Assembly: GCA_937923175.1 (NCBI GenBank)
Contig: CALALB010000017.1
Coordinates: 1 to 64,000, forward strand
Source of the DNA: an uncultured Chromatiaceae bacterium
GTDB taxonomy: Bacteria; Pseudomonadota; Gammaproteobacteria; Chromatiales; Chromatiaceae
Reading direction: 5' to 3'
DNA length: 64,000 bases
Below the pieces are notes generated by a model. The model ran no database searches and was not told the DNA's origin. It saw only the letters and a list, made by a program, of their open reading frames with translations. Positions 1 to 64,000 of the stretch are shown one piece after another. Made by a program: the position numbers and the translations under genes. How positions within the stretch are numbered: position 1 is the first letter of the stretch; each line of letters begins with the position of its first letter.

Positions 1-26
1 AAAACACCCCATCACTGAGGGGTTAC
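1..26. repeat. 26-nt intergenic repeat copy 1 (aaaacaccccatcactgaggggttac), 5-bp stem hairpin
   Basis: Identical 26-mer at 1-26 and 7193-7218; contains ACCCC-N8-GGGGT inverted repeat. Confidence 0.8.
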
Positions 27-219
27 AAAGGGAACACCCTCGGTTCTTCCTCATGGAAGGATCTACGGGAAGCCCGAGCAAGATGAGTTTTAGATCAACC
101 TCTACGCAAACCATAAACAGACGGAGATTGATTTTTGTGAGGGTTAATAGTATGTTTAATGGTATTGACGTTCAACCAAGGATCAAAAGGATTTCTTTTT
201 CACAACCCATGGAGGAGGT

Positions 220-708
220 GTGAGCATGCAAGTCTTGATTCTCTATTATTCAAAAGGCGGACATACTCGTAAATTGGCAGAAAAGATTGCGGAAGGGGTA
301 AACTCGGTTGCAGGGGTTCAGGCGCTTCTTAAATCAACCCAGGAAGTAACCCAGGACGATTTTTTAAACTCCGCCGGCATCATTGCAGGTTCTCCAGTCT
401 ATTTTGGAGCCCTGGCGTGGGATTTGAAGCGGATCTTCGACGAGTATGTAGGGATTCGAAAAAAGATGGAGAACAAAGTCGGAGCTGCTTTCGCCACCTC
501 AGGAGATCCCTCGGGAGGAAAAGAGACAACAATGATGTCCATCCTACAGTGCATGCTCATCTATGGAATGATCATCGTTGGAGACCCGATGGAAGCAACC
601 GGTCATTACGGGGTGGCCTGTGTGGGCGCTCCGGATGAAAAAGCCTCAGAGAATGGCCGCAAATTAGGGAAACGGGTGGCTGAACTCTGCAAAAAGTTGA
701 CCTCCTGA
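220..708 (+). CDS. flavodoxin family / NAD(P)H:quinone oxidoreductase-like (WrbA-like) protein
   Basis: N-term ILYYSKGGHTRKLAEKIAEGV and GSPVYFGALAWDLK flavodoxin-like FMN loops; RBS ggaggaggtg suggests ATG at 226. Confidence 0.8.
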   Translation: MSMQVLILYYSKGGHTRKLAEKIAEGVNSVAGVQALLKSTQEVTQDDFLNSAGIIAGSPVYFGALAWDLKRIFDEYVGIRKKMENKVGAAFATSGDPSGGKETTMMSILQCMLIYGMIIVGDPMEATGHYGVACVGAPDEKASENGRKLGKRVAELCKKLTS

Positions 709-723
709 GATGGATCATGCCTG

Positions 724-1617
724 ATGTCAGCAAAGAACCAACGTATTGGCCATCTTTTCCTGATGATTGTCATCTTAACCTGGGGAGCAAACTACGGGAT
801 TGTTAAATCTGCTTTTGTTGATTTACCACCTGTTCTCTTTGGAGCCATTCGTTTTACGCTCTGCGGTCTACTTGTCCTTCTTCTAACCTTAAAAAGGGAA
901 GGAACCATTTCTATTCAAAAGCAGGACATCGGAAAGGTAGCCTGGGTTGGGATCTTGGGTATTGGAGTTTACCAGATCCTCTGGTCCGTCGGTCTAAATT
1001 TGACTTCTGCTTCTAATTCCGCCTTGATTCTTTCGAGCACACCTCTCTGGGGCGCCCTCTATGTTCATCTCGTCGAGAAAGAAACCGTCACCTGGAAACA
1101 GTACTTCTATATGCTCACTTCTCTCTTTGGAGTCACGCTCGTTATTCTCAAACCCACAGCCAGGCTCCAACTCTCTCTTGATACGCTTCCAGGTGATCTC
1201 CTATCCCTGGTGGCTGCCTTCTGCGCCGCCGTCTTCCTTTCGGTCTGGTCGAAACCCCTTTTGAAGATCTATTCTCCTCTTCGACTGATGGGATACTGCA
1301 TGATGATCGGTGCATTCGTGCTTTGGCTGGCTGTTCCTGTGATGGCGCCTTTTGTTGCCTTTCATCAGGTGAGCCTAAAATCGTGGGTGGCTTTGGTGTA
1401 TGCTATTTTTCTACCAGGGATTGTCGGCCATGTCTTCTATTATGGCGGAATCGAAAAACTCGGAGTCACCCGTTCTATGGTTTACCTCTATTTCATTCCA
1501 TTATGGGCCATTTGGGTGAACTATTTCTGGATGGGCGAGACAATTTTTCTCCAGCAGCTTATCGGAGGGGTGTTCATCTTCTTTGGAGTCCATGGTTCCC
1601 TCCGTCTCGCTCATTGA
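724..1617 (+). CDS. EamA/DMT superfamily transporter
   Basis: About 10 hydrophobic segments, WGANYGIVKSAF and SNSALILSSTPLWGAL motifs. Confidence 0.85.
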   Translation: MSAKNQRIGHLFLMIVILTWGANYGIVKSAFVDLPPVLFGAIRFTLCGLLVLLLTLKREGTISIQKQDIGKVAWVGILGIGVYQILWSVGLNLTSASNSALILSSTPLWGALYVHLVEKETVTWKQYFYMLTSLFGVTLVILKPTARLQLSLDTLPGDLLSLVAAFCAAVFLSVWSKPLLKIYSPLRLMGYCMMIGAFVLWLAVPVMAPFVAFHQVSLKSWVALVYAIFLPGIVGHVFYYGGIEKLGVTRSMVYLYFIPLWAIWVNYFWMGETIFLQQLIGGVFIFFGVHGSLRLAH

Positions 1618-2420
1618 AGATCCTCTTTCCAAGAGAAAGTTTTTAAAAACCCAAGCAGATGGGTGTTGAATGCCTCAGCCTGTTCCACGTTGGAAAGATG
1701 ACGGCAATGGGGAAGGATGACCAATGTCGAATTTTTAATCTGCCCGTGGATGGCTTGTGAAGCAGAAACTGGCGTTGCAGGATCATCCTCTCCGACGAGG
1801 ACCATTGTGGGAAGTGATATGTCACGGAGGCGATCAAGATAATTGAGCTTTCGAATAGCAGAGGCGCATCCGATATAACCTTCCGGGGGGGTAGCCAAAA
1901 ATTCTTCCTCAATGACTTTGAGCATGGGAGGATTCAATCTGCGGTAGGATGGCGTGAACCATCGGTCCATGGTCGCCTCAAATTGGGAGAACATCCCTTG
2001 GGTTCGCACGGCTTCAATCCTCTCCTCCCAGATGGGTTGCATCTCTTCAGGAATCACGGCCGAGGTATCACAAAGGGTTAGGCTTAAAAGGCGCTGGGGA
2101 TAATGGAGTGCTACCGCTTGACCAATCATTCCTCCCATCGAGAGCCCCACCCAGTGAACCCGATCAATCCCTAAAAAATTCAATAATCCGATCGCATCCT
2201 CGCACAGGAGTTCAAGCGTATAGGGTGCGGGGGTCACCTCGCTTTTCCCATGGCCCCGAGTGTCATAACGGAGAACCTGAAAGTGAGATCTTAACCCCTC
2301 CATCTGAGGTTCCCACATCTTAAAACTGGAAGCCAGAGAATGGCTCAGCATGACGGTAGGACGGCGCTCTCGTCCGGAAAGTTCATAATGAACTTCTATC
2401 TGGTTCACTTTCATACGCAT
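1611..2420 (-). CDS. alpha/beta fold hydrolase (3-oxoadipate enol-lactonase-like)
   Basis: GLSMGGMIGQ nucleophile elbow, DTRGHGKS, GEDDPATP, C-terminal His. Confidence 0.85.
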   Translation of the reverse strand: MRMKVNQIEVHYELSGRERRPTVMLSHSLASSFKMWEPQMEGLRSHFQVLRYDTRGHGKSEVTPAPYTLELLCEDAIGLLNFLGIDRVHWVGLSMGGMIGQAVALHYPQRLLSLTLCDTSAVIPEEMQPIWEERIEAVRTQGMFSQFEATMDRWFTPSYRRLNPPMLKVIEEEFLATPPEGYIGCASAIRKLNYLDRLRDISLPTMVLVGEDDPATPVSASQAIHGQIKNSTLVILPHCRHLSNVEQAEAFNTHLLGFLKTFSWKEDLQ

Positions 2421-2482
2421 CTTTTTCTCCTAAAGGTTCATGAAGTACCCCAAAGGACTCCATGTTTTAAAGGATAACATGT

Positions 2483-3529
2483 TCACTCTTCAAACGGTTT
2501 TCGATAACCAATTTCAAGACCTGGCGCAATAAACGGTAAGGTGAGAATGATGTCTTGATTTTCATCCATGCTGTACCCAACGATCTTTAGCATCAGGGAA
2601 TAAGGCCTTGTCCCCGGAAGAAACCTCTTCTCTTCCAGTATCACCTTTTTTAGCAACGATCTCATATCATGAAAATGCTTTGAGTTTAAAATCTCTCGAC
2701 CCTCAACTCCCTCAAGAAGATGACGATATTCCAGCAAGGTGCCTTTCAACTCCTCCCAGTCGGAGATTCCCACCCAATGACGGAGTTCCTCCTTTAGGGT
2801 TTTTAGGGTATGGTCCAGCCAAAACACTCTCTCTTTTGGTTCCACATCTAAATGAGTTTCTCCATCCCAGAACACAGGAGGGCCTCCATCCAACCCGAAC
2901 TTTTCGGGATCAAGATAGGCCATGGTTCGATTCTCTATATTGAGATAATAAAGCGTAATATGAAGGTGAGGAGTCTGGATAAAACGATTCCTCAAGAACC
3001 CTGTCCCCGAATTCCCCGAGAGTGCGACGATCTGACCCCTTAAGAGAGGCCTCACTCCCTCTTCTGGAGCTTGTTTCACCTCTCCTTTTAAAAAATACCT
3101 GCGATCAGAAAAAATTTTATTTAAGTGACCATAACTGACACGATAGGAGGGACGATACTTGTTGATCAATAAAATATAGATGGAACCATGCTTATCCTTT
3201 GTGGCTTGCCTTAAATAAGAAGCCATCATTGGAACCAGTGGCGTGTTCATTGGTACATCATAATCGACTCCTGGCGTGGCTCCCCCTTGGATATGTCCAT
3301 GAAAATGGCTTGGCCCTCCATAGGCGGCTGACCAGCGAAGAGGAGGGCCATAAATGGGATCCCAATATTTTAAGAACCGTTCATCATATTCATAAAGGAA
3401 GGGCTCTTTGGGAGTCAGGCTTCCAGCAAACTTTCCGGTACAACTCCAAAGGGCCTGATGGAATAACCCCACCCCAAGAGCCATTTGACTGGCTTTTTTT
3501 AAGAGATCTCTTCGGGTAAAATCCTGCAT
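2483..3529 (-). CDS. Tat-signal, M23/lysostaphin-fold peptidase-like exported protein
   Basis: N-term FTRRDLLKKASQMALG twin-Arg motif; HIQGGATPGVDYDVPMNTPLVPM and HLHITLY resemble M23 zinc motifs. Confidence 0.65.
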   Translation of the reverse strand: MQDFTRRDLLKKASQMALGVGLFHQALWSCTGKFAGSLTPKEPFLYEYDERFLKYWDPIYGPPLRWSAAYGGPSHFHGHIQGGATPGVDYDVPMNTPLVPMMASYLRQATKDKHGSIYILLINKYRPSYRVSYGHLNKIFSDRRYFLKGEVKQAPEEGVRPLLRGQIVALSGNSGTGFLRNRFIQTPHLHITLYYLNIENRTMAYLDPEKFGLDGGPPVFWDGETHLDVEPKERVFWLDHTLKTLKEELRHWVGISDWEELKGTLLEYRHLLEGVEGREILNSKHFHDMRSLLKKVILEEKRFLPGTRPYSLMLKIVGYSMDENQDIILTLPFIAPGLEIGYRKPFEE

Positions 3530-3657
3530 GGTTGATCTGACCCCTTCCGGATCACTATCTTATGTGTAACTGATCCGGTTATCGTTAGGCAACTTCCTCA
3601 TTGCATTGGGAAAAAGATAAGTTAAAATTATGTAAAAATCTCATCAGGAGGTGTACT

Positions 3658-4035
3658 GTGCAAAGAAGAGAATTTCTTTTATCCTTGCCTTTCTTTTTCC
3701 TTACCCTCCATGCAGGAGTTGCACTCGCAAATAAAGCTTCAACTTCTATCGAAGCTCCTCAAGTTGTCCCCAAAGGGTCGGAGGCTGTTATTCGTGTGAC
3801 TGTCACCCATAAAGGAAACAGTTTTCTTCACTACACTAAATCCCTCCAGGTCGGAGCCAATAAAAAGGAGATTGCTCGATGGGATTTTTCGGCAAACGAA
3901 AGACCTGAGTCAGAGATCTTTACCAGAGAGGTCAAACTAACCGTCCTTGAAGACACGGAAATAATGGCTGAGGCACATTGTAATATCCATGGAAGCACCG
4001 GACCCGCGACAGTAAAGATTGCTGTCAGGGGATAG
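3658..4035 (+). CDS. exported desulfoferrodoxin/superoxide reductase-like protein
   Basis: GTG start at 3658 behind aggaggtg; signal QRREFLLSLPFFFLTLHAGVALA; VTHKGNSFLHY and CNIHG metal-site motifs. Confidence 0.6.
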   Translation: MQRREFLLSLPFFFLTLHAGVALANKASTSIEAPQVVPKGSEAVIRVTVTHKGNSFLHYTKSLQVGANKKEIARWDFSANERPESEIFTREVKLTVLEDTEIMAEAHCNIHGSTGPATVKIAVRG

Positions 4036-4099
4036 ACTCCATAAGGAACCCTATCAAAGAATCAAAAATGATTCAATGGGGTGAAGGAGGGTTTATTTC

Positions 4100-4282
4100 A
4101 TGACTCTGGGTGGGATATCGATCATTCTGATTTTGGGAATTTTAAACTTTCTGTTAATCCTCTTTCAGTTAAGTTCGGGGCGTCGATGGATTAAGGTCCC
4201 TTTTGGAGTCCATCGAAAAACAGGCACAATCCTTTTAATCAGCGCCACGATCCATGCCGTCCTGGCTTTCTTAGCTTCATAA
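4100..4282 (+). CDS. 60-aa two-helix membrane protein with paired His
   Basis: Hydrophobic ORF with HRKTGTILLISATIHA segment; follows the SOR-like gene on the same strand. Confidence 0.55.
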   Translation: MTLGGISIILILGILNFLLILFQLSSGRRWIKVPFGVHRKTGTILLISATIHAVLAFLAS

Positions 4283-4305
4283 AGAAAAGCCAGAGCGGGC
4301 ACCAT

Positions 4306-4750
4306 CTAGATTGCTTCATCAAGAAGATAGTCCCAATATCCTGTAAATTCCTTACGACTGATCACGCGAACCGCTTGAACAGCATTGTCTTCTCCATACC
4401 CTGCAATCACAAGCGATTCTCCCTCCTCAACCTTTTAGGATTGCCCCAGTTTGATTGGTTTTACCTGGAGAGGAGTTTCCGCGTCTTCAAAAGCCCGAAT
4501 CCCGTGGCAGGGTCGTATCCTGTTGAAGGTAGCTTTAACCGGTTTCCCTGCAAAAGTCGTTACTGCGATCGATTCTGCCTCGATGATGAGGTAGCCAATC
4601 ATAAGAATGTGCCCTTGGGATTCGATGAACACACCATTGCCTTCTCGTTTTATTCTCGGAGTCTGGGCAGGATGGGCTTCTTCGGGTATCATTGAAGGCT
4701 TGATAAAAAATGATGAAAAACCAGTTTCTCATCATCTCATCCCGCCTTTC
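4306..4750 (-). pseudogene. trypsin-like serine protease remnant
   Basis: GNGVFIESQGHILMIGYLIIEAESIAVTTFAGKPVKA resembles HtrA-type N-domain, but an in-frame TAA at 4437-4435 is followed by KVEEGESLVIAGYGEDNAVQAVRVISRKEFTGYWDYLLDEAI. Confidence 0.5.
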
Positions 4751-4874
4751 TCTCCTCATTTTATAAAAGGAGGGCCTTTGTGTTTGGCCCATTTTTCCCA
4801 TAGTGGAGATTGACCCCCTTCATCAAATGATACCGGTCACTTTTTAAGATGAAGGGGATGGTTACACCGGTGAG

Positions 4875-6179
4875 TCAGGGGAGAGGCTTCCAGGAGAAAA
4901 GCCTCCTGTAGGCAGAGTCTATTTTATCGTCTGGTAATTTCTCTTCTTTGAATAAGGCGTTACGGGACTTAATAAATTCTTTGATGTGACTCTCACGCAT
5001 AAAAGGAGGCTGATCCATTTGTAGTTTTCCACTTAAGAGAGAGGTCCAGTCTGGAAAGGAGAAGGTCCCATCTTGGACGTTCCACTCATAGGGGGTTATC
5101 CCTCGGTGGGTCATTCGATCTCCTGGATTCACTTTTGCCAGCACCTCATGAGCCATGCGAACCGTGCCAGTATGGAGTTCAATGAGCGTATCCATATCCG
5201 AATAGCCTCCTGCCAATACCCAAGTTACTGGAATATGAAGCAACCGTGCCAAAGCAAAGACATAGGCGTCCCTGATCGCAAGAGCTTTCTTGGTGATCCC
5301 TGCACTGTCGTAAGGATCCATTCCCGCCTGGTAGAGGATCAGATCCGGGTTCTGATGTTTGATGAGCTTGGGGAGAATCTCCGAAATGACCGCGAGATAA
5401 TGGACATCTCGTCTTTCACCGATCTCAAACATTCCGTGTTGAACCTGAAAGACACGGTTATTTTCTGATGTGGGAGGCCCTCCCATAGGACTGCCGAAAA
5501 TGGAAACATTCCATATCCTGGAATGTCCGATGATACATTCTGCGGTTCCATTCCCTTCATGTTGATCGAGGTCAATGATCATCACTTGTTTTGCCATCCC
5601 CTCTCGAATGAGCTTATGAGCGACCACGACCAGCCCATTGATCGTACAGAAGCCAGATCCACGGTTTGCGGTAGCATGATGATATCCGTGGCCGAGATTG
5701 GCTGTAATTGTCTTCTTCACAAGGGCTGTCTTAGCAGCAGCATAGAGTCCGCCCACGTTGAGGAGCCACCCTCTTGCGATGCTTTCATTCCAAAAGGGAA
5801 GTCCCTGGGAAGTGGCCAGATGAAGAGGTTCTCCGGTGAAGAGGGCCTTTAAATAGCGATCCGTATGAACCTGACGGAGGCTTTCAAGATCGATGGGGGG
5901 TGCCTCGGCTGACCTTCCAATGACCAGGGGGTGGTCTGTGTGAATCTGCTCTGGATGGATAAGGCGGTTTCGCCATATCGCTTCAAAGATCATAGGCATT
6001 TTGGTCGGTCCTGTAAGTGCTGACATACCTGATCGAGGCCCTATCAGCCCCCCAGGGTAGCCCGTATGATACCAGATCTCTTGTTTTGGCTGCCCCGTCA
6101 CAGAGGAGGGAAAAAGAACCAGGCCAATAAACCCAATGATTATGATTATGAGGAAGAACAGAAAAGAGAGACGGTGCAT
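4875..6179 (-). CDS. histone deacetylase superfamily protein with N-terminal signal/TM
   Basis: GHGYHHA, DLDQHEGNG, QAGMDPYDSAG, LAGGYSD motifs; N-term FLFFLIIIIIGFIGLVLF. Confidence 0.85.
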   Translation of the reverse strand: MHRLSFLFFLIIIIIGFIGLVLFPSSVTGQPKQEIWYHTGYPGGLIGPRSGMSALTGPTKMPMIFEAIWRNRLIHPEQIHTDHPLVIGRSAEAPPIDLESLRQVHTDRYLKALFTGEPLHLATSQGLPFWNESIARGWLLNVGGLYAAAKTALVKKTITANLGHGYHHATANRGSGFCTINGLVVVAHKLIREGMAKQVMIIDLDQHEGNGTAECIIGHSRIWNVSIFGSPMGGPPTSENNRVFQVQHGMFEIGERRDVHYLAVISEILPKLIKHQNPDLILYQAGMDPYDSAGITKKALAIRDAYVFALARLLHIPVTWVLAGGYSDMDTLIELHTGTVRMAHEVLAKVNPGDRMTHRGITPYEWNVQDGTFSFPDWTSLLSGKLQMDQPPFMRESHIKEFIKSRNALFKEEKLPDDKIDSAYRRLFSWKPLP

Positions 6180-6183
6180 TTTC

Positions 6184-6954
6184 CTAAGTCAGAAAAGGCT
6201 CCCAATGTTGCAGGGTTTCAAGAATGTACCCCGCCGGCAGTTTTGTGACGGTGCGGTTATGACCCGGTAGAAGGATGGCCACGTCCAATTCCGAAAGCCT
6301 CATTAAGGACTCTTTGAGGACCGTTCCATCTGCGCCATAGAGATCGAAGCGACCGATCGCATGATCTGCATAGATGACATCCCCAGGAATAAGAGCCTTC
6401 TCAGGAGCATAATAAAGACCGATACTCCCGAGAGAATGTCCTGGGATATGGATTACATCCCATGTCATTCCTCCGATCTTGAGGATCTCCCCTCCCTTTA
6501 ATTTGCGGTCAATACGAAACCGAAACGATCCTCCCTTGATCTTATACTGCATCTGGCAGATCTGCTGAAACATCTCCATGCCATAGACCGACCGTTCGTC
6601 TCCTAATTCTAACGGATCTCCTTCTGCCTGATGCACCCATAATTCTGCCCAAGGAATTCTCTTCTGAATCTCTGAAAGGGCACCAATATGATCGAAATGA
6701 GTATGGGTCATAATCACCCTTCGAATGTCTTCCAATTCGATTCCCATCTTCAAAATCGAATCGATCTTATCATTCCCCTTCCCAACAAGCCCTGGATCGA
6801 TCAGGGAAAGATCTTTCGAAGAGGGGTGGCCAATTAAGTAGGTATGAGAATCCGGCATCATCTCATCCTGTCCGGGTATCATATAGAGGCCTTCTATTAT
6901 TTTGCTCATCATCCCCCCCGATTGAACCGTATTTGTTATCGAATAACCTAACAA
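6184..6954 (-). CDS. MBL fold metallo-hydrolase
   Basis: THTHFDHIG, IPGHSLGSIGLY, GDVIYADHAIGRFD motifs. Confidence 0.9.
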   Translation of the reverse strand: MLGYSITNTVQSGGMMSKIIEGLYMIPGQDEMMPDSHTYLIGHPSSKDLSLIDPGLVGKGNDKIDSILKMGIELEDIRRVIMTHTHFDHIGALSEIQKRIPWAELWVHQAEGDPLELGDERSVYGMEMFQQICQMQYKIKGGSFRFRIDRKLKGGEILKIGGMTWDVIHIPGHSLGSIGLYYAPEKALIPGDVIYADHAIGRFDLYGADGTVLKESLMRLSELDVAILLPGHNRTVTKLPAGYILETLQHWEPFLT

Positions 6955-7192
6955 AGGGAGACTGTCAATTGAATGGTGACTTGACCAGTAACTCCTCAGT
7001 TAAAGAAATAAAAAAGGGTTGGGAGGTTGCTTCGGAAAAACCTTGAAGCGAAACCTCTGTTCGTCAAAACGACCCAATCTGATTCAAAAAAACCGATTCA
7101 AAGGACATAAGGGCCCTGATGAGGGTAATTTTCTATAATTATAACCGCTATTCAAGGTTTTGGAGGAGGAACGTTCCAACCCTTTTAAACCG

Positions 7193-7218
7193 AAAACACC
7201 CCATCACTGAGGGGTTAC
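7193..7218. repeat. 26-nt intergenic repeat copy 2
   Basis: Identical to 1-26. Confidence 0.8.
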
Positions 7219-7314
7219 GGATTCATTCAGCCAACGGGTTTTCCTCTTATTCCAGAAGAAAAGAGATCGTCGGGGGGTACGCTATGCTCCATGGGCTAAG
7301 CGCTTTGCTTTCTT

Positions 7315-9489
7315 TTACACATGGACAGGGAGTTCGATGAGAAAGGTCGTTCCTTTGGGTTTGTTGTCCCGAACCCGGATGTATCCATTATGGTCTGCGA
7401 TAATCGCATTCACAATGGTTAATCCCAGCCCCGTTCCGCTCTTTTTGGTGGAATAGTAGGGTTCAAAGAGCTTCCCTTTGTCTTCGTCTGGAATTCCACA
7501 TCCATTATCGCTTACCTCGAGGCGGACCATCTGTAGCTTTGGATCATAACTGGTCTGGATTTTGATCTCTCCGTCCTTTTCAATAGCTGCCAGACTGTTC
7601 TTGATGAGATTGATCATCACTCGCTTCATCTGATCCCGATCAAGATTTAAAACAGGAAGCTCCTGGGGGACAAAATCAAATCGGGTCTCTTTATGAGCCT
7701 CCTTAAAGAGAATGAGTGTCTCTTGAATAATCTCGTTAAGGTGATTGGGAGTTGGGTTCGATGCGGGCATTCGGGCAAAATTTGAAAATTCATTGACCAT
7801 CCCCTTCAACTCTTCAACCTGTTTTACAATGGTAGAAGTACATTCATCAAACACGGCTCCATCCTGCCCGAGTTTTTCCAGATAACGCTTTCGCAACCGT
7901 TGAGCAGAGAGCTGAATCGGGGTAAGGGGATTCTTGATCTCATGGGCGATCCTCCGAGCGACTTCCCTCCAGGCAGCCACCCTCTGGGCTTTCATCAGTT
8001 GGGTCAGATCGTCAAAGACCGCTACAAACCCGAGGGGTTTCCCCTCCTCGTCCTTGAGGGTGGTCAGATTGATGAGCAGGGAGAGGGATTTCCCACCTAA
8101 TCGGACGGTCACCTGCCTTTCGATCGAATCTTTTTGTGACATCCGGAGCTCTTCCAGCATTTCCTCGATTTTCACGACATATTCTGGATTCAATACTTCA
8201 GTAAACTTTTTATCAAGGATGTCTTGGCCTTTCACCTCCAACATCTGTTCCGCAGAAGTATTGATGGTGGTGATCACCCCGCGATTGTCTATGGAGATAA
8301 CCCCTGCGGCTACGTTCTTAAGCACAATTTCCATATATTTTTTTCTCTGTTCCAGTTCTGAACGACTCACCTGGAGATCCCCCGTCATCTGATTAAAGGA
8401 TTGGACGAGTTTTCCAATCTCATCGCTTGCCTTCATCTCAATTCGGACATTTAGATCTCCCTCAGCAATCCGGTGGGTGGCCTCTGCGAGTTCTTTAATC
8501 GGACCCGTGATATCCCGGGCCAATCGGATGCCAAACCAGATGGCTGAAAAGACAATGAGAAGGGTGACCATCAACAGCGCCATCATATAACTGAACTTGA
8601 TAGGCTTTTTCAGAACCTTCAACTGTTTATAATCAACAAAGGCCTGTGAGATCTCACGCATCTTTCCCGCAAGGCTCTTCGGAATAAAGTATGATGCTAC
8701 CACTACGCCAATCACCTCCCCCTGATCCGAGGAGGGGAAGAGGGGAGCAATCCCTGTAATCATTTCTCCCTCTCCAACGGGCAGAGTTCGGGAGATTTCC
8801 TTCCCCGAAAAACCCACCTCCAGGAGGTCTTTGGGCGGCGGTATCGAGATGGTCTTCAGAGTAGGGTCTTCCACTCGAATTGCTCCCTCTCCGTCTTTCA
8901 TAAAGAGTCCGAGGGCGCTCAGATGGTATTCCCGTCGTTTTAATTCAAGCGTTTCTTTCAGTGGAGCCGTGAATTTACCGTTCTTCACCATGGATTGATG
9001 AACCAGATGCTTGCTGATCTGCCTGGCAGAGGAGACGCACTGGTTTGCAAAATCTCGGTAGTAGGTCTGGGCGACTTCTAAAGATCCCTGGAGAGATTGT
9101 TCGACCTGAGCCTTAAACCAGTGGTCCACACTGTTGGTAATAAATCCAACAGCAACGAAGAAGAGAAGAAAGGTGGGGATAAACGTGAGGCTCATAAAAG
9201 CGACAACCAGTTTGGTTCTGAGTTTAGCCCCCAAAATCTCCCTTTTCCTTTCAAAGACCAGTTTGACAAGGTTCCGGATCACAAGGAAGATGAGAAGGAG
9301 GATAAGGATGATGTTGATGTTGATGAGACTGAAAATGATGATGTTGTTGGCAATTGGAATCTGTTCCCCCACCAGAGGGATTTTCATTTCGAGAGTGGTG
9401 AGAAGAACGATTAGGATGGCGATGATACCGATGATGATGAGTTCGTTCCGTCGTCTTCTCTGATCTGCAGTGAGTTCCTTTTTCGTCAT
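7315..9489 (-). CDS. NtrY-like membrane sensor histidine kinase (HAMP-PAS-HisKA-HATPase)
   Basis: N-terminal TMs, HAMP, PAS, VARRIAHEIKNPLTPIQLSAQRLRKRY H-box, DNGCGIPDEDKGKLFEPYYSTKKSGTGLGL. Confidence 0.92.
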   Translation of the reverse strand: MTKKELTADQRRRRNELIIIGIIAILIVLLTTLEMKIPLVGEQIPIANNIIIFSLININIILILLLIFLVIRNLVKLVFERKREILGAKLRTKLVVAFMSLTFIPTFLLFFVAVGFITNSVDHWFKAQVEQSLQGSLEVAQTYYRDFANQCVSSARQISKHLVHQSMVKNGKFTAPLKETLELKRREYHLSALGLFMKDGEGAIRVEDPTLKTISIPPPKDLLEVGFSGKEISRTLPVGEGEMITGIAPLFPSSDQGEVIGVVVASYFIPKSLAGKMREISQAFVDYKQLKVLKKPIKFSYMMALLMVTLLIVFSAIWFGIRLARDITGPIKELAEATHRIAEGDLNVRIEMKASDEIGKLVQSFNQMTGDLQVSRSELEQRKKYMEIVLKNVAAGVISIDNRGVITTINTSAEQMLEVKGQDILDKKFTEVLNPEYVVKIEEMLEELRMSQKDSIERQVTVRLGGKSLSLLINLTTLKDEEGKPLGFVAVFDDLTQLMKAQRVAAWREVARRIAHEIKNPLTPIQLSAQRLRKRYLEKLGQDGAVFDECTSTIVKQVEELKGMVNEFSNFARMPASNPTPNHLNEIIQETLILFKEAHKETRFDFVPQELPVLNLDRDQMKRVMINLIKNSLAAIEKDGEIKIQTSYDPKLQMVRLEVSDNGCGIPDEDKGKLFEPYYSTKKSGTGLGLTIVNAIIADHNGYIRVRDNKPKGTTFLIELPVHV

Positions 9490-9684
9490 ACAGGCATGTA
9501 GATTAGGGTAAGGGCGACGAAGATCGTTTTTTCTCGTTGTTCAGTGCTTATCGACCTTTGCTAACGGTTAGGCAAAAAGAATGACGAGATCATCCCTGAA
9601 ACCCTTTATGATCGAAACAAGTCTCGTCACCCTCCCCTAACATCCTTCCACGTTCTCGTTTTTTAAATAGAGGGGATTCGAAAG

Positions 9685-10096
9685 GGACAATAAGCCGAGT
9701 TCTGTGTTCCGACTTCTCTTTCCCGATAGGTCGAAATGATGGCCATTTATCTGGGATTCTGATTGCTCAGAACCTCAAGCGACCTAACCCGTCCCGCCCT
9801 TATTCCATTCTACCGGAATAAATTTGAATGGGCAGTTCTTATCCCCCTGGACGGGGAGAAGCGGGACCTATTTGGTCTTGCTCCGGGTGGGGTTTACCCT
9901 GCCGTTGGTGTTACCACCAACGCGGTGCGCTCTTACCGCACCTTTTCACCCTTACCGACTGGAGCCCAGCCGGCGGTTTGTTTTCTGTGGCACTGTCCGT
10001 GGACTCGCGTCCCCCAGGCGTTACCTGGCACCCTGCCCGCTGGAGCCCGGACTTTCCTCCCCTTCCAGATAGAAAGGGCGACTGTCTGGCCAACTC
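9685..10096 (-). ncRNA. rnpB: RNase P RNA (bacterial type A), apparently chimeric
   Basis: Minus strand contains ggggaggaaagtccgggctcc, gccaggtaacgcctggggg, ggtgcggtaagagcgcaccgc, accccacccggagcaagaccaaatagg, acagaactcggctta conserved RnpB blocks; 5' and 3' ends not complementary. Confidence 0.92.
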
Positions 10097-10101
10097 CCGA
10101 A

Positions 10102-10130
10102 ATAATATTAACAAAACCCAGTACCCTGAA
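10102..10130 (-). promoter_or_regulatory. putative sigma70 promoter of rnpB (TTCAGG-17-TATTAT)
   Basis: -10 TATTAT and -35-like TTCAGG at 17-nt spacing just upstream of the RnpB 5' end. Confidence 0.5.
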
Positions 10131-10164
10131 CCGCTCCTCCAGCCAGGAATGCGATCCAAGACCG

Positions 10165-11025
10165 CTAGCGGCGAGCGCCCAGACCGCGCTCCAAGCCAAG
10201 CCGATACAGCTCGGATTTATGGACACCGGTCAAGCGGGCGGTCAGGGCAGCGGCCTGAGCCAGAGGGAGGGTTTCGGCTAGGATGCGCAGGGTACGCAAG
10301 ACCTCGCCGGAGACGGCCTTCGGCTCAGAGGGAGGACAGCCTTCGATGAGGATCACCAATTCACCGCGCCGCTGATCGGCATCGGCCTGCAAACAGGCGC
10401 TCAGTTCGCCCACCGATCCGCATAAAAAGGTCTCAAAACGTTTGGTGAGCTCGCGGGCGATCACGAGCCGCCGCCCTGCACCGAACACCGCCTGCAGATC
10501 TGCAAGGGTCTCTAGCACCCGCTGGGGGCTTTCATAGAGGATCAGGGTGCCGGGCTCCGCGGCGACCGCCTCGAGCCAGGCGCGCCGACGGGACTGGGTG
10601 CGCGGCGGAAAGCCCAAAAACAAAAATCGATCGCTGGGCAGACCGGCTGCAGACAGGGCGCAGATTGCGGCATTGGGACCTGGGATCGGAACGACGCGGA
10701 TACTCCGCGCCCGGGCTGTTGCAACCAGTTGATAACCCGGATCACTGATCAGAGGTGTCCCTGCCTCCGAGACCAAGGCGAGGTGTTCGCCTGCCGCCAG
10801 CCGCGCTAGCAGCCGCGGGGTCATTTCCGATTCATTGTGTTCATGATAGGCGATCAGCTCGGTTGCAATCCCCAGATGGCTCAACAACTGTCGGGTAGTG
10901 CGCGTATCCTCGGCGGCGATGGCAACAACCTCGGCCAACACCTGACGGGCGCGTGCGCTCAGATCCCCGAGATTACCGATCGGTGTCGCCACCACATAGA
11001 GTATTCCGCTCTGAACTTGCATCAA
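10165..11025 (-). CDS. rsmI: 16S rRNA (cytidine(1402)-2'-O)-methyltransferase
   Basis: LYVVATPIGNLGDLSARA, AEDTRTTRQLLSHLGI, SEAGTPLISDPGYQLV, PGPNAAICALSAAGLPSDRFLFLGFPP. Confidence 0.95.
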   Translation of the reverse strand: MMQVQSGILYVVATPIGNLGDLSARARQVLAEVVAIAAEDTRTTRQLLSHLGIATELIAYHEHNESEMTPRLLARLAAGEHLALVSEAGTPLISDPGYQLVATARARSIRVVPIPGPNAAICALSAAGLPSDRFLFLGFPPRTQSRRRAWLEAVAAEPGTLILYESPQRVLETLADLQAVFGAGRRLVIARELTKRFETFLCGSVGELSACLQADADQRRGELVILIEGCPPSEPKAVSGEVLRTLRILAETLPLAQAAALTARLTGVHKSELYRLGLERGLGARR

Positions 11026-11130
11026 CCCTTGTCCCCATCGCCCGCGATGGACCCAATACAGGTTATAAACAGGTTATGAAGGCGTTCGAGTGGTTCGCCT
11101 ACCCATGATACTCGCTGGATACCAGGCGCC

Positions 11131-11514
11131 ATGACTAAACCCGATCTACCCCGCCCCCGTAGATCCGACCGGCGCGCCCTTGGGCAACGGAAGGAACGGC
11201 TTGCTGAATCCTTTCTGATCGCCCAGGGGCTGCGGTCGGTTGCGCGCAACCATCGCTGTCGTTTTGGCGAGATCGATCTGGTGATGCGCGAGCAGGATAC
11301 CCTGGTGTTTGTCGAGGTGCGTTATCGGCGGTCCAATCGGTTCGGGGGGGCGGCAGCGAGCGTGGACACCCACAAACAACACCGCCTGATTCAGGCGGCG
11401 CGCGACTATCTCATGCGCCATCCCACCCCTTTGGCCTGTCGCTTCGATGTCGTGGCAATCGGCGCTGCGGATGAGATCCAATGGATCAGACAGGCATTCA
11501 GTCTCGGGTTCTAG
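11131..11514 (+). CDS. YraN family (UPF0102) nuclease-fold protein
   Basis: AESFLIAQGLRSVARNHRCRFGEIDLVMREQDTLVFVEVRYR; divergent from rsmI as in other gammas. Confidence 0.9.
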   Translation: MTKPDLPRPRRSDRRALGQRKERLAESFLIAQGLRSVARNHRCRFGEIDLVMREQDTLVFVEVRYRRSNRFGGAAASVDTHKQHRLIQAARDYLMRHPTPLACRFDVVAIGAADEIQWIRQAFSLGF

Positions 11515-12011
11515 ACATGCACCAGGGATTCGGTTGCCCAATCGCCCAGGGCCCCGATCTGCTGCAGCAGGCAGGTCGGCTGATCCGGCTGGCGGCGGTC
11601 ATTGATGATCGCCGCCCCGCTCAAACCATCCTGGACGATCGTCAGATCGAACTCGCCGCTCAGCAGCTCCTTGCCGTCGCCGAAATCGGCACGATTGGCG
11701 CAGCGCCCTGCCAGCCGGATCGGCCACCTACCCAAGGTCGCCCAGGTGATCGACGAGATCCGTGTCGGACCCCCCTGAGCTCAGCCCGGCAAGCCGAGGA
11801 CCTGGCGCTCGCTGGCCGGATCAAGCTCGCGCTTGCCGGCATCGCCCTGCCCGACTTCGATCCAGCCCGGGTCAAGCCAGTGGTCGCCGAGGGGGTAGTC
11901 TATCTCCTTGGCCTGGTCACCCCGCAAGAGGCCGAGCCGGTCGCCGAGCGCGCCCGCCGGATTCCCGGGGTAAAAACCTTAGTCTTGCTTTTCGAGTACT
12001 GGAATGCCTGA
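11481..12011 (+). CDS. BON-domain (DolP/YraP-like) protein, first BON domain apparently degenerate
   Basis: DRRPAQTILDDRQIEL resembles DolP N-terminal motif; C-term LAGRIKLALAGIALPDFDPARVKPVVAEGVVYLLGLVTPQEAEPVAERARRIPGVKTLVLLFEY is BON; middle reads better in another frame. Confidence 0.5.
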   Translation: MDQTGIQSRVLDMHQGFGCPIAQGPDLLQQAGRLIRLAAVIDDRRPAQTILDDRQIELAAQQLLAVAEIGTIGAAPCQPDRPPTQGRPGDRRDPCRTPLSSARQAEDLALAGRIKLALAGIALPDFDPARVKPVVAEGVVYLLGLVTPQEAEPVAERARRIPGVKTLVLLFEYWNA

Positions 12012-13392
12012 TTTAACCCAAGGCCTGCGGGCCGAATTGGCGCGCCTTGCCGGACCTGCCGGATTGCTCACCGACCCTGCCGATTGCTGGCCCTATGGCT
12101 ATGACAATAGCCGCCGCCAGGCCCTCCCCCAGGCGGTGGTCTTCGCCCGCGATGAGGAACAGATCGCCCGTCTCGTGCGCCTCTGCGCCGAGGCCGGACT
12201 GCCGCTGATTGCCCGCGGTTTGGGTACAGGGACCACGGGGGCAAGCGTACCGGATCGAGGCGGGATCGTCTTGTCTTTCGAGCGGATGGACCGGATCCGC
12301 CATTTTGCGCCCAAAGACCGGTTGATCATCGTCGAGCCAGGGCTCACCAATGCCCGTTTACAACAGGCAGTGGCCCAAGCGGGTTTCTTCTGGCCGCCCG
12401 ACCCGACCAGCGCCGCTGTGTGCACCATCGGGGGAAACCTGGCCCATAACTCGGCTGGACCACGCGCGGTTAAATATGGCACACCCCGCGAGAATACCCT
12501 GGGGCTGTGGGCGGTCAATGGTATCGGCGAGATCTTCCAAACGGGGGTGCTGACCACCAAGGGGGTGGTGGGCTATGATCTGACGCGCCTGCTGATCGGC
12601 TCGGAGGGCACGCTCGCCATCATCACCGAGGCGACCCTGAAACTGACCCCTCTGCCGGAGGCCAAACGTACCCTGCGCGCGGTCTATACCGATGCCCATG
12701 CGGCAGCGCGCGCGGTCTCCGCGATCATGGCCCAGCCGGTGGTCCCCTGCGCCCTCGAGTTCATGGATGGTGCGGCGATCGCCCTAGCCCGCTCCTATCG
12801 CGAGCTCGATCTCCCCGCAAATTCAGGGGCGTTGTTGATGATCGAGGTCGATGGACCAGCCTCCTGCATTGCCGAGGCCCAGCAAGCGGTCGCTGCAGCA
12901 GCGCGTACGCCTGGGCTTATAGAACTCAGGCTTGCTGCGACCGCGGCCGAGGTCGCGGCGCTTTGGCAGACGCGCAAGGCGCTCTCGCCGGCATTGCGCC
13001 AGATCGCCCCGAAAAAGATCAACGAGGATGTCGCTGTACCGGTCTCGCAGCTCGGGACCTTCATCGATGGCCTAGAACGACTGGGACAAGAGACCGGGAT
13101 CCGTATCGTCAATTTTGGCCATGCCGGCAATGGCAATATCCATGTCAATCTGCTCATCGACCCAGAGGATCCCGAGGAGCTTGAGCGCGCCGCCCAGTGT
13201 CTGGATGGGGTCTTCGCCCTGGTGCTCCGTCTGGGTGGGACCCTGTCGGGCGAGCATGGGGTCGGTCTAGAAAAACGCGAGTTCATCGCCCGCGAGCTCG
13301 ATCCCTTGGCGCTTCGCCTCATGCGGGCCATCAAGTCCCAATTTGACCCAAAAGGGATTCTCAATCCAGGTAAGACACTGCCGCTTGCCTGA
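12004..13392 (+). CDS. FAD-linked oxidase (GlcD/D-lactate dehydrogenase family)
   Basis: PLIARGLGTGTTGASVPDRGGIVLSFERM, CTIGGNLAHNSAGPRAVKYG, NFGHAGNGNIHVN, GEHGVGLEKREFI. Confidence 0.92.
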   Translation: MPDLTQGLRAELARLAGPAGLLTDPADCWPYGYDNSRRQALPQAVVFARDEEQIARLVRLCAEAGLPLIARGLGTGTTGASVPDRGGIVLSFERMDRIRHFAPKDRLIIVEPGLTNARLQQAVAQAGFFWPPDPTSAAVCTIGGNLAHNSAGPRAVKYGTPRENTLGLWAVNGIGEIFQTGVLTTKGVVGYDLTRLLIGSEGTLAIITEATLKLTPLPEAKRTLRAVYTDAHAAARAVSAIMAQPVVPCALEFMDGAAIALARSYRELDLPANSGALLMIEVDGPASCIAEAQQAVAAAARTPGLIELRLAATAAEVAALWQTRKALSPALRQIAPKKINEDVAVPVSQLGTFIDGLERLGQETGIRIVNFGHAGNGNIHVNLLIDPEDPEELERAAQCLDGVFALVLRLGGTLSGEHGVGLEKREFIARELDPLALRLMRAIKSQFDPKGILNPGKTLPLA

Positions 13393-13398
13393 GGCGCG

Positions 13399-15705
13399 TC
13401 AGCGCCCTGGCCGCACCAGGCCGCCGAGCCCGATATCCTCGAGGGCAGTGATCAATAGACGGCGCACCGATTTGGCATCCTCGCATTGCAGGGCCAGATT
13501 GAGCAGCTCGCGCGCCCGGGCGCGGCTGGTGCTGCGGATCACCTTCTTGACCCGCAGCAGACTGCCTGCACCCATGCTGAGGCTGTGAACGCCGATCCCA
13601 AGCAATAAACCAGTGGCCAGGGGGTCGCCGGCCATCTCGCCGCAGACACTGACCTCGCGCCCATAGGCCCTGGCGCCATTGACGATCTGCACCAAGGCAT
13701 GCAAAACGGCGGGATGATATTCGGTATAGAGCTTGGCGACATGGGGGTTATTACGATCGACAGCCAGGAGATACTGGGTCAGATCATTGGTCCCAACCGA
13801 CAAGAAATCGACCCGCCGCGCCAAGGACTCAACCTGATAAACCGCCGCCGGGACCTCGATCATGACCCCAACTGGCGGCATCCGCACCTGATAACCCTCC
13901 TCCAGGAGTTCATCATGGGCACGCCGGATGAGCGATAAGGCATCATCGACCTCGCCGACGGTGCTGATCATCGGGATCAGGATCTGGAGATTATCCAGCC
14001 CGATGGCTGCGCGCAGCAGGGCGCGCGCCTGGGTGAGAAAGATCTCAGGTTGATCCAGGGTCACGCGGATACCGCGCCAGCCGAGGAATGGATTGGCCTC
14101 CTGCACCGGGAAATAGGGCAGTGGTTTGTCGCCGCCGACATCGAGCATGCGGATGGTCACCGGGCGGGGGGCAAAGAGCTCCAGGACAGAGCGATAATTG
14201 GACATCTGGGCCGCCTCGCTCGGGAAGCTGTCGCGCACGATAAAGGGCAGCTCGGTGCGATAAAGACCCACGCCTGCCGATTCCTCGATGCCGAGCGGGC
14301 GGTTCTCTGAGACCAGGCCGGTGTTGAGATAAAGGGGGATCGTATAGCCATCAGTAGTCTCGGCGGGCAGATGGCGCAGGGCCTGAAGCTCGTTGGTGAG
14401 GGCGGCATCATCGGCAGCGAGCCGCTGATATTCAGCGCGCACCGCCGGCCCCGGTGAGACATAGACCCGTCCGCGATAGCCATCCACCACCATCTCGCGC
14501 CCTTCAACCCGGCTAAGCGGCAGATCAGCGACCCCCATGGCCGCGGGCACGCCCATGCCGCGCGCCAGGATCCCGACATGGGACGAGCCCGAGCCTGCGG
14601 TCGAGACGATCCCCGCGAGACGCTCACGCGGCACGGCGGAGATCTGCAGCACACTGAGTTCCTCACCCACCAGGATGGTCTGGGGCGGATATTGGATAGG
14701 TGCAGCCACCCGATGTTGCAGATGCATCAGGATGCAGCGGCCTAGGTCGCGCACATCTGCGGCGCGCTCGCGCAGATAGGGATCCTCCATCGCCTCGAAG
14801 GCGCGCGCATGTTCAGCAATGGTCTCACGCAAGGCCCCAGGCGCCCAATTGCCGGCGCGGATGCGCGCCAGGGTCCCATCGATCAGGGTGTCGCTTTCAA
14901 GCATCAGGCGCCAGGCATCGAACAGTGCCAGGTCGTCGGCCCCTAGATGATCGCGACTGCGTCCAGCAAAACGTTCAAGCTCCTGGGCAACCGCGCCCAA
15001 CGCCCGCTCAAACCCCTCGACTTCGGCCTCGATGTCATCGGCGATCCGATCGGGCACCGCGTCCAGATCAGCCGGTGGATAGACCACCACCGCCTGGCCA
15101 ATTCCAATCCCTGGGGATGCTGCCAGACCAGGCAGGAAACGCTGGGGGATGCCGCCATCCTGCAAGCGGCTCAATTCACCGCTGGTTCGGGCATAGGTGA
15201 TGGCCCCCGCTAGCTGCGAGGCCAGGGTCATGACGAAGGTGACCTCATCCTCCCCGAAATGCCGGCTCTGGCGCTGGCGCAATACCAGGACGCCTAGGAC
15301 CTTGCGGTTTTGGATGATTGGGGCGCCGAGAAACCCGTGATAACGCTCCTCGCCACTGTCGATAATACGCTCATAACGGGGATGATTGGCGGCATCATCG
15401 AGATTGACCAGCTCAGCACGCTCACTCACCAAACCAATCAAGCCCCGCCCAAGCTCGATCCGAACCCGACCCACCGCCTCTTGCGGCAGACCATCTGTGG
15501 CCTGGAGGACATGGCGCTGATGCTCATAATCATTCAGATAGACCGAACACACATCCGCCCCAACCACCTGTTTGACCCGCCGTACGATGATCGCCAACGC
15601 CTGTTCGAGATCGGGCGCGTCATTGACCTCTTGGACGATCCGGCGCAATGAGCCGAGCACGCTCGGCGAGGCTGCAGGCCCGATAGGGGATGGGTATTCA
15701 GTCAC
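13399..15705 (-). CDS. ptsP: phosphoenolpyruvate-protein phosphotransferase PtsP (GAF + EI-Ntr)
   Basis: N-terminal GAF domain; TAGSGSSHVGILARGMGVPAAMG; GTNDLTQYLLAVDRNNP; CGEMAGDP. Confidence 0.93.
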   Translation of the reverse strand: MTEYPSPIGPAASPSVLGSLRRIVQEVNDAPDLEQALAIIVRRVKQVVGADVCSVYLNDYEHQRHVLQATDGLPQEAVGRVRIELGRGLIGLVSERAELVNLDDAANHPRYERIIDSGEERYHGFLGAPIIQNRKVLGVLVLRQRQSRHFGEDEVTFVMTLASQLAGAITYARTSGELSRLQDGGIPQRFLPGLAASPGIGIGQAVVVYPPADLDAVPDRIADDIEAEVEGFERALGAVAQELERFAGRSRDHLGADDLALFDAWRLMLESDTLIDGTLARIRAGNWAPGALRETIAEHARAFEAMEDPYLRERAADVRDLGRCILMHLQHRVAAPIQYPPQTILVGEELSVLQISAVPRERLAGIVSTAGSGSSHVGILARGMGVPAAMGVADLPLSRVEGREMVVDGYRGRVYVSPGPAVRAEYQRLAADDAALTNELQALRHLPAETTDGYTIPLYLNTGLVSENRPLGIEESAGVGLYRTELPFIVRDSFPSEAAQMSNYRSVLELFAPRPVTIRMLDVGGDKPLPYFPVQEANPFLGWRGIRVTLDQPEIFLTQARALLRAAIGLDNLQILIPMISTVGEVDDALSLIRRAHDELLEEGYQVRMPPVGVMIEVPAAVYQVESLARRVDFLSVGTNDLTQYLLAVDRNNPHVAKLYTEYHPAVLHALVQIVNGARAYGREVSVCGEMAGDPLATGLLLGIGVHSLSMGAGSLLRVKKVIRSTSRARARELLNLALQCEDAKSVRRLLITALEDIGLGGLVRPGR

Positions 15706-15774
15706 GTCTCGCTCGATTTGTACCAGACCGGATCACTGCCCCAGGACGTCCCCTTGGACAGGTGTCCCTTCAGG

Positions 15775-15804
15775 CCCCGAGACGGCGGTCCCCGAGACGG
15801 CGGT
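15775..15804. repeat. perfect 15-bp tandem duplication (ccccgagacggcggt)x2
   Basis: Direct reading of the ptsP-rppH intergenic sequence. Confidence 0.9.
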
Positions 15805-15822
15805 ATCCATGGATCGAGTCAC

Positions 15823-16365
15823 TCACAGATAACTGGACTTGAGCAATCCTGGCCGATCCACACGATGGGGATGGGGTTCGGGCATCCCTTCTGGGTAGAG
15901 CAGCGGTGCCAGCTCCTCTAGGGCCTGCTGATAGACATGGCGTTTGAAATAAACGACCTCATAGAGCGGCTGCCAGTATCTCACCCACCGCCAGGCGTCG
16001 AACTCGGGTTTGGCAGTGCGGTTGAGACAAAAGGCATCGTCACCACAGTGCACGCGCAGCATGAACCACAATTGCTTCTGTCCGATGCAGGTCGGCCCGC
16101 AGCCATGGCGCCGGATATAGCGCTTGGGCAGGTGATAACGCAGCCAACTGCGGGTACAGCCGAGGATGGTCACATCCTGTTCGCGCAGTCCGACCTCCTC
16201 CTCAAGCTCGCGAAAAAGGGCCTGTTCAGGCGTTTCATGGGCATTGATGCCGCCCTGGGGGAATTGCCACGCGTTTTGGCCAATGCGGCGTCCCCAGAAG
16301 AGGCGGCGTTCCTGATTGGTCAGGATGATGCCAACATTGGGTCTGAAGCCGTCATGATCGATCAA
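15823..16365 (-). CDS. rppH: RNA pyrophosphohydrolase (Nudix)
   Basis: [55 protein letters not shown]; adjacent to ptsP. Confidence 0.95.
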
Positions 16366-16564
16366 GGACGGTCTCTCCTTGGGTGGTGGCTTGTATTTAT
16401 TCTTTCATAGACCCCTTGGATGCAGCAAGGGCGCAGTGCATATAGCGATTTTGAATCAAGCACTTGTTGAATCAGGCGGTTAGCCGGACCGACCCCTCTA
16501 CCTCCCCCCTAGCCCACCCTTGCGGATCAGGGGCTAACCCTGGGAGGATTAGATCTAGTCTGGA

Positions 16565-17239
16565 TTGACTCGGAAAACTGCCGTGCCGCTTGCCATCTTC
16601 GACCTCGACAATACACTTCTTGCTGGCGATTCAGATTATCTATGGGGCTGTTATCTGGTCCAGCAGGGTCTGCTCGATGGCACCTGGTATGAGCGGGAAA
16701 ATGAGCGTTTTTATCGCGAATATCGCGAGGGGACCCTGGATATCCAGGCATTTTTGCGCTTTGCCTTACGGCCTCTGCGCGAGCACCCCCGAGATCTTCT
16801 GGAATCATTGCGTCGGCGCTTTTTGGATGAGGTCATTGCGCCCCTGATCACCGCCCCGGCATGCGCCCTTGTCGAGCATCACCGCACGGCAGGCGATACC
16901 CTCGTCATCATCACCGCCACCAACGCCTTTGTGACCGCGCCGATCGCGGCGCGCCTCGGGATCGAACATCTGATCGCCACCCAGCCCGAGGAACGGGCTG
17001 GGCGTTACACCGGCGAGGTTGCAGGTATCCCTGCCTTTCGCGAGGGCAAGGTCATCCGGCTCGAGCATTGGCTGGCTGAACGAGGGCTGGATCTCAATGG
17101 GAGCTTTTTTTATAGCGACTCGCATAACGACCTACCGCTCTTGGAGCGGGTCGATCATCCCCGTGCCGTCAACCCCGATCCCAAGCTCAAGACGATCGCC
17201 GAACAGCGCGGCTGGCCGATCCTGTGGCTGGGGACCTAA
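16565..17239 (+). CDS. HAD-IB family hydrolase (SerB-like)
   Basis: AIFDLDNTLLAGDSDYLWG, ITATNAFVTAPIAARLGIEHLIAT, FYSDSHNDLPLLERVDHPRAVNPD. Confidence 0.9.
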   Translation: MTRKTAVPLAIFDLDNTLLAGDSDYLWGCYLVQQGLLDGTWYERENERFYREYREGTLDIQAFLRFALRPLREHPRDLLESLRRRFLDEVIAPLITAPACALVEHHRTAGDTLVIITATNAFVTAPIAARLGIEHLIATQPEERAGRYTGEVAGIPAFREGKVIRLEHWLAERGLDLNGSFFYSDSHNDLPLLERVDHPRAVNPDPKLKTIAEQRGWPILWLGT

Positions 17240-17484
17240 ACCATTCCATTCGCCTACCCCATCGTCTCGGCACCCGGGATCGCCAAGCCCCCGAATGGCC
17301 CTATCGTTGGCACAAATGTTCGTTTGAGGTCTCGGCAAAACCCAGCCGGCGCAGCCGCCGCAGCCGCGCTGGCACTGCTCCAGCCGTCATCAGTTCGTCA
17401 TCTTATTCATATCAATCGGTAACAGTTGCCGCCTAAGATAGACCTTTAGGCATTAGACAACTCCTAACTCGGCGAGGGCATTCG

Positions 17485-18249
17485 ATGGTCGCGACGGTTT
17501 CTGCGTCTACCACTAAACGCGGCGAGCGTTTATACGCTGAGATCGCAACCTCAAGGGCCGCGGTCCGCGAGGCGCAGGCACTCCGCTACCAGGTCTTCGG
17601 TGAGGAGATGGGCGCCCGACTCAAAGGGGAGGCCGGCTATGATCATGATGAATTCGACGATTACTGCCAACATCTCCTAGTCCGCGATTCCCGCACGGGG
17701 CGCGTGGTCGGCTGTACCCGGCTGCTTACCGACACCAGTGCCCAGCAGATCGGATGTTTTTACTCTGAGGGGGAATTCGATCTCACCGCCATCAAACGCC
17801 TGAAGGGGCGTCTGCTGGAGGTCGGTCGAACCTGCATTGCCCGGGAATTCCGGCAGGGTCCGGCGATCGCGGTGCTCTGGTCGGGTCTAGCAGGGTTCAT
17901 CCAGATCCATGGTTTCGATTATCTTTTCGGTTGTGCGAGTCTACCGCTTGGGGAGCATGATGTTCAGGCAGCAGCGATCATGAACCGACTGCGCCGGCAG
18001 GCCCTGGCGCCAGAGGGGTATCGGGTGACGCCGCGGGTTCCGTTGCTGACCACCCAGGTTGCCGATGAGGTCCTGGACGCCCCTTTACCTCCCTTGTTGC
18101 GCACCTATATCCGGTTAGGTGCCAAGGTATGCGGTGAACCCTGTCGTGACCCCGATTTCGGGGTTGCGGATGTGTTGATCCTGCTCAATCTCGACCATCT
18201 CAATCCAGTCTATTCGCGGCACTTTCTCGATCGGCGTGAGTTCTCATGA
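17485..18249 (+). CDS. olsB: OlsB-like GNAT acyltransferase (ornithine N-acyltransferase)
   Basis: AQALRYQVFGEEMGARL, VVGCTRLL, LEVGRTCIAREFRQGPAIAVLWSGLA; followed by a PlsC-like OlsA candidate. Confidence 0.75.
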   Translation: MVATVSASTTKRGERLYAEIATSRAAVREAQALRYQVFGEEMGARLKGEAGYDHDEFDDYCQHLLVRDSRTGRVVGCTRLLTDTSAQQIGCFYSEGEFDLTAIKRLKGRLLEVGRTCIAREFRQGPAIAVLWSGLAGFIQIHGFDYLFGCASLPLGEHDVQAAAIMNRLRRQALAPEGYRVTPRVPLLTTQVADEVLDAPLPPLLRTYIRLGAKVCGEPCRDPDFGVADVLILLNLDHLNPVYSRHFLDRREFS

Positions 18250-18296
18250 TCCCATCTGGATCTGAGGCGTGTTTTAGAGGTTGACGGCGGCAGGTC

Positions 18297-19139
18297 GTGA
18301 CGCTAAGTAAGATCCTGGTCTTTGCCATAACGAGCGCGCGCACCCTTTGGCGTGCGCTCAGACTCACTGAGCATCTCCTCACGGGGGTGATAGTGGGCTG
18401 GTACGCAAGTCTTGCAAACCCTCAGCCAGTAGTCTGGTTGCCGCGGGCGGTGCGATGGTGGCACGCGCGCCTGTTGCGCGCCCTGGGGGTGCAGGTCTGG
18501 GTGAGCGGTAGACTGGAACCAAACTGTCTATTGGTCGCCAACCATATCTCTTGGCTCGATATCCCCGTTTTAGGGGCGCAGGGAGAGATTCATTTTCTCT
18601 CAAAGTCCGAGGTCAGACGCTGGCCGTTGATCGGTTGGTTCGCCGAACTGGCCGGCACCCGTTTCATCGAACGCGGCGCCTATCAAGCCGGGTCCGTGAT
18701 CCGTCAGCTTGGTGTCGATCTCGACCAGGGGCACACTGTGATGATCTTCCCCGAGGGGACGACGGCCGACGGCCGAGAGGTCAGGCCCTTTCATCCGCGG
18801 CTATTCGCCATCGCCCAGGTAAGTGCCACACCCATCCAGCCAGTGGCGATCCGCTATCGGACATCGGATGACCCAGGCCCTGACCTGAGGGTCCCCTATA
18901 TCGGGGATGATAGTCTGTTAGCCAATCTCTGGCGGGTTATGCGTCACCCGGATTTGATTGCCCAGGTCGTTTTCTTAGATCCTATCAAGCCGAGCGCGGG
19001 TGAAACGCGCCGCGCCCTCGCCCAACGCGCCCGTGCCTCGATCGTCGCCGCACTCAGGGCGTTGGCTCAAGAGGCGGGCACTACACTGCCGGCGCATCCC
19101 GGTCACTTGTTACGCCAAAGCGAGACCAAAGCGGCCTGA
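18297..19139 (+). CDS. 1-acyl-sn-glycerol-3-phosphate acyltransferase (PlsC/OlsA-like)
   Basis: NHISWLDIPVLGA (HX4D), FIERG, MIFPEGTTADGREVRPFHPRLF. Confidence 0.88.
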   Translation: MTLSKILVFAITSARTLWRALRLTEHLLTGVIVGWYASLANPQPVVWLPRAVRWWHARLLRALGVQVWVSGRLEPNCLLVANHISWLDIPVLGAQGEIHFLSKSEVRRWPLIGWFAELAGTRFIERGAYQAGSVIRQLGVDLDQGHTVMIFPEGTTADGREVRPFHPRLFAIAQVSATPIQPVAIRYRTSDDPGPDLRVPYIGDDSLLANLWRVMRHPDLIAQVVFLDPIKPSAGETRRALAQRARASIVAALRALAQEAGTTLPAHPGHLLRQSETKAA

Positions 19140-19145
19140 TCCCTT

Positions 19146-20357
19146 ATGTTCGATAAAAACCAGGTGCTCTCAGGTGGCCAGCTCAGAATCGCCATCGTGA
19201 CCGAGACCTATCCACCCGAGATCAATGGGGTGGCCAATACGATGCGTTATCTGACCACGGGCATGGCGGCGCGCGGTCACCGGGTGCAGGTCATCCGGCC
19301 ACGCCAGCCTGCAGACACCAGCTGCACCCCTGCTAGTGGTTGTGAACACCATCTGGTTCCGGGCCTGCCCATCCCAGGTTATCGCAGCCTCCGTTTTGGT
19401 CTGCCCGTCTATTGGCGGTTGCGCCGTCTCTGGAAACCTCAGCCCCCTGATCTGGTGTATATCGCTACCCAGGGTCCCTTGGGCCATGCCGCGCTTGCTG
19501 CTGCCCGTTCGCTCAAGATCACGACTGTCACCGGTTTCCATACCCATTTTCAGCGATATAGCCAGCATTATGGATTGGGGTTATTCACCCGCCAGATCGA
19601 AAAGCGGCTCAAGGATTTCCACAATCATTCCGACGCCACCCTGGTCCCCACCGAAGAGTTGCGCGCGACGCTCATGGCTGAGGGTTTTAAAAATGTCTTT
19701 GTCTTTGGGCGAGGGGTCGATACCGAACGCTTCTCACCGCATCGCCGTTCCATGGCGCTGCGGCGCTCCTGGGGATGCAGTCCCGAGGATCTGGCGGTGC
19801 TTTATGTCGGTCGCATGGCTGCGGAAAAGAATCTAGCGCTCGCCCTGGCCGGGTTTCGCGCCATCCAGCAACGGCTTCCAAGCGCCCGGTTCATCCTGGT
19901 CGGCGATGGGCCTGAGCTCGGGGCCCTCAAACAGCACAACCCCGACTTGATCTTTACGGGGGCAAGGGTAGGCGATGAATTGGCTGCCCACTACGCCTCT
20001 GGCGACCTGTTTCTGTTCCCCAGCCTTACCGAGACCTTTGGGAATGTAGTGACCGAGGCCATGGCCAGCGGCTTACCGGTCATCGCCTTCGACTATGCCG
20101 CAGCAGGTACCTATATCAAACCCTGGGTCAATGGGGTCACTGTTGGGCTTGGGGACGAGGCGGCATTCATTGCAGCCTGTGTGCAATGCGCCAGTGACCC
20201 AGCACGACTGCGCCTGATGGGGGGCGAGGCACGCCAAACGATGGAGGACAGTGGTTGGGAACGCGTGCTTGCTCGGGTGGAGGAATTGTTATACGCGGTG
20301 ATTCATCAACGGCGGACGAATCCTGCCAACGGAGTCCTGTCATGCAAGCCTGGCTAA
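19146..20357 (+). CDS. GT4-family glycosyltransferase (MgtA/SqdX-like)
   Basis: IAIVTETYPPEINGVANTMRYLTTGMAARGH, VFGRGVDTERFSP, FLFPSLTETFGNVVTEAMASGLPVIAFD. Confidence 0.9.
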   Translation: MFDKNQVLSGGQLRIAIVTETYPPEINGVANTMRYLTTGMAARGHRVQVIRPRQPADTSCTPASGCEHHLVPGLPIPGYRSLRFGLPVYWRLRRLWKPQPPDLVYIATQGPLGHAALAAARSLKITTVTGFHTHFQRYSQHYGLGLFTRQIEKRLKDFHNHSDATLVPTEELRATLMAEGFKNVFVFGRGVDTERFSPHRRSMALRRSWGCSPEDLAVLYVGRMAAEKNLALALAGFRAIQQRLPSARFILVGDGPELGALKQHNPDLIFTGARVGDELAAHYASGDLFLFPSLTETFGNVVTEAMASGLPVIAFDYAAAGTYIKPWVNGVTVGLGDEAAFIAACVQCASDPARLRLMGGEARQTMEDSGWERVLARVEELLYAVIHQRRTNPANGVLSCKPG

Positions 20358-20866
20358 GACATCTGAATGATCTCGAGGTCAGCGTCTGTCGGGCATGGAG
20401 CCGATCTGGGCGGCATCGCTGGGTTCATCGCCCCTTTGCGATCGCCAGTCGCCTCGGCGATGGTATCTTCTGGTATAGCCTCATGGCGGCCTTGCCGCTG
20501 GTTTATGGCTTGACCGGACTCCAAGCAAGCCTGCATATGCTGATGACCGGCGGTCTTGCCCTACTGCTGTATAAATTGCTCAAGGGTGCAACCCGCCGGG
20601 CCCGCCCCTGCGACCAGGTGCATGATATCACTGCCCTGGTACCGCCGCTCGATCGATATAGCTTTCCGTCCGGACATACCCTGCACGCCGTGGCCTTTTC
20701 TACTGTCGCCCTCTCTTACTTCCCTGGGCTTGGTTGGATACTCATCCCCCTGACCACCCTGATCGCCCTGTCGCGCATCATTTTAGGATTGCATTATCCG
20801 AGCGATGTCCTTATGGGCATTCTGATCGGATTGGCCTTGGGATATAGCAGCATCCTGTTTGTCTAG
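20342..20866 (+). CDS. PAP2 family phosphatase
   Basis: KGATRRARPCDQ, YSFPSGHTLHA, SRIILGLHYPSDVLMG phosphatase motifs; start overlaps the GT stop. Confidence 0.9.
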   Translation: MQAWLRHLNDLEVSVCRAWSRSGRHRWVHRPFAIASRLGDGIFWYSLMAALPLVYGLTGLQASLHMLMTGGLALLLYKLLKGATRRARPCDQVHDITALVPPLDRYSFPSGHTLHAVAFSTVALSYFPGLGWILIPLTTLIALSRIILGLHYPSDVLMGILIGLALGYSSILFV

Positions 20867-21011
20867 AATCCTGCTTACGCCGGAATGACCGCCCTGGTTG
20901 ATCCTACCAAGGGAGTCTGAACAGGCAAGCCTGGCCGAGGCAGCCGAACAGGGAAGCCGTCCCGGCGGCCAAGGCCGACGCCTAGTGGATTCCGGCTGGC
21001 GCCGCAATGAC
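20866..21011. repeat. REP-like element pair (gaatcctgcttacgccggaatgac / gtggattccggctggcgccgcaatgac)
   Basis: Variants of the dispersed ATTCCGGCN(T/G)GCGCCGGAATGAC palindromic family. Confidence 0.6.
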
Positions 21012-21111
21012 AGGTCTCTCGCCCGATTCTCTAAACCACTTGCCCGGCACTGCCCAAGGTTCTCGTCAAGCCTCGTAGAAGCGCCAGGCACCCCCAGCCT
21101 CGGGCCTAGGC

Positions 21112-23211
21112 TTACTCGTCGGGACCCACTGCCTTCATACTCAGGCGGATACGTCCCTGCTTATCGATCTCGAGGACCTTGACCCGCACGACATCGCCCT
21201 CCTTGAGCTTGTCGCTCACCGATTGGACGCGTTCGTCCGAGATCTGGGAGATATGCACCAGGCCATCGCGTCCCGGCAGGATGGTGACAAAGGCGCCAAA
21301 CTCCATCAGGCGCGAGACCCGACCCTCATAGACCTTGCCGACCTCGACATCGGCAGTGATCAGCTGGATGCGCCGCTTGGCCTCCTCGCCAGCTGCTTTA
21401 ACAACCGAGAAGATCTTGATCAGGCCATCGTCGCTGATATCGATGGTGGCCCCCGTCTCCTCGGTGATAGCGCGGATGACCGAGCCGCCCTTGCCGATGA
21501 CATCGCGGATCTTTTCGGGGTGGATGCGAAACTCGATGATCCTTGGGGCATGCTCGGACATCTCTGGGCGATGCGAGGGCATCACCTTGTTCATCTCGCC
21601 GAGGATATACAGCCGCGCCTCGCGCGCCTGGGCAAGGGCAATCTCCATGATCTCTTTGGTGATCCCCTCGATCTTGATGTCCATCTGCAGGGCATTGACC
21701 CCGGCAGCGGTGCCAGCCACCTTGAAATCCATATCCCCGAGATGATCCTCATCGCCCATGATGTCGGTGAGCACCGCGAAACGATCGCCTTCCTTGATCA
21801 GACCCATGGCGACGCCTGCGACCGGCGCCTTGATCGGCACACCGGCATCCATCAGGGCGAGACTGGTTCCGCACACGCTGGCCATCGAGCTTGAACCGTT
21901 CGACTCAGTGATCTCGGAGACCACCCGTACCGAATAGGGAAACTCCTCGATGCTCGGCATCACCGCCAGGACGCCGCGTTTCGCCAAGCGTCCATGCCCG
22001 ATCTCGCGGCGCTTGGGACTACCGACCCGGCCGATCTCGCCGACGCAAAAGGGCGGGAAGTTGTAATGGAGCATGAAGTGTTCTTTACGCTCGCCTTCAA
22101 GGGCGTCGATGATCTGCGAATCGCGCTCGGTGCCAAGGGTGGTGACCACCAGGGCCTGGGTCTCGCCGCGCGTGAACAACGCCGACCCATGGGTCCGTGG
22201 CAAGACGCTGGTGCGAATGCTGATCGGGCGCACGGTCTTGTTGTCCCGTCCATCGATCCGGGGCTGACCGGCCAGGATGGCCTGGCGCACTGTACGCGCC
22301 TCCAGCTCCTCGATCACCTGGCGCACCTGAGCCTCGGACCAGGTCGGGGTCTCACCACTGCAGAGCTGCTCGATGATAGCAGCGCGGGCGGCCTCAAGCG
22401 CCGCATAGCGGACCTGTTTTTCCTTGATCCGATAGGCCGAAGCGATGGATTCGGCGCCGATCTCGTTGACTGCCTGGACCAAGGCCGGATCGATGACATG
22501 AGGCGTCCAGGGGATAGGCGGTTTGGCCACCTCGGCGGCAAGCTCACGGATCGCCTGGATGACGACCTGCATCTGCTCGTGACCAAACATCACCGCCCCG
22601 AGCATGACCTCCTCGGACAGCTCGCGCGCCTCGGATTCAACCATCAGGACCGCCTTATCCGTACCGGCGACCACGAGATCCAGATCCGAATCCGGATTGA
22701 GCCCCACCATCGGCGGGTTTAGGATATATTGACCGTCTTTATAACCGACCCGCGCCGCGCCGATTGGCCCATTGAATGGCACCCCTGAGATCATCAGGGC
22801 CGCCGAGGCGCCGATCATGGCGGGAACTTCGGGATTGACCGCTGGATTCAATGACTTGACCGTGGCGATGATCTGCACCTCGTGGCAGAATCCCTTGGCA
22901 AACAGGGGACGCAGTGGACGATCGATCAGACGTGCGGCTAGGATCTCGCCCTCGCTTGGGCGGCCTTCGCGTCGGAAAAAACCGCCGGGGATCCGTCCAG
23001 CGGCATAGGTCTTTTCCTGATATTCCACGGTCAGCGGTAAAAAGTCGCGTTCGCTGCCCGGACGTTTGTCAACCACGACCGTCACCAGGACCACGGTATC
23101 GTCCATATTGACCATAACGGCACCATCCGCCTGGCGCGCAATCTCGCCGGTCTCCAGCCTGACGGTCTGGCTTCCGTATTTGAACTCTTTAACAATGGGC
23201 TTGGGGATCAC
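21112..23211 (-). CDS. pnp: polyribonucleotide nucleotidyltransferase
   Basis: Full-length PNPase with RNase PH domains, KH ([39 protein letters not shown]) and S1. Confidence 0.97.
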
Positions 23212-23273
23212 AGATGACTCCTCGGCTTAGTGCGGGCCAGCCAGTCGGGTACGTCCAGCCTGCCCTCAAGCGT

Positions 23274-23543
23274 TCAGCGACGCAGACCTAGGCGGGCGAT
23301 GAGCTCGCGATAGCGATCAAGATCCTTGCGTTTGAGATAATCGAGCAGTTTGCGCCGCGCATTGACCATGCGCACCAGGCCGCGCCGCGAGTGATGATCC
23401 TGGGCATGGATCTTGAAGTGTTCAGTCAGCTGCTGAATACGCGCCGTCAGCAAGGCGACCTGAACCTCGGGCGAGCCAGTATCGCGTTCGCCGCGTGCAT
23501 ATTCATCGATAATCTTCTTTTTGTCGGCAGCGGTCATCGTCAT
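23274..23543 (-). CDS. rpsO: 30S ribosomal protein S15
   Basis: [76 protein letters not shown]. Confidence 0.97.
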
Positions 23544-23619
23544 TGGTTGTTTCTCCGATTGTTCGCTTTGAACTCAAATTGCACCGCCCTCAAGGGCAGT
23601 GGCCCATGCGGTTGATCGA

Positions 23620-23648
23620 GATGCCAGGATGACCCTCATCCTGGCATC
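23620..23648 (-). promoter_or_regulatory. perfect 13-bp-stem, 3-nt-loop hairpin in the rpsO leader
   Basis: gatgccaggatga-ccc-tcatcctggcatc. Confidence 0.75.
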
Positions 23649-23694
23649 GGACTCGCCCCCAACAATGACCTCAGGGGCGGGTTGGCACTGCTCT

Positions 23695-23739
23695 CCCTAG
23701 CTGCGCACGAACAGGATTGACCGAAAACACCAGCTAGGG
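23695..23739 (-). promoter_or_regulatory. 9-bp inverted repeat (ccctagctg / cagctaggg) spanning the truB-rpsO intergenic start
   Basis: Perfect arms at 23695-23703 and 23731-23739; overlaps a competing ACCAG/CTGGT hairpin followed by GTTTT on the minus strand. Confidence 0.65.
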
Positions 23740-23743
23740 CTGG

Positions 23744-24658
23744 TCACAATAGACGCCTCGGTTGAACCCGGCCATCGCTGCCGATCTCGCCGACGCCAAT
23801 AAATCGCGCGTTTGGATCATATAAGCGGACCCAACCCTCGGTAGGGGCTCGAGGCACGAGTACTGCCTGTCCCTGCTGTAGATAAAAGGCAGCATCAGGT
23901 GGCAGCCTGAGCGCTGGGTAGTGCTCGAGCGCACTGTCAAGCGGCCGGAGCAACGCGTCGAGGGCGCTGAGATCGCCGTTTTCGGCAAGCATGGCCAACT
24001 GCTCGCTGGCGATAAAGGTCGATTGGGGCTCGACATAGGGCCCGACCCCCGTCCGGCGCAGGGCACTGACATGGGCGCCACAGCCCAGCGCCTGACCAAT
24101 GTCCTCGGCGAGGGTGCGCACATAGGTCCCCTTGGAACAGTGCACCTCGATCTCGATCTCGGGCAGGGCAAATGCCACGAGGGTCAGCGCATAGATATGG
24201 ATTCGGCGCGGTTGACGATCGACCTCGATCCCCTGGCGGGCCAGCCGGTAGAGGCGCTCGCCCCGATGCTTGACCGCCGAATACATCGGTGGCCGTTGGT
24301 CAAGCGGTCCAACAAAGCGCGCCAATAGGTTGCGGACCTGATCCTCGGCGAGGTTGTCAACCGGCGCTGTTGCCACGACCTCACCCTCGGCATCGCCGGT
24401 GGTTGTATTGATCCCCAACCGGATGCGCACCCGATAACGTTTATCGGCATCGAGCAAAAAGGCCGAGAACTTGGTCGAATCGCCCAGGCAGCAGGGCAAA
24501 AGACCTGTGGCCAAGGGGTCGAGGCTACCGGTATGACCGGCCTTGCGCGCGCGATAATAATGCTTGACGCGTTGGAGCGCCTCATTTGAGGTCAGACCCG
24601 GCGGCTTGTCCAGCAACAGAATCCCGGTGACCGGGCGTCCAGGGGCGCGGCTTCTCAT
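23744..24658 (-). CDS. truB: tRNA pseudouridine(55) synthase
   Basis: [57 protein letters not shown] at 24658 preferred over the long ORF start. Confidence 0.95.
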
Positions 24659-24659
24659 T

Positions 24660-25043
24660 CTAGCCCTCCTCCCGATCCCGGGCCCGATCCTGATTGACTG
24701 CCTGGTCGATAAGCGAGACCAGACGCTCGCCGCGGGCAATCGACTCATCATGGACAAAATGGAGCTGGGGGATGACGCGCAAACGGATCTCTTGGGAGAG
24801 CCGACGGCGCAGGAATCCTGCAAGACGTCCGTTCAACAGACGCTCCTGTTCCTTGGCACCCTCGTCATCGGGGAAACAGGTGAAATAGACCGAGGCCAAG
24901 GCCAGATCCCGGCTGACCCGCACCTCATGGATCGTCAGGTTGGCCAGGCGGGGGTCCTTGACCTCATGGCGGATCAATAGCGCCAGCACGCGCCGAAGCT
25001 CAGCGCCGATCCGCTCGGTTCGTTCGAAGGACTGCTTGTTCAC
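24660..25043 (-). CDS. rbfA: ribosome-binding factor A
   Basis: [48 protein letters not shown]. Confidence 0.95.
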
Positions 25044-27778
25044 AGGACACGCGCCCGTTCTGTGCGCTCAAAGACCTCAATCTGATCGCCCGGCCGGATG
25101 TCAGTATAGTTGCGCACCCCAATCCCGCACTCGAAGCCCTGCTTAACCTCATTGACATCGTCCTTGAAGCGGCGCAGCGACTCCAGCGTCCCTTGATAGA
25201 TCACGACATTGTTACGCAGGACACGGATCGGATTGTTGCGTTTGACCACACCCTCCACCACCATGCAGCCGGCCACGGTTCCAAACTTGGATGAGCGGAA
25301 AACCTCGCGCACCTCGGCCAGGCCGATAATCTCCTCGGTGACGACCGGACTCAGGAGACCGGCGATCGCCTGTTTCACAGCGTCGATCAGCTCATAGATC
25401 ACGCTGTAATAACGCAGGTCCAGCCCGCGCTCCTCAATCACCCGGCGCGCCGCAGCGTCAGCGCGCACGTTAAAGCCGAGCAAGATGGCATTGGAGGTGA
25501 CTGCGAGATTGGCATCGGATTCGGTGATCCCGCCGATACCAGAGGCGATGATCGCGACCTTGACCTCGTCGGTGCTGAGTTTCAGCAGGCTTTCCTTGAG
25601 CGCCTCCAAACTGCCCTGAACATCGGCCTTCAGGATGATGTTGACCGATTTCTGCTCACCTTCCTTGAGTTGGGTAAAGAGCTGATCGAGGCTGACCCCG
25701 CGCTGCTCTTCGAGACGGTTTTGGCGCGAACGCCTGACCCGCAGCTCAGCGACCTCGCGGGCGCGCCGCTCATCGCTGACCACGACTACCTCATCACCGG
25801 CATTGGGGGTGCCCGAGAGACCCAGGACCTGGACTGGGATCGACGGACCCGCTGCCTCAACCGAGCGGCCCGATTCATCGAACAGGGCGCGCACCCGGCC
25901 ATATTCGGTCCCCGAAATGATGATATCTCCGCGTTTTAGGGTTCCCGCCTGCACCAGGACGGTTGCGACTGGCCCACGCCCCTTATCGAGACTCGATTCG
26001 ATGATGGTCCCGCGCGCTGGACCCTCTACAGGCGCCTTGAGCTCCAGGACCTCGGCTTGAAGCAGGATAGCCTCCAGGAGCTCATCGATCCCGGCGCCGG
26101 TCTTGGCCGAGACCCTGACCATCAGGGTATCCCCGCCCCATTCCTCGGCCAGGACCTCGTGTTGGGTCAATTCCTGCATCACCCGGTCTGGATTGGCCTC
26201 ATGCTTGTCGATCTTATTGATCGCCACGATCAGGGGCACCCCAGCGGCGCGCGCATGCTGGATGGCCTCGACCGTCTGGGGCATGACCCCATCGTCAGCG
26301 GCGACGACCAGGACCACGATGTCGGTGACCTTAGCGCCGCGCGCGCGCATCGCCGAGAATGCAGCATGGCCCGGGGTATCTAGGAAGGTCACGGTGCCGC
26401 GCGGGGTCTCGACATGATAGGCACCGATATGCTGGGTAATGCCGCCAGCCTCAGCTGAGGCCACCCGGGTGCGGCGGATATAATCGAGCAGTGAGGTCTT
26501 GCCGTGATCGACATGCCCCATGATGGTGACCACCGGCGGACGCGGGTAGGCCTCGAATTGCCCCTTCTGTTCCTCGAGCTCCTCTTGGAGCGAGATCTCG
26601 GCGTCGCGTTCCTCGGCAAGGATCGCCTGATGACCCATCCCCTCGACGACCAGGATGGCGATATCCCGGTCGAGGACCTGATTGATGGTGACCATCATCC
26701 CTTGTTTGAAGAGCTCCTTGATGACCTCGGAGGCCTTGACCGACATCCGGCTGGCCAGCTCAGCGACGGTAATGGTCTCAGGGATCTCGACCTCGCGGAC
26801 CACAGGTCCAGTTGGCTTTTGAAAGGCATGCTTGTCCTGAAGCTGGGGTTTGGTCGGCTTTTTCCGGCGGCGCGGTGCGCGCTCGGTCAGGCTCGCATCC
26901 AGATCATCATAGTCGCCTGGGCCCACATCCAAGGCGCGTAAACGAATCGGCGCCACCTCTTTGTGGACAGTCTTTTTGGGCGAACGCCCCTTGTCCCTTT
27001 CGAACTCGGAATCAGCCCGCTCGCTGGTCCTTTTGATGGCCTTTTTCGGTTTGGTCGGTTCAGCGTGGCGCATCTCAGCCCGATCCTCAGGCGCAACCAG
27101 GGGCTCTGCAGGACTCGACCCGGTCTCTACGACCTCCTCCGCTTGTTGCGCCGCCTGGGGCGCGCGCTCGGCCTCGAGACGCGCCTCCTGCTCGGCACGC
27201 CGGCGCGCCTCGGCCAATTGGCGCCGTTCCTCCTCGGCCTCGCGTGCCCGCCGTTCCTCCTCTTGTTCGGCAAGACGGCGCGCCTCCTGCTCGGCACGCA
27301 GGGCCTCCAGGGCCGCGCGCCGACGCATCTCCTCGATGGTGGCTGCAGTCGAGCCAGAGTGCTCGCGCCCGCTGCGCCCAGCCTCGCTGGTCGGACGGCG
27401 GGTCTCGGCGGGAGGCTTGGCTGCTGTCTCATCGCGCTTGAGGGCGCGCTTATGGCGGACCTCGACGCTGACTGTTTTACCTCCCCGGGCAACCGGCGCT
27501 GGCCGCGAACCCGCCATACTGCGCGGCGGTGTCGCCGGCGTCACCCGTAACTCGCTGAGCGTTTTGCGTTTGACGGCAACCGGATTGACGGGTTCAAGCT
27601 CGTCTTGATCCTTGCCATGGCTGCGCCTTAGATAACCGAGCAATTGGAGCTTTTCCTTTTCCGTCAGGGTGGCGTCGGCATCGCTGGCACTGATACCCGC
27701 CTCCTTCAATTGATTCAGAAGCCGTTCAACGGGGATGCCGACTGTGGAGGCGAGTTGCTTAACCGTGACTTCACTCAT
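25040..27778 (-). CDS. infB: translation initiation factor IF-2
   Basis: [58 protein letters not shown]. Confidence 0.97.
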
Positions 27779-27797
27779 GGAATGACCTTTTTAATCT

Positions 27798-29288
27798 CTA
27801 TTCCCCGGGCGTATTCGCAAACAGCGGCGCGCGCGCCTGCATGATCAACCGGGCGGCGCGCTGCTCGTCCATCCCTTCGATCTCCATGAGATCATCCACC
27901 GCCAGGTCGGCGAGATCCTCGACAGTCTTGATGCCGCGTTCGGCGAGCATGGTGGCAAGCTGCTGATCCATATCGGCAAGGCTCATGAGTTGCTGGGCAC
28001 CGACCTCGACGACCTCCTCGGCGGCGAGCGCTTGCATCAACAAGACATCATGGGCGCGTTCGCGCATGATCCGGATTGTCTCCTCATCCAGGCCCGGGAT
28101 GGCTTGCAGCTCCTCAACCGAGACATAGGCGATATCCTCGACATCCAGAAAGCCCTCCTCCACCAGCAGCCGGGCCAAGGAGCCATCGATGCCGAGCCGC
28201 GCCTTGAATTGCTCGATCAGATATCTGGTCTCCTGATCCTTCTTGGCCGCAGCCTCCTGTTCGTTCATGACATTCAGCTCCCAGCCGGTCAAGCGGCTAG
28301 CGAGCTTGACATTCTGGCCGAGGCGCCCAATGGCCTGAGCCTGATTCTCAACCTTGACGACCACGTCCATGCTATGGGTCTCCTCATCCAGGATCACCGA
28401 GACCACCTCAGCAGGGGCCATGGCCTTCATCACAAAATGCACCGGGTTTTCGTCCCAAAGGATGATATCGACCCGTTCGCCGTTGAGCTCATTAGAAACG
28501 GCCTGAACACGTGAGCCGCGCATCCCCACGCAGGCACCCACCGGATCGATGCGGGGATCGCGGCTGCGCACCGCGATCTTGGCGCGCGAACCTGGATCAC
28601 GGGCAGCGCCCAGGATCTCGATCAGACCTTCGCCAACCTCTGGAACCTCAAGCCTGAACAATTCGATGAGCAATTCGGGCATGGTGCGGCTGACAAAGAG
28701 TTGAGGACCCCTTTGCTCGGCGCGCACGTCATAGAGATAACCGCGCAGCCGGTCGCCTGAACGCACCGATTCGCGCGGGATGAGATGGTCGCGCGGGATG
28801 ATCGCCTCGGCATTATTACCCAGATCGAGATAGACCGCCCCGCGCTCGACCTTTTTGACGATACCAGTGACTAGCTGCCCCTTGCGCGCCATGAAGGCCT
28901 CGACGACCTTGGCGCGTTCTGCCTCGCGCACCCGCTGCATGATCGCCTGCTTGGCGCTTTGCACGGCGATACGGCCGAACGATTCGGACTCGATCTCTTC
29001 CTCGATGAAATCGCCGATGCCAAGCTTGGGCTCCAGAAGCGCTGCCGCCGAGGCAGTCATCTGCCGGGCGGGCGCCTCCAATGCGTCGTCGGGGACGATT
29101 TGCCAGCGCCGGAAGGTCCGGTATTGGCCGGTCTTGCGATCGATCACAACCCGCACATCGATATCGCCGCCATGTTTCTTGCGGGTTGCCGAGGCGAGCG
29201 CCGACTCGATGGCCTCAAAGATCACGTTTTGAGGAATGTCTTTTTCGTTAGAGACGGCCTCAACGACATTCAGAATTTCTTTACTCAT
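27798..29288 (-). CDS. nusA: transcription termination/antitermination protein NusA
   Basis: [41 protein letters not shown]1/KH and C-terminal acidic repeats; ATG at 29288. Confidence 0.96.
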
Positions 29289-29358
29289 TCCACCCAATAT
29301 CCCACTCAAGGTGCGGCAGATATGCAAGAGGAGGACGGATCCCAAAACCAAAAGGTCT

Positions 29359-29820
29359 TTAGAGATCAGGGACCAGGCGCGCCGAATCGATGCTTGTCAA
29401 AGGGATCTCCCAGTCGCGCTCATCGGCCCGCAGCCTCACGCCGCCTGGCGCAACGCCCAGCAGAATCCCCTCGAGCCGGCGCCGCCCCTCGATTTTGTCG
29501 TGTAAACGCACCCGCACCCGATGACCCGCAAAACGCTCAAAATGTTCAGCGAAGACCAGGGGGCGATCAAGCCCGGGCGAGGACACCTCGAGGTCATACT
29601 GCCCGGGGATGGGGTCTTCAACATCGAGAAACCCGCTTAACTGATGGCTGACCGCAGCGCAATCATCCAGAGTGATGCCCTGCGCGCGATCGATATAGAC
29701 CCGTAAACGGGTGGTACCGCGGGTCCTGAGGTACTCAACACCCACCAGCTCGTAGCCCATGGCTTCGACCACCCCTCGTACCAGGCATGTCAGTTGGCTA
29801 TCAGCCGGCAGCATGATCAT
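29359..29820 (-). CDS. rimP: ribosome maturation factor RimP
   Basis: [71 protein letters not shown]. Confidence 0.95.
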
Positions 29821-29828
29821 GACCTACA

Positions 29829-29853
29829 AACAAAAATTGGGCCTTCGGCCCAA
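29829..29853 (-). terminator. intrinsic terminator-like hairpin 3 (TTGGGCCGAAGGCCCAA-TTTTTG)
   Basis: 7-bp GC-rich stem and U-tract on the minus strand, ending about 8 nt before the rimP ATG. Confidence 0.7.
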
Positions 29854-29856
29854 CGC

Positions 29857-29888
29857 AAAAAACTATCCAGCCTCTTGTGACCGGCTGG
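29857..29888 (-). terminator. intrinsic terminator-like hairpin 2 (CCAGCC-N10-GGCTGG-ATAG-TTTTTT)
   Basis: Stem 29867-29888, six-T run on the minus strand at 29862-29857. Confidence 0.6.
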
Positions 29889-29906
29889 CGCATGCGCTCA
29901 GATAGC

Positions 29907-29928
29907 AAAAGACCCCATCGCGGGGCCT
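29907..29928 (-). terminator. intrinsic terminator-like hairpin 1 (GGCCCC-GCGAT-GGGGTC-TTTT)
   Basis: Stem 29911-29928 followed by TTTT on the minus strand. Confidence 0.6.
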
Positions 29929-29980
29929 TTACAAACAAGGATTGAACGCTCTTTGAACCGCCTTCCTTAGAACTACTCAA

Positions 29981-30009
29981 ACTATACGCGCAGCACCCTG
30001 TGATTGCAA
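29981..30009 (-). promoter_or_regulatory. putative sigma70 promoter for rimP-nusA-infB (TTGCAA-17-TATAGT)
   Basis: -35 TTGCAA (30009-30004) and -10 TATAGT (29986-29981), 17-nt spacer, minus strand, upstream of the three hairpins. Confidence 0.55.
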
Positions 30010-30039
30010 GGGCTGCGCATAGGCCTTGAGATCCGAACG

Positions 30040-30921
30040 CTAGCGCCCTGGAACATAGACCCCAGGGGCATAGCCTGGCCAATAGTAGCCCGGCGCATAG
30101 GCTGGATAGCCATAGGGAAGCGGCGGCATAGTCTGACGTCGCTCCTCCCAATACCGCCGCATCCGCTCCTCGGCCTCGCGGCGCATGGCCTCATAGCGCG
30201 CTATCATCCCGGCATGGCGCTGTTGCTGCTTGGCCAACCAGTCAGCATCCAAGGGTGCAACGCCAGCAGGCGGCTGGCTAAACGGCACCTGCTCGGCCAA
30301 CGGCGCCTGGGGTCTAGAGGCGGGCGCCGCAGCAACAGCCGAGGACGCCGATCCCTCCGAGCTCGGCTCAGCAACCGGGGCCGGCGGTTCAGCGGGCGGG
30401 GACTGTACCGCGGTTACCGGGGGTGGAGGCTCAGCGGCTGCCGGTTTCTCGACCGGCCTGGATGGCGATCTGACCGCCAGGGCCTCATAGCTGATGGGCG
30501 GTAGAGACTTGGGTAGGGATGCCGGGGCCTCAGCAACCGCTGAGGCGGCCTTGGTTTCGGCAGCCGGCTCGGCTGGGGCAGGCGCCTGAGTGGATTCAAC
30601 CGCAGGGACCGGCTGAGCTGCCTCGGTCTTTGCAACCGCCGTCCTTTCCGGCTCAAGCCGGGCTGGCTCGACAGCCACCTGCGTCTGGGCGGTTTCGGTC
30701 TGTTGCTCCTGTTTGGTAGAGAAACCAGGGAGAGAGTCCAGCGAGACCGAGCTCAGCTTGGCCAGGGAATCAAGCATCGAGCCCTCCCGGACGCCGCCGC
30801 CTTCGCGGTCAACCGAACTGAGATAGACATAGCCGAAGGCGATAACCGCTACCCAAAGGATGAATTTGGCAAACCAACCAAGACCCTGAGGGGGAGGCGT
30901 TTTTTCGTCTGAGCTAGACAT
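30040..30921 (-). CDS. single-TM Pro/Ala-rich protein with Tyr/Pro/Gly-rich C-terminus
   Basis: GWFAKFILWVAVIAFGYVYLSS TM; P/A-rich linker; C-term MPPLPYGYPAYAPGYYWPGYAPGVYVPGR. Confidence 0.75.
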   Translation of the reverse strand: MSSSDEKTPPPQGLGWFAKFILWVAVIAFGYVYLSSVDREGGGVREGSMLDSLAKLSSVSLDSLPGFSTKQEQQTETAQTQVAVEPARLEPERTAVAKTEAAQPVPAVESTQAPAPAEPAAETKAASAVAEAPASLPKSLPPISYEALAVRSPSRPVEKPAAAEPPPPVTAVQSPPAEPPAPVAEPSSEGSASSAVAAAPASRPQAPLAEQVPFSQPPAGVAPLDADWLAKQQQRHAGMIARYEAMRREAEERMRRYWEERRQTMPPLPYGYPAYAPGYYWPGYAPGVYVPGR

Positions 30922-30982
30922 AGGCTGACTCCAGCGAAATGGGTTAGAACATTAATGAACAGAGGTTCGCCGGGACGAGTGG

Positions 30983-31741
<759 letters not shown>

Positions 31742-31968
31742 TTAGACTATTTTAGATTCTACTTGAATACCAACACTAAAGCCACCTCAACACCTTGAGT
31801 TATCCTGATCCACTCAGACCCGACCAGCTTAGCAAGGGCAAACCGACCCTCTCGCTGAACCCAAGCGAGGGGGAGATCGCTCGCCCAGCAGTCTGGACGG
31901 CTGCGGCTATCCACCATAACCCAGGGGCCTCCTTGGGTCAGCGGCAGGATCTCAGTCAGAGGCAGCGA

Positions 31969-32721
31969 TCATTGGGCCAGGCCAGCCCCGCAGACAGGGC
32001 AGTTGGGATCCGGTGGTAGGTGCAAGGCTCGCCACTCCATCCGCAAGGCATCGAACAGCAGCAAACGGCCAAACAGGGGCTCGCCGATTCCGGTGAGGAT
32101 CTTGATTGCCTCAATGGCCTGGAGGCTACCGATGACCCCAAGGAGCGGCCCGAGAACACCATTGGCGGTGCAGGTCTCATCGATCGTCCCCTCCTCCGGA
32201 TACAGACAGCGATAACAGGGTCCGCCCGGCCTACCGCTAAATGCGCTGACCTGACCCTCAAAACGGATGGCCGCGCCCGAGACCAAAGGGATATGGGCCC
32301 TTTGACAAGCGGTATTGAGGGCAAAGCGGGTTGGAAAGTTGTCGCTGCAATCCAGGACCAGATCGACCGAGCCGATCAGTTCGGCCAGGTTCTCCGCCGA
32401 AACCCGCACGGGATAGGTCTGGATCTCGATGTCTGGATTGAGCCCATGCAGGGTCTGATACGCCGAGTCGGTCTTGGGCATACCGAGACGCTCAGCGCTA
32501 TGCAAAATCTGGCGTTGCAGATTCGAAAGCTCCACCCGATCGTTATCGGCCAGCACCAAACGCCCTACTCCGGCTGCAGCCAGATAAAATGCGGCCGCCG
32601 AACCCAGGCCGCCGAGCCCGACCACGAGCGCACGCGCCGCCTGCAGGCGCTCCTGACCCTCGACCCCGAATTGGGGCAATAGGATCTGGCGGCTATACCG
32701 GATGAGTTCGTCGTCGGTCAT
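31969..32721 (-). CDS. moeB: HesA/MoeB/ThiF family adenylyltransferase
   Basis: MTDDELIRYSRQILLPQFGVEGQERLQAARALVVGLGGLGSAAAFYLAAAGVG, CxxC zinc motifs; ATG at 32721. Confidence 0.9.
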   Translation of the reverse strand: MTDDELIRYSRQILLPQFGVEGQERLQAARALVVGLGGLGSAAAFYLAAAGVGRLVLADNDRVELSNLQRQILHSAERLGMPKTDSAYQTLHGLNPDIEIQTYPVRVSAENLAELIGSVDLVLDCSDNFPTRFALNTACQRAHIPLVSGAAIRFEGQVSAFSGRPGGPCYRCLYPEEGTIDETCTANGVLGPLLGVIGSLQAIEAIKILTGIGEPLFGRLLLFDALRMEWRALHLPPDPNCPVCGAGLAQ

Positions 32722-32829
32722 GGGCGAGGCTCGGTAGGGCTGCGGGGTAAACCACAAAATCGGCCTTAAATTTAGAATGTATTAGGCCAAGGATATAGAA
32801 TCCCGTTCCTTTCAACCACTGCCGCTTAC

Positions 32830-34242
32830 ATGATGTCAGACCCAGCGCACCCTTCATCCAACCTGCCCGAAAAGCCCTGGTCCGGGCGCCTAGAGGCCCA
32901 GACCAATGCCTTGGTCGAGACCTTCACCGCCTCGGTCGGTTTTGACCAGCGGCTCTATCGCCATGACATCCAGGCCTCGCTCGCCCATGCTCGCATGCTT
33001 GCCCGCCAGGGGATCCTGACCGAGGCCGAGTGCAAGGCCATCATCCAGGGTCTCGAGCGCATCCAGGCGCGGATCGAGTCCGGTGACTTCGCGTGGTCGA
33101 TCGCGCTCGAGGATGTCCACATGAATATCGAGTCGGCCTTGACCGCCGAGATCGGTGAGGCCGGCAAGAAGCTCCACACCGGGCGCTCGCGCAACGATCA
33201 GGTCGCGACTGATGTGCGCCTGTGGCTGCGTGAGGAGATCGATGTCATCCGGCAGGCGATCGCGTATCTGCAGGGGGTCTTGCTGGACCTTGCCGAACGC
33301 GAGGCCGAGACCATCCTGCCTGGGTTCACCCATCTCCAGGTCGCCCAGCCGATCACCTTCGGGCATCATCTACTCGCCTGGTTTGAGATGTTGGAGCGCG
33401 ACCGCGCGCGTCTGGCAGATTGCCGGCGGCGGGTCAATCTTCTGCCGCTGGGTGCCGCCGCCCTTGCCGGAACCACCTATCCCATCGACCGGCACTATAC
33501 GGCTGAGTTGCTGGGGTTCGATGCGCCCGCTGAAAACTCGCTCGATGCGGTTTCGGATCGCGATTTTGCCATCGAGTTTGCTGCCGCAGCCTCCATCCTG
33601 ATGATGCATCTGTCGCGTTTTGCCGAGGAGCTGATCCTCTGGTCATCGGCCCAATTCGGCTTTATCGAGCTTGCGGACAGCTTTTGTACCGGATCCTCCA
33701 TCATGCCCCAGAAAAAGAATCCAGACGTGCCGGAGTTGATCCGCGGCAAGACCGGTCGGGTCTTTGGGCATCTCATGGCCCTGTTGACCCTGATGAAGTC
33801 CCAACCCCTGGCCTATAACAAGGACAATCAGGAGGATAAAGAGCCGCTGTTTGATACGGTGGATACCTTGAAAGGCTCGCTCAGGATCTTTGCCGAGATG
33901 ATGAAGGCGATCCGGATCAACCGCGAACGCATGCGGACAGCGGCCAAGCAGGGATTTGGCACTGCCACCGATCTTGCCGATTATCTGGTGCGCAAGGGCC
34001 TGCCCTTCCGCGAGGCCCATCATGCCGTTGGGCGGGCGGTGGCCTATGGGATCCAGGTCGGACGCGATCTCGCTGAGCTAACGCTCGCCGAGCTCCAGCA
34101 ATTTTCACCATTGATCGAATCCGATGTCTTTGCGGTTCTGACCCTGGAGGGATCGGTAGCGGCGCGCGATCATCTTGGGGGTACGGCACCGAATCAGGTT
34201 CGGGCGGCCATTGCGCGGGCACGAGGACGCCTGGCCGCATAA
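32830..34242 (+). CDS. argH: argininosuccinate lyase
   Basis: [39 protein letters not shown]. Confidence 0.97.
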
Positions 34243-34490
34243 GGATTCAGCGGTCAGCCAAAAAGGTCGCTGGATCCGCCCTCAGGCCGGCGGCCCCCAG
34301 TCAGAGCCCCCTGAGTGTTGCCTATGGACCGTAAGATCGGATCGCGCATCCTTTTCTCTCAGGATAGTGAGGGATCACTACACCCTGATCCAGGGGGATG
34401 CGCCCGTATCCATTGCGGCAATCGATCTTGTTGACTATCGCTTTGGCCCCCCAGGGCCTACCGATTTTTTGTAGCCTCATCAAACCAGCT

Positions 34491-36071
34491 ATGAACGAAC
34501 TTCAGAAACAGATCGCCAAACGCCGCACCTTTGCCATCATCTCGCATCCGGACGCAGGTAAAACCACGCTCACCGAAAAGCTCCTGCTCTTCGGCAAAGC
34601 CATTCAGCTTGCCGGCACAGTCAAGGGGCGCAAGGCAGCGCGGCATGCGACCTCGGACTGGATGGCCTTGGAGAAGGAACGCGGGATCTCGGTGACCTCC
34701 TCAGTCATGCAATTTGAATATGGTGGAGCAGTGGTCAATCTGCTCGACACCCCAGGCCATGAGGACTTTTCAGAGGATACCTATCGCACCCTGACCGCGG
34801 TCGATTCAGCGCTCATGGTGATCGATATCGCCAAGGGGGTCGAGGAACGCACTATTAAATTGATGGAGGTCTGTCGGCTGCGCGACACCCCCATCCTGAC
34901 CTTCATCAACAAACTCGACCGCGAGGGGCGAGACCCGATTGAGGTCCTGGATGAGATCGAGAGGATCCTGAAGATCCAATGCGCCCCGGTCACCTGGCCG
35001 ATCGGCATGGGGCGGCGTTTCAAAGGGGTCTATGACCGCCGCACCGACCGTACCCATTTGTTTAGCGCCCAGCATGGCGGGCGGATTGCCGAGGGTGAGA
35101 TCATCGAGGGGCTTGCCAACCCGCGTCTAGATGAGGTCTTGGGCGAGCAGGCCGATGAGCTGCGCGCCGAGCTCGAGCTGGTCGAGGGCGCCAGCCATGC
35201 CCTGGATCTCGAGGATTATCTGGCCGGTAGGCAGACCCCGGTCTTTTTTGGGTCTGCGCTCAACAACTTCGGGGTGCGCGAGCTCTTGGACGCATTCGTC
35301 CAATACGCCCCTCCCCCGCGCCCGCGCCTGGCCCGCCAGCGTCGGATCGATCCCGATGAGCCCGCATTCACCGGCTTTGTCTTCAAGATCCAGGCCAATA
35401 TGGACCCGGCGCACCGTGACCGGATTGCCTTTGTGCGGGTCTGTTCGGGCAGCTATCGCAAGGGGATGAAGATGCGTCACGTACGCACCGGCAAGACCCT
35501 CCAGGTGGCCAATGCCCTCACCTTCCAGGCCGACGAACGCCGTCAGGCCGAGGAGGCCTGGCCTGGGGATATCATCGGGCTGCATAACCATGGCACCATC
35601 CAGATCGGCGATACCTTTACCGAGGGTGAGGATCTCAAATTCGAAGGTATCCCCTATTTTGCCCCTGAGCTCTTTCGGCGGATTGTGCTCAAGGACCCCT
35701 TGCGGATGAAGGCATTGCAAAAGGGGGTCATGCAGCTTGCCGAGGAGGGCGCCACCCAGTCATTTAGACCGCTTAAAAACAACGATCTGATCCTCGGTGC
35801 CGTCGGGATGCTGCAATTCGAGGTGGCTGCCTATCGATTGCGCTCGGAATACGGGGTTGAGGCAGCGATCGAGCCGGTCGGGATCAAGACTGCCCGCTGG
35901 ATCCACTGCGAGGACCCGCGGGTCCTGGAGCGATTCAAAGAGAAATGCTTCGAATACCTCGCCCTCGATGGGGATGACCATCTGGTCTATCTTGCCCCGA
36001 CCCTGGTCAATCTCAGCCTAGCCGAGGAGCGCTGGCCAGAGGTGCGCTTTTTGGCCACCCGCGAGCTATAG
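34491..36071 (+). CDS. prfC: peptide chain release factor 3
   Basis: [61 protein letters not shown] at 34491. Confidence 0.96.
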
Positions 36072-36139
36072 GGCGCTGGAGGCGGATGCTGACCCAGCGG
36101 ATCTGAATGCAGCGCTCAGCTTGGTCGTGAAGAAGGCTC

Positions 36140-36222
36140 GTCACCCCGGTGAAAACCCGGGTGCAGGAGTCCTTACCCGATAGTGCCGACAGCCCTGGAT
36201 TCCGGCTTGCGCCGGAATGATG
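36140..36222. repeat. REP-like elements (cctggattccggcttgcgccggaatgat and gtcaccccggtgaaaacccgggtgcagg)
   Basis: Palindromic family also seen at 20.9, 44.2-44.5, 47.0-47.1, 50.1-50.3 and 57.6 kb. Confidence 0.75.
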
Positions 36223-36289
36223 CGCCCTCTCCAGGCGCAGTCTGGGCCGCGCCTCGCATCAGAGTGGTCAATGGATTCCTGTTCGGCAT

Positions 36290-37741
36290 TCAGATGAGAA
36301 CGATGTCATATTGCTCCTGGGTATAGAGTGCCTCGGCCTGGAGCTTGATCGGGCGCCCGATGAACTCCTCGAGCTCAGCGAGATGGGCCGACTCCTCATC
36401 GAGCAGCCGGTCCACCACCTCGGGCGAGGCCAAGACCAGAAAGGTCTTGACCTCGAATTGGCGCGACTCGCGCAGGATCTCGCGGAAGATCTCATAGCAG
36501 GTCGTCTGGGCGGTCTTGATTGAGCCTCGCCCCCCGCAGCACGGGCAGGGCTCACAGAGGATGTGTTCCAAGGATTCGCGGGTGCGCTTGCGGGTCATCT
36601 CGACCAGACCCAGGGATGAGACCTCGCTGATCTGGGTCTTGGCATGGTCGCGGGCCAGGCACTTCTCGAGGGCGCGCAAGACCTGGCGCTTGTGTTCCTC
36701 CTCGATCATATCGATGAAATCGATAATGATGATCCCACCGAGGTTGCGTAACCTCAGTTGCCGGCAGATCGCCTGGGCCGCCTCGAGATTGGTCTTAAAA
36801 ATGGTCTCTTCCAGATTGCGGTGGCCGACGAAGGCGCCGGTGTTGACATCGATCGTCGTCATGGCCTCGGTCTGGTCGATGACCAGATGCCCGCCGGATT
36901 TGAGGCTCACCTTGCGCTGGAGTGCCTTGCGGATCTCCTCCTCGACGCCATAGAGATCGAACAGGGGGCGCTCACCCTGATAATGCTCGATGCGCGAGGC
37001 TATGTCTGGAATATAGTTGGATGCAAAATCCAGCGCCCTCTCGACCATGGTGCGCGAATCGATACGGATGCGCTCGACCTCAGGGGTGACCAGATCGCGC
37101 AGCGCCCGCAACGCCAGGGGCAGATCGCCATGGATCAGGGCGATCTGGCTGGTATTGGCGCAGCGCTCGCGAATCCCCGACCAGAGCTTGAGCAAAAAGG
37201 TGATATCCTTTTCGATTGCCTCTTCGCTGACCCCCTCGGCGGCGGTACGGGCGATGAACCCTCCCTCGATGCCCTGGCACTCGACCTGACGCTGGAGCAT
37301 CTCGCGCAGCCGGCGCCGCTCCTCTTCATCCTCGATCTTTTGTGACACCCCGGTCGTCGCCACCTTGGGCATATAAACCAGATAACGCGAGGCGATCGAG
37401 AGGTTGGTGGTCAGGCGCGCCCCCTTGGTACCCAAGGGGTCCTTGACTACCTGGACCACGATGAGATCGCCCTCATGGACCAGCTCATGGATCTGGGCGC
37501 CGTTTGGACTGCAGACGCTATGGATATCCGAGGCATGAAGAAAGGCGGCCCGTTCAAGCCCGATATCCACAAATGCCGCCTGCATTCCCGGGAGGACGCG
37601 ACAGACCCGGCCCTTATAGATATTCCCGACCAGGCCACAGCGTTCGGCGCGTTCGATGATGATCTCTTGCACCACCCCGTTTTCGACAACGGCCACCCGA
37701 GTCTCGGGGGGGGTGACATTGATCAGGACCTCTTCAGTCAC
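36290..37741 (-). CDS. rng: ribonuclease G
   Basis: MTEEVLINVTPPETRVAVVENGVVQEIIIERA, MTTIDVNTGAFVGHRNLEETIFKTNLEAA, IIIDFIDM. Confidence 0.96.
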   Translation of the reverse strand: MTEEVLINVTPPETRVAVVENGVVQEIIIERAERCGLVGNIYKGRVCRVLPGMQAAFVDIGLERAAFLHASDIHSVCSPNGAQIHELVHEGDLIVVQVVKDPLGTKGARLTTNLSIASRYLVYMPKVATTGVSQKIEDEEERRRLREMLQRQVECQGIEGGFIARTAAEGVSEEAIEKDITFLLKLWSGIRERCANTSQIALIHGDLPLALRALRDLVTPEVERIRIDSRTMVERALDFASNYIPDIASRIEHYQGERPLFDLYGVEEEIRKALQRKVSLKSGGHLVIDQTEAMTTIDVNTGAFVGHRNLEETIFKTNLEAAQAICRQLRLRNLGGIIIIDFIDMIEEEHKRQVLRALEKCLARDHAKTQISEVSSLGLVEMTRKRTRESLEHILCEPCPCCGGRGSIKTAQTTCYEIFREILRESRQFEVKTFLVLASPEVVDRLLDEESAHLAELEEFIGRPIKLQAEALYTQEQYDIVLI

Positions 37742-37743
37742 GG

Positions 37744-38397
37744 CTAGGTCTCAGCGGGAAAGGTTGACATAGAATCCGGTGCGAGTAGTGTAACCCCAGC
37801 CTGCTGCAGTAGACCGCCGGTCTCATACAGCGGCAAACCCATGACCCCCGAATAACTGCCCTGCAAGTCCACCACAAACAAGGCACCCAGGCCCTGGATG
37901 GCATAGCCGCCGGCCTTATCCTGAGGCTCACCGCTCAACCAATAGCTCCATTGTTCATACCAGGTGATCGTCCGAAATCTCACCTGGCTGATACTCAGCG
38001 CATACCTGGTTGCGCAGGGGTCAGCCAAGGCAACCCCGGTTAGCACCCGATGGGTCTGACCAGATAACAGGGTCATCATGCGCTGAAAATCGGGCCAGTC
38101 GCGCGGCTTGCCCAAGATCTCTTGGCCAATGACCACAGCGGTATCGGCGGCAAGCACCGGACGCGGATCCCCAGGATCGATCCAGGCGCGCCCTGAGGCG
38201 GCCTTGGCCAGCGCCAGGCGCCGGACATAGTCCTCGGCTGACTCGCCGCCCTGCCGGCGCTCATCCACCTCGGAGGCGATCTGCACAAACCGGACCCCGA
38301 TCTGGCGCAAAAGCTCGGCGCGGCGCGGCGAGCATGAGGCGAGATAGATCTGGTGGGTTTGCTGGGACCCTGCATCGGTTTTATCTGGAACATTCAT
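37744..38397 (-). CDS. maf: Maf-family nucleotide pyrophosphatase
   Basis: YLASCSPRRAELLRQIGVRFVQIASEVDER, AADTAVVIGQEILGKP, GGYAIQGLGALFVVDLQGSYSGVMGLPLYET. Confidence 0.94.
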   Translation of the reverse strand: MNVPDKTDAGSQQTHQIYLASCSPRRAELLRQIGVRFVQIASEVDERRQGGESAEDYVRRLALAKAASGRAWIDPGDPRPVLAADTAVVIGQEILGKPRDWPDFQRMMTLLSGQTHRVLTGVALADPCATRYALSISQVRFRTITWYEQWSYWLSGEPQDKAGGYAIQGLGALFVVDLQGSYSGVMGLPLYETGGLLQQAGVTLLAPDSMSTFPAET

Positions 38398-38406
38398 GGG
38401 TCTGGA

Positions 38407-38877
38407 TCAAGCCCGATGATAGGGATGGCCCTGGATGAGACTCCAGGCCCGATACAGTTGCTCGGCCAGGAGGATGCGGACCAGTTGATGCGGCAAGGTC
38501 AGTGCTGACAGGGACCAGATGGCGCTGGCTTGTTTTAGACAGTCATCAGCCAGCCCCTCTGCACCCCCAATCAAGAAGACGCGGTCGCGCCCGTCGGCAA
38601 GCCACAGACGCAGACGCTGGGCCAAATCCTGGGTGCTCCAGGGTTGCCCATGCTCATCGAGGGCGATGAGCTCGGCACCCTTAGGCGCGGCCTTGAGCAG
38701 CCTTCGCCCCTCCTCGGCGCGCACCTGGTCGGCCGGCAGATTGCGTGCCCGTTGCGCCGGTTCGATCTCGATCAGATTGAGCGCGCATTCGGGTGGCAGA
38801 CGCCGCGCATACTCGCGATAACCCTCCGAGATCCAGGTCGGTATCCGCCGGCCGATACACAATATATGCAATTTCAT
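38407..38877 (-). CDS. rlmH: 23S rRNA (pseudouridine(1915)-N(3))-methyltransferase
   Basis: [80 protein letters not shown]. Confidence 0.96.
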
Positions 38878-39063
38878 CAGTTATCCGTCTTCACCAAGAT
38901 CCCCCCGTCAGGCTGGGGTGCCTTTCCCGAGACCGCTTTAAACCCGGGCGCGCGTCGATTTCCAAGCGCTTCCTGCCTGCGCTATGATCTTGCCATCCGC
39001 GGGTTTAGGCCATACCTTCGCTTGGCCCCTCCCGCAGCGTCTCAGATCGAACGGAGAACCTCC

Positions 39064-39324
39064 ATGGGTGTTGCTGGCATCAGCATTTGGCAGCTTTTGA
39101 TCATCCTCTTGATCGTCATCCTGTTGTTTGGAACCAAGCGTCTAAAAAACATCGGCTCAGACCTAGGCGAGGCGATCCGCGGTTTTCGCAATTCGCTCGC
39201 CAACTCAGACAAGGAGAAGGAGGAGGCCAGCGGCCCAGCCCATCTCAACCAAGCCCCTGAATCACGCGCCAGCGAACCCCAGGCCCGCTCCGCCGATTCA
39301 GGCGTCCAACGCGACCGTCCTTGA
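39064..39324 (+). CDS. tatA: Sec-independent translocase subunit TatA
   Basis: [43 protein letters not shown] at 39064. Confidence 0.92.
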
Positions 39325-39354
39325 TTGGGCCTTCGTGCCGGACAGATTCGCTGC

Positions 39355-39729
39355 ATGTTCGATATCGGTTTTCAGGAGCTCTTACTCGTGACGGTGGTGG
39401 CTCTGGTCGTGATGGGGCCCGAGCGCCTACCGCAGCTCGCGCGGATGGCCGGAAAATGGATCGGGCGGGCGCGCCGTACCCTGATCAGTGTCCAGCAGGA
39501 GATCGAACGCGAGCTGAAGGCCGAGGAGCTGAAGCGGGTCCTCGATGAACAGGCCAGGCGTCGGCCATTGGAGACCATCCTCGATGAACCAGCCCATCGG
39601 GTTGTCTCCCTAGACCCTGGGCGTACCGACACCTCGCCGCCTGCTCATCAGCCAGCTGCCCTTGACCTGAGCAAGGGTAAAGACAGCGGCACCCCCGCTA
39701 CTCCCCCCCGCCAGACCCCGCGCCCATGA
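39355..39729 (+). CDS. tatB: Sec-independent translocase subunit TatB
   Basis: MFDIGFQELLLVTVVALVVMGPERLPQLARMAGKWIGRARRTL; ATG at 39355. Confidence 0.92.
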   Translation: MFDIGFQELLLVTVVALVVMGPERLPQLARMAGKWIGRARRTLISVQQEIERELKAEELKRVLDEQARRRPLETILDEPAHRVVSLDPGRTDTSPPAHQPAALDLSKGKDSGTPATPPRQTPRP

Positions 39730-39762
39730 CCGCCCGATCCTCGCCCTCGCTCGGTCATGCCT

Positions 39763-39792
39763 TTTGCTTCGGGCCCTTGCCCTCGCAATGAC
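39763..39792. repeat. second dispersed repeat family (tgcttcgggcccttgccctcgcaatgacg)
   Basis: Matches cttgcttcgggcctgctggccctcgcaatgacg near 44489-44521. Confidence 0.6.
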
Positions 39793-39813
39793 GTACCCTA
39801 GGCTCTGAAACAG

Positions 39814-41079
39814 ATGGATAAGGCGCAACCACTTCCTCAACCACGGCGGCGGATTGCGCCTCTTGTGGTTCACCTGCTCCTACCCCTGCTGATCCTGGCG
39901 CTGGGGATCAGTGGGCTGATCGTGCTCAAGTCAACCCGCCCCCGTCCCCATCCGGTGCCGGCGCAAGAGCGGATCTGGCGGGTGTCGGTTATCTATCCAA
40001 CCCCTGCCCAACACCAACCGGTCTTGGTTCTATTTGGGCGTATCGAGGCCCCTGACCGCATCCGCGCAACCGCCCCTTTCGCCGGCAGGCTCTTGGAGGT
40101 GCGGGTGCGCGACGGCGATGCAGTCGAGTCAGACACCCTGCTTGCGCGTCTCGACCCTAAGGACATCGAACCCCGGATCGCCAAGGCGCGCGCTGAGGTC
40201 GAACGCGAACGCTTGCGCCATATCCATGACCGCACAGCCCTAGAGCAAGAACGCGAGATCCTGCGCCTGGCCCAGATCGCCTTGGACCGCGCCCAGTCGG
40301 TGCAGTCCAAGCAGCTCGGTTCCGAGGCCAGCGTGGACAGCGCCCGCGAGCAATATGCCCGCGCCCGTCTGGCGGTGACCTTACGCGAACAATCGCTTGC
40401 CGAACATCCGGCGCGTTTGGCGGTTTTGGAGGCAGCACTCGCCGAGGCCGAACGCGACCGAGAACGCGCCTGGATCCGTGCACCCTTTGCCGCGCGGATC
40501 GCCTCGGTCGAGGCGGCCGCCGGCGAGCAGCTCCAGCCCAATCAGCCGATCCTGACCCTCTATCCGAGCGCAGGTCTTTATGTACGCGCCAAGGTCCCCG
40601 GTAGTCATGTCTCTGAGCTCAGAGAGGCATTGACCCAAGGCCAGCAGCTTGCGGCTCGGGGCGAGTCTGGGGGCCAGCCCTTTAGCGCCACCCTGGAGCG
40701 GCTGGCTGGCGAGGCCGATGCCCGGGGGGTCGATGCCCTACTGCGGGTCGAGCCCGGCGTCGACCTGCCCTTGGGCGCATTGGCCGAGCTTCGGCTCCAA
40801 CGTCCCCCTACTCCATCAACCATCGCCCTGCCCTTCTCCGCCCTCCATGGGTCGAACCGTATCTTTGCCGTACGCGCTGGACGCCTCCGGGCACTCGCCT
40901 GCGAGCGTATCGGCGAGCTTACCGATGGGCGGGTGGTGTTGCGCGTCCCTGAGCTTCAGGCCGGTGAGACCATCATGGTCACCCATCTGCCGCATGCGAT
41001 CGATGCGTTGAAGGTCGAGATCGTCGGGGGAAGCGCCGATGCCTCGCGCAACGCCGTCGTCTCGCCGCCAACCTCATAA
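39814..41079 (+). CDS. RND efflux periplasmic adaptor subunit
   Basis: FGRIEAPDRIRATAPFAGRLLEVRVRDGDAVESDTLLARLD; long coiled-coil; WIRAPFAARIASVEAAAGEQLQPNQPIL. Confidence 0.9.
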   Translation: MDKAQPLPQPRRRIAPLVVHLLLPLLILALGISGLIVLKSTRPRPHPVPAQERIWRVSVIYPTPAQHQPVLVLFGRIEAPDRIRATAPFAGRLLEVRVRDGDAVESDTLLARLDPKDIEPRIAKARAEVERERLRHIHDRTALEQEREILRLAQIALDRAQSVQSKQLGSEASVDSAREQYARARLAVTLREQSLAEHPARLAVLEAALAEAERDRERAWIRAPFAARIASVEAAAGEQLQPNQPILTLYPSAGLYVRAKVPGSHVSELREALTQGQQLAARGESGGQPFSATLERLAGEADARGVDALLRVEPGVDLPLGALAELRLQRPPTPSTIALPFSALHGSNRIFAVRAGRLRALACERIGELTDGRVVLRVPELQAGETIMVTHLPHAIDALKVEIVGGSADASRNAVVSPPTS

Positions 41080-44000
41080 ATGATCGCACTCTTCGTCCGC
41101 CACCGGCTGCTCGCCAATCTCCTGATGGCGGGGATGTTGATTCTGGGCGCCGTAGCGCTCGCGCGGATGAATATCCAGTTCTTCCCGAGCTTTGCTCTCG
41201 ATATCGTCGCGGTACGGGTGGTCTGGAGCGGGGCCTCCGCCGAGGATGTCGAAAGCGGCATCATCATCCCACTCGAGGAGCGGCTTAAAACGGTCGATGG
41301 TCTCAAAAAACTCACCGCCACCGCTGCCCAGGGGATCGCCAGCATGACCCTGGAGCTCAAGGAGGGCACAGACCCCCTGCTCGCGCTCGATCAGGTCCGC
41401 CAGCGGGTGGACGAATTTCGCAATCTTCCCAAGGATGCCGAGACCCCTCAGATCTTTCGCGTCTCCCGCTATGAGCCGGTCGCGCGTCTCCTGGTCTCGG
41501 GACCGGATCTTGAGACCCTGCGCCCCTGGGTGCGGCAGTTTGAGCGCGAGCTTCTCGCGCGCGGGATCGATCGGGTAGACATCTCGGGTCTTCCCGAGGA
41601 GCGGATCGCCATCCAGGTGCCGGCCGCCGCACTCGAGACCCTAGGCCTGGCGCTCGATGGCATTGGCGAGCAGCTGGGGCGTCTGGCCCGCGACCTGCCG
41701 GCAGGGATCGCAGGCGAATCGGACGGCGCGCGTGAGATCCGCGGTCTTGAACAACGCCGCCAGGCCTCGGAGTTTCTAGACCTGCCGATCATCGCGAGCG
41801 ATCGCACCCTCGTACGTCTGGGGGATATCGCAACCATCGTGCGTGAGTCCCGCCCCGCAAGCCTCGCGCTCCATTCCATCCCTGTCGGCCAAAACCCCGG
41901 GCCGCTTGCCGACAAACCGGTGACGGTCGAGCTGTTGCTCCAGCGCGCCGAGCAAGGCCATTCGCTGCGCGCAGCGCGGATCTTGGATCGCTGGCTTGCC
42001 GAAACCCGCCCCATCCTGCCACCCTCGATCGATCTTCGGGTCTTTGATGCCCAATGGCAGGTCATCGCCGATCGCATCAATCTTTTGGTTAAAAACGGCC
42101 TCCAGGGTCTGGTCTTGGTCTTGACCCTGCTGTTTATCTTTTTGCCCGGTCGGGTGGCCTTTTGGGTGGCGATGGGTATTCCCACTGCCTATCTGGCGGC
42201 GCTGGCGCTGCTGTGGGCGCTGGGCGGCAGCATCAATATGATGAGCCTATTTGGGTTGCTTCTGACCCTGGGCATCATCGACGATGATGCCATTGTGGTC
42301 GGCGAATACGCCGAGATGCGTTTCAGTCAAGGGCTTGCTCCCGCAGAGGCGGCGATCCTCGGGGCAGAGCGGATGTTCTGGCCGATCATGGCCTCGGGTC
42401 TGACCACGATCGCCGCCTTCCTGCCTCTGATGCTGGTCGGGGGGATCATGGGCAATATCCTGCGCGATATCCCTTTTGTCGCGATCACTGTGCTCGCCGC
42501 CTCGCTCGTCGAGGTCTTTTTGGTGATGCCCAATCATCTGCGCATGGCCTTTGAGCAGCATCGGGCGGTCAAGGCCCCACGCTGGCGCGAGCAGGTCAAT
42601 GCCGCATTCGAGCATTTCCGCGAGCAGATCTATCGCCCCATCCTGATCTGGGCGCTGCGCTGGCGCGGGGTGACCCTGAGCCTGGTCATCGCCTTGATGC
42701 TCTTGGCGGTGGGTCTGCTTGCCGGTGGGCGGGTGCCATTCGTCTTTTTTCCGACGCCTGAGTCGCAACTGATCTTTGCCAATATCACCTTCGTCGCCGG
42801 CACCCCGCGCGAACAGACCGCGGCCTTTCTGGCTGAGCTCGAGCGCACCCTCATCGCCGCCGAAGACGAGCTCGGCGGTCATCTGATCGAGTCGGCGGTC
42901 GCGCGCCTGGGGACCACGGTCATGGTTGAGGCGGGGGCTGCGCCGAGCGGCGATCAACTCGCCTCGATCCTGGTCCAGCTTGTCCCCTCAGAACAGCGCA
43001 GGGTGCGTAACGAGCGCTTCATCGCCACCTGGCGCGCCAAGACGCCCCTGCCCGCCGGTCTTGAAAGCCTGGTGATCTCGGAGCGCCGGCCAGGACCACC
43101 TGGGCGGGATCTGACCGTCCGTCTGGTCGGAGAGGACGCCGAACGCCTGAAGACCGCAGCACTTGAACTTGCCCAAAGCCTGGAATCCGTCCCCGGGGTC
43201 TCGAATCTGGTCGATGATCTGCCATTCGGGCGCGAGCAATTGATCTATCGCCTGACCCCCCAAGGACTGGCATTGGGGTTGACCACCGAGTCGCTCGGTC
43301 GCCAATTGCGCGCGGCCTTCGATGGCTATCTCGCCCAATTGGTCCAGGTGGGCCAGGATGAGCTCGAGGTGAGGGTGCTTTTGCCGCGCGCCGAGCGCGA
43401 GCGCCTGGATACCCTCGAGCAGCTTTTGGTGCGCGCCCCCGACGGACGCTTCGTGCCTTTGAGCAGCGTGGCCTCTTGGGAGACGCGGCGGGGGTTTGAG
43501 GCCCTGCGCCATGCCAATGGCCGACTGGCGGTCGAGGTCTCGGGCGATGTGGATCGGGCACTCAATACCCCAGACAATGTCCGCGCTGCCCTGGAAGGTG
43601 AACTCTTGCCCGAGCTGGTCGCGCGCTATGGGATCGAGTATAGCTTCGAAGGACGTGCTGCCGACCAGCGCGAGACCCTGGGCGATATGCAGCTTGGCGT
43701 CGTTCTGGGCTTGATACTGATCTACATGATTTTGGCTGCGGTCTTCGGGAGCTGGGGCTGGCCGTTGGTGGTGATGACCGCTATCCCCTTGGGTCTGGTG
43801 GGCGCACTCGCCGGCCATTGGTTGCTTGGGTTGGATCTGACCATCCTATCTCTCTTTGGTCTTTTTGGGCTGTCTGGGATCGTGGTCAATAACGCGATCA
43901 TCCTGGTCAGCCTGTATCAGGAGCTGCGTGAAGCGGGGATGCCGGTCGAGGAGGCACTGGTCGAGGCCGCAGTCGCCCGCTTGCGAGCCATGTTGCTCAC

Positions 44001-44187
44001 CTCAGTGACCACTGTGGTCGGTCTCGGCCCGCTGATCTTTGAAAAAAGCCTCCAGGCGCAGTTTTTGATCCCCATGGCGGTCTCCCTGGCCTTTGGCGTC
44101 GGCTTTGCGACCGTGTTGGTCTTGATCTTTACCCCTGCACTGTTATCGCTGTATGAGGAACTCCAGACAAGGCTGCGCAGCCGTTAG
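41080..44187 (+). CDS. RND family efflux transporter permease
   Basis: 12-TM RND architecture, NMMSLFGLLLTLGIIDDDAIVVGEYAE, GLSGIVVNNAIILVSLYQEL; starts immediately after the adaptor stop. Confidence 0.95.
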   Translation: MIALFVRHRLLANLLMAGMLILGAVALARMNIQFFPSFALDIVAVRVVWSGASAEDVESGIIIPLEERLKTVDGLKKLTATAAQGIASMTLELKEGTDPLLALDQVRQRVDEFRNLPKDAETPQIFRVSRYEPVARLLVSGPDLETLRPWVRQFERELLARGIDRVDISGLPEERIAIQVPAAALETLGLALDGIGEQLGRLARDLPAGIAGESDGAREIRGLEQRRQASEFLDLPIIASDRTLVRLGDIATIVRESRPASLALHSIPVGQNPGPLADKPVTVELLLQRAEQGHSLRAARILDRWLAETRPILPPSIDLRVFDAQWQVIADRINLLVKNGLQGLVLVLTLLFIFLPGRVAFWVAMGIPTAYLAALALLWALGGSINMMSLFGLLLTLGIIDDDAIVVGEYAEMRFSQGLAPAEAAILGAERMFWPIMASGLTTIAAFLPLMLVGGIMGNILRDIPFVAITVLAASLVEVFLVMPNHLRMAFEQHRAVKAPRWREQVNAAFEHFREQIYRPILIWALRWRGVTLSLVIALMLLAVGLLAGGRVPFVFFPTPESQLIFANITFVAGTPREQTAAFLAELERTLIAAEDELGGHLIESAVARLGTTVMVEAGAAPSGDQLASILVQLVPSEQRRVRNERFIATWRAKTPLPAGLESLVISERRPGPPGRDLTVRLVGEDAERLKTAALELAQSLESVPGVSNLVDDLPFGREQLIYRLTPQGLALGLTTESLGRQLRAAFDGYLAQLVQVGQDELEVRVLLPRAERERLDTLEQLLVRAPDGRFVPLSSVASWETRRGFEALRHANGRLAVEVSGDVDRALNTPDNVRAALEGELLPELVARYGIEYSFEGRAADQRETLGDMQLGVVLGLILIYMILAAVFGSWGWPLVVMTAIPLGLVGALAGHWLLGLDLTILSLFGLFGLSGIVVNNAIILVSLYQELREAGMPVEEALVEAAVARLRAMLLTSVTTVVGLGPLIFEKSLQAQFLIPMAVSLAFGVGFATVLVLIFTPALLSLYEELQTRLRSR

Positions 44188-44214
44188 AGGCAGGTCATCC
44201 GACGCGCCCTCTAC

Positions 44215-44525
44215 TCCGTCATTCCGGCCGCCCCTGCATCTTCATCATTCCGGGGTACCCTCCCCTTGTCATTCCGGAATAAGCTGGAATCCAGGAAAAG
44301 CCATCGGCGGCGTCAGGGGTGTCAGGGGTTTTCTAGACCCCGGCTTTCGCCGGGGTGACAAAGCAGGTGTCATTCCGGCACAGGAATGTCGCCCGACTGC
44401 CGCCAGCCCGCCTGCCGTGTGACCCAAGAAGGTGTCATTCCGGTCCAGGAATATCGCCCCGGTGCAAACCGAGACCGGGATCGACCTCTTGCTTCGGGCC
44501 TGCTGGCCCTCGCAATGACGTTGTT
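44215..44525. repeat. cluster of REP-like elements (about 6 imperfect copies)
   Basis: gtcattccggaataagctggaatccagg; tctagaccccggctttcgccggggtgac; gtcattccggcacaggaatgtcgcc; gtcattccggtccaggaatatcgcc; ccctcgcaatgacg. Confidence 0.8.
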
Positions 44526-44538
44526 CCGGTAAGGGTCT

Positions 44539-45165
44539 TCAAGGGATCAGGGCCGCGCGGACGGCATCCAGATCCAGGCGTTCGAGATAGGCCTCAAGCG
44601 GTTGGGGATCGTTTAAGCCCTGACCCTTAGCCTGGACCAGCAGCCGATTGTCGATCACGAACATGAGCCTGTAATCCTGGCTGCCGGGGGCATGTTCGAG
44701 CAATCCCCGCTGACCCTTGAAGGCATAGGGTCTCATATTGGGCGTGCTCTGCATGACCACGGGTAGAGAGAGTGCAGCAGTCAGCATGGGCAGCAGGGGC
44801 GAATCCACAGCCAGATTGAGCTCGATCTCAGCGCCATCCCCGCGCCGATAGCGCCGGCTGAGGGTGGTCCCGGTGATCATGGCCGCTAGTCCGGCCGTCT
44901 GGGTCTCAGCTGCATCCGCTGTCCAACCCGGCAGGGGTTCGGGCAATAGGCGGATGAGATGGGCAGCCAGCCGTTCCTGGATTTGCCCAATGGCAAAATT
45001 GAGCGCATCCACTGCCGATCGGTATTGGCCAGACTCATAGAATCGGCGCGCTGCATCCAGCCGGTCGAGTATCTCATCGGCGCCTGCCGGGCTTGAACAC
45101 AGGGCTGCGGCGGCGAGCACGAGCGTTCGAATACGCAGTCTTGGCATCGGCTGATCCTCACTCAT
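44539..45165 (-). CDS. secreted hypothetical protein
   Basis: Signal LVLAAAALCSSPAGA; LDRLDAARRFYESGQYRSAVDALNFAIGQIQERLA TPR-like N-terminus. Confidence 0.7.
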   Translation of the reverse strand: MSEDQPMPRLRIRTLVLAAAALCSSPAGADEILDRLDAARRFYESGQYRSAVDALNFAIGQIQERLAAHLIRLLPEPLPGWTADAAETQTAGLAAMITGTTLSRRYRRGDGAEIELNLAVDSPLLPMLTAALSLPVVMQSTPNMRPYAFKGQRGLLEHAPGSQDYRLMFVIDNRLLVQAKGQGLNDPQPLEAYLERLDLDAVRAALIP

Positions 45166-46613
45166 CAGGTAAATTCACGGCGCAGACGGGTTTGCAGAGC
45201 GCGCGCCTGGTTGAGCGATTCTTTGAGCATCAGGCGCTGTAATGGTTTCAGCGCCTCGGGCCTGATGCGCTCAGGCGAGTCCTGGGCGGGCGCCCTCAGT
45301 TGCTGTTCGAGACGCAGATGCTCGATGAATTGGAAACAGTCGATCTCAGCGGCGCATGTCTCAGCGCTCAGTTGCCGATTGGCAGCGCTTGCGCGCAAGC
45401 GATCGGCGGTATGGGTGACCCATAGACCATCCTTCAGGGCCCAGATCCGCGCTGCCTCGATGAAAAAGCGGGCACCCTGGCGTTTGAGGTCGAACCTCGG
45501 CAGACCCTGGCCCAGGCGGCCGAGCCTCAGAGGCCCCATCCAGCCCAAGGGCGGTGCACTCCTGAGGCTATGGACGGCGAGATGGCGCAAAAATTCGGGA
45601 TGCTCAGGCAGGATCTGGATCAGCCAGGCGCGCAAGCGATCGACCGGCTCAGCGCTACCATAGAGCGGGCGAAAGTCAAGACAACCGACCGGATGATCGT
45701 TCGCAGGGGTGGGGGATTGCAGCCAGCGCAAAAAACGCGCCTGCCATTCAGATTCGCTCAAACACCAATCGGGATGCCCTGCCATGACCCCATCGGGGCA
45801 ATGGCTGAACCCCAAGCGATGGAGCGCCTCGTTGACGGCGCGGGCAAAGGTTAGCAAACCTTGGCGCACCTCAGGGGTGCTGGCTGGGTCGGGGGGGACG
45901 AACAACAGGGCATTGTCTTGCTCCATCCTAAAGCTCGGCTCGAGCCGCCCTTCGCTACCCAAGGTGATCCAGCACCAGGAAACAGGTGGCAGATCGGATT
46001 CGTCTTCGATCAATTCGATGACCCGGATGGCAATGAGGTCATTGAGTCCGGAGAGCCACTGGGCAAGCGACTCAATCCCCAATCCAGCCCGGAAAAGCTC
46101 GACCCCTCGGCGTCTGATGCGGTCAACGGCCTTGAGCATCGCCAGCAGGTCACGCGCCCGACCGATCTCGGCGATCAGTTCATCCGCATCGGTCGCCGGC
46201 AGACCCAGGAGATCGGTTTGGGAAAGCAGCCCATAGAGGGCACCGGAGGGCTCGGTGAGGATCAGATAGCGGACGCCGCGCTTGGCCATCATCACCTTGG
46301 CGCGATGGATGGGTGCATCGGCGACCAAGGTTGGGGGGGCACCGAGCATGTGGTTGGTCACGGGATCCTCGAGCGTGCCCCCCTCGAAACCGATCGCATG
46401 GAGCAGATCGCGCAGGGTCACCAGACCCAGAGGCAGCTGGGTGTAGGGATCGGCCACCACAGCTGCGTCCTTTTCCTCCTGGCTGAGACGATACAGCAGC
46501 TCGCGCAGTCTGGTCTCAGGGGTGACCACTACAGCCTCTTGGCGGATGCGCGCGCGCACACTGTCGCGGTCGGTCGCCTCTGAGGGAGTCCAGGCAGACT
46601 TGCTCATCACCAT
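45165..46613 (-). CDS. CBS-domain / DUF294-type putative nucleotidyltransferase
   Basis: Two CBS segments, then WCWITLGSEGRLEPSFRMEQDNALLF nucleotidyltransferase motif. Confidence 0.85.
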   Translation of the reverse strand: MVMSKSAWTPSEATDRDSVRARIRQEAVVVTPETRLRELLYRLSQEEKDAAVVADPYTQLPLGLVTLRDLLHAIGFEGGTLEDPVTNHMLGAPPTLVADAPIHRAKVMMAKRGVRYLILTEPSGALYGLLSQTDLLGLPATDADELIAEIGRARDLLAMLKAVDRIRRRGVELFRAGLGIESLAQWLSGLNDLIAIRVIELIEDESDLPPVSWCWITLGSEGRLEPSFRMEQDNALLFVPPDPASTPEVRQGLLTFARAVNEALHRLGFSHCPDGVMAGHPDWCLSESEWQARFLRWLQSPTPANDHPVGCLDFRPLYGSAEPVDRLRAWLIQILPEHPEFLRHLAVHSLRSAPPLGWMGPLRLGRLGQGLPRFDLKRQGARFFIEAARIWALKDGLWVTHTADRLRASAANRQLSAETCAAEIDCFQFIEHLRLEQQLRAPAQDSPERIRPEALKPLQRLMLKESLNQARALQTRLRREFT

Positions 46614-46640
46614 AGGTCGATTGCCCCCCCCAGCGTCGCC

Positions 46641-47045
46641 TCAGGTCGGGGTCTCGAGCAGGGTACGCACCCGCTCGATCAGCTCATGGGTCGAGAACGG
46701 CTTGGTGAGATAGGCGTCGGCACCAAGCTTTAGACCTCGGTCGCGATCGGTGGCGCGTCCTTTGGCAGTGAGCATCAAGACCCGCAGATGTTTAAGCCCT
46801 GGATCGGCGCGCACCGACTCGAGCACGGCAAAGCCATCAAGCTTCGGCATCATAACATCCAGGATCACCAAATCAGGCCGGTGGGTGCGGATCGCCTCGA
46901 GCGCTGTCTCACCATCGCGAGCGACCTGGATCTCATAGCCAGAGCGTTTCATCAAAAACTCGAGGGCGATGAGAATATGGGGCTCGTCATCAATGATCAG
47001 GATGGACTTCATGGTCAGAACCTGCTGGATCATGGGGCCCCTCAC
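46641..47045 (-). CDS. single-domain response regulator
   Basis: ILIIDDEPHILIALEFLMKRSGYEI, LVILDVMMPKLDGFAVLE, LTAKG, YLTKPFSTHELIERV. Confidence 0.93.
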   Translation of the reverse strand: MRGPMIQQVLTMKSILIIDDEPHILIALEFLMKRSGYEIQVARDGETALEAIRTHRPDLVILDVMMPKLDGFAVLESVRADPGLKHLRVLMLTAKGRATDRDRGLKLGADAYLTKPFSTHELIERVRTLLETPT

Positions 47046-47129
47046 CCCGGCGTAAGCCGGGGCACACCGGCACAGGCCTGGGTCTAGGGGTGCTGGCTTC
47101 CGGATTTGTCCGGAATGATAGCGTCAGAA
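47041..47129. repeat. REP-like elements
   Basis: ctcaccccggcgtaagccggggcac; ggcttccggatttgtccggaatgat. Confidence 0.65.
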
Positions 47130-49852
47130 TGACAGGCAGGGAGTTCGACGCAAAGCTTAGCACCCCTTGGTTGGCGATTTTCAGCCCAGATGCGCCCGCC
47201 GAGATGGGTGATGATCCGGCGGCTAATCGGTAATCCCAGGCCGGTCCCCAAGGGTTTGGCACCGCCGGCCGAGCTCTGATGAAAGCGTTCAAAGATCAGC
47301 TCGAGCTCGGCGGCCGGGATCCCTGGGCCATTGTCGGCCACATTGAGCCGCCAGACCGGACCCAGGCGTCTGAGACCGATCTCGATCCGGCCAGATCCCG
47401 AAGGGGCGAACTTGGCAGCATTGGCAATGAGGTTTTCGAGCACCTGGATCAGGCGGTCGCGATCGCCCCAGACCCAGGCCGGTTCAGGAGGTAGATCAAG
47501 CTGGACGCTGATCCCCCGTTCTTTTACAAGGGGCGCGGTCATGGTCACCGTATCTTCGACGAGATGTTGCAGCGCCAGGATCTCGGTGTGCCAGTCGGCG
47601 TGACCGGATTCGATCTTGGCTAGATCCAGGACCTGATCGACCAGACGCGATAGGCGCTCGGCCTCGCTGACCAGGATCGCGAGAAAGCGCTGGCGTTGCT
47701 CGGGATCGAGGTCTGGATGATCGCGTAGGATCTCGGCAAAGGCCCGGATCGAGGCGAGGGGGGTACGCAGTTCATGGGTCACTGAGGACATGAAATCGTC
47801 TTTGAGTCGATCCAGCTCCTGGAGACGCTCATTGGCTGCCCGCAGCTCGGCGGTGGCCGCCTCGAGGTCGCGCGACTTTTGTTCGAGCTGTTGGCTATAG
47901 AGTCGCACCTGCCAGGCCTCATCGAGGATGGCGAGCACCTCCTCCAGACCCAACGACTCCTCCTGAGTGACCGAGGCGATCATCAGGCGCGCCGAGGCGC
48001 TGCCGATCGCCCCCGACAACAGGGTCTCGGCAAACCCGACTGTCTCGGGATCGGCTGGCAGCTCATCAGACGAGCTGAAACCTCGCGTCCGGGCATGTTT
48101 GGCAAATGCCAGCCGGGTGCGTTCCGGGCCGAGAAAGCGTTCGGTCAAGGCCAGGAGCTCGCGGACATCGGCCTGGCCGCGCCAAACCGAGGTGCGATTG
48201 CGCCTGGGGTCACGCAGGATATCGACGAATAAACGGGCCTGGGCGGCCTCGATGGGCCGCGGGGTGCGCAATGATGAAACCCCGATAAACATCAACAGAT
48301 TGGCAGTCAGGCTCCAAAACAGCCCATGGGTGATCGGATTCCAGCCTTCCAGGCCAAAGAGCGCCTGGGGCGCTAGGAAGGCCAGCCCGCCGATCCCCGA
48401 ATCCATGAATGCCGGAGGTAGCCAGCCCGATTTGGCAAATGAAGGCAGCAACAGGGTATAGACCCAGATCAGAAAACCGACGAGCAACCCGGCCAGGGCG
48501 CCCTCGCGTGTCCCGCCACGCCAATAAAGACCTCCGATCAGGGGCGGGGCGAACTGGGCTACGGCCACAAAGCTGATCAACCCGATATTGACCAGGGCAT
48601 AGGCCTCGCCGGCCAGCCGGTAGTAGAGATAACTCAATACCAGGATACCGAGGATCGCTAGACGCCGGATCATCAATAACAACTGGCCCAGATGCGCCCG
48701 GGGTTGATGGCGCGGCCACAGGCGCATCAATAATGGCAAGACTAGATCATTGCTGACCATGGTCGAGAGCGCGACGGTCTCGACGATCACCATCCCAGTC
48801 GAGGCCGACAACCCGCCAATGAAGACCAGGAGTGCCAGATCCGGCCGCTTCATGGCCATGGGGACGGTCAGCATGAAGGTATCGGCGGCCGTGGATCCGT
48901 CCGGAAAGATAGACAGTCCAGCCAAGGCGATCGGGATCACGAACAGATTGATCAACCAAAGATAGAGCGGGAACAGCCAGATCGCCCGCCGCAGATGGCG
49001 TTCATCGCTATTCTCGACCACGGCCACCTGGAATTGGCGCGGCAATAGAATGATGGCCAGACCGGCGAGCAGATTGACCGCAAACCAGTCATACAAGGGA
49101 GGGAGCCGAGGCGAGAGAACCGGCGCCAAACGCTGGGCAAGTGCCGGGTCTGACACCAGGGTCTCCAAGGAGAGTCCATCCGGGGCCATGAGTTCGAGGG
49201 TGACAAAGACCCCCAGCGCCAAAAAGGCGAAGAGCTTGACCAAGGACTCGAAGGCAATGGCCGCAACCAGGCCCTCGTGACGCTCGCTGACATCGAGCTG
49301 GCGAGTACCGAACAGGATCGCAAAGGCTGCGAGCAAGAGAGCGACGGCAAAGGCGGAGTCATGCCACAGGGGCAAGGCGGTGGTCTCGGGCATGCGCACC
49401 TGCGGATAGTGGCGCAGGATCTCAAAGCTCCAAGAGACGGCCTTGAGCTGGAGGGCGATATAGGGGATGACCCCGAGCACGGCGATCAGGGTGACCAGAC
49501 CGCCTAAGAGTTGGCTCTTGCCATAGCGCGAGGCGATGAAATCGGCGATCGAGGTGATCCGCGCCGACTTGCTGATCCGGATCATCTTGAGCAAGACCGA
49601 GGCCCAGAGCAACGCCGAGAGGGTTGGCCCGAGATAGATGGGCAAGAAACCGATCCCGGTCTCCGCAGCCTGACCCACGCTGCCATAAAAGGTCCAGGCG
49701 GTACAATAGACTGCCAGCGACAGGGCATAGACGGTCGGCTGGGCGATCACCGAGCGCCCCCTTTCGACGCGCCGCTCGGCCCAATAGGCGATGGCAAAGA
49801 GCAGACCCACATAGGCCAGCGAGATGGCGATGATCGCGAGGCTGAGGATCAT
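47084..49852 (-). CDS. sodium:solute symporter-histidine kinase fusion (CbrA/CrbS-like)
   Basis: SSS-type TM N-domain; DDFMSSVTHELRTPLASIRAFAEILRDHPDL H-box; NVADNGPGIPAAELELIFERFHQ. Confidence 0.93.
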   Translation of the reverse strand: MILSLAIIAISLAYVGLLFAIAYWAERRVERGRSVIAQPTVYALSLAVYCTAWTFYGSVGQAAETGIGFLPIYLGPTLSALLWASVLLKMIRISKSARITSIADFIASRYGKSQLLGGLVTLIAVLGVIPYIALQLKAVSWSFEILRHYPQVRMPETTALPLWHDSAFAVALLLAAFAILFGTRQLDVSERHEGLVAAIAFESLVKLFAFLALGVFVTLELMAPDGLSLETLVSDPALAQRLAPVLSPRLPPLYDWFAVNLLAGLAIILLPRQFQVAVVENSDERHLRRAIWLFPLYLWLINLFVIPIALAGLSIFPDGSTAADTFMLTVPMAMKRPDLALLVFIGGLSASTGMVIVETVALSTMVSNDLVLPLLMRLWPRHQPRAHLGQLLLMIRRLAILGILVLSYLYYRLAGEAYALVNIGLISFVAVAQFAPPLIGGLYWRGGTREGALAGLLVGFLIWVYTLLLPSFAKSGWLPPAFMDSGIGGLAFLAPQALFGLEGWNPITHGLFWSLTANLLMFIGVSSLRTPRPIEAAQARLFVDILRDPRRNRTSVWRGQADVRELLALTERFLGPERTRLAFAKHARTRGFSSSDELPADPETVGFAETLLSGAIGSASARLMIASVTQEESLGLEEVLAILDEAWQVRLYSQQLEQKSRDLEAATAELRAANERLQELDRLKDDFMSSVTHELRTPLASIRAFAEILRDHPDLDPEQRQRFLAILVSEAERLSRLVDQVLDLAKIESGHADWHTEILALQHLVEDTVTMTAPLVKERGISVQLDLPPEPAWVWGDRDRLIQVLENLIANAAKFAPSGSGRIEIGLRRLGPVWRLNVADNGPGIPAAELELIFERFHQSSAGGAKPLGTGLGLPISRRIITHLGGRIWAENRQPRGAKLCVELPACHSDAIIPDKSGSQHP

Positions 49853-50118
49853 GGGTCATCGCGATTCGCGGCGGTGATCCAGGCCGCCCCCAGGATCACC
49901 AGGGCCCAAACGCCATAGAGATAAAGATCCAGCGAGGGGATCCCCAACCAGGGACCCAGCAGATCATGACGCCCAACCAGGGGGGAAAATAAAAGCACCA
50001 GGGCGATGCTGAAGAGGGTCAAAAGACGCTGCCTGAGGAGCGAACGGCGGGCGACGGGCGGTGATTGATCGCTCCCCGCTCGCTTTTCCAAACCCGCTGT
50101 TGGCTTATCCCCGTTCAT
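49849..50118 (-). CDS. small two-TM protein preceding the SSS-kinase
   Basis: LLTLFSIALVLLFSPLVGRHDLLGPWLGIPSLDLYLYGVWALVILGAAWI; 4-bp overlap with the kinase ORF. Confidence 0.7.
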   Translation of the reverse strand: MNGDKPTAGLEKRAGSDQSPPVARRSLLRQRLLTLFSIALVLLFSPLVGRHDLLGPWLGIPSLDLYLYGVWALVILGAAWITAANRDDP

Positions 50119-50125
50119 CTTTCCG

Positions 50126-50332
50126 CGGCGTCATTGCGGCGCCGTTATTCCAGCGCAAGCCAGCCAAGTCATTTTGGCCTTATTCCCCTGTAGCATTCCG
50201 GCGCGCCCTCTACCCCGTCATTCCGGCGCAAGCCGGAACCCAGGATCCGGAATGCAGCGCAAAGGCCAGAATCGTTGGCGCTGCCGGTAAAGTCTCCTGG
50301 ACCCCCGCTTTCGCCGGGGTGACGGGAGTGGA
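50126..50332. repeat. REP-like element cluster
   Basis: gtcattccggcgcaagccggaacccaggatccgg; tcctggacccccgctttcgccggggtgacggg. Confidence 0.75.
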
Positions 50333-50376
50333 GATTGGTCACCATGTTCGCCTTTCCCAGCTCAAGCGAACCCTCT

Positions 50377-50949
50377 TCAGTGGGTGCGCTGGCGATAGCG
50401 CCAGGGCGTTTGTTGCTCGCCAGGGCGACTCCAAATCCCGCGTTTGGCCTGTTTGGCCTCGCGCTTGGCGCGGGCATAGCGGGGATTGTCGCAAAATCGC
50501 TCGTAGACCGCTGCCTGGCCTGCTGCGACCTGTTCGAGATTGAGCAAACGCGGGCTGGGGCCAAGGGTATAGATCTCGCCGACGATACGTCCATATTGGT
50601 CGCGGTCGATCCTGACCAGCCTGACCTCGCGCGGGGTGATCGATTCGAGATGGGCGCGCGAGCGCTCGCCCCAGGGGTGCTGTCCCAGCTCGGGGGCGTC
50701 GATGCAATAGAGCCTGACCTTGACCGGTTTGACCCCACAGCGCAATTGCAGGGTATCGCCATCGTTTATCCGCTCGACCCGGCAGGTCTGGCTGCCCCAA
50801 CCCAGGGTCCAGCTGGCAGGGAGCAGATCCGCCGCCCAGGTGATCAAGGCAGCAGCCAGGGCGCTGGCTGCGGCTACCGACAGACCTAGGCGTCTACGGA
50901 GCAAAGCGCTAAGCGGGCGTTTCAGCAGATCTTGCGGCCTTTTGAACAT
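50377..50949 (-). CDS. thermonuclease (SNase) family protein with N-terminal TM
   Basis: CRVERINDGDTLQLRCGVKPVKVRLYCIDAPELGQHPWGERSRAHL; NPRYARAKREAKQAKRGIWS. Confidence 0.92.
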   Translation of the reverse strand: MFKRPQDLLKRPLSALLRRRLGLSVAAASALAAALITWAADLLPASWTLGWGSQTCRVERINDGDTLQLRCGVKPVKVRLYCIDAPELGQHPWGERSRAHLESITPREVRLVRIDRDQYGRIVGEIYTLGPSPRLLNLEQVAAGQAAVYERFCDNPRYARAKREAKQAKRGIWSRPGEQQTPWRYRQRTH

Positions 50950-50986
50950 CGGGATCGATCCCCAGGAACGAATGGCAAAGGGCGAG

Positions 50987-51014
50987 TCGACTCAGAAGGT
51001 TCGACTCAGAAGGT
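50987..51014. repeat. perfect 14-bp tandem duplication (tcgactcagaaggt)x2
   Basis: Direct reading of intergenic sequence. Confidence 0.9.
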
Positions 51015-51053
51015 CTTCACTGCGCATGCCCTACCCCGCCCACTTTGGCCTTA

Positions 51054-53339
51054 TCAATCCCCGCTTGCCAATTCGCGCAGCCGCCATTGGAAATGGCTCA
51101 ACAGGCGCGAGCGGATCTTTTTTTCCTTGTGTTTGGCCGCCGCGGCCAGACGTTTCTCGGACAGGAGGATCAGGGTCTCCTGGGCCCCTTTTTGGTTTTC
51201 ATCCACGGGCGTGCGCTGGATATAGGTCCCGTCGGGGCACATCTCCCAGGCCGAGCGGCTGTCGGCAAGCTGGACATCCAGGATCAGACGCAGCTCCTGG
51301 CGCAGATCAGGGTTTTCAACCGGGGCCAGGACCTCGACCCGGCTTTCCAGGTTGCGCCGCATCATATCCGCCGAGCCGATGTAATACTCCTCATCGCCGC
51401 CATTGTGGAAATACAGGATACGGGCATGTTCCAAAAAACGCCCGACAATCGAGAGGACCCGGGCCCGCTCGCTCAAACCCGGGATTCCTGGGCGAAACCG
51501 ACAGGTATCGCGCACGATAAGATCGATCTGGACACCGGCACGTGCGGCCTTATAGAGGGCACGGGTGATATCCGGATCTTCGAGCGCATTCATCTTCATC
51601 TGGATCAGACCATTGCCAGCGCGTTTGTGATGCTCGATCTCGCGATGGATTTTGTCCAGGATGGCGCGCTTGAGGGTATGGGGGGCAGCCAGGATCTTGC
51701 GATAGCTCGGCGGCGGCGAATAGCCAGTGAGATAATTGAAAAGCTCAGTCAGATCCTGACCGAGCTCCTCGTCACAGCCTAGTATCCCCAGATCCGCATA
51801 GAGCTTGGCCGTGCCCGGATGATAGTTGCCGGTCCCGATGTGATAATAACGCCTGAGCTGCGAATAATCGCGGCGCACCACAAAGATCAGCTTGCAATGG
51901 GTTTTCAGGCCCATCACTCCATAGTTGACATGGATGCCCTCGGACTCCAGGCGTCTGGCCCATTGGATATTGGCTGCCTCATCGAACCGCGCCTTGAGCT
52001 CGACCAGCACCGCGACCTGCTTGCCGTTGCGCGCTGCCTGGATCAATGAATCCAGAATGGCCCCGCCCGAGGTGCGATACAGGGTCATCTTGATCGCCAA
52101 CACCTTGGGGTCTTCGGCCGCAGTGCGCAAAAACCGCTCGACCGAGGTGCTGAATGGCTGATAGGGATGCTGGAGCAGGATCGGCCCGTGTTCGCGGATG
52201 ATATGAAAGATATTGCGCCGGTCGTTGGCCAGAAGCGGATGATCGACCGGGCGATGCGGTTTGTCATGAAGCTCGGGGCGCTCGAGCGTCGCCAGCTCAA
52301 AGAGATCGCGCATCGCCATCAATCCTTGAACCTCGATCACATCCTCGGTCTCGTTCAGACCCAGTTCAGCAGCCAGCATCCCGCGATGGGTCGGGTCCAT
52401 ACCCGGCTCGATCTCCAGACGCACGATGGGTGCAAAATGACGTTCGCGCAGCTCGCTTTCGATGAGCTCTAGCAGGTCATTGGCCGCCTCGACATCCGCC
52501 TCGACGATCGCATTGCGGGTGACCCGAAAGAGTTCACAGGAGACGAATTCCATCCCCGGAAACAGCATATCGAGGTTATTGACGATCAGGTCTTCCAGCG
52601 TGACATAGGTCTGGGTCCCATCGACGGCGATGAAGCGTTTGGAGACATCCTTGTGAACCGGGACCTTGACCCGCGCCATATGGACCTCGGTCCCGCCAGG
52701 AAAGCGCAAGGTGACCAGGAGATTGAGCGCCAGGTTCGAGATAAAGGGAAAGGGATGGGCAGGATCCATCGCCAGGGGGGTGAGCATCGGAAAGATATTG
52801 GCGCGAAAATGCTCGCGCAGTCTGAGCCGGGTCTCCTGGGGCAATGAGCTATAGGGCGAGATGCGGATATCATGGGCATCGAGCTCACGCATTACCTCGA
52901 CATAGGCACGCTCAAGATCGTTGAGAAAGGCGCGGACCTCTGCCTGACAGTCCTTGAGCTGCTGGAGAGGGGTGCGACCATCGACCCCCGGCGTATGGAC
53001 GCCGGCGGCAATCTGCTGTTTCAAGCCCCCGATGCGCTTCATGTAGAACTCATCGAGGTTATTGCCGACGATTGCTAGAAACTTGACCCGCTCCAACAGG
53101 GGGGTACGCGGATCCTCAGCCTCATGGAGCACCCGGCGGTTGAAGGCTAACCAGGTTAGCTCGCGGCTGAGATATAGGCTAGGATCATTGAGGTCGATTT
53201 CGGCTGCCGAATGCTCCCGGGCGACGGGCTGTGCCGTAAGCCCTGCCTCCAGCTGATTATTGTCGTCCTCGATCAGGGCATGGCTCTGGGTCATGGCATT
53301 CCTTATCTCGACAGGTAGGTGACGATGGAATGGGTTCAA
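51054..53339 (-). CDS. ppk1: polyphosphate kinase 1
   Basis: LYLSRELTWLAFNRRVLHEAEDPRTPLLERVKFLAIVGNNLDEFYMKRIGGL; HIGTGNYHPGTAKLYADLG; shorter start near 53294 possible. Confidence 0.96.
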   Translation of the reverse strand: MNPFHRHLPVEIRNAMTQSHALIEDDNNQLEAGLTAQPVAREHSAAEIDLNDPSLYLSRELTWLAFNRRVLHEAEDPRTPLLERVKFLAIVGNNLDEFYMKRIGGLKQQIAAGVHTPGVDGRTPLQQLKDCQAEVRAFLNDLERAYVEVMRELDAHDIRISPYSSLPQETRLRLREHFRANIFPMLTPLAMDPAHPFPFISNLALNLLVTLRFPGGTEVHMARVKVPVHKDVSKRFIAVDGTQTYVTLEDLIVNNLDMLFPGMEFVSCELFRVTRNAIVEADVEAANDLLELIESELRERHFAPIVRLEIEPGMDPTHRGMLAAELGLNETEDVIEVQGLMAMRDLFELATLERPELHDKPHRPVDHPLLANDRRNIFHIIREHGPILLQHPYQPFSTSVERFLRTAAEDPKVLAIKMTLYRTSGGAILDSLIQAARNGKQVAVLVELKARFDEAANIQWARRLESEGIHVNYGVMGLKTHCKLIFVVRRDYSQLRRYYHIGTGNYHPGTAKLYADLGILGCDEELGQDLTELFNYLTGYSPPPSYRKILAAPHTLKRAILDKIHREIEHHKRAGNGLIQMKMNALEDPDITRALYKAARAGVQIDLIVRDTCRFRPGIPGLSERARVLSIVGRFLEHARILYFHNGGDEEYYIGSADMMRRNLESRVEVLAPVENPDLRQELRLILDVQLADSRSAWEMCPDGTYIQRTPVDENQKGAQETLILLSEKRLAAAAKHKEKKIRSRLLSHFQWRLRELASGD

Positions 53340-53434
53340 GGATAGCGGTTGCTTGTTGCAAAGGGATGCCAGGGCAGGATCATTTTAATCCTGACACCCC
53401 TTGAAGGTCTTGGGATCGACCCGATTCACCAGAA

Positions 53435-53440
53435 TATAAT
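53435..53440 (+). promoter_or_regulatory. possible suf promoter -10 (TATAAT)
   Basis: Consensus TATAAT about 135 nt upstream of sufB; no convincing -35. Confidence 0.3.
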
Positions 53441-53576
53441 CCAACGGTTATGGAAATCGTCTCAAAACCAAAACCCGATGCTCAGGCGGCCTTTTAGCCA
53501 TTGATTCGGCCACCGATGGGCGCATATCGCGAAGCAATTCTAGAGATGACTGAACAGACAGATGGAGCCAATCCCC

Positions 53577-55022
53577 ATGAGCGGATCTCCAGCCTTCGAA
53601 GGCATCGTCAAATCAGACTATGAGCACGGCTTCGTCACCGAGATCGAGTCCGATACCCTGCCGCCTGGACTCAACGAGGAGGTGATCCGCACGATCTCTC
53701 GGCGCAAGGCTGAGCCTGAATTCATGACCGAATACCGGCTTAAGGCCTATCGCCATTGGCTGAGCATGCAGGAACCCAGGTGGGCATTCGTCGATCATCC
53801 GCCCATCGATTTTCAGGCGATCTCCTATTACTCGGCCCCCAAACACTTGAAAGAGGGTCCCAAAAGCCTAGACGAGATAGACCCGGCCTTGCTCGAGACC
53901 TACAACAAGCTCGGCATCCCTCTTGAAGAACAAAAGGTATTGGCGGGGATCGCGGTGGATGCGGTTTTCGATAGCGTCTCGGTGGCGACCACCTTTCGCG
54001 AGACCCTGGCCCAGGCAGGGGTGATCTTTTGTTCGATCTCAGAGGCCCTGCGCACCTATCCCGATCTGGTCCGCCAATATCTCGGGAGCGTGGTCCCCTA
54101 TACGGATAATTTCTATGCCTGTCTCAATGCCGCAGTATTCAGCGATGGGACCTTTGTCTATATCCCCAAGGGGGTGCGTTGTCCGTTGGAGCTCTCGACT
54201 TATTTCCGCATCAATGCCCGCAATACGGGTCAGTTCGAGCGCACCCTGATCATTGCCGATGTGGGCAGCTATGTGAGCTATCTCGAGGGCTGTACTGCCC
54301 CCCAGAGCGATGAAAACCAACTCCATGCCGCAGTCGTCGAACTGATTGCCCTAGATGACGCCGAGATCAAATACTCCACGGTCCAGAACTGGTATCCAGG
54401 CGATGCCGAGGGTCGGGGCGGGATCTATAACTTCGTGACCAAACGCGGTGACTGCCGCGGCGCGCGTTCCAAGATCTCCTGGACCCAGGTCGAGACAGGT
54501 TCGGCGATCACCTGGAAATATCCAAGCTGTATCCTGCGCGGTGAAGGCTCAGTGGGTGCCTTTTATTCGGTTGCGGTTACCAAGGGCCGTCAGCAGGCGG
54601 ATACAGGTACCAAGATGATCCATCTCGGCCGTCACACACGCTCGACCATCGTCTCCAAGGGGATCTCCACCGGGTGGGGACGCCAGACCTATCGCGGTCT
54701 GGTTAGGGTCGCCCAACGCGCCCAGGGGGCGCGCAATCATACCCAATGCGACTCGCTGCTCATCGGCGATCGCTGCAGCGCCAACACCGTCCCCTATATC
54801 GAGGTCAAGAACCCAACCGCCAGGGTCGAGCACGAGGCCACGACCTCCAAGATCAGCGAGGATCAGCTCTTTTATTGCCGGGCGCGGGGCCTGAATGCCG
54901 AGGATGCAGTCTCGATGATCGTTAACGGTTTTTGCAAAGAGGTCTTCAATGAGCTGCCGATGGAGTTTGCCGTCGAGGCGCAGAAGCTGTTAAGCATCAG
55001 CCTAGAAGGGGCGATCGGTTGA
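53577..55022 (+). CDS. sufB: Fe-S cluster assembly protein SufB
   Basis: [63 protein letters not shown]. Confidence 0.97.
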
Positions 55023-55042
55023 GTCAATCTGGGGTCACCAGC

Positions 55043-55795
55043 ATGTTGTCTATCAAGGGCCTGCGGGCGAATGTCGGCGAACGGGAGATCCTTCAGGGTC
55101 TGGATCTGGAGGTCGGTGCGGGGGAGGTCCATGCAATCATGGGTCCCAATGGCTCGGGCAAGAGCACCCTGGCCCATGTGCTGGCCGGGCGCGAGGGTTA
55201 TACGGTCACGGCAGGTTCAATCAGATTCCTCGGCGAGGATCTCTTAGCGCTTGCCCCTGAGGAACGCGCCCAACGGGGTTTGTTTCTCGCCTTTCAGTAT
55301 CCAGTCGAGCTGCCGGGGGTCAACAACACCTATTTCCTCAGAACCGCCCTCAACAGTATCCGCAGGGCACGCGGTGAGCCTGAGCTCGATGCGGTCTCCT
55401 TTCTGCGCCTGATGCGTGAGAAATTAAAGATCCTGCATCTGGACGATTCACTCCTGAAACGCCCAGTCAATGTCGGCTTTTCGGGCGGCGAAAAGAAACG
55501 CAACGAGATCTTCCAGATGACCATACTTGAACCCAGTCTTGCCATCCTGGATGAGACCGATTCTGGACTCGATATCGACGCCCTGCGACTCGTGGCCGAT
55601 GGGATCAATGCCTTGCGCTCAGCCCAGAGGTCCATGATCCTGGTGACCCATTATCAGCGCCTACTCGATTATATCCAGCCCGATTATGTCCATGTTTTGG
55701 CAGGCGGGCGGATCATCCGCTCGGGCGGCAAAGAGCTTGCCCTGGAGCTCGAGCAAAGGGGCTATGGGTGGATCGAGGCGGAGCTTGCAGCATGA
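55043..55795 (+). CDS. sufC: Fe-S cluster assembly ATPase SufC
   Basis: IMGPNGSGKSTLAHVLAGREGYTVTAGSI; GFSGGEKKRNEIFQM; LDETDSGLDIDALRLV. Confidence 0.97.
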   Translation: MLSIKGLRANVGEREILQGLDLEVGAGEVHAIMGPNGSGKSTLAHVLAGREGYTVTAGSIRFLGEDLLALAPEERAQRGLFLAFQYPVELPGVNNTYFLRTALNSIRRARGEPELDAVSFLRLMREKLKILHLDDSLLKRPVNVGFSGGEKKRNEIFQMTILEPSLAILDETDSGLDIDALRLVADGINALRSAQRSMILVTHYQRLLDYIQPDYVHVLAGGRIIRSGGKELALELEQRGYGWIEAELAA

Positions 55796-57090
55796 ATGCC
55801 CTGCTGGACGCTGGTCTAGCGCCCTGGCTGAGGGCAATCGACCCAGGGCCCATACCTGCCTGGTGGCAGGAGCGCCGGCGCCGCGCCCTTGAGTCATTGC
55901 AAACGCGGCCCCTGCCCCATTCCAAGGAGGAATCCTGGCGCTACACTAGTTTGAACGCCCTGCTCGACCAGGGATTCACGGCGCCCGTTCAACCCTTCAC
56001 CCCGCCGCCCGCTGAACTCGATGCCCTGTTGATCCCGGGCCTAGACACCCACCGCCTGGTTCTGGTCAATGGATGCTTCGCGCCTGAGCTCTCTTCATCG
56101 ACACCCCTGCCGGAGGCGGTCAGGATCGGGGGATTGAGCAACTGGTTGGCCGATGATCCTGATCTGCTCGAGGACTGGTTGGGCACGGCGATTGATGGCA
56201 AGGCAGCATTCTTTACCCTGCTCAATGAGGCCACGCTTGCGGACGGCCTGGCGATCTGGGTGGGGCGCGGCCTGGTCATCGAGCAGCCACTCGAGGTGAT
56301 CCATATCTGCTCGGGGCAGGCTGAACCCCCGGTCGCTCAACCACGCCTCCTCGTCCATCTCGAGGCAGGGGCCCAGACCACCTTGATCGAGCGTTATGTG
56401 GGGCTGGGCAAAACCCCGACCTGTACCAATGCGGTCATCGAGGTCTCGCTGGCACGCGATGCGGTCTTGCGGCATGAACGTATCCAGACCGAATCCAACC
56501 AGGCCTTTCATCTCAGCGGTCTCTATCTCGTCCAAGACCCTGGCAGCAGATATCAGGGGATTCAGATCGGCCTGGGGGGGCGTTGGGCGCGCACCGAACT
56601 CAACGTCCGCCTGCAAGGGCCCCATGCCGAGTGCCTGCTCTCCGGGCTTTATGTGGCGGGCGATGGGCAATTGCTCGATTATCATCTGGACATCGAACAC
56701 CGGGCCCCTGCCTGCCGCAGCCTCGAACATTTCAAGGGCATCCTCTCTGGTCGAGGGCGGGCGGTCTTCGATGGACGGGTCCTGGTCGCGCGCGCCGCTC
56801 AAAAGAGCGATGCCACCATGACCAACCGTAACCTCATGCTCTCCGAAGAGGCCGAGGTCGATGCCAAACCTCAGCTCGAGATCAATGCCGATGACGTACA
56901 ATGCAGCCATGGGACCACGGTCGGCCAGATCGAGCCAGAGCTGTTGTTTTATCTGCGCGCGCGCGGGATCGAGGCCCGATTAGCGCGGCGGATACTCTGT
57001 CTGGGTTTTGCCAGCGAGATCATCGACCAGATCGCCGATGAATCGCTGCGCGGCCATCTCAACTCGGTCATTGGCCAACGCTTGGGCTGA
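55792..57090 (+). CDS. sufD: Fe-S cluster assembly protein SufD
   Basis: SWRYTSLNALLDQGF; AQKSDATMTNRNLMLSEEAEVDAKPQLEINADDVQCSHGTTVGQ. Confidence 0.95.
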   Translation: MNALLDAGLAPWLRAIDPGPIPAWWQERRRRALESLQTRPLPHSKEESWRYTSLNALLDQGFTAPVQPFTPPPAELDALLIPGLDTHRLVLVNGCFAPELSSSTPLPEAVRIGGLSNWLADDPDLLEDWLGTAIDGKAAFFTLLNEATLADGLAIWVGRGLVIEQPLEVIHICSGQAEPPVAQPRLLVHLEAGAQTTLIERYVGLGKTPTCTNAVIEVSLARDAVLRHERIQTESNQAFHLSGLYLVQDPGSRYQGIQIGLGGRWARTELNVRLQGPHAECLLSGLYVAGDGQLLDYHLDIEHRAPACRSLEHFKGILSGRGRAVFDGRVLVARAAQKSDATMTNRNLMLSEEAEVDAKPQLEINADDVQCSHGTTVGQIEPELLFYLRARGIEARLARRILCLGFASEIIDQIADESLRGHLNSVIGQRLG

Positions 57091-57123
57091 GGTGGATCGA
57101 GCTGTCTGGCTTCACCTCGGGTT

Positions 57124-57561
57124 TTGATGAGGCGAAAAACGATCATGAACAGATTGGCGCGTCTGATGGGGTTTGGTCGTGACAGCGATGATGCTCGGCA
57201 ACCTGATCCTTCCCCCTCTGACCCAGCTCCGAAAACCAGGGTCAAGCGCCTGGATCCAGAAGCACTGCGCGAGCCGATCATCGCTGCCCTGCGTACCGTC
57301 TATGACCCTGAGATTCCGGTCAATCTCTATGACCTGGGCCTGATCTATCGCATCGACATTGCCCCTACCGGCGATGTGGCGATCGACATGACCCTGACCG
57401 CACCTGGCTGTCCGGTTGCTGGCATGATGCCGATGCTGGTCAAGCGCGCGGTCGAACAGGTCGAGGATGTGGGTCAGGTCGATGTCCGTCTCGTCTGGGA
57501 TCCGCCTTGGAGCCCCGAGCGCATGAGCGACGAGGCGCGCTTGCAGCTAGGCCTGATGTAA
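57124..57561 (+). CDS. MIP18/DUF59 family protein (SufT-like)
   Basis: ALRTVYDPEIPVNLYDLGLIYRIDIAPTGDVAIDMTLTAPGCPVAG; DVRLVWDPPWSPERMSDEARLQLG. Confidence 0.92.
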   Translation: MMRRKTIMNRLARLMGFGRDSDDARQPDPSPSDPAPKTRVKRLDPEALREPIIAALRTVYDPEIPVNLYDLGLIYRIDIAPTGDVAIDMTLTAPGCPVAGMMPMLVKRAVEQVEDVGQVDVRLVWDPPWSPERMSDEARLQLGLM

Positions 57562-57607
57562 GCCGCGTCGCTCAGAGAGGGTACTTGGACCCTTTGGCAT
57601 ATGCCGC

Positions 57608-57645
57608 CCCGTCATTCCGGCGCAGACCGGAATCCAGCGCCTGGC
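57608..57645. repeat. REP-like element (ccgtcattccggcgcagaccggaatccagcgcc)
   Basis: Member of the dispersed palindromic family. Confidence 0.7.
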
Positions 57646-57766
57646 ACGGCCTGGATGGATCCCTGTGCCCTGGCCCGAAAATATGTGCCTTTCGCCCCTG
57701 GGCAGGGGATGGTCGATGTTCCCAGCCGGTAGGCAGGGTTTCATGCCTGGGTCCGCCAGGCCCAGC

Positions 57767-58969
57767 CTATAACCAGAAGGCGCAAAGGGGCACCCAGAGC
57801 TCGGCGGCGCTCAACCCCCCGTGCACCCCGATCTGGCTGATTGCATCCTCCAGCGGCAGGGTATGGCGGATGACTCGGTTGTTGCGCGGCAGCAGGCAAT
57901 AATCGCCGACCCGCTCGCGGATACGCGGGTGCGCCGGTCCAGGTCCCAGATAGCCCTCGGCGATCAGGCGCTCGCTAGGGATGACCTCGATCCACTCCCC
58001 AAGTGCGCCGTAGCAATAGTCCTCAAATCGCCGTTTCGCCCCGGCGCGCACATAGGCCCAGGCGGCGCGCGGCTCGCCGCACAGCGGCAGCACCAGGCAC
58101 TCGGCAAGCTCGGGATGCTGGGCTATATCGATAACCGCCTCAGGGTTGGTATCGATCTGACCATGATCGGCGGTGACCAAAAGCACTGTATCCGTCCCTG
58201 CGGCTTGGGCGATGAATTCGGCAAGCGCCTGTTCGATCTCGGCCAGATGGGCCAGTGCCGCCGCTCCCTCGATCCCTTGCTCATGGCCGATGGCATCCAG
58301 TCTCGGCCAGTAGAGATACAGATATCGCCGCTCCCGAGACACCCGCCATTGCCCCCAGCGCCGGCGCGGGCGGATGAGGGCAAGTACCTGCGCGAATATC
58401 CCCTCCAATGAGTCAAAACCATAGACCTTGCCGCGCCCGAGCATGGCGCGGTTGAAATCCGAGTCGGCGATAAACCTTGGGGCAAGGGCAATCCCGCGGG
58501 TCTGGATGCGATCGAAGATCGAGGGTAGACCCAGTAGACGCTGCGGGTCGATCCCCGCCTGGCGGTATGGCACCCCCCCATAGCGCGGTCGCCCTGGCAG
58601 GACGGCCAGTACCGAGCCCAGTTCGCCAAAATAGGTAAACCAGCCGGTCAGGCCGTGTCGCAGGGGGGCATAGCCGGTGAGCACTGTGGTGATCGCCGTG
58701 GCAGTGGTCGACGGGAAAACTGAGCTGAGCGCACCGAGCCGCGCTTGGTTCAATACCCCAGCGGGCGCCTGGCAGGTCAGCCAGTTATCGCCCAGGCCAT
58801 CGATGATCAAGAGGATCAGATTGGTTGCCCGCTGCAGCGCCTCGAGATCCAGCCCTAACACTGACGGATACTCACTCACCCCACCCCGGGCCTGGATGAG
58901 GGTACTGATGAGGTTGAAAAGGCCCTGGCCTGAATAATCGGGTTGTACCAGAGAACCAAAGCGCGACAT
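57767..58969 (-). CDS. alkaline phosphatase family / nucleotide pyrophosphatase-phosphodiesterase-like
   Basis: NLILLIIDGLGDNW; SSVFPSTTATAITTVLTGYAPLRHGLTGW; LVTADHGQIDTNPE. Confidence 0.85.
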   Translation of the reverse strand: MSRFGSLVQPDYSGQGLFNLISTLIQARGGVSEYPSVLGLDLEALQRATNLILLIIDGLGDNWLTCQAPAGVLNQARLGALSSVFPSTTATAITTVLTGYAPLRHGLTGWFTYFGELGSVLAVLPGRPRYGGVPYRQAGIDPQRLLGLPSIFDRIQTRGIALAPRFIADSDFNRAMLGRGKVYGFDSLEGIFAQVLALIRPRRRWGQWRVSRERRYLYLYWPRLDAIGHEQGIEGAAALAHLAEIEQALAEFIAQAAGTDTVLLVTADHGQIDTNPEAVIDIAQHPELAECLVLPLCGEPRAAWAYVRAGAKRRFEDYCYGALGEWIEVIPSERLIAEGYLGPGPAHPRIRERVGDYCLLPRNNRVIRHTLPLEDAISQIGVHGGLSAAELWVPLCAFWL

Positions 58970-59110
58970 GGGATAAGGCCTATCGGATCTTTAGCGGCTT
59001 GCAACCCCTGGCCTGCTCGGGCAGAGGGGGGGATATTGCAGATCGATTGATCTGCCCCATCTAGGGTGAGGGCAGGCGTCTGCGCCCCCAATTCACAGAG
59101 AGCTCGGATT

Positions 59111-61201
59111 ATGCCGATGATGCCGACTGTACCCAGCACCTGTTACGAATGCGATGCCAATTGTCCGATCCAGGTCGAGCTCGATGCTCAGGGCGAACCC
59201 GTGGCCGTCCAGGGACCACCGGAATGCCCGCGCTGGGTCGTGCAACTGGATCGACGCAATCACCCCGAGCGCTTGCTCTATCCGCTGAAACGCGTCGGGC
59301 CACGCGGCAGCGGGCAGTTCGAACGGATCTCCTGGGATGAGGCGCTGCAGACCATCGCTGAGCGCCTGACAGCGATCCGCGCGCGCTACGGTGCCCCTGC
59401 AGTGGCCTTTTTCGCCGGCTATACCAAGGAGGCACGGCCCCAGTTACAGCGTCTGGCCCATGCCTTTGGGTCACCGAATTATCTCACCGAAAGCGGTTGT
59501 TGTTTCTCGGCGACCCTGGTCGCCGAGAAGGTCACCTTTGGCTATCGGATCAAGACGACCTCAACCGTGCCCTCGCCCAAGACGCGCTGCCATCTCTTCT
59601 GGTCAACCAATCCACGCGGTTCCATCCCACCCTTTGAAGGTCACGGCCTGGCAAACCCAAGGCCAGAGCGCCGGCTGATCGTCGTCGATCCGCGCCGCAC
59701 CCCCCTGGCCGAGCGCGCCGATGTCTTTCTGCAGATCCGGCCGGGGACCGACGGGGCGCTGGCGCTCGGGTTTCATCATCTGATCTTTGCCCACGGCTGG
59801 CAGGACCAGGAGTTTCTCGACCAATGGTGCAGCGGGGTCGAACCGTTTAAGGCCTATGTTGCCGAGTTTACGCCGGAACGGGTGGCCGCGATCTGCGGGA
59901 TCAAGCCTAATGACCTGCGCGCGGCGGCCGAGCTCTTTGCCACCACCCTGCCGGCACAGATCAGCCTTTCGCCGACTGCGACCGTCCAGCATAGCAATGG
60001 ATTCCAAAACCATCGGGCGGTGATCCTGCTGTCGGCAGTGACCGGTAATCTGGACCGCGAAGGCGGCAATCGGTTCTTTAACGACAAGGTCCTGCCCAAA
60101 TCCATCGATCTATTCGAGCATTGCCGCCAAAACCTGCCGCCGCGCATCGGCGAGGAGATCTATCCAGTCTGGACCAAATATTGGCCAGCAGGCCAAAGCA
60201 TGCTGCTGCCTGATTGTATCCTCGAGGGTCGCCCGCAACAGGTACGGGCGCTGCTTGCGATGGGGATCAATACCGGCATGTGGCCGAACTCCAAGCGCAT
60301 GGAGCAGGCGCTGGGGGCGCTCGAGTTTTTTGCGGCAAGCGATTTCTTTCATAATCCGGCGACCCTTCAAGCAGACATCGTCCTGCCGGCAGCCACCAAC
60401 CTCGAGCGCCCTGCCCTGATCGCCTATCCAGGTTGCGCCTATCAGGGCGAGCTGCGCTATCGGCGGGCAGTGGTCAAACCCCGGGGCGAGGCGCGTCCAG
60501 ATGCCGAGATCTTTCTGGAGCTCGGCAAGCGATTGGGCATGGCCGATCTCTTTTGGAACGGCGATCTGGAGGCAAGCTGGGCCGAGGCCGCCCTGGGATT
60601 GCCAGAGGATATCCGCAGAGAGGTCTATGAAAACCCTGAGGGGGTCAAGGTCTATGCCCAGGCGATCGAAGACTTGGTCGAACATGGATTTCTGGATGCC
60701 GATCGGCTGTATCGGCTGCGGGGCTTTCCAACGCCCAGCGGTAAGGTCGAGTTCGATTCATCCGAGCTGCGCGCGTTTGGCCATGATGGACTCCCCCTCT
60801 ACCGCGAGCCGGCTGAAAGCCCGCTGTCCACCCCTGAGCTTGCCCGCGATTATCCATTGGTCTTAACGAGCGGGGCGCGCACCAAATATTTCACCCACTC
60901 CCAGCATCAGCGCTTTGCCCGGCTGCGCGCCTTCATCCCCCAGCCAGTGGTCGAGATCCATCCACTAGATGCCGCAGCGCGTGGGATTAGCGACGGCGAT
61001 TGGGTGTTGGTGCGTTCGCCACGCGGTCGGGTGCGTTTCCAGGCGCGGGTAACGGATGCGATCAAACCAGGGGTGGTCCATTGCCCCCATGGCTGGAACG
61101 AGGCCAATGTCAATGAGCTTACCGATGATCGGTATCTGGATCCGATCAGCGGTTTTCCTCCCTTTAAATCTAGCCTTTGTCAGGTCGAGCGGGCCGGGTG
61201 A
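59111..61201 (+). CDS. molybdopterin-dependent oxidoreductase (bis-MGD family, N-terminal 4Fe-4S motif)
   Basis: TCYECDANCPIQVEL...ECPRW; MoPterin-binding segments LIVVDPRRTPLAERADVFLQIRPGTDGALALG; C-term PLVLTSGARTKYFTHSQHQ. Confidence 0.9.
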   Translation: MPMMPTVPSTCYECDANCPIQVELDAQGEPVAVQGPPECPRWVVQLDRRNHPERLLYPLKRVGPRGSGQFERISWDEALQTIAERLTAIRARYGAPAVAFFAGYTKEARPQLQRLAHAFGSPNYLTESGCCFSATLVAEKVTFGYRIKTTSTVPSPKTRCHLFWSTNPRGSIPPFEGHGLANPRPERRLIVVDPRRTPLAERADVFLQIRPGTDGALALGFHHLIFAHGWQDQEFLDQWCSGVEPFKAYVAEFTPERVAAICGIKPNDLRAAAELFATTLPAQISLSPTATVQHSNGFQNHRAVILLSAVTGNLDREGGNRFFNDKVLPKSIDLFEHCRQNLPPRIGEEIYPVWTKYWPAGQSMLLPDCILEGRPQQVRALLAMGINTGMWPNSKRMEQALGALEFFAASDFFHNPATLQADIVLPAATNLERPALIAYPGCAYQGELRYRRAVVKPRGEARPDAEIFLELGKRLGMADLFWNGDLEASWAEAALGLPEDIRREVYENPEGVKVYAQAIEDLVEHGFLDADRLYRLRGFPTPSGKVEFDSSELRAFGHDGLPLYREPAESPLSTPELARDYPLVLTSGARTKYFTHSQHQRFARLRAFIPQPVVEIHPLDAAARGISDGDWVLVRSPRGRVRFQARVTDAIKPGVVHCPHGWNEANVNELTDDRYLDPISGFPPFKSSLCQVERAG

Positions 61202-61203
61202 TC

Positions 61204-62043
61204 ATGTTCCTCGGTATCCCCCCTGAGCGCAGCCATCTCTTTCATCCCCAACCGCGCGCAGCGGTCGCTGTCACTGATCCAGCCGCTTGGCGGCTCTATC
61301 CGGATCATCGCCGGGTCTATGATCGGTTGCAACTCGCCTTGGACACTGGCCTGCTGGCTGCCCCCTGTGGTGTCGATCCCGGCGATTGTGGGGTGACGCC
61401 GGATGCACCAGTCTTTGTCAAACCGATCATCAATCTCTATGGGGCCGCCCGGCGGGCGGGTCTTTATCGCGCCGCCGAGGTTCCGCCTGAGCCGGGGCTA
61501 TTTTGGTGCGAATATCTCCAGGGGGAGCACACCAGCACCGATTGCCTGGTCAGGGAGGGCGAGGTCTTATGGATGGGGCATAGCCTGGCCGCCGAGCGCA
61601 AGGATAAGGCTCGCCCGCTCTATTGGGAGGTGGGGGTCGAGCGTCCCGGACTCGAGCCGATCGTATGCGCCTGGGTCGAGCGCTATCTCGCCGATTATAC
61701 GGGTCTATGCAACCTCGAGCTCATCGGCGGGCGACCGATCGAGGCGCATCTGCGCGGCTCGACCGGTTTTTTCGACCTCTATGGACCGCAGTTCATCCCT
61801 GCCTGGGTGACCCTGGTAGATGGGGGGGCTTTGAGCCCACCCCCGCCGCCCCCCGGCGGGCTGGTGATCTCGGTCTTTGGTAGGGAGGGGCTGACTAGGA
61901 CTGAGCTTGCGGTAATCGCTGGCTCAGGCGCCAGGGTCTATCCAGATCCCACAACCCCTGATCGGGTGGCGGTGATCCTCTGTCCAGACCGGGTGCAGGG
62001 ATGGCGTCTGATCGAGACGCTGATTCAGACCACCTCCACCTAG
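61204..62043 (+). CDS. hypothetical protein, possible ATP-grasp-like fold
   Basis: Start 2 nt after the upstream stop; FVKPIINLYGAARRAG, FWCEYLQGEHTSTDCLVREGEVLWMG, YTGLCNLELIGGRPIEAHLRGSTGFFDLYG resemble ATP-grasp lysine/ECYL/metal segments. Confidence 0.6.
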   Translation: MFLGIPPERSHLFHPQPRAAVAVTDPAAWRLYPDHRRVYDRLQLALDTGLLAAPCGVDPGDCGVTPDAPVFVKPIINLYGAARRAGLYRAAEVPPEPGLFWCEYLQGEHTSTDCLVREGEVLWMGHSLAAERKDKARPLYWEVGVERPGLEPIVCAWVERYLADYTGLCNLELIGGRPIEAHLRGSTGFFDLYGPQFIPAWVTLVDGGALSPPPPPPGGLVISVFGREGLTRTELAVIAGSGARVYPDPTTPDRVAVILCPDRVQGWRLIETLIQTTST

Positions 62044-62127
62044 GGCGCAGATCGGCAGACAGAGGATTGAGGGCGGTCTAGCCTGGCCAGTATACAGATC
62101 ACCTGCCCTGTCTGCGCCCAGGCTGGA

Positions 62128-63141
62128 TCAATAGCGGGGAAGCCCGATGTCCGCAAGGCCCAGAGATTCCATCAATCCCAGGCCGAGCAGGGCCCCAAAG
62201 CGGCGGGCAAACGTCTCGAGCAGATCGCGTTTCTTGGTGTATTCCACGATCTTTTCGGTACCGATCAAATCGCGCGCAACCTGGGAGGCGCTGCCTAGGC
62301 CATCGGCCAAACCCAATTCAACGGCCTTATCGCCGCTCCAGAACAGACCGCTGAATAGCTCATCGCCCCCCTTCAACCGGTCGCCCCGCCCGGACCTGAC
62401 GGCAGCGATAAACTGCTGATGCAGTCGATCGAGCACGCCCTGGACAAAGGCGCGCTGCGTCTCAGTCAGGGGGGAGAATGGATCCAGGATGCCTTTGTTA
62501 ACGCCGGCGGTCAGCAGACGCCGCTCGATACCCAGCTCTTCCATCGCCTTCTGGAAGCCGAAGCTGTCAATCCGCACCCCGATCGAGCCGACGAGACTGG
62601 CCTGGTCGACATAGATGGCATCGGCACCCACAGCAATGTAATAGCCGCCAGAGGCGCACAGATCCATGGCCACGGCATAGACCGGCAGGTCGCGCCCCTG
62701 CTCCTTTTTGTATTTTTCCTTGAGCCGCTTGATCTCTTGGTAGATATAGCCAGCCTGGACCGGGCTACCACCCGGGCTATTGATCCGCAGGATAATGCCT
62801 TTGACATGCCTGTTCTCGAAGGCGGCGCGCAGGGCGGCGATGATCCGGTCGGCGCTGGCATCCGCCTCGGGGACAATGAGCCCCTTGACCTCGATCAGAG
62901 CGGTATGGTCTTCACTGAGCTTGCTCAAATTGGAAAGGTCAGGCAGGTTAGCGACGATCAAGAGTCCGATCAGATACAGCAGCAACCCCAGCTTGAGGAT
63001 CAGCGACCAGCGTTGGCGTCGGCGCTGCTCGGCCAAATATTCGAGCGCCAAACGGTTGATCAGGGCACGCTCCCACTCGGGATGGCTGGGATCCGGCAGG
63101 TGCGTCTCTGGAGTCTTCCAAAATCTCCAATTCAGTTTCAT
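62128..63141 (-). CDS. sppA: S49 family peptidase (signal peptide peptidase SppA-type)
   Basis: GIILRINSPGGSPVQAGYIYQEIKRLKEKY; AMDLCASGGYYIAVGADAIYVDQASLVGSIGV. Confidence 0.93.
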   Translation of the reverse strand: MKLNWRFWKTPETHLPDPSHPEWERALINRLALEYLAEQRRRQRWSLILKLGLLLYLIGLLIVANLPDLSNLSKLSEDHTALIEVKGLIVPEADASADRIIAALRAAFENRHVKGIILRINSPGGSPVQAGYIYQEIKRLKEKYKKEQGRDLPVYAVAMDLCASGGYYIAVGADAIYVDQASLVGSIGVRIDSFGFQKAMEELGIERRLLTAGVNKGILDPFSPLTETQRAFVQGVLDRLHQQFIAAVRSGRGDRLKGGDELFSGLFWSGDKAVELGLADGLGSASQVARDLIGTEKIVEYTKKRDLLETFARRFGALLGLGLMESLGLADIGLPRY

Positions 63142-63162
63142 AGGGACCAGCGGGTTGGAGGG

Positions 63163-63828
63163 TCAGCGGTTACAACGGGCATGGGCAGCGAGCCAGGCAC
63201 GCACTGCCCAGAGCGAATCCAGACAAGCCAGAGGTCTCCAGGCCAGCAGGCGATCAGGGGGATGCACCCCGTGACAGACCGCAAGCGCGGCGACCCCGGC
63301 GTTGCGCGCCATCTCAAGATCATATTCGGTATCGCCGACCATCAGGGTCTCACTGGGTTTTACCCCTAGGGTCTCCATTAACTCGATCAACATCTGGGGA
63401 TGGGGCTTGGAGCGGGTCTCATCGGCGGTCCGGGTGGCGGCGAAGATCCCGGCAAGACCGGTCTTAGCCAAAGATTGATTCAGACCAACCCGACTCTTGC
63501 CGGTGGCCACGGCCAATAGATATCCCTGTTCATCGAGCCAGCTCAGGGTCTCACGCGCCCCGGGAAAGAGTTCTGAGGGGATCTGGTCATCGCCTAAGAA
63601 ATGATGGCGATAGCGGTGCGCCAGTTCAGCGCGCAGGGCAGCATCGCCTTGGGGCAACAAACGCGCGAGTGCCTCATCCAGCCCCAGACCAATCACCTCC
63701 CGGGCCAGATCGGGCTGGAGTTCAGGCAGGCCGAGGTCGGAGAATGCAGTCTGCAGACAGGCGATGATTCGGGCCTCCGAATCCATCAGGGTCCCGTCCC
63801 AATCGAAGACGATCAGTGCCAGATTCAT
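63163..63828 (-). CDS. HAD-IA family hydrolase (phosphoglycolate phosphatase-like)
   Basis: LIVFDWDGTLMDSEARIIACLQTAF; ETLMVGDTEYDLEMARNAGV. Confidence 0.92.
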   Translation of the reverse strand: MNLALIVFDWDGTLMDSEARIIACLQTAFSDLGLPELQPDLAREVIGLGLDEALARLLPQGDAALRAELAHRYRHHFLGDDQIPSELFPGARETLSWLDEQGYLLAVATGKSRVGLNQSLAKTGLAGIFAATRTADETRSKPHPQMLIELMETLGVKPSETLMVGDTEYDLEMARNAGVAALAVCHGVHPPDRLLAWRPLACLDSLWAVRAWLAAHARCNR

Positions 63829-64000
63829 GGCTGACCCGTTTGCCAGCAGCGCCCGGTTCGCCCCTCCAGCAGCGCCAAAAAATCTCGCAAAGGCGCTGGC
63901 AAAGGGGCCTGGATCCGGAGCGGTCGGGGCATGGAGTCAAGCTGAAAACCAACCAAGGCGGCGTGGAGAAAAAGTCGCGTCAATCCATGGGCCTTGAGCC
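63825..64000 (-). CDS. rluC: C-terminal end of RluC-type 23S rRNA pseudouridine synthase (partial)
   Basis: Minus-strand translation LKAHGLTRLFLHAALVGFQLDSMPRPLRIQAPLPAPLRDFLALLEG...; overlaps the HAD start codon. Confidence 0.8.
   Translation of the reverse strand, partial: LKAHGLTRLFLHAALVGFQLDSMPRPLRIQAPLPAPLRDFLALLEGRTGRCWQTGQP

Follow-up and report, generated by a model that had tools for sequence, protein, structure and literature searches.

Contig C17 of a gammaproteobacterial MAG (gamma MAG; 2.53 Mb, 96 contigs) is almost certainly a metagenome mis-assembly, an inter-species chimera joined at the RNase P RNA gene, rnpB. The left arm of the contig (1–9866), together with the 3′ half of rnpB on C17, is from a deltaproteobacterium, and the 5′ half of the gene and everything rightward of it are from the gamma MAG. 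The window analysed is the first 64 kb of C17 (85,152 bases). The chimera was diagnosed by comparison with the parent sequences, pairing of helices, gene order and base composition. The finding holds no new biology.

Pairing and identity of the two halves of rnpB

The rnpB of C17 (9675–10097, minus strand) matched RF00010 end to end with 301.7 bits, the gathering score being 100. In this full-length class A match neither P1 nor P2 was properly paired, and the non-standard pairs were confined to these two helices. P1 duplex energy was computed in an identical manner for 36 rnpB genes. The value for C17 as assembled, –8.9 to –9.3 kcal/mol, was the weakest of all, and values of –22.1 to –26.6 kcal/mol were obtained with seven genus-mates. 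At P2, GACAGTC on the 5′ side lies opposite GGCCATC on the 3′ side without pairing (computed energy –5.6 kcal/mol as assembled). The first-pass annotation, made from the sequence alone, had described the gene as a chimera of two species with misfits at P1 and P2. Both misfits are real, and the chimera is borne out by the two parents described below, whose halves pair when re-sorted.

A match of both halves to the rnpB of one genome, which would speak against a chimera, was looked for and the halves failed to show it. The 5′ half (9899–10097, minus strand), preceded by rsmI, is 93.1% identical to the gene of genus-mate G004, versus 45.6% for the 3′ half (9675–9866, minus strand). The latter is the sequence of CALLAL010000008.1 (locus L029) bar one base, at 9853, and it is from 9899 onward that the 5′ half departs from this delta contig. 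Each half is authentic class A sequence and, as in other class A RNase P RNAs, the core is conserved; the gene differs from them in that its halves derive from two organisms and P1 and P2 are malformed. Rfam score as a test for chimeras was rejected, as natural delta rnpB genes score 251–275 bits against RF00010 and the chimeric gene scores above them. Since the Rfam cut-off is passed three times over and the contamination figure of the gamma MAG bin is low (0.47%), routine checks miss the chimera. It is exposed by P1 pairing.

Crossover interval and the parent loci

Identity to the delta contig extends up to 9898, and gamma identity, traced through a second contig of the gamma MAG (C57), extends down to 9867. 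The crossover therefore lies within 9867–9898 (minus strand), 32 bases of the universal rnpB core over which the delta contig and the gamma 3′ half on C57 do not differ. The sequence of this interval on the minus strand is GGTAAACCCCACCCGGAGCAAGACCAAATAGG. The breakpoint had earlier been placed at 9866–9903, in a near-universal block between the halves; part of the block is indeed shared by both parents, and the position is now narrowed. The second junction described below also lies inside sequence common to both of its parents, and each side of the rnpB join has another continuation elsewhere, the left in contigs of the delta MAG (CALLAL01) and the right in C57.

On the delta side, the gene next to rnpB encodes an NtrY-like sensor histidine kinase (7315–9489, minus strand) with NtrY_N, HAMP, PAS, HisKA and HATPase_c domains. 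The protein is 100% identical to that of CALLAL010000008.1, contig C8 of an ‘uncultured bacterium’ MAG (G030), and 75–85% identical to those of fourteen other MAGs, whose names are mostly Deltaproteobacteria or Syntrophaceae. All eight loci scanned, the CALLAL01 contig among them, have an rnpB a short way upstream of the kinase, preceded in turn by a tRNA. The window from 7139 to 9898 tracks contig C8 with two mismatches (7258 and 9853) and diverges from 9899 on. CALLAL01 has its own delta 5′ half of rnpB, which when paired with the C17 3′ half gives –11.8 kcal/mol for P1 and –10.5 kcal/mol for P2. The gamma side is absent from the delta MAG, where the match is limited to rnpB itself.

Further to the left, deltaproteobacterial DNA of another locus is found (1–7138), carrying flavodoxin-like, EamA, PcaD-like hydrolase, HDAC-like and MBL-fold genes. 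Positions 1–7218 differ from contig C25 of the same MAG (G030:C25:19639-26856) by one mismatch in 7218 bases. As 1–7218 matches C25 and 7139–9898 matches C8, the left arm consists of two separate delta loci, with a second junction in the 80 bases common to both contigs (7139–7218). This junction escaped the sequence-only reader. Overall, the left arm agrees at 99.9–100% identity with two contigs of the delta MAG, which is independent of the gamma MAG and has a self-consistent rnpB.

On the gamma side, the first right-hand gene is rsmI (10165–11025, minus strand; TIGR00096, 275.7 bits), 70–80% identical to rsmI of genus-mates. The assignment of a delta-like NtrY to the left and a gammaproteobacterial rsmI to the right, made earlier, stands. 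In the genus-mates rsmI, rnpB and mraZ are contiguous (within the short loci compared, mraZ went unrecovered in two of the seven and rsmI in one). The second rnpB of the gamma MAG is on contig C57 (492–857), followed by mraZ, 77–81% identical to genus-mate mraZ, and rsmH. Identity of this gene to G004 is 80.3% in the 5′ half and 95.5% in the 3′ half. As assembled it gives –12.8 kcal/mol at P1 with two mismatches, the next-weakest value after C17 among gamma-type genes. When the C17 5′ half was combined with the C57 3′ half, P1 and P2 were restored (–26.3 and –7.5 kcal/mol, respectively). The gamma 3′ half absent from C17 is therefore on C57, beside mraZ–rsmH. Exactly one rnpB was found in all 26 relatives with a match, versus two hybrids and no intact gene in the gamma MAG.

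Base composition changes at the same place, as had been noted before. GC is 0.45–0.50 to the left of rnpB and 0.55–0.67 to the right, and at the gene a value of about 0.47 gives way to one of about 0.62. Tetranucleotide correlation with the right arm is 0.07–0.17 for both 1–7130 and 7219–9850, and among parts of the right arm it is 0.97–0.98. From base 740 on, C57 has gamma composition, with a correlation of 0.97–0.98 to the right arm of C17. From the identities of the halves, their pairing and the composition, it follows that the gamma rnpB is split over C17 and C57, each of which is joined to something else.

The first 690 bases of C57 are also foreign, comprising a C-terminal stub of rsmI and the rnpB 5′ half of a third organism. 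The stub is 37% identical to the rsmI of C17. GC of these bases is 0.55 and their tetranucleotide correlation 0.26–0.34, 690 bases being short for such a profile. With its 5′ end (about 690 bases) foreign as well, C57 is mis-joined at the same rnpB core as C17. A simple reciprocal swap, with the C57 5′ half belonging to the C17 3′ half, was rejected; the pair gave –5.5 kcal/mol for P1 and –2.0 kcal/mol for P2. The failure of these halves to pair indicates that a third organism is involved. The source of C57:1-500 was not found in 387 genomes of the class, which beyond the MAG itself (G000) gave partial matches of 69–78% and one exact stretch of 22 bases.

Origin of the join

The assembler would have passed from gamma yraN–rsmI and the rnpB 5′ half, through the near-universal core, into the delta rnpB 3′ half, and then, probably by way of a dispersed repeat of 231 bp, crossed a second time to a different locus of the deltaproteobacterium. 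The sequence that truly continues the gamma rnpB, on the mraZ–rsmH side, would have been left on C57, itself apparently joined at rnpB to the rsmI–rnpB 5′ half of the third organism. That the assembly graph rather than nature is the cause is nearly certain, judging from the sequences, because the MAG lacks an intact rnpB, the left arm is of two loci and it is nearly identical to another organism.

Real horizontal transfer, in which a delta segment entered the gamma genome by recombination at rnpB, is highly improbable. A join at base resolution inside a homologous core is also expected from homologous recombination, but the event would leave a genome whose rnpB has broken P1 and P2, with zero intact copies, the second copy being a hybrid too. 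Moreover, the left arm would have had to come from two separate delta loci, without divergence from the delta MAG (nearly 100% identity), and C57 still carries the 3′ half that belongs to the gamma gene.

Insertion of a mobile element or genomic island in rnpB, with replacement of its 3′ end, is scarcely credible. An island of the kind that restores its target gene would restore P1, which the left arm fails to do. No integrase was found among the left-arm genes examined, and in the delta MAG the same segment stands in a conserved context of its own, the rnpB–histidine kinase order being conserved chromosomal synteny of deltaproteobacteria. In favour of an island, genes for structural RNAs are known to serve as insertion sites; a literature search for rnpB in this role gave nothing in support, the one paper found mentioning rnpB a single time. 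A single genuine yet divergent rnpB with unusual P1 and P2 has next to no chance of being correct and was rejected, the full-length RF00010 match at 301.7 bits notwithstanding, as the halves have different nearest relatives (93% vs 46% to one genome) and another organism has the 3′ half with nearly every base the same, together with a 5′ half that matches it.

Mis-assembly remains the best explanation for C17, and the earlier verdict that no biological link be drawn across the rnpB junction is upheld. The first 9.87 kb of the window, and of the contig, should not be taken for gamma genome. For phylogeny or structure, neither of the two rnpB genes of the gamma MAG is usable whole. A study of a mock community, with joins between Salmonella and Escherichia, reports that its chimeric sequences were located at contig ends without exception (PMC8172020). 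Similarly, the C17 join is at shared sequence and the foreign parts are terminal, 9.9 kb at the start of the 85-kb C17 and 0.7 kb at the start of C57. Unlike in those chimeras, the parents of C17 are distant relatives and share at the join only the 32-base core of one RNA gene. No RNase P RNA chimeras reported as assembly errors were found in the literature searched with the terms used. As the mis-joins at the rnpB core affect two contigs of a single MAG and involve three organisms, we tentatively raise the rather doubtful possibility that metagenome assemblies recurrently cross over at this core; P1/P2 pairing might then serve as a cheap test for chimeras, and rnpB neighbourhoods in public MAGs might be less reliable than thought.

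The dispersed repeat at the second junction

The second junction is contained in a dispersed palindromic repeat of the deltaproteobacterium (6988–7218, 231 bp). At least 40 copies, mostly 90–93% identical, are present in the 3.3-Mb delta MAG. The gamma MAG has only the window copy and a 26-base end at C17:1-26. The repeat has 13-base inverted ends, GTAACYCCTCAGT...ACTGAGGGGTTAC, and folds as a single long hairpin (–79.5 kcal/mol). It resembles MITE or REP elements; the window scan gave no Rfam match to it at the gathering score. Weaker matches were seen in 10 of 16 other genomes of the family of the delta MAG, with 69–76% identity over long stretches and often of the two ends alone. For the second join, rearrangement between copies of the repeat within the delta population is a possible alternative to an assembly error; either origin leaves the main verdict unchanged. 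The start of C17 is inside another copy of the repeat (1–26 is identical to 7193–7218), as is usual for a contig that ends at a repeat.
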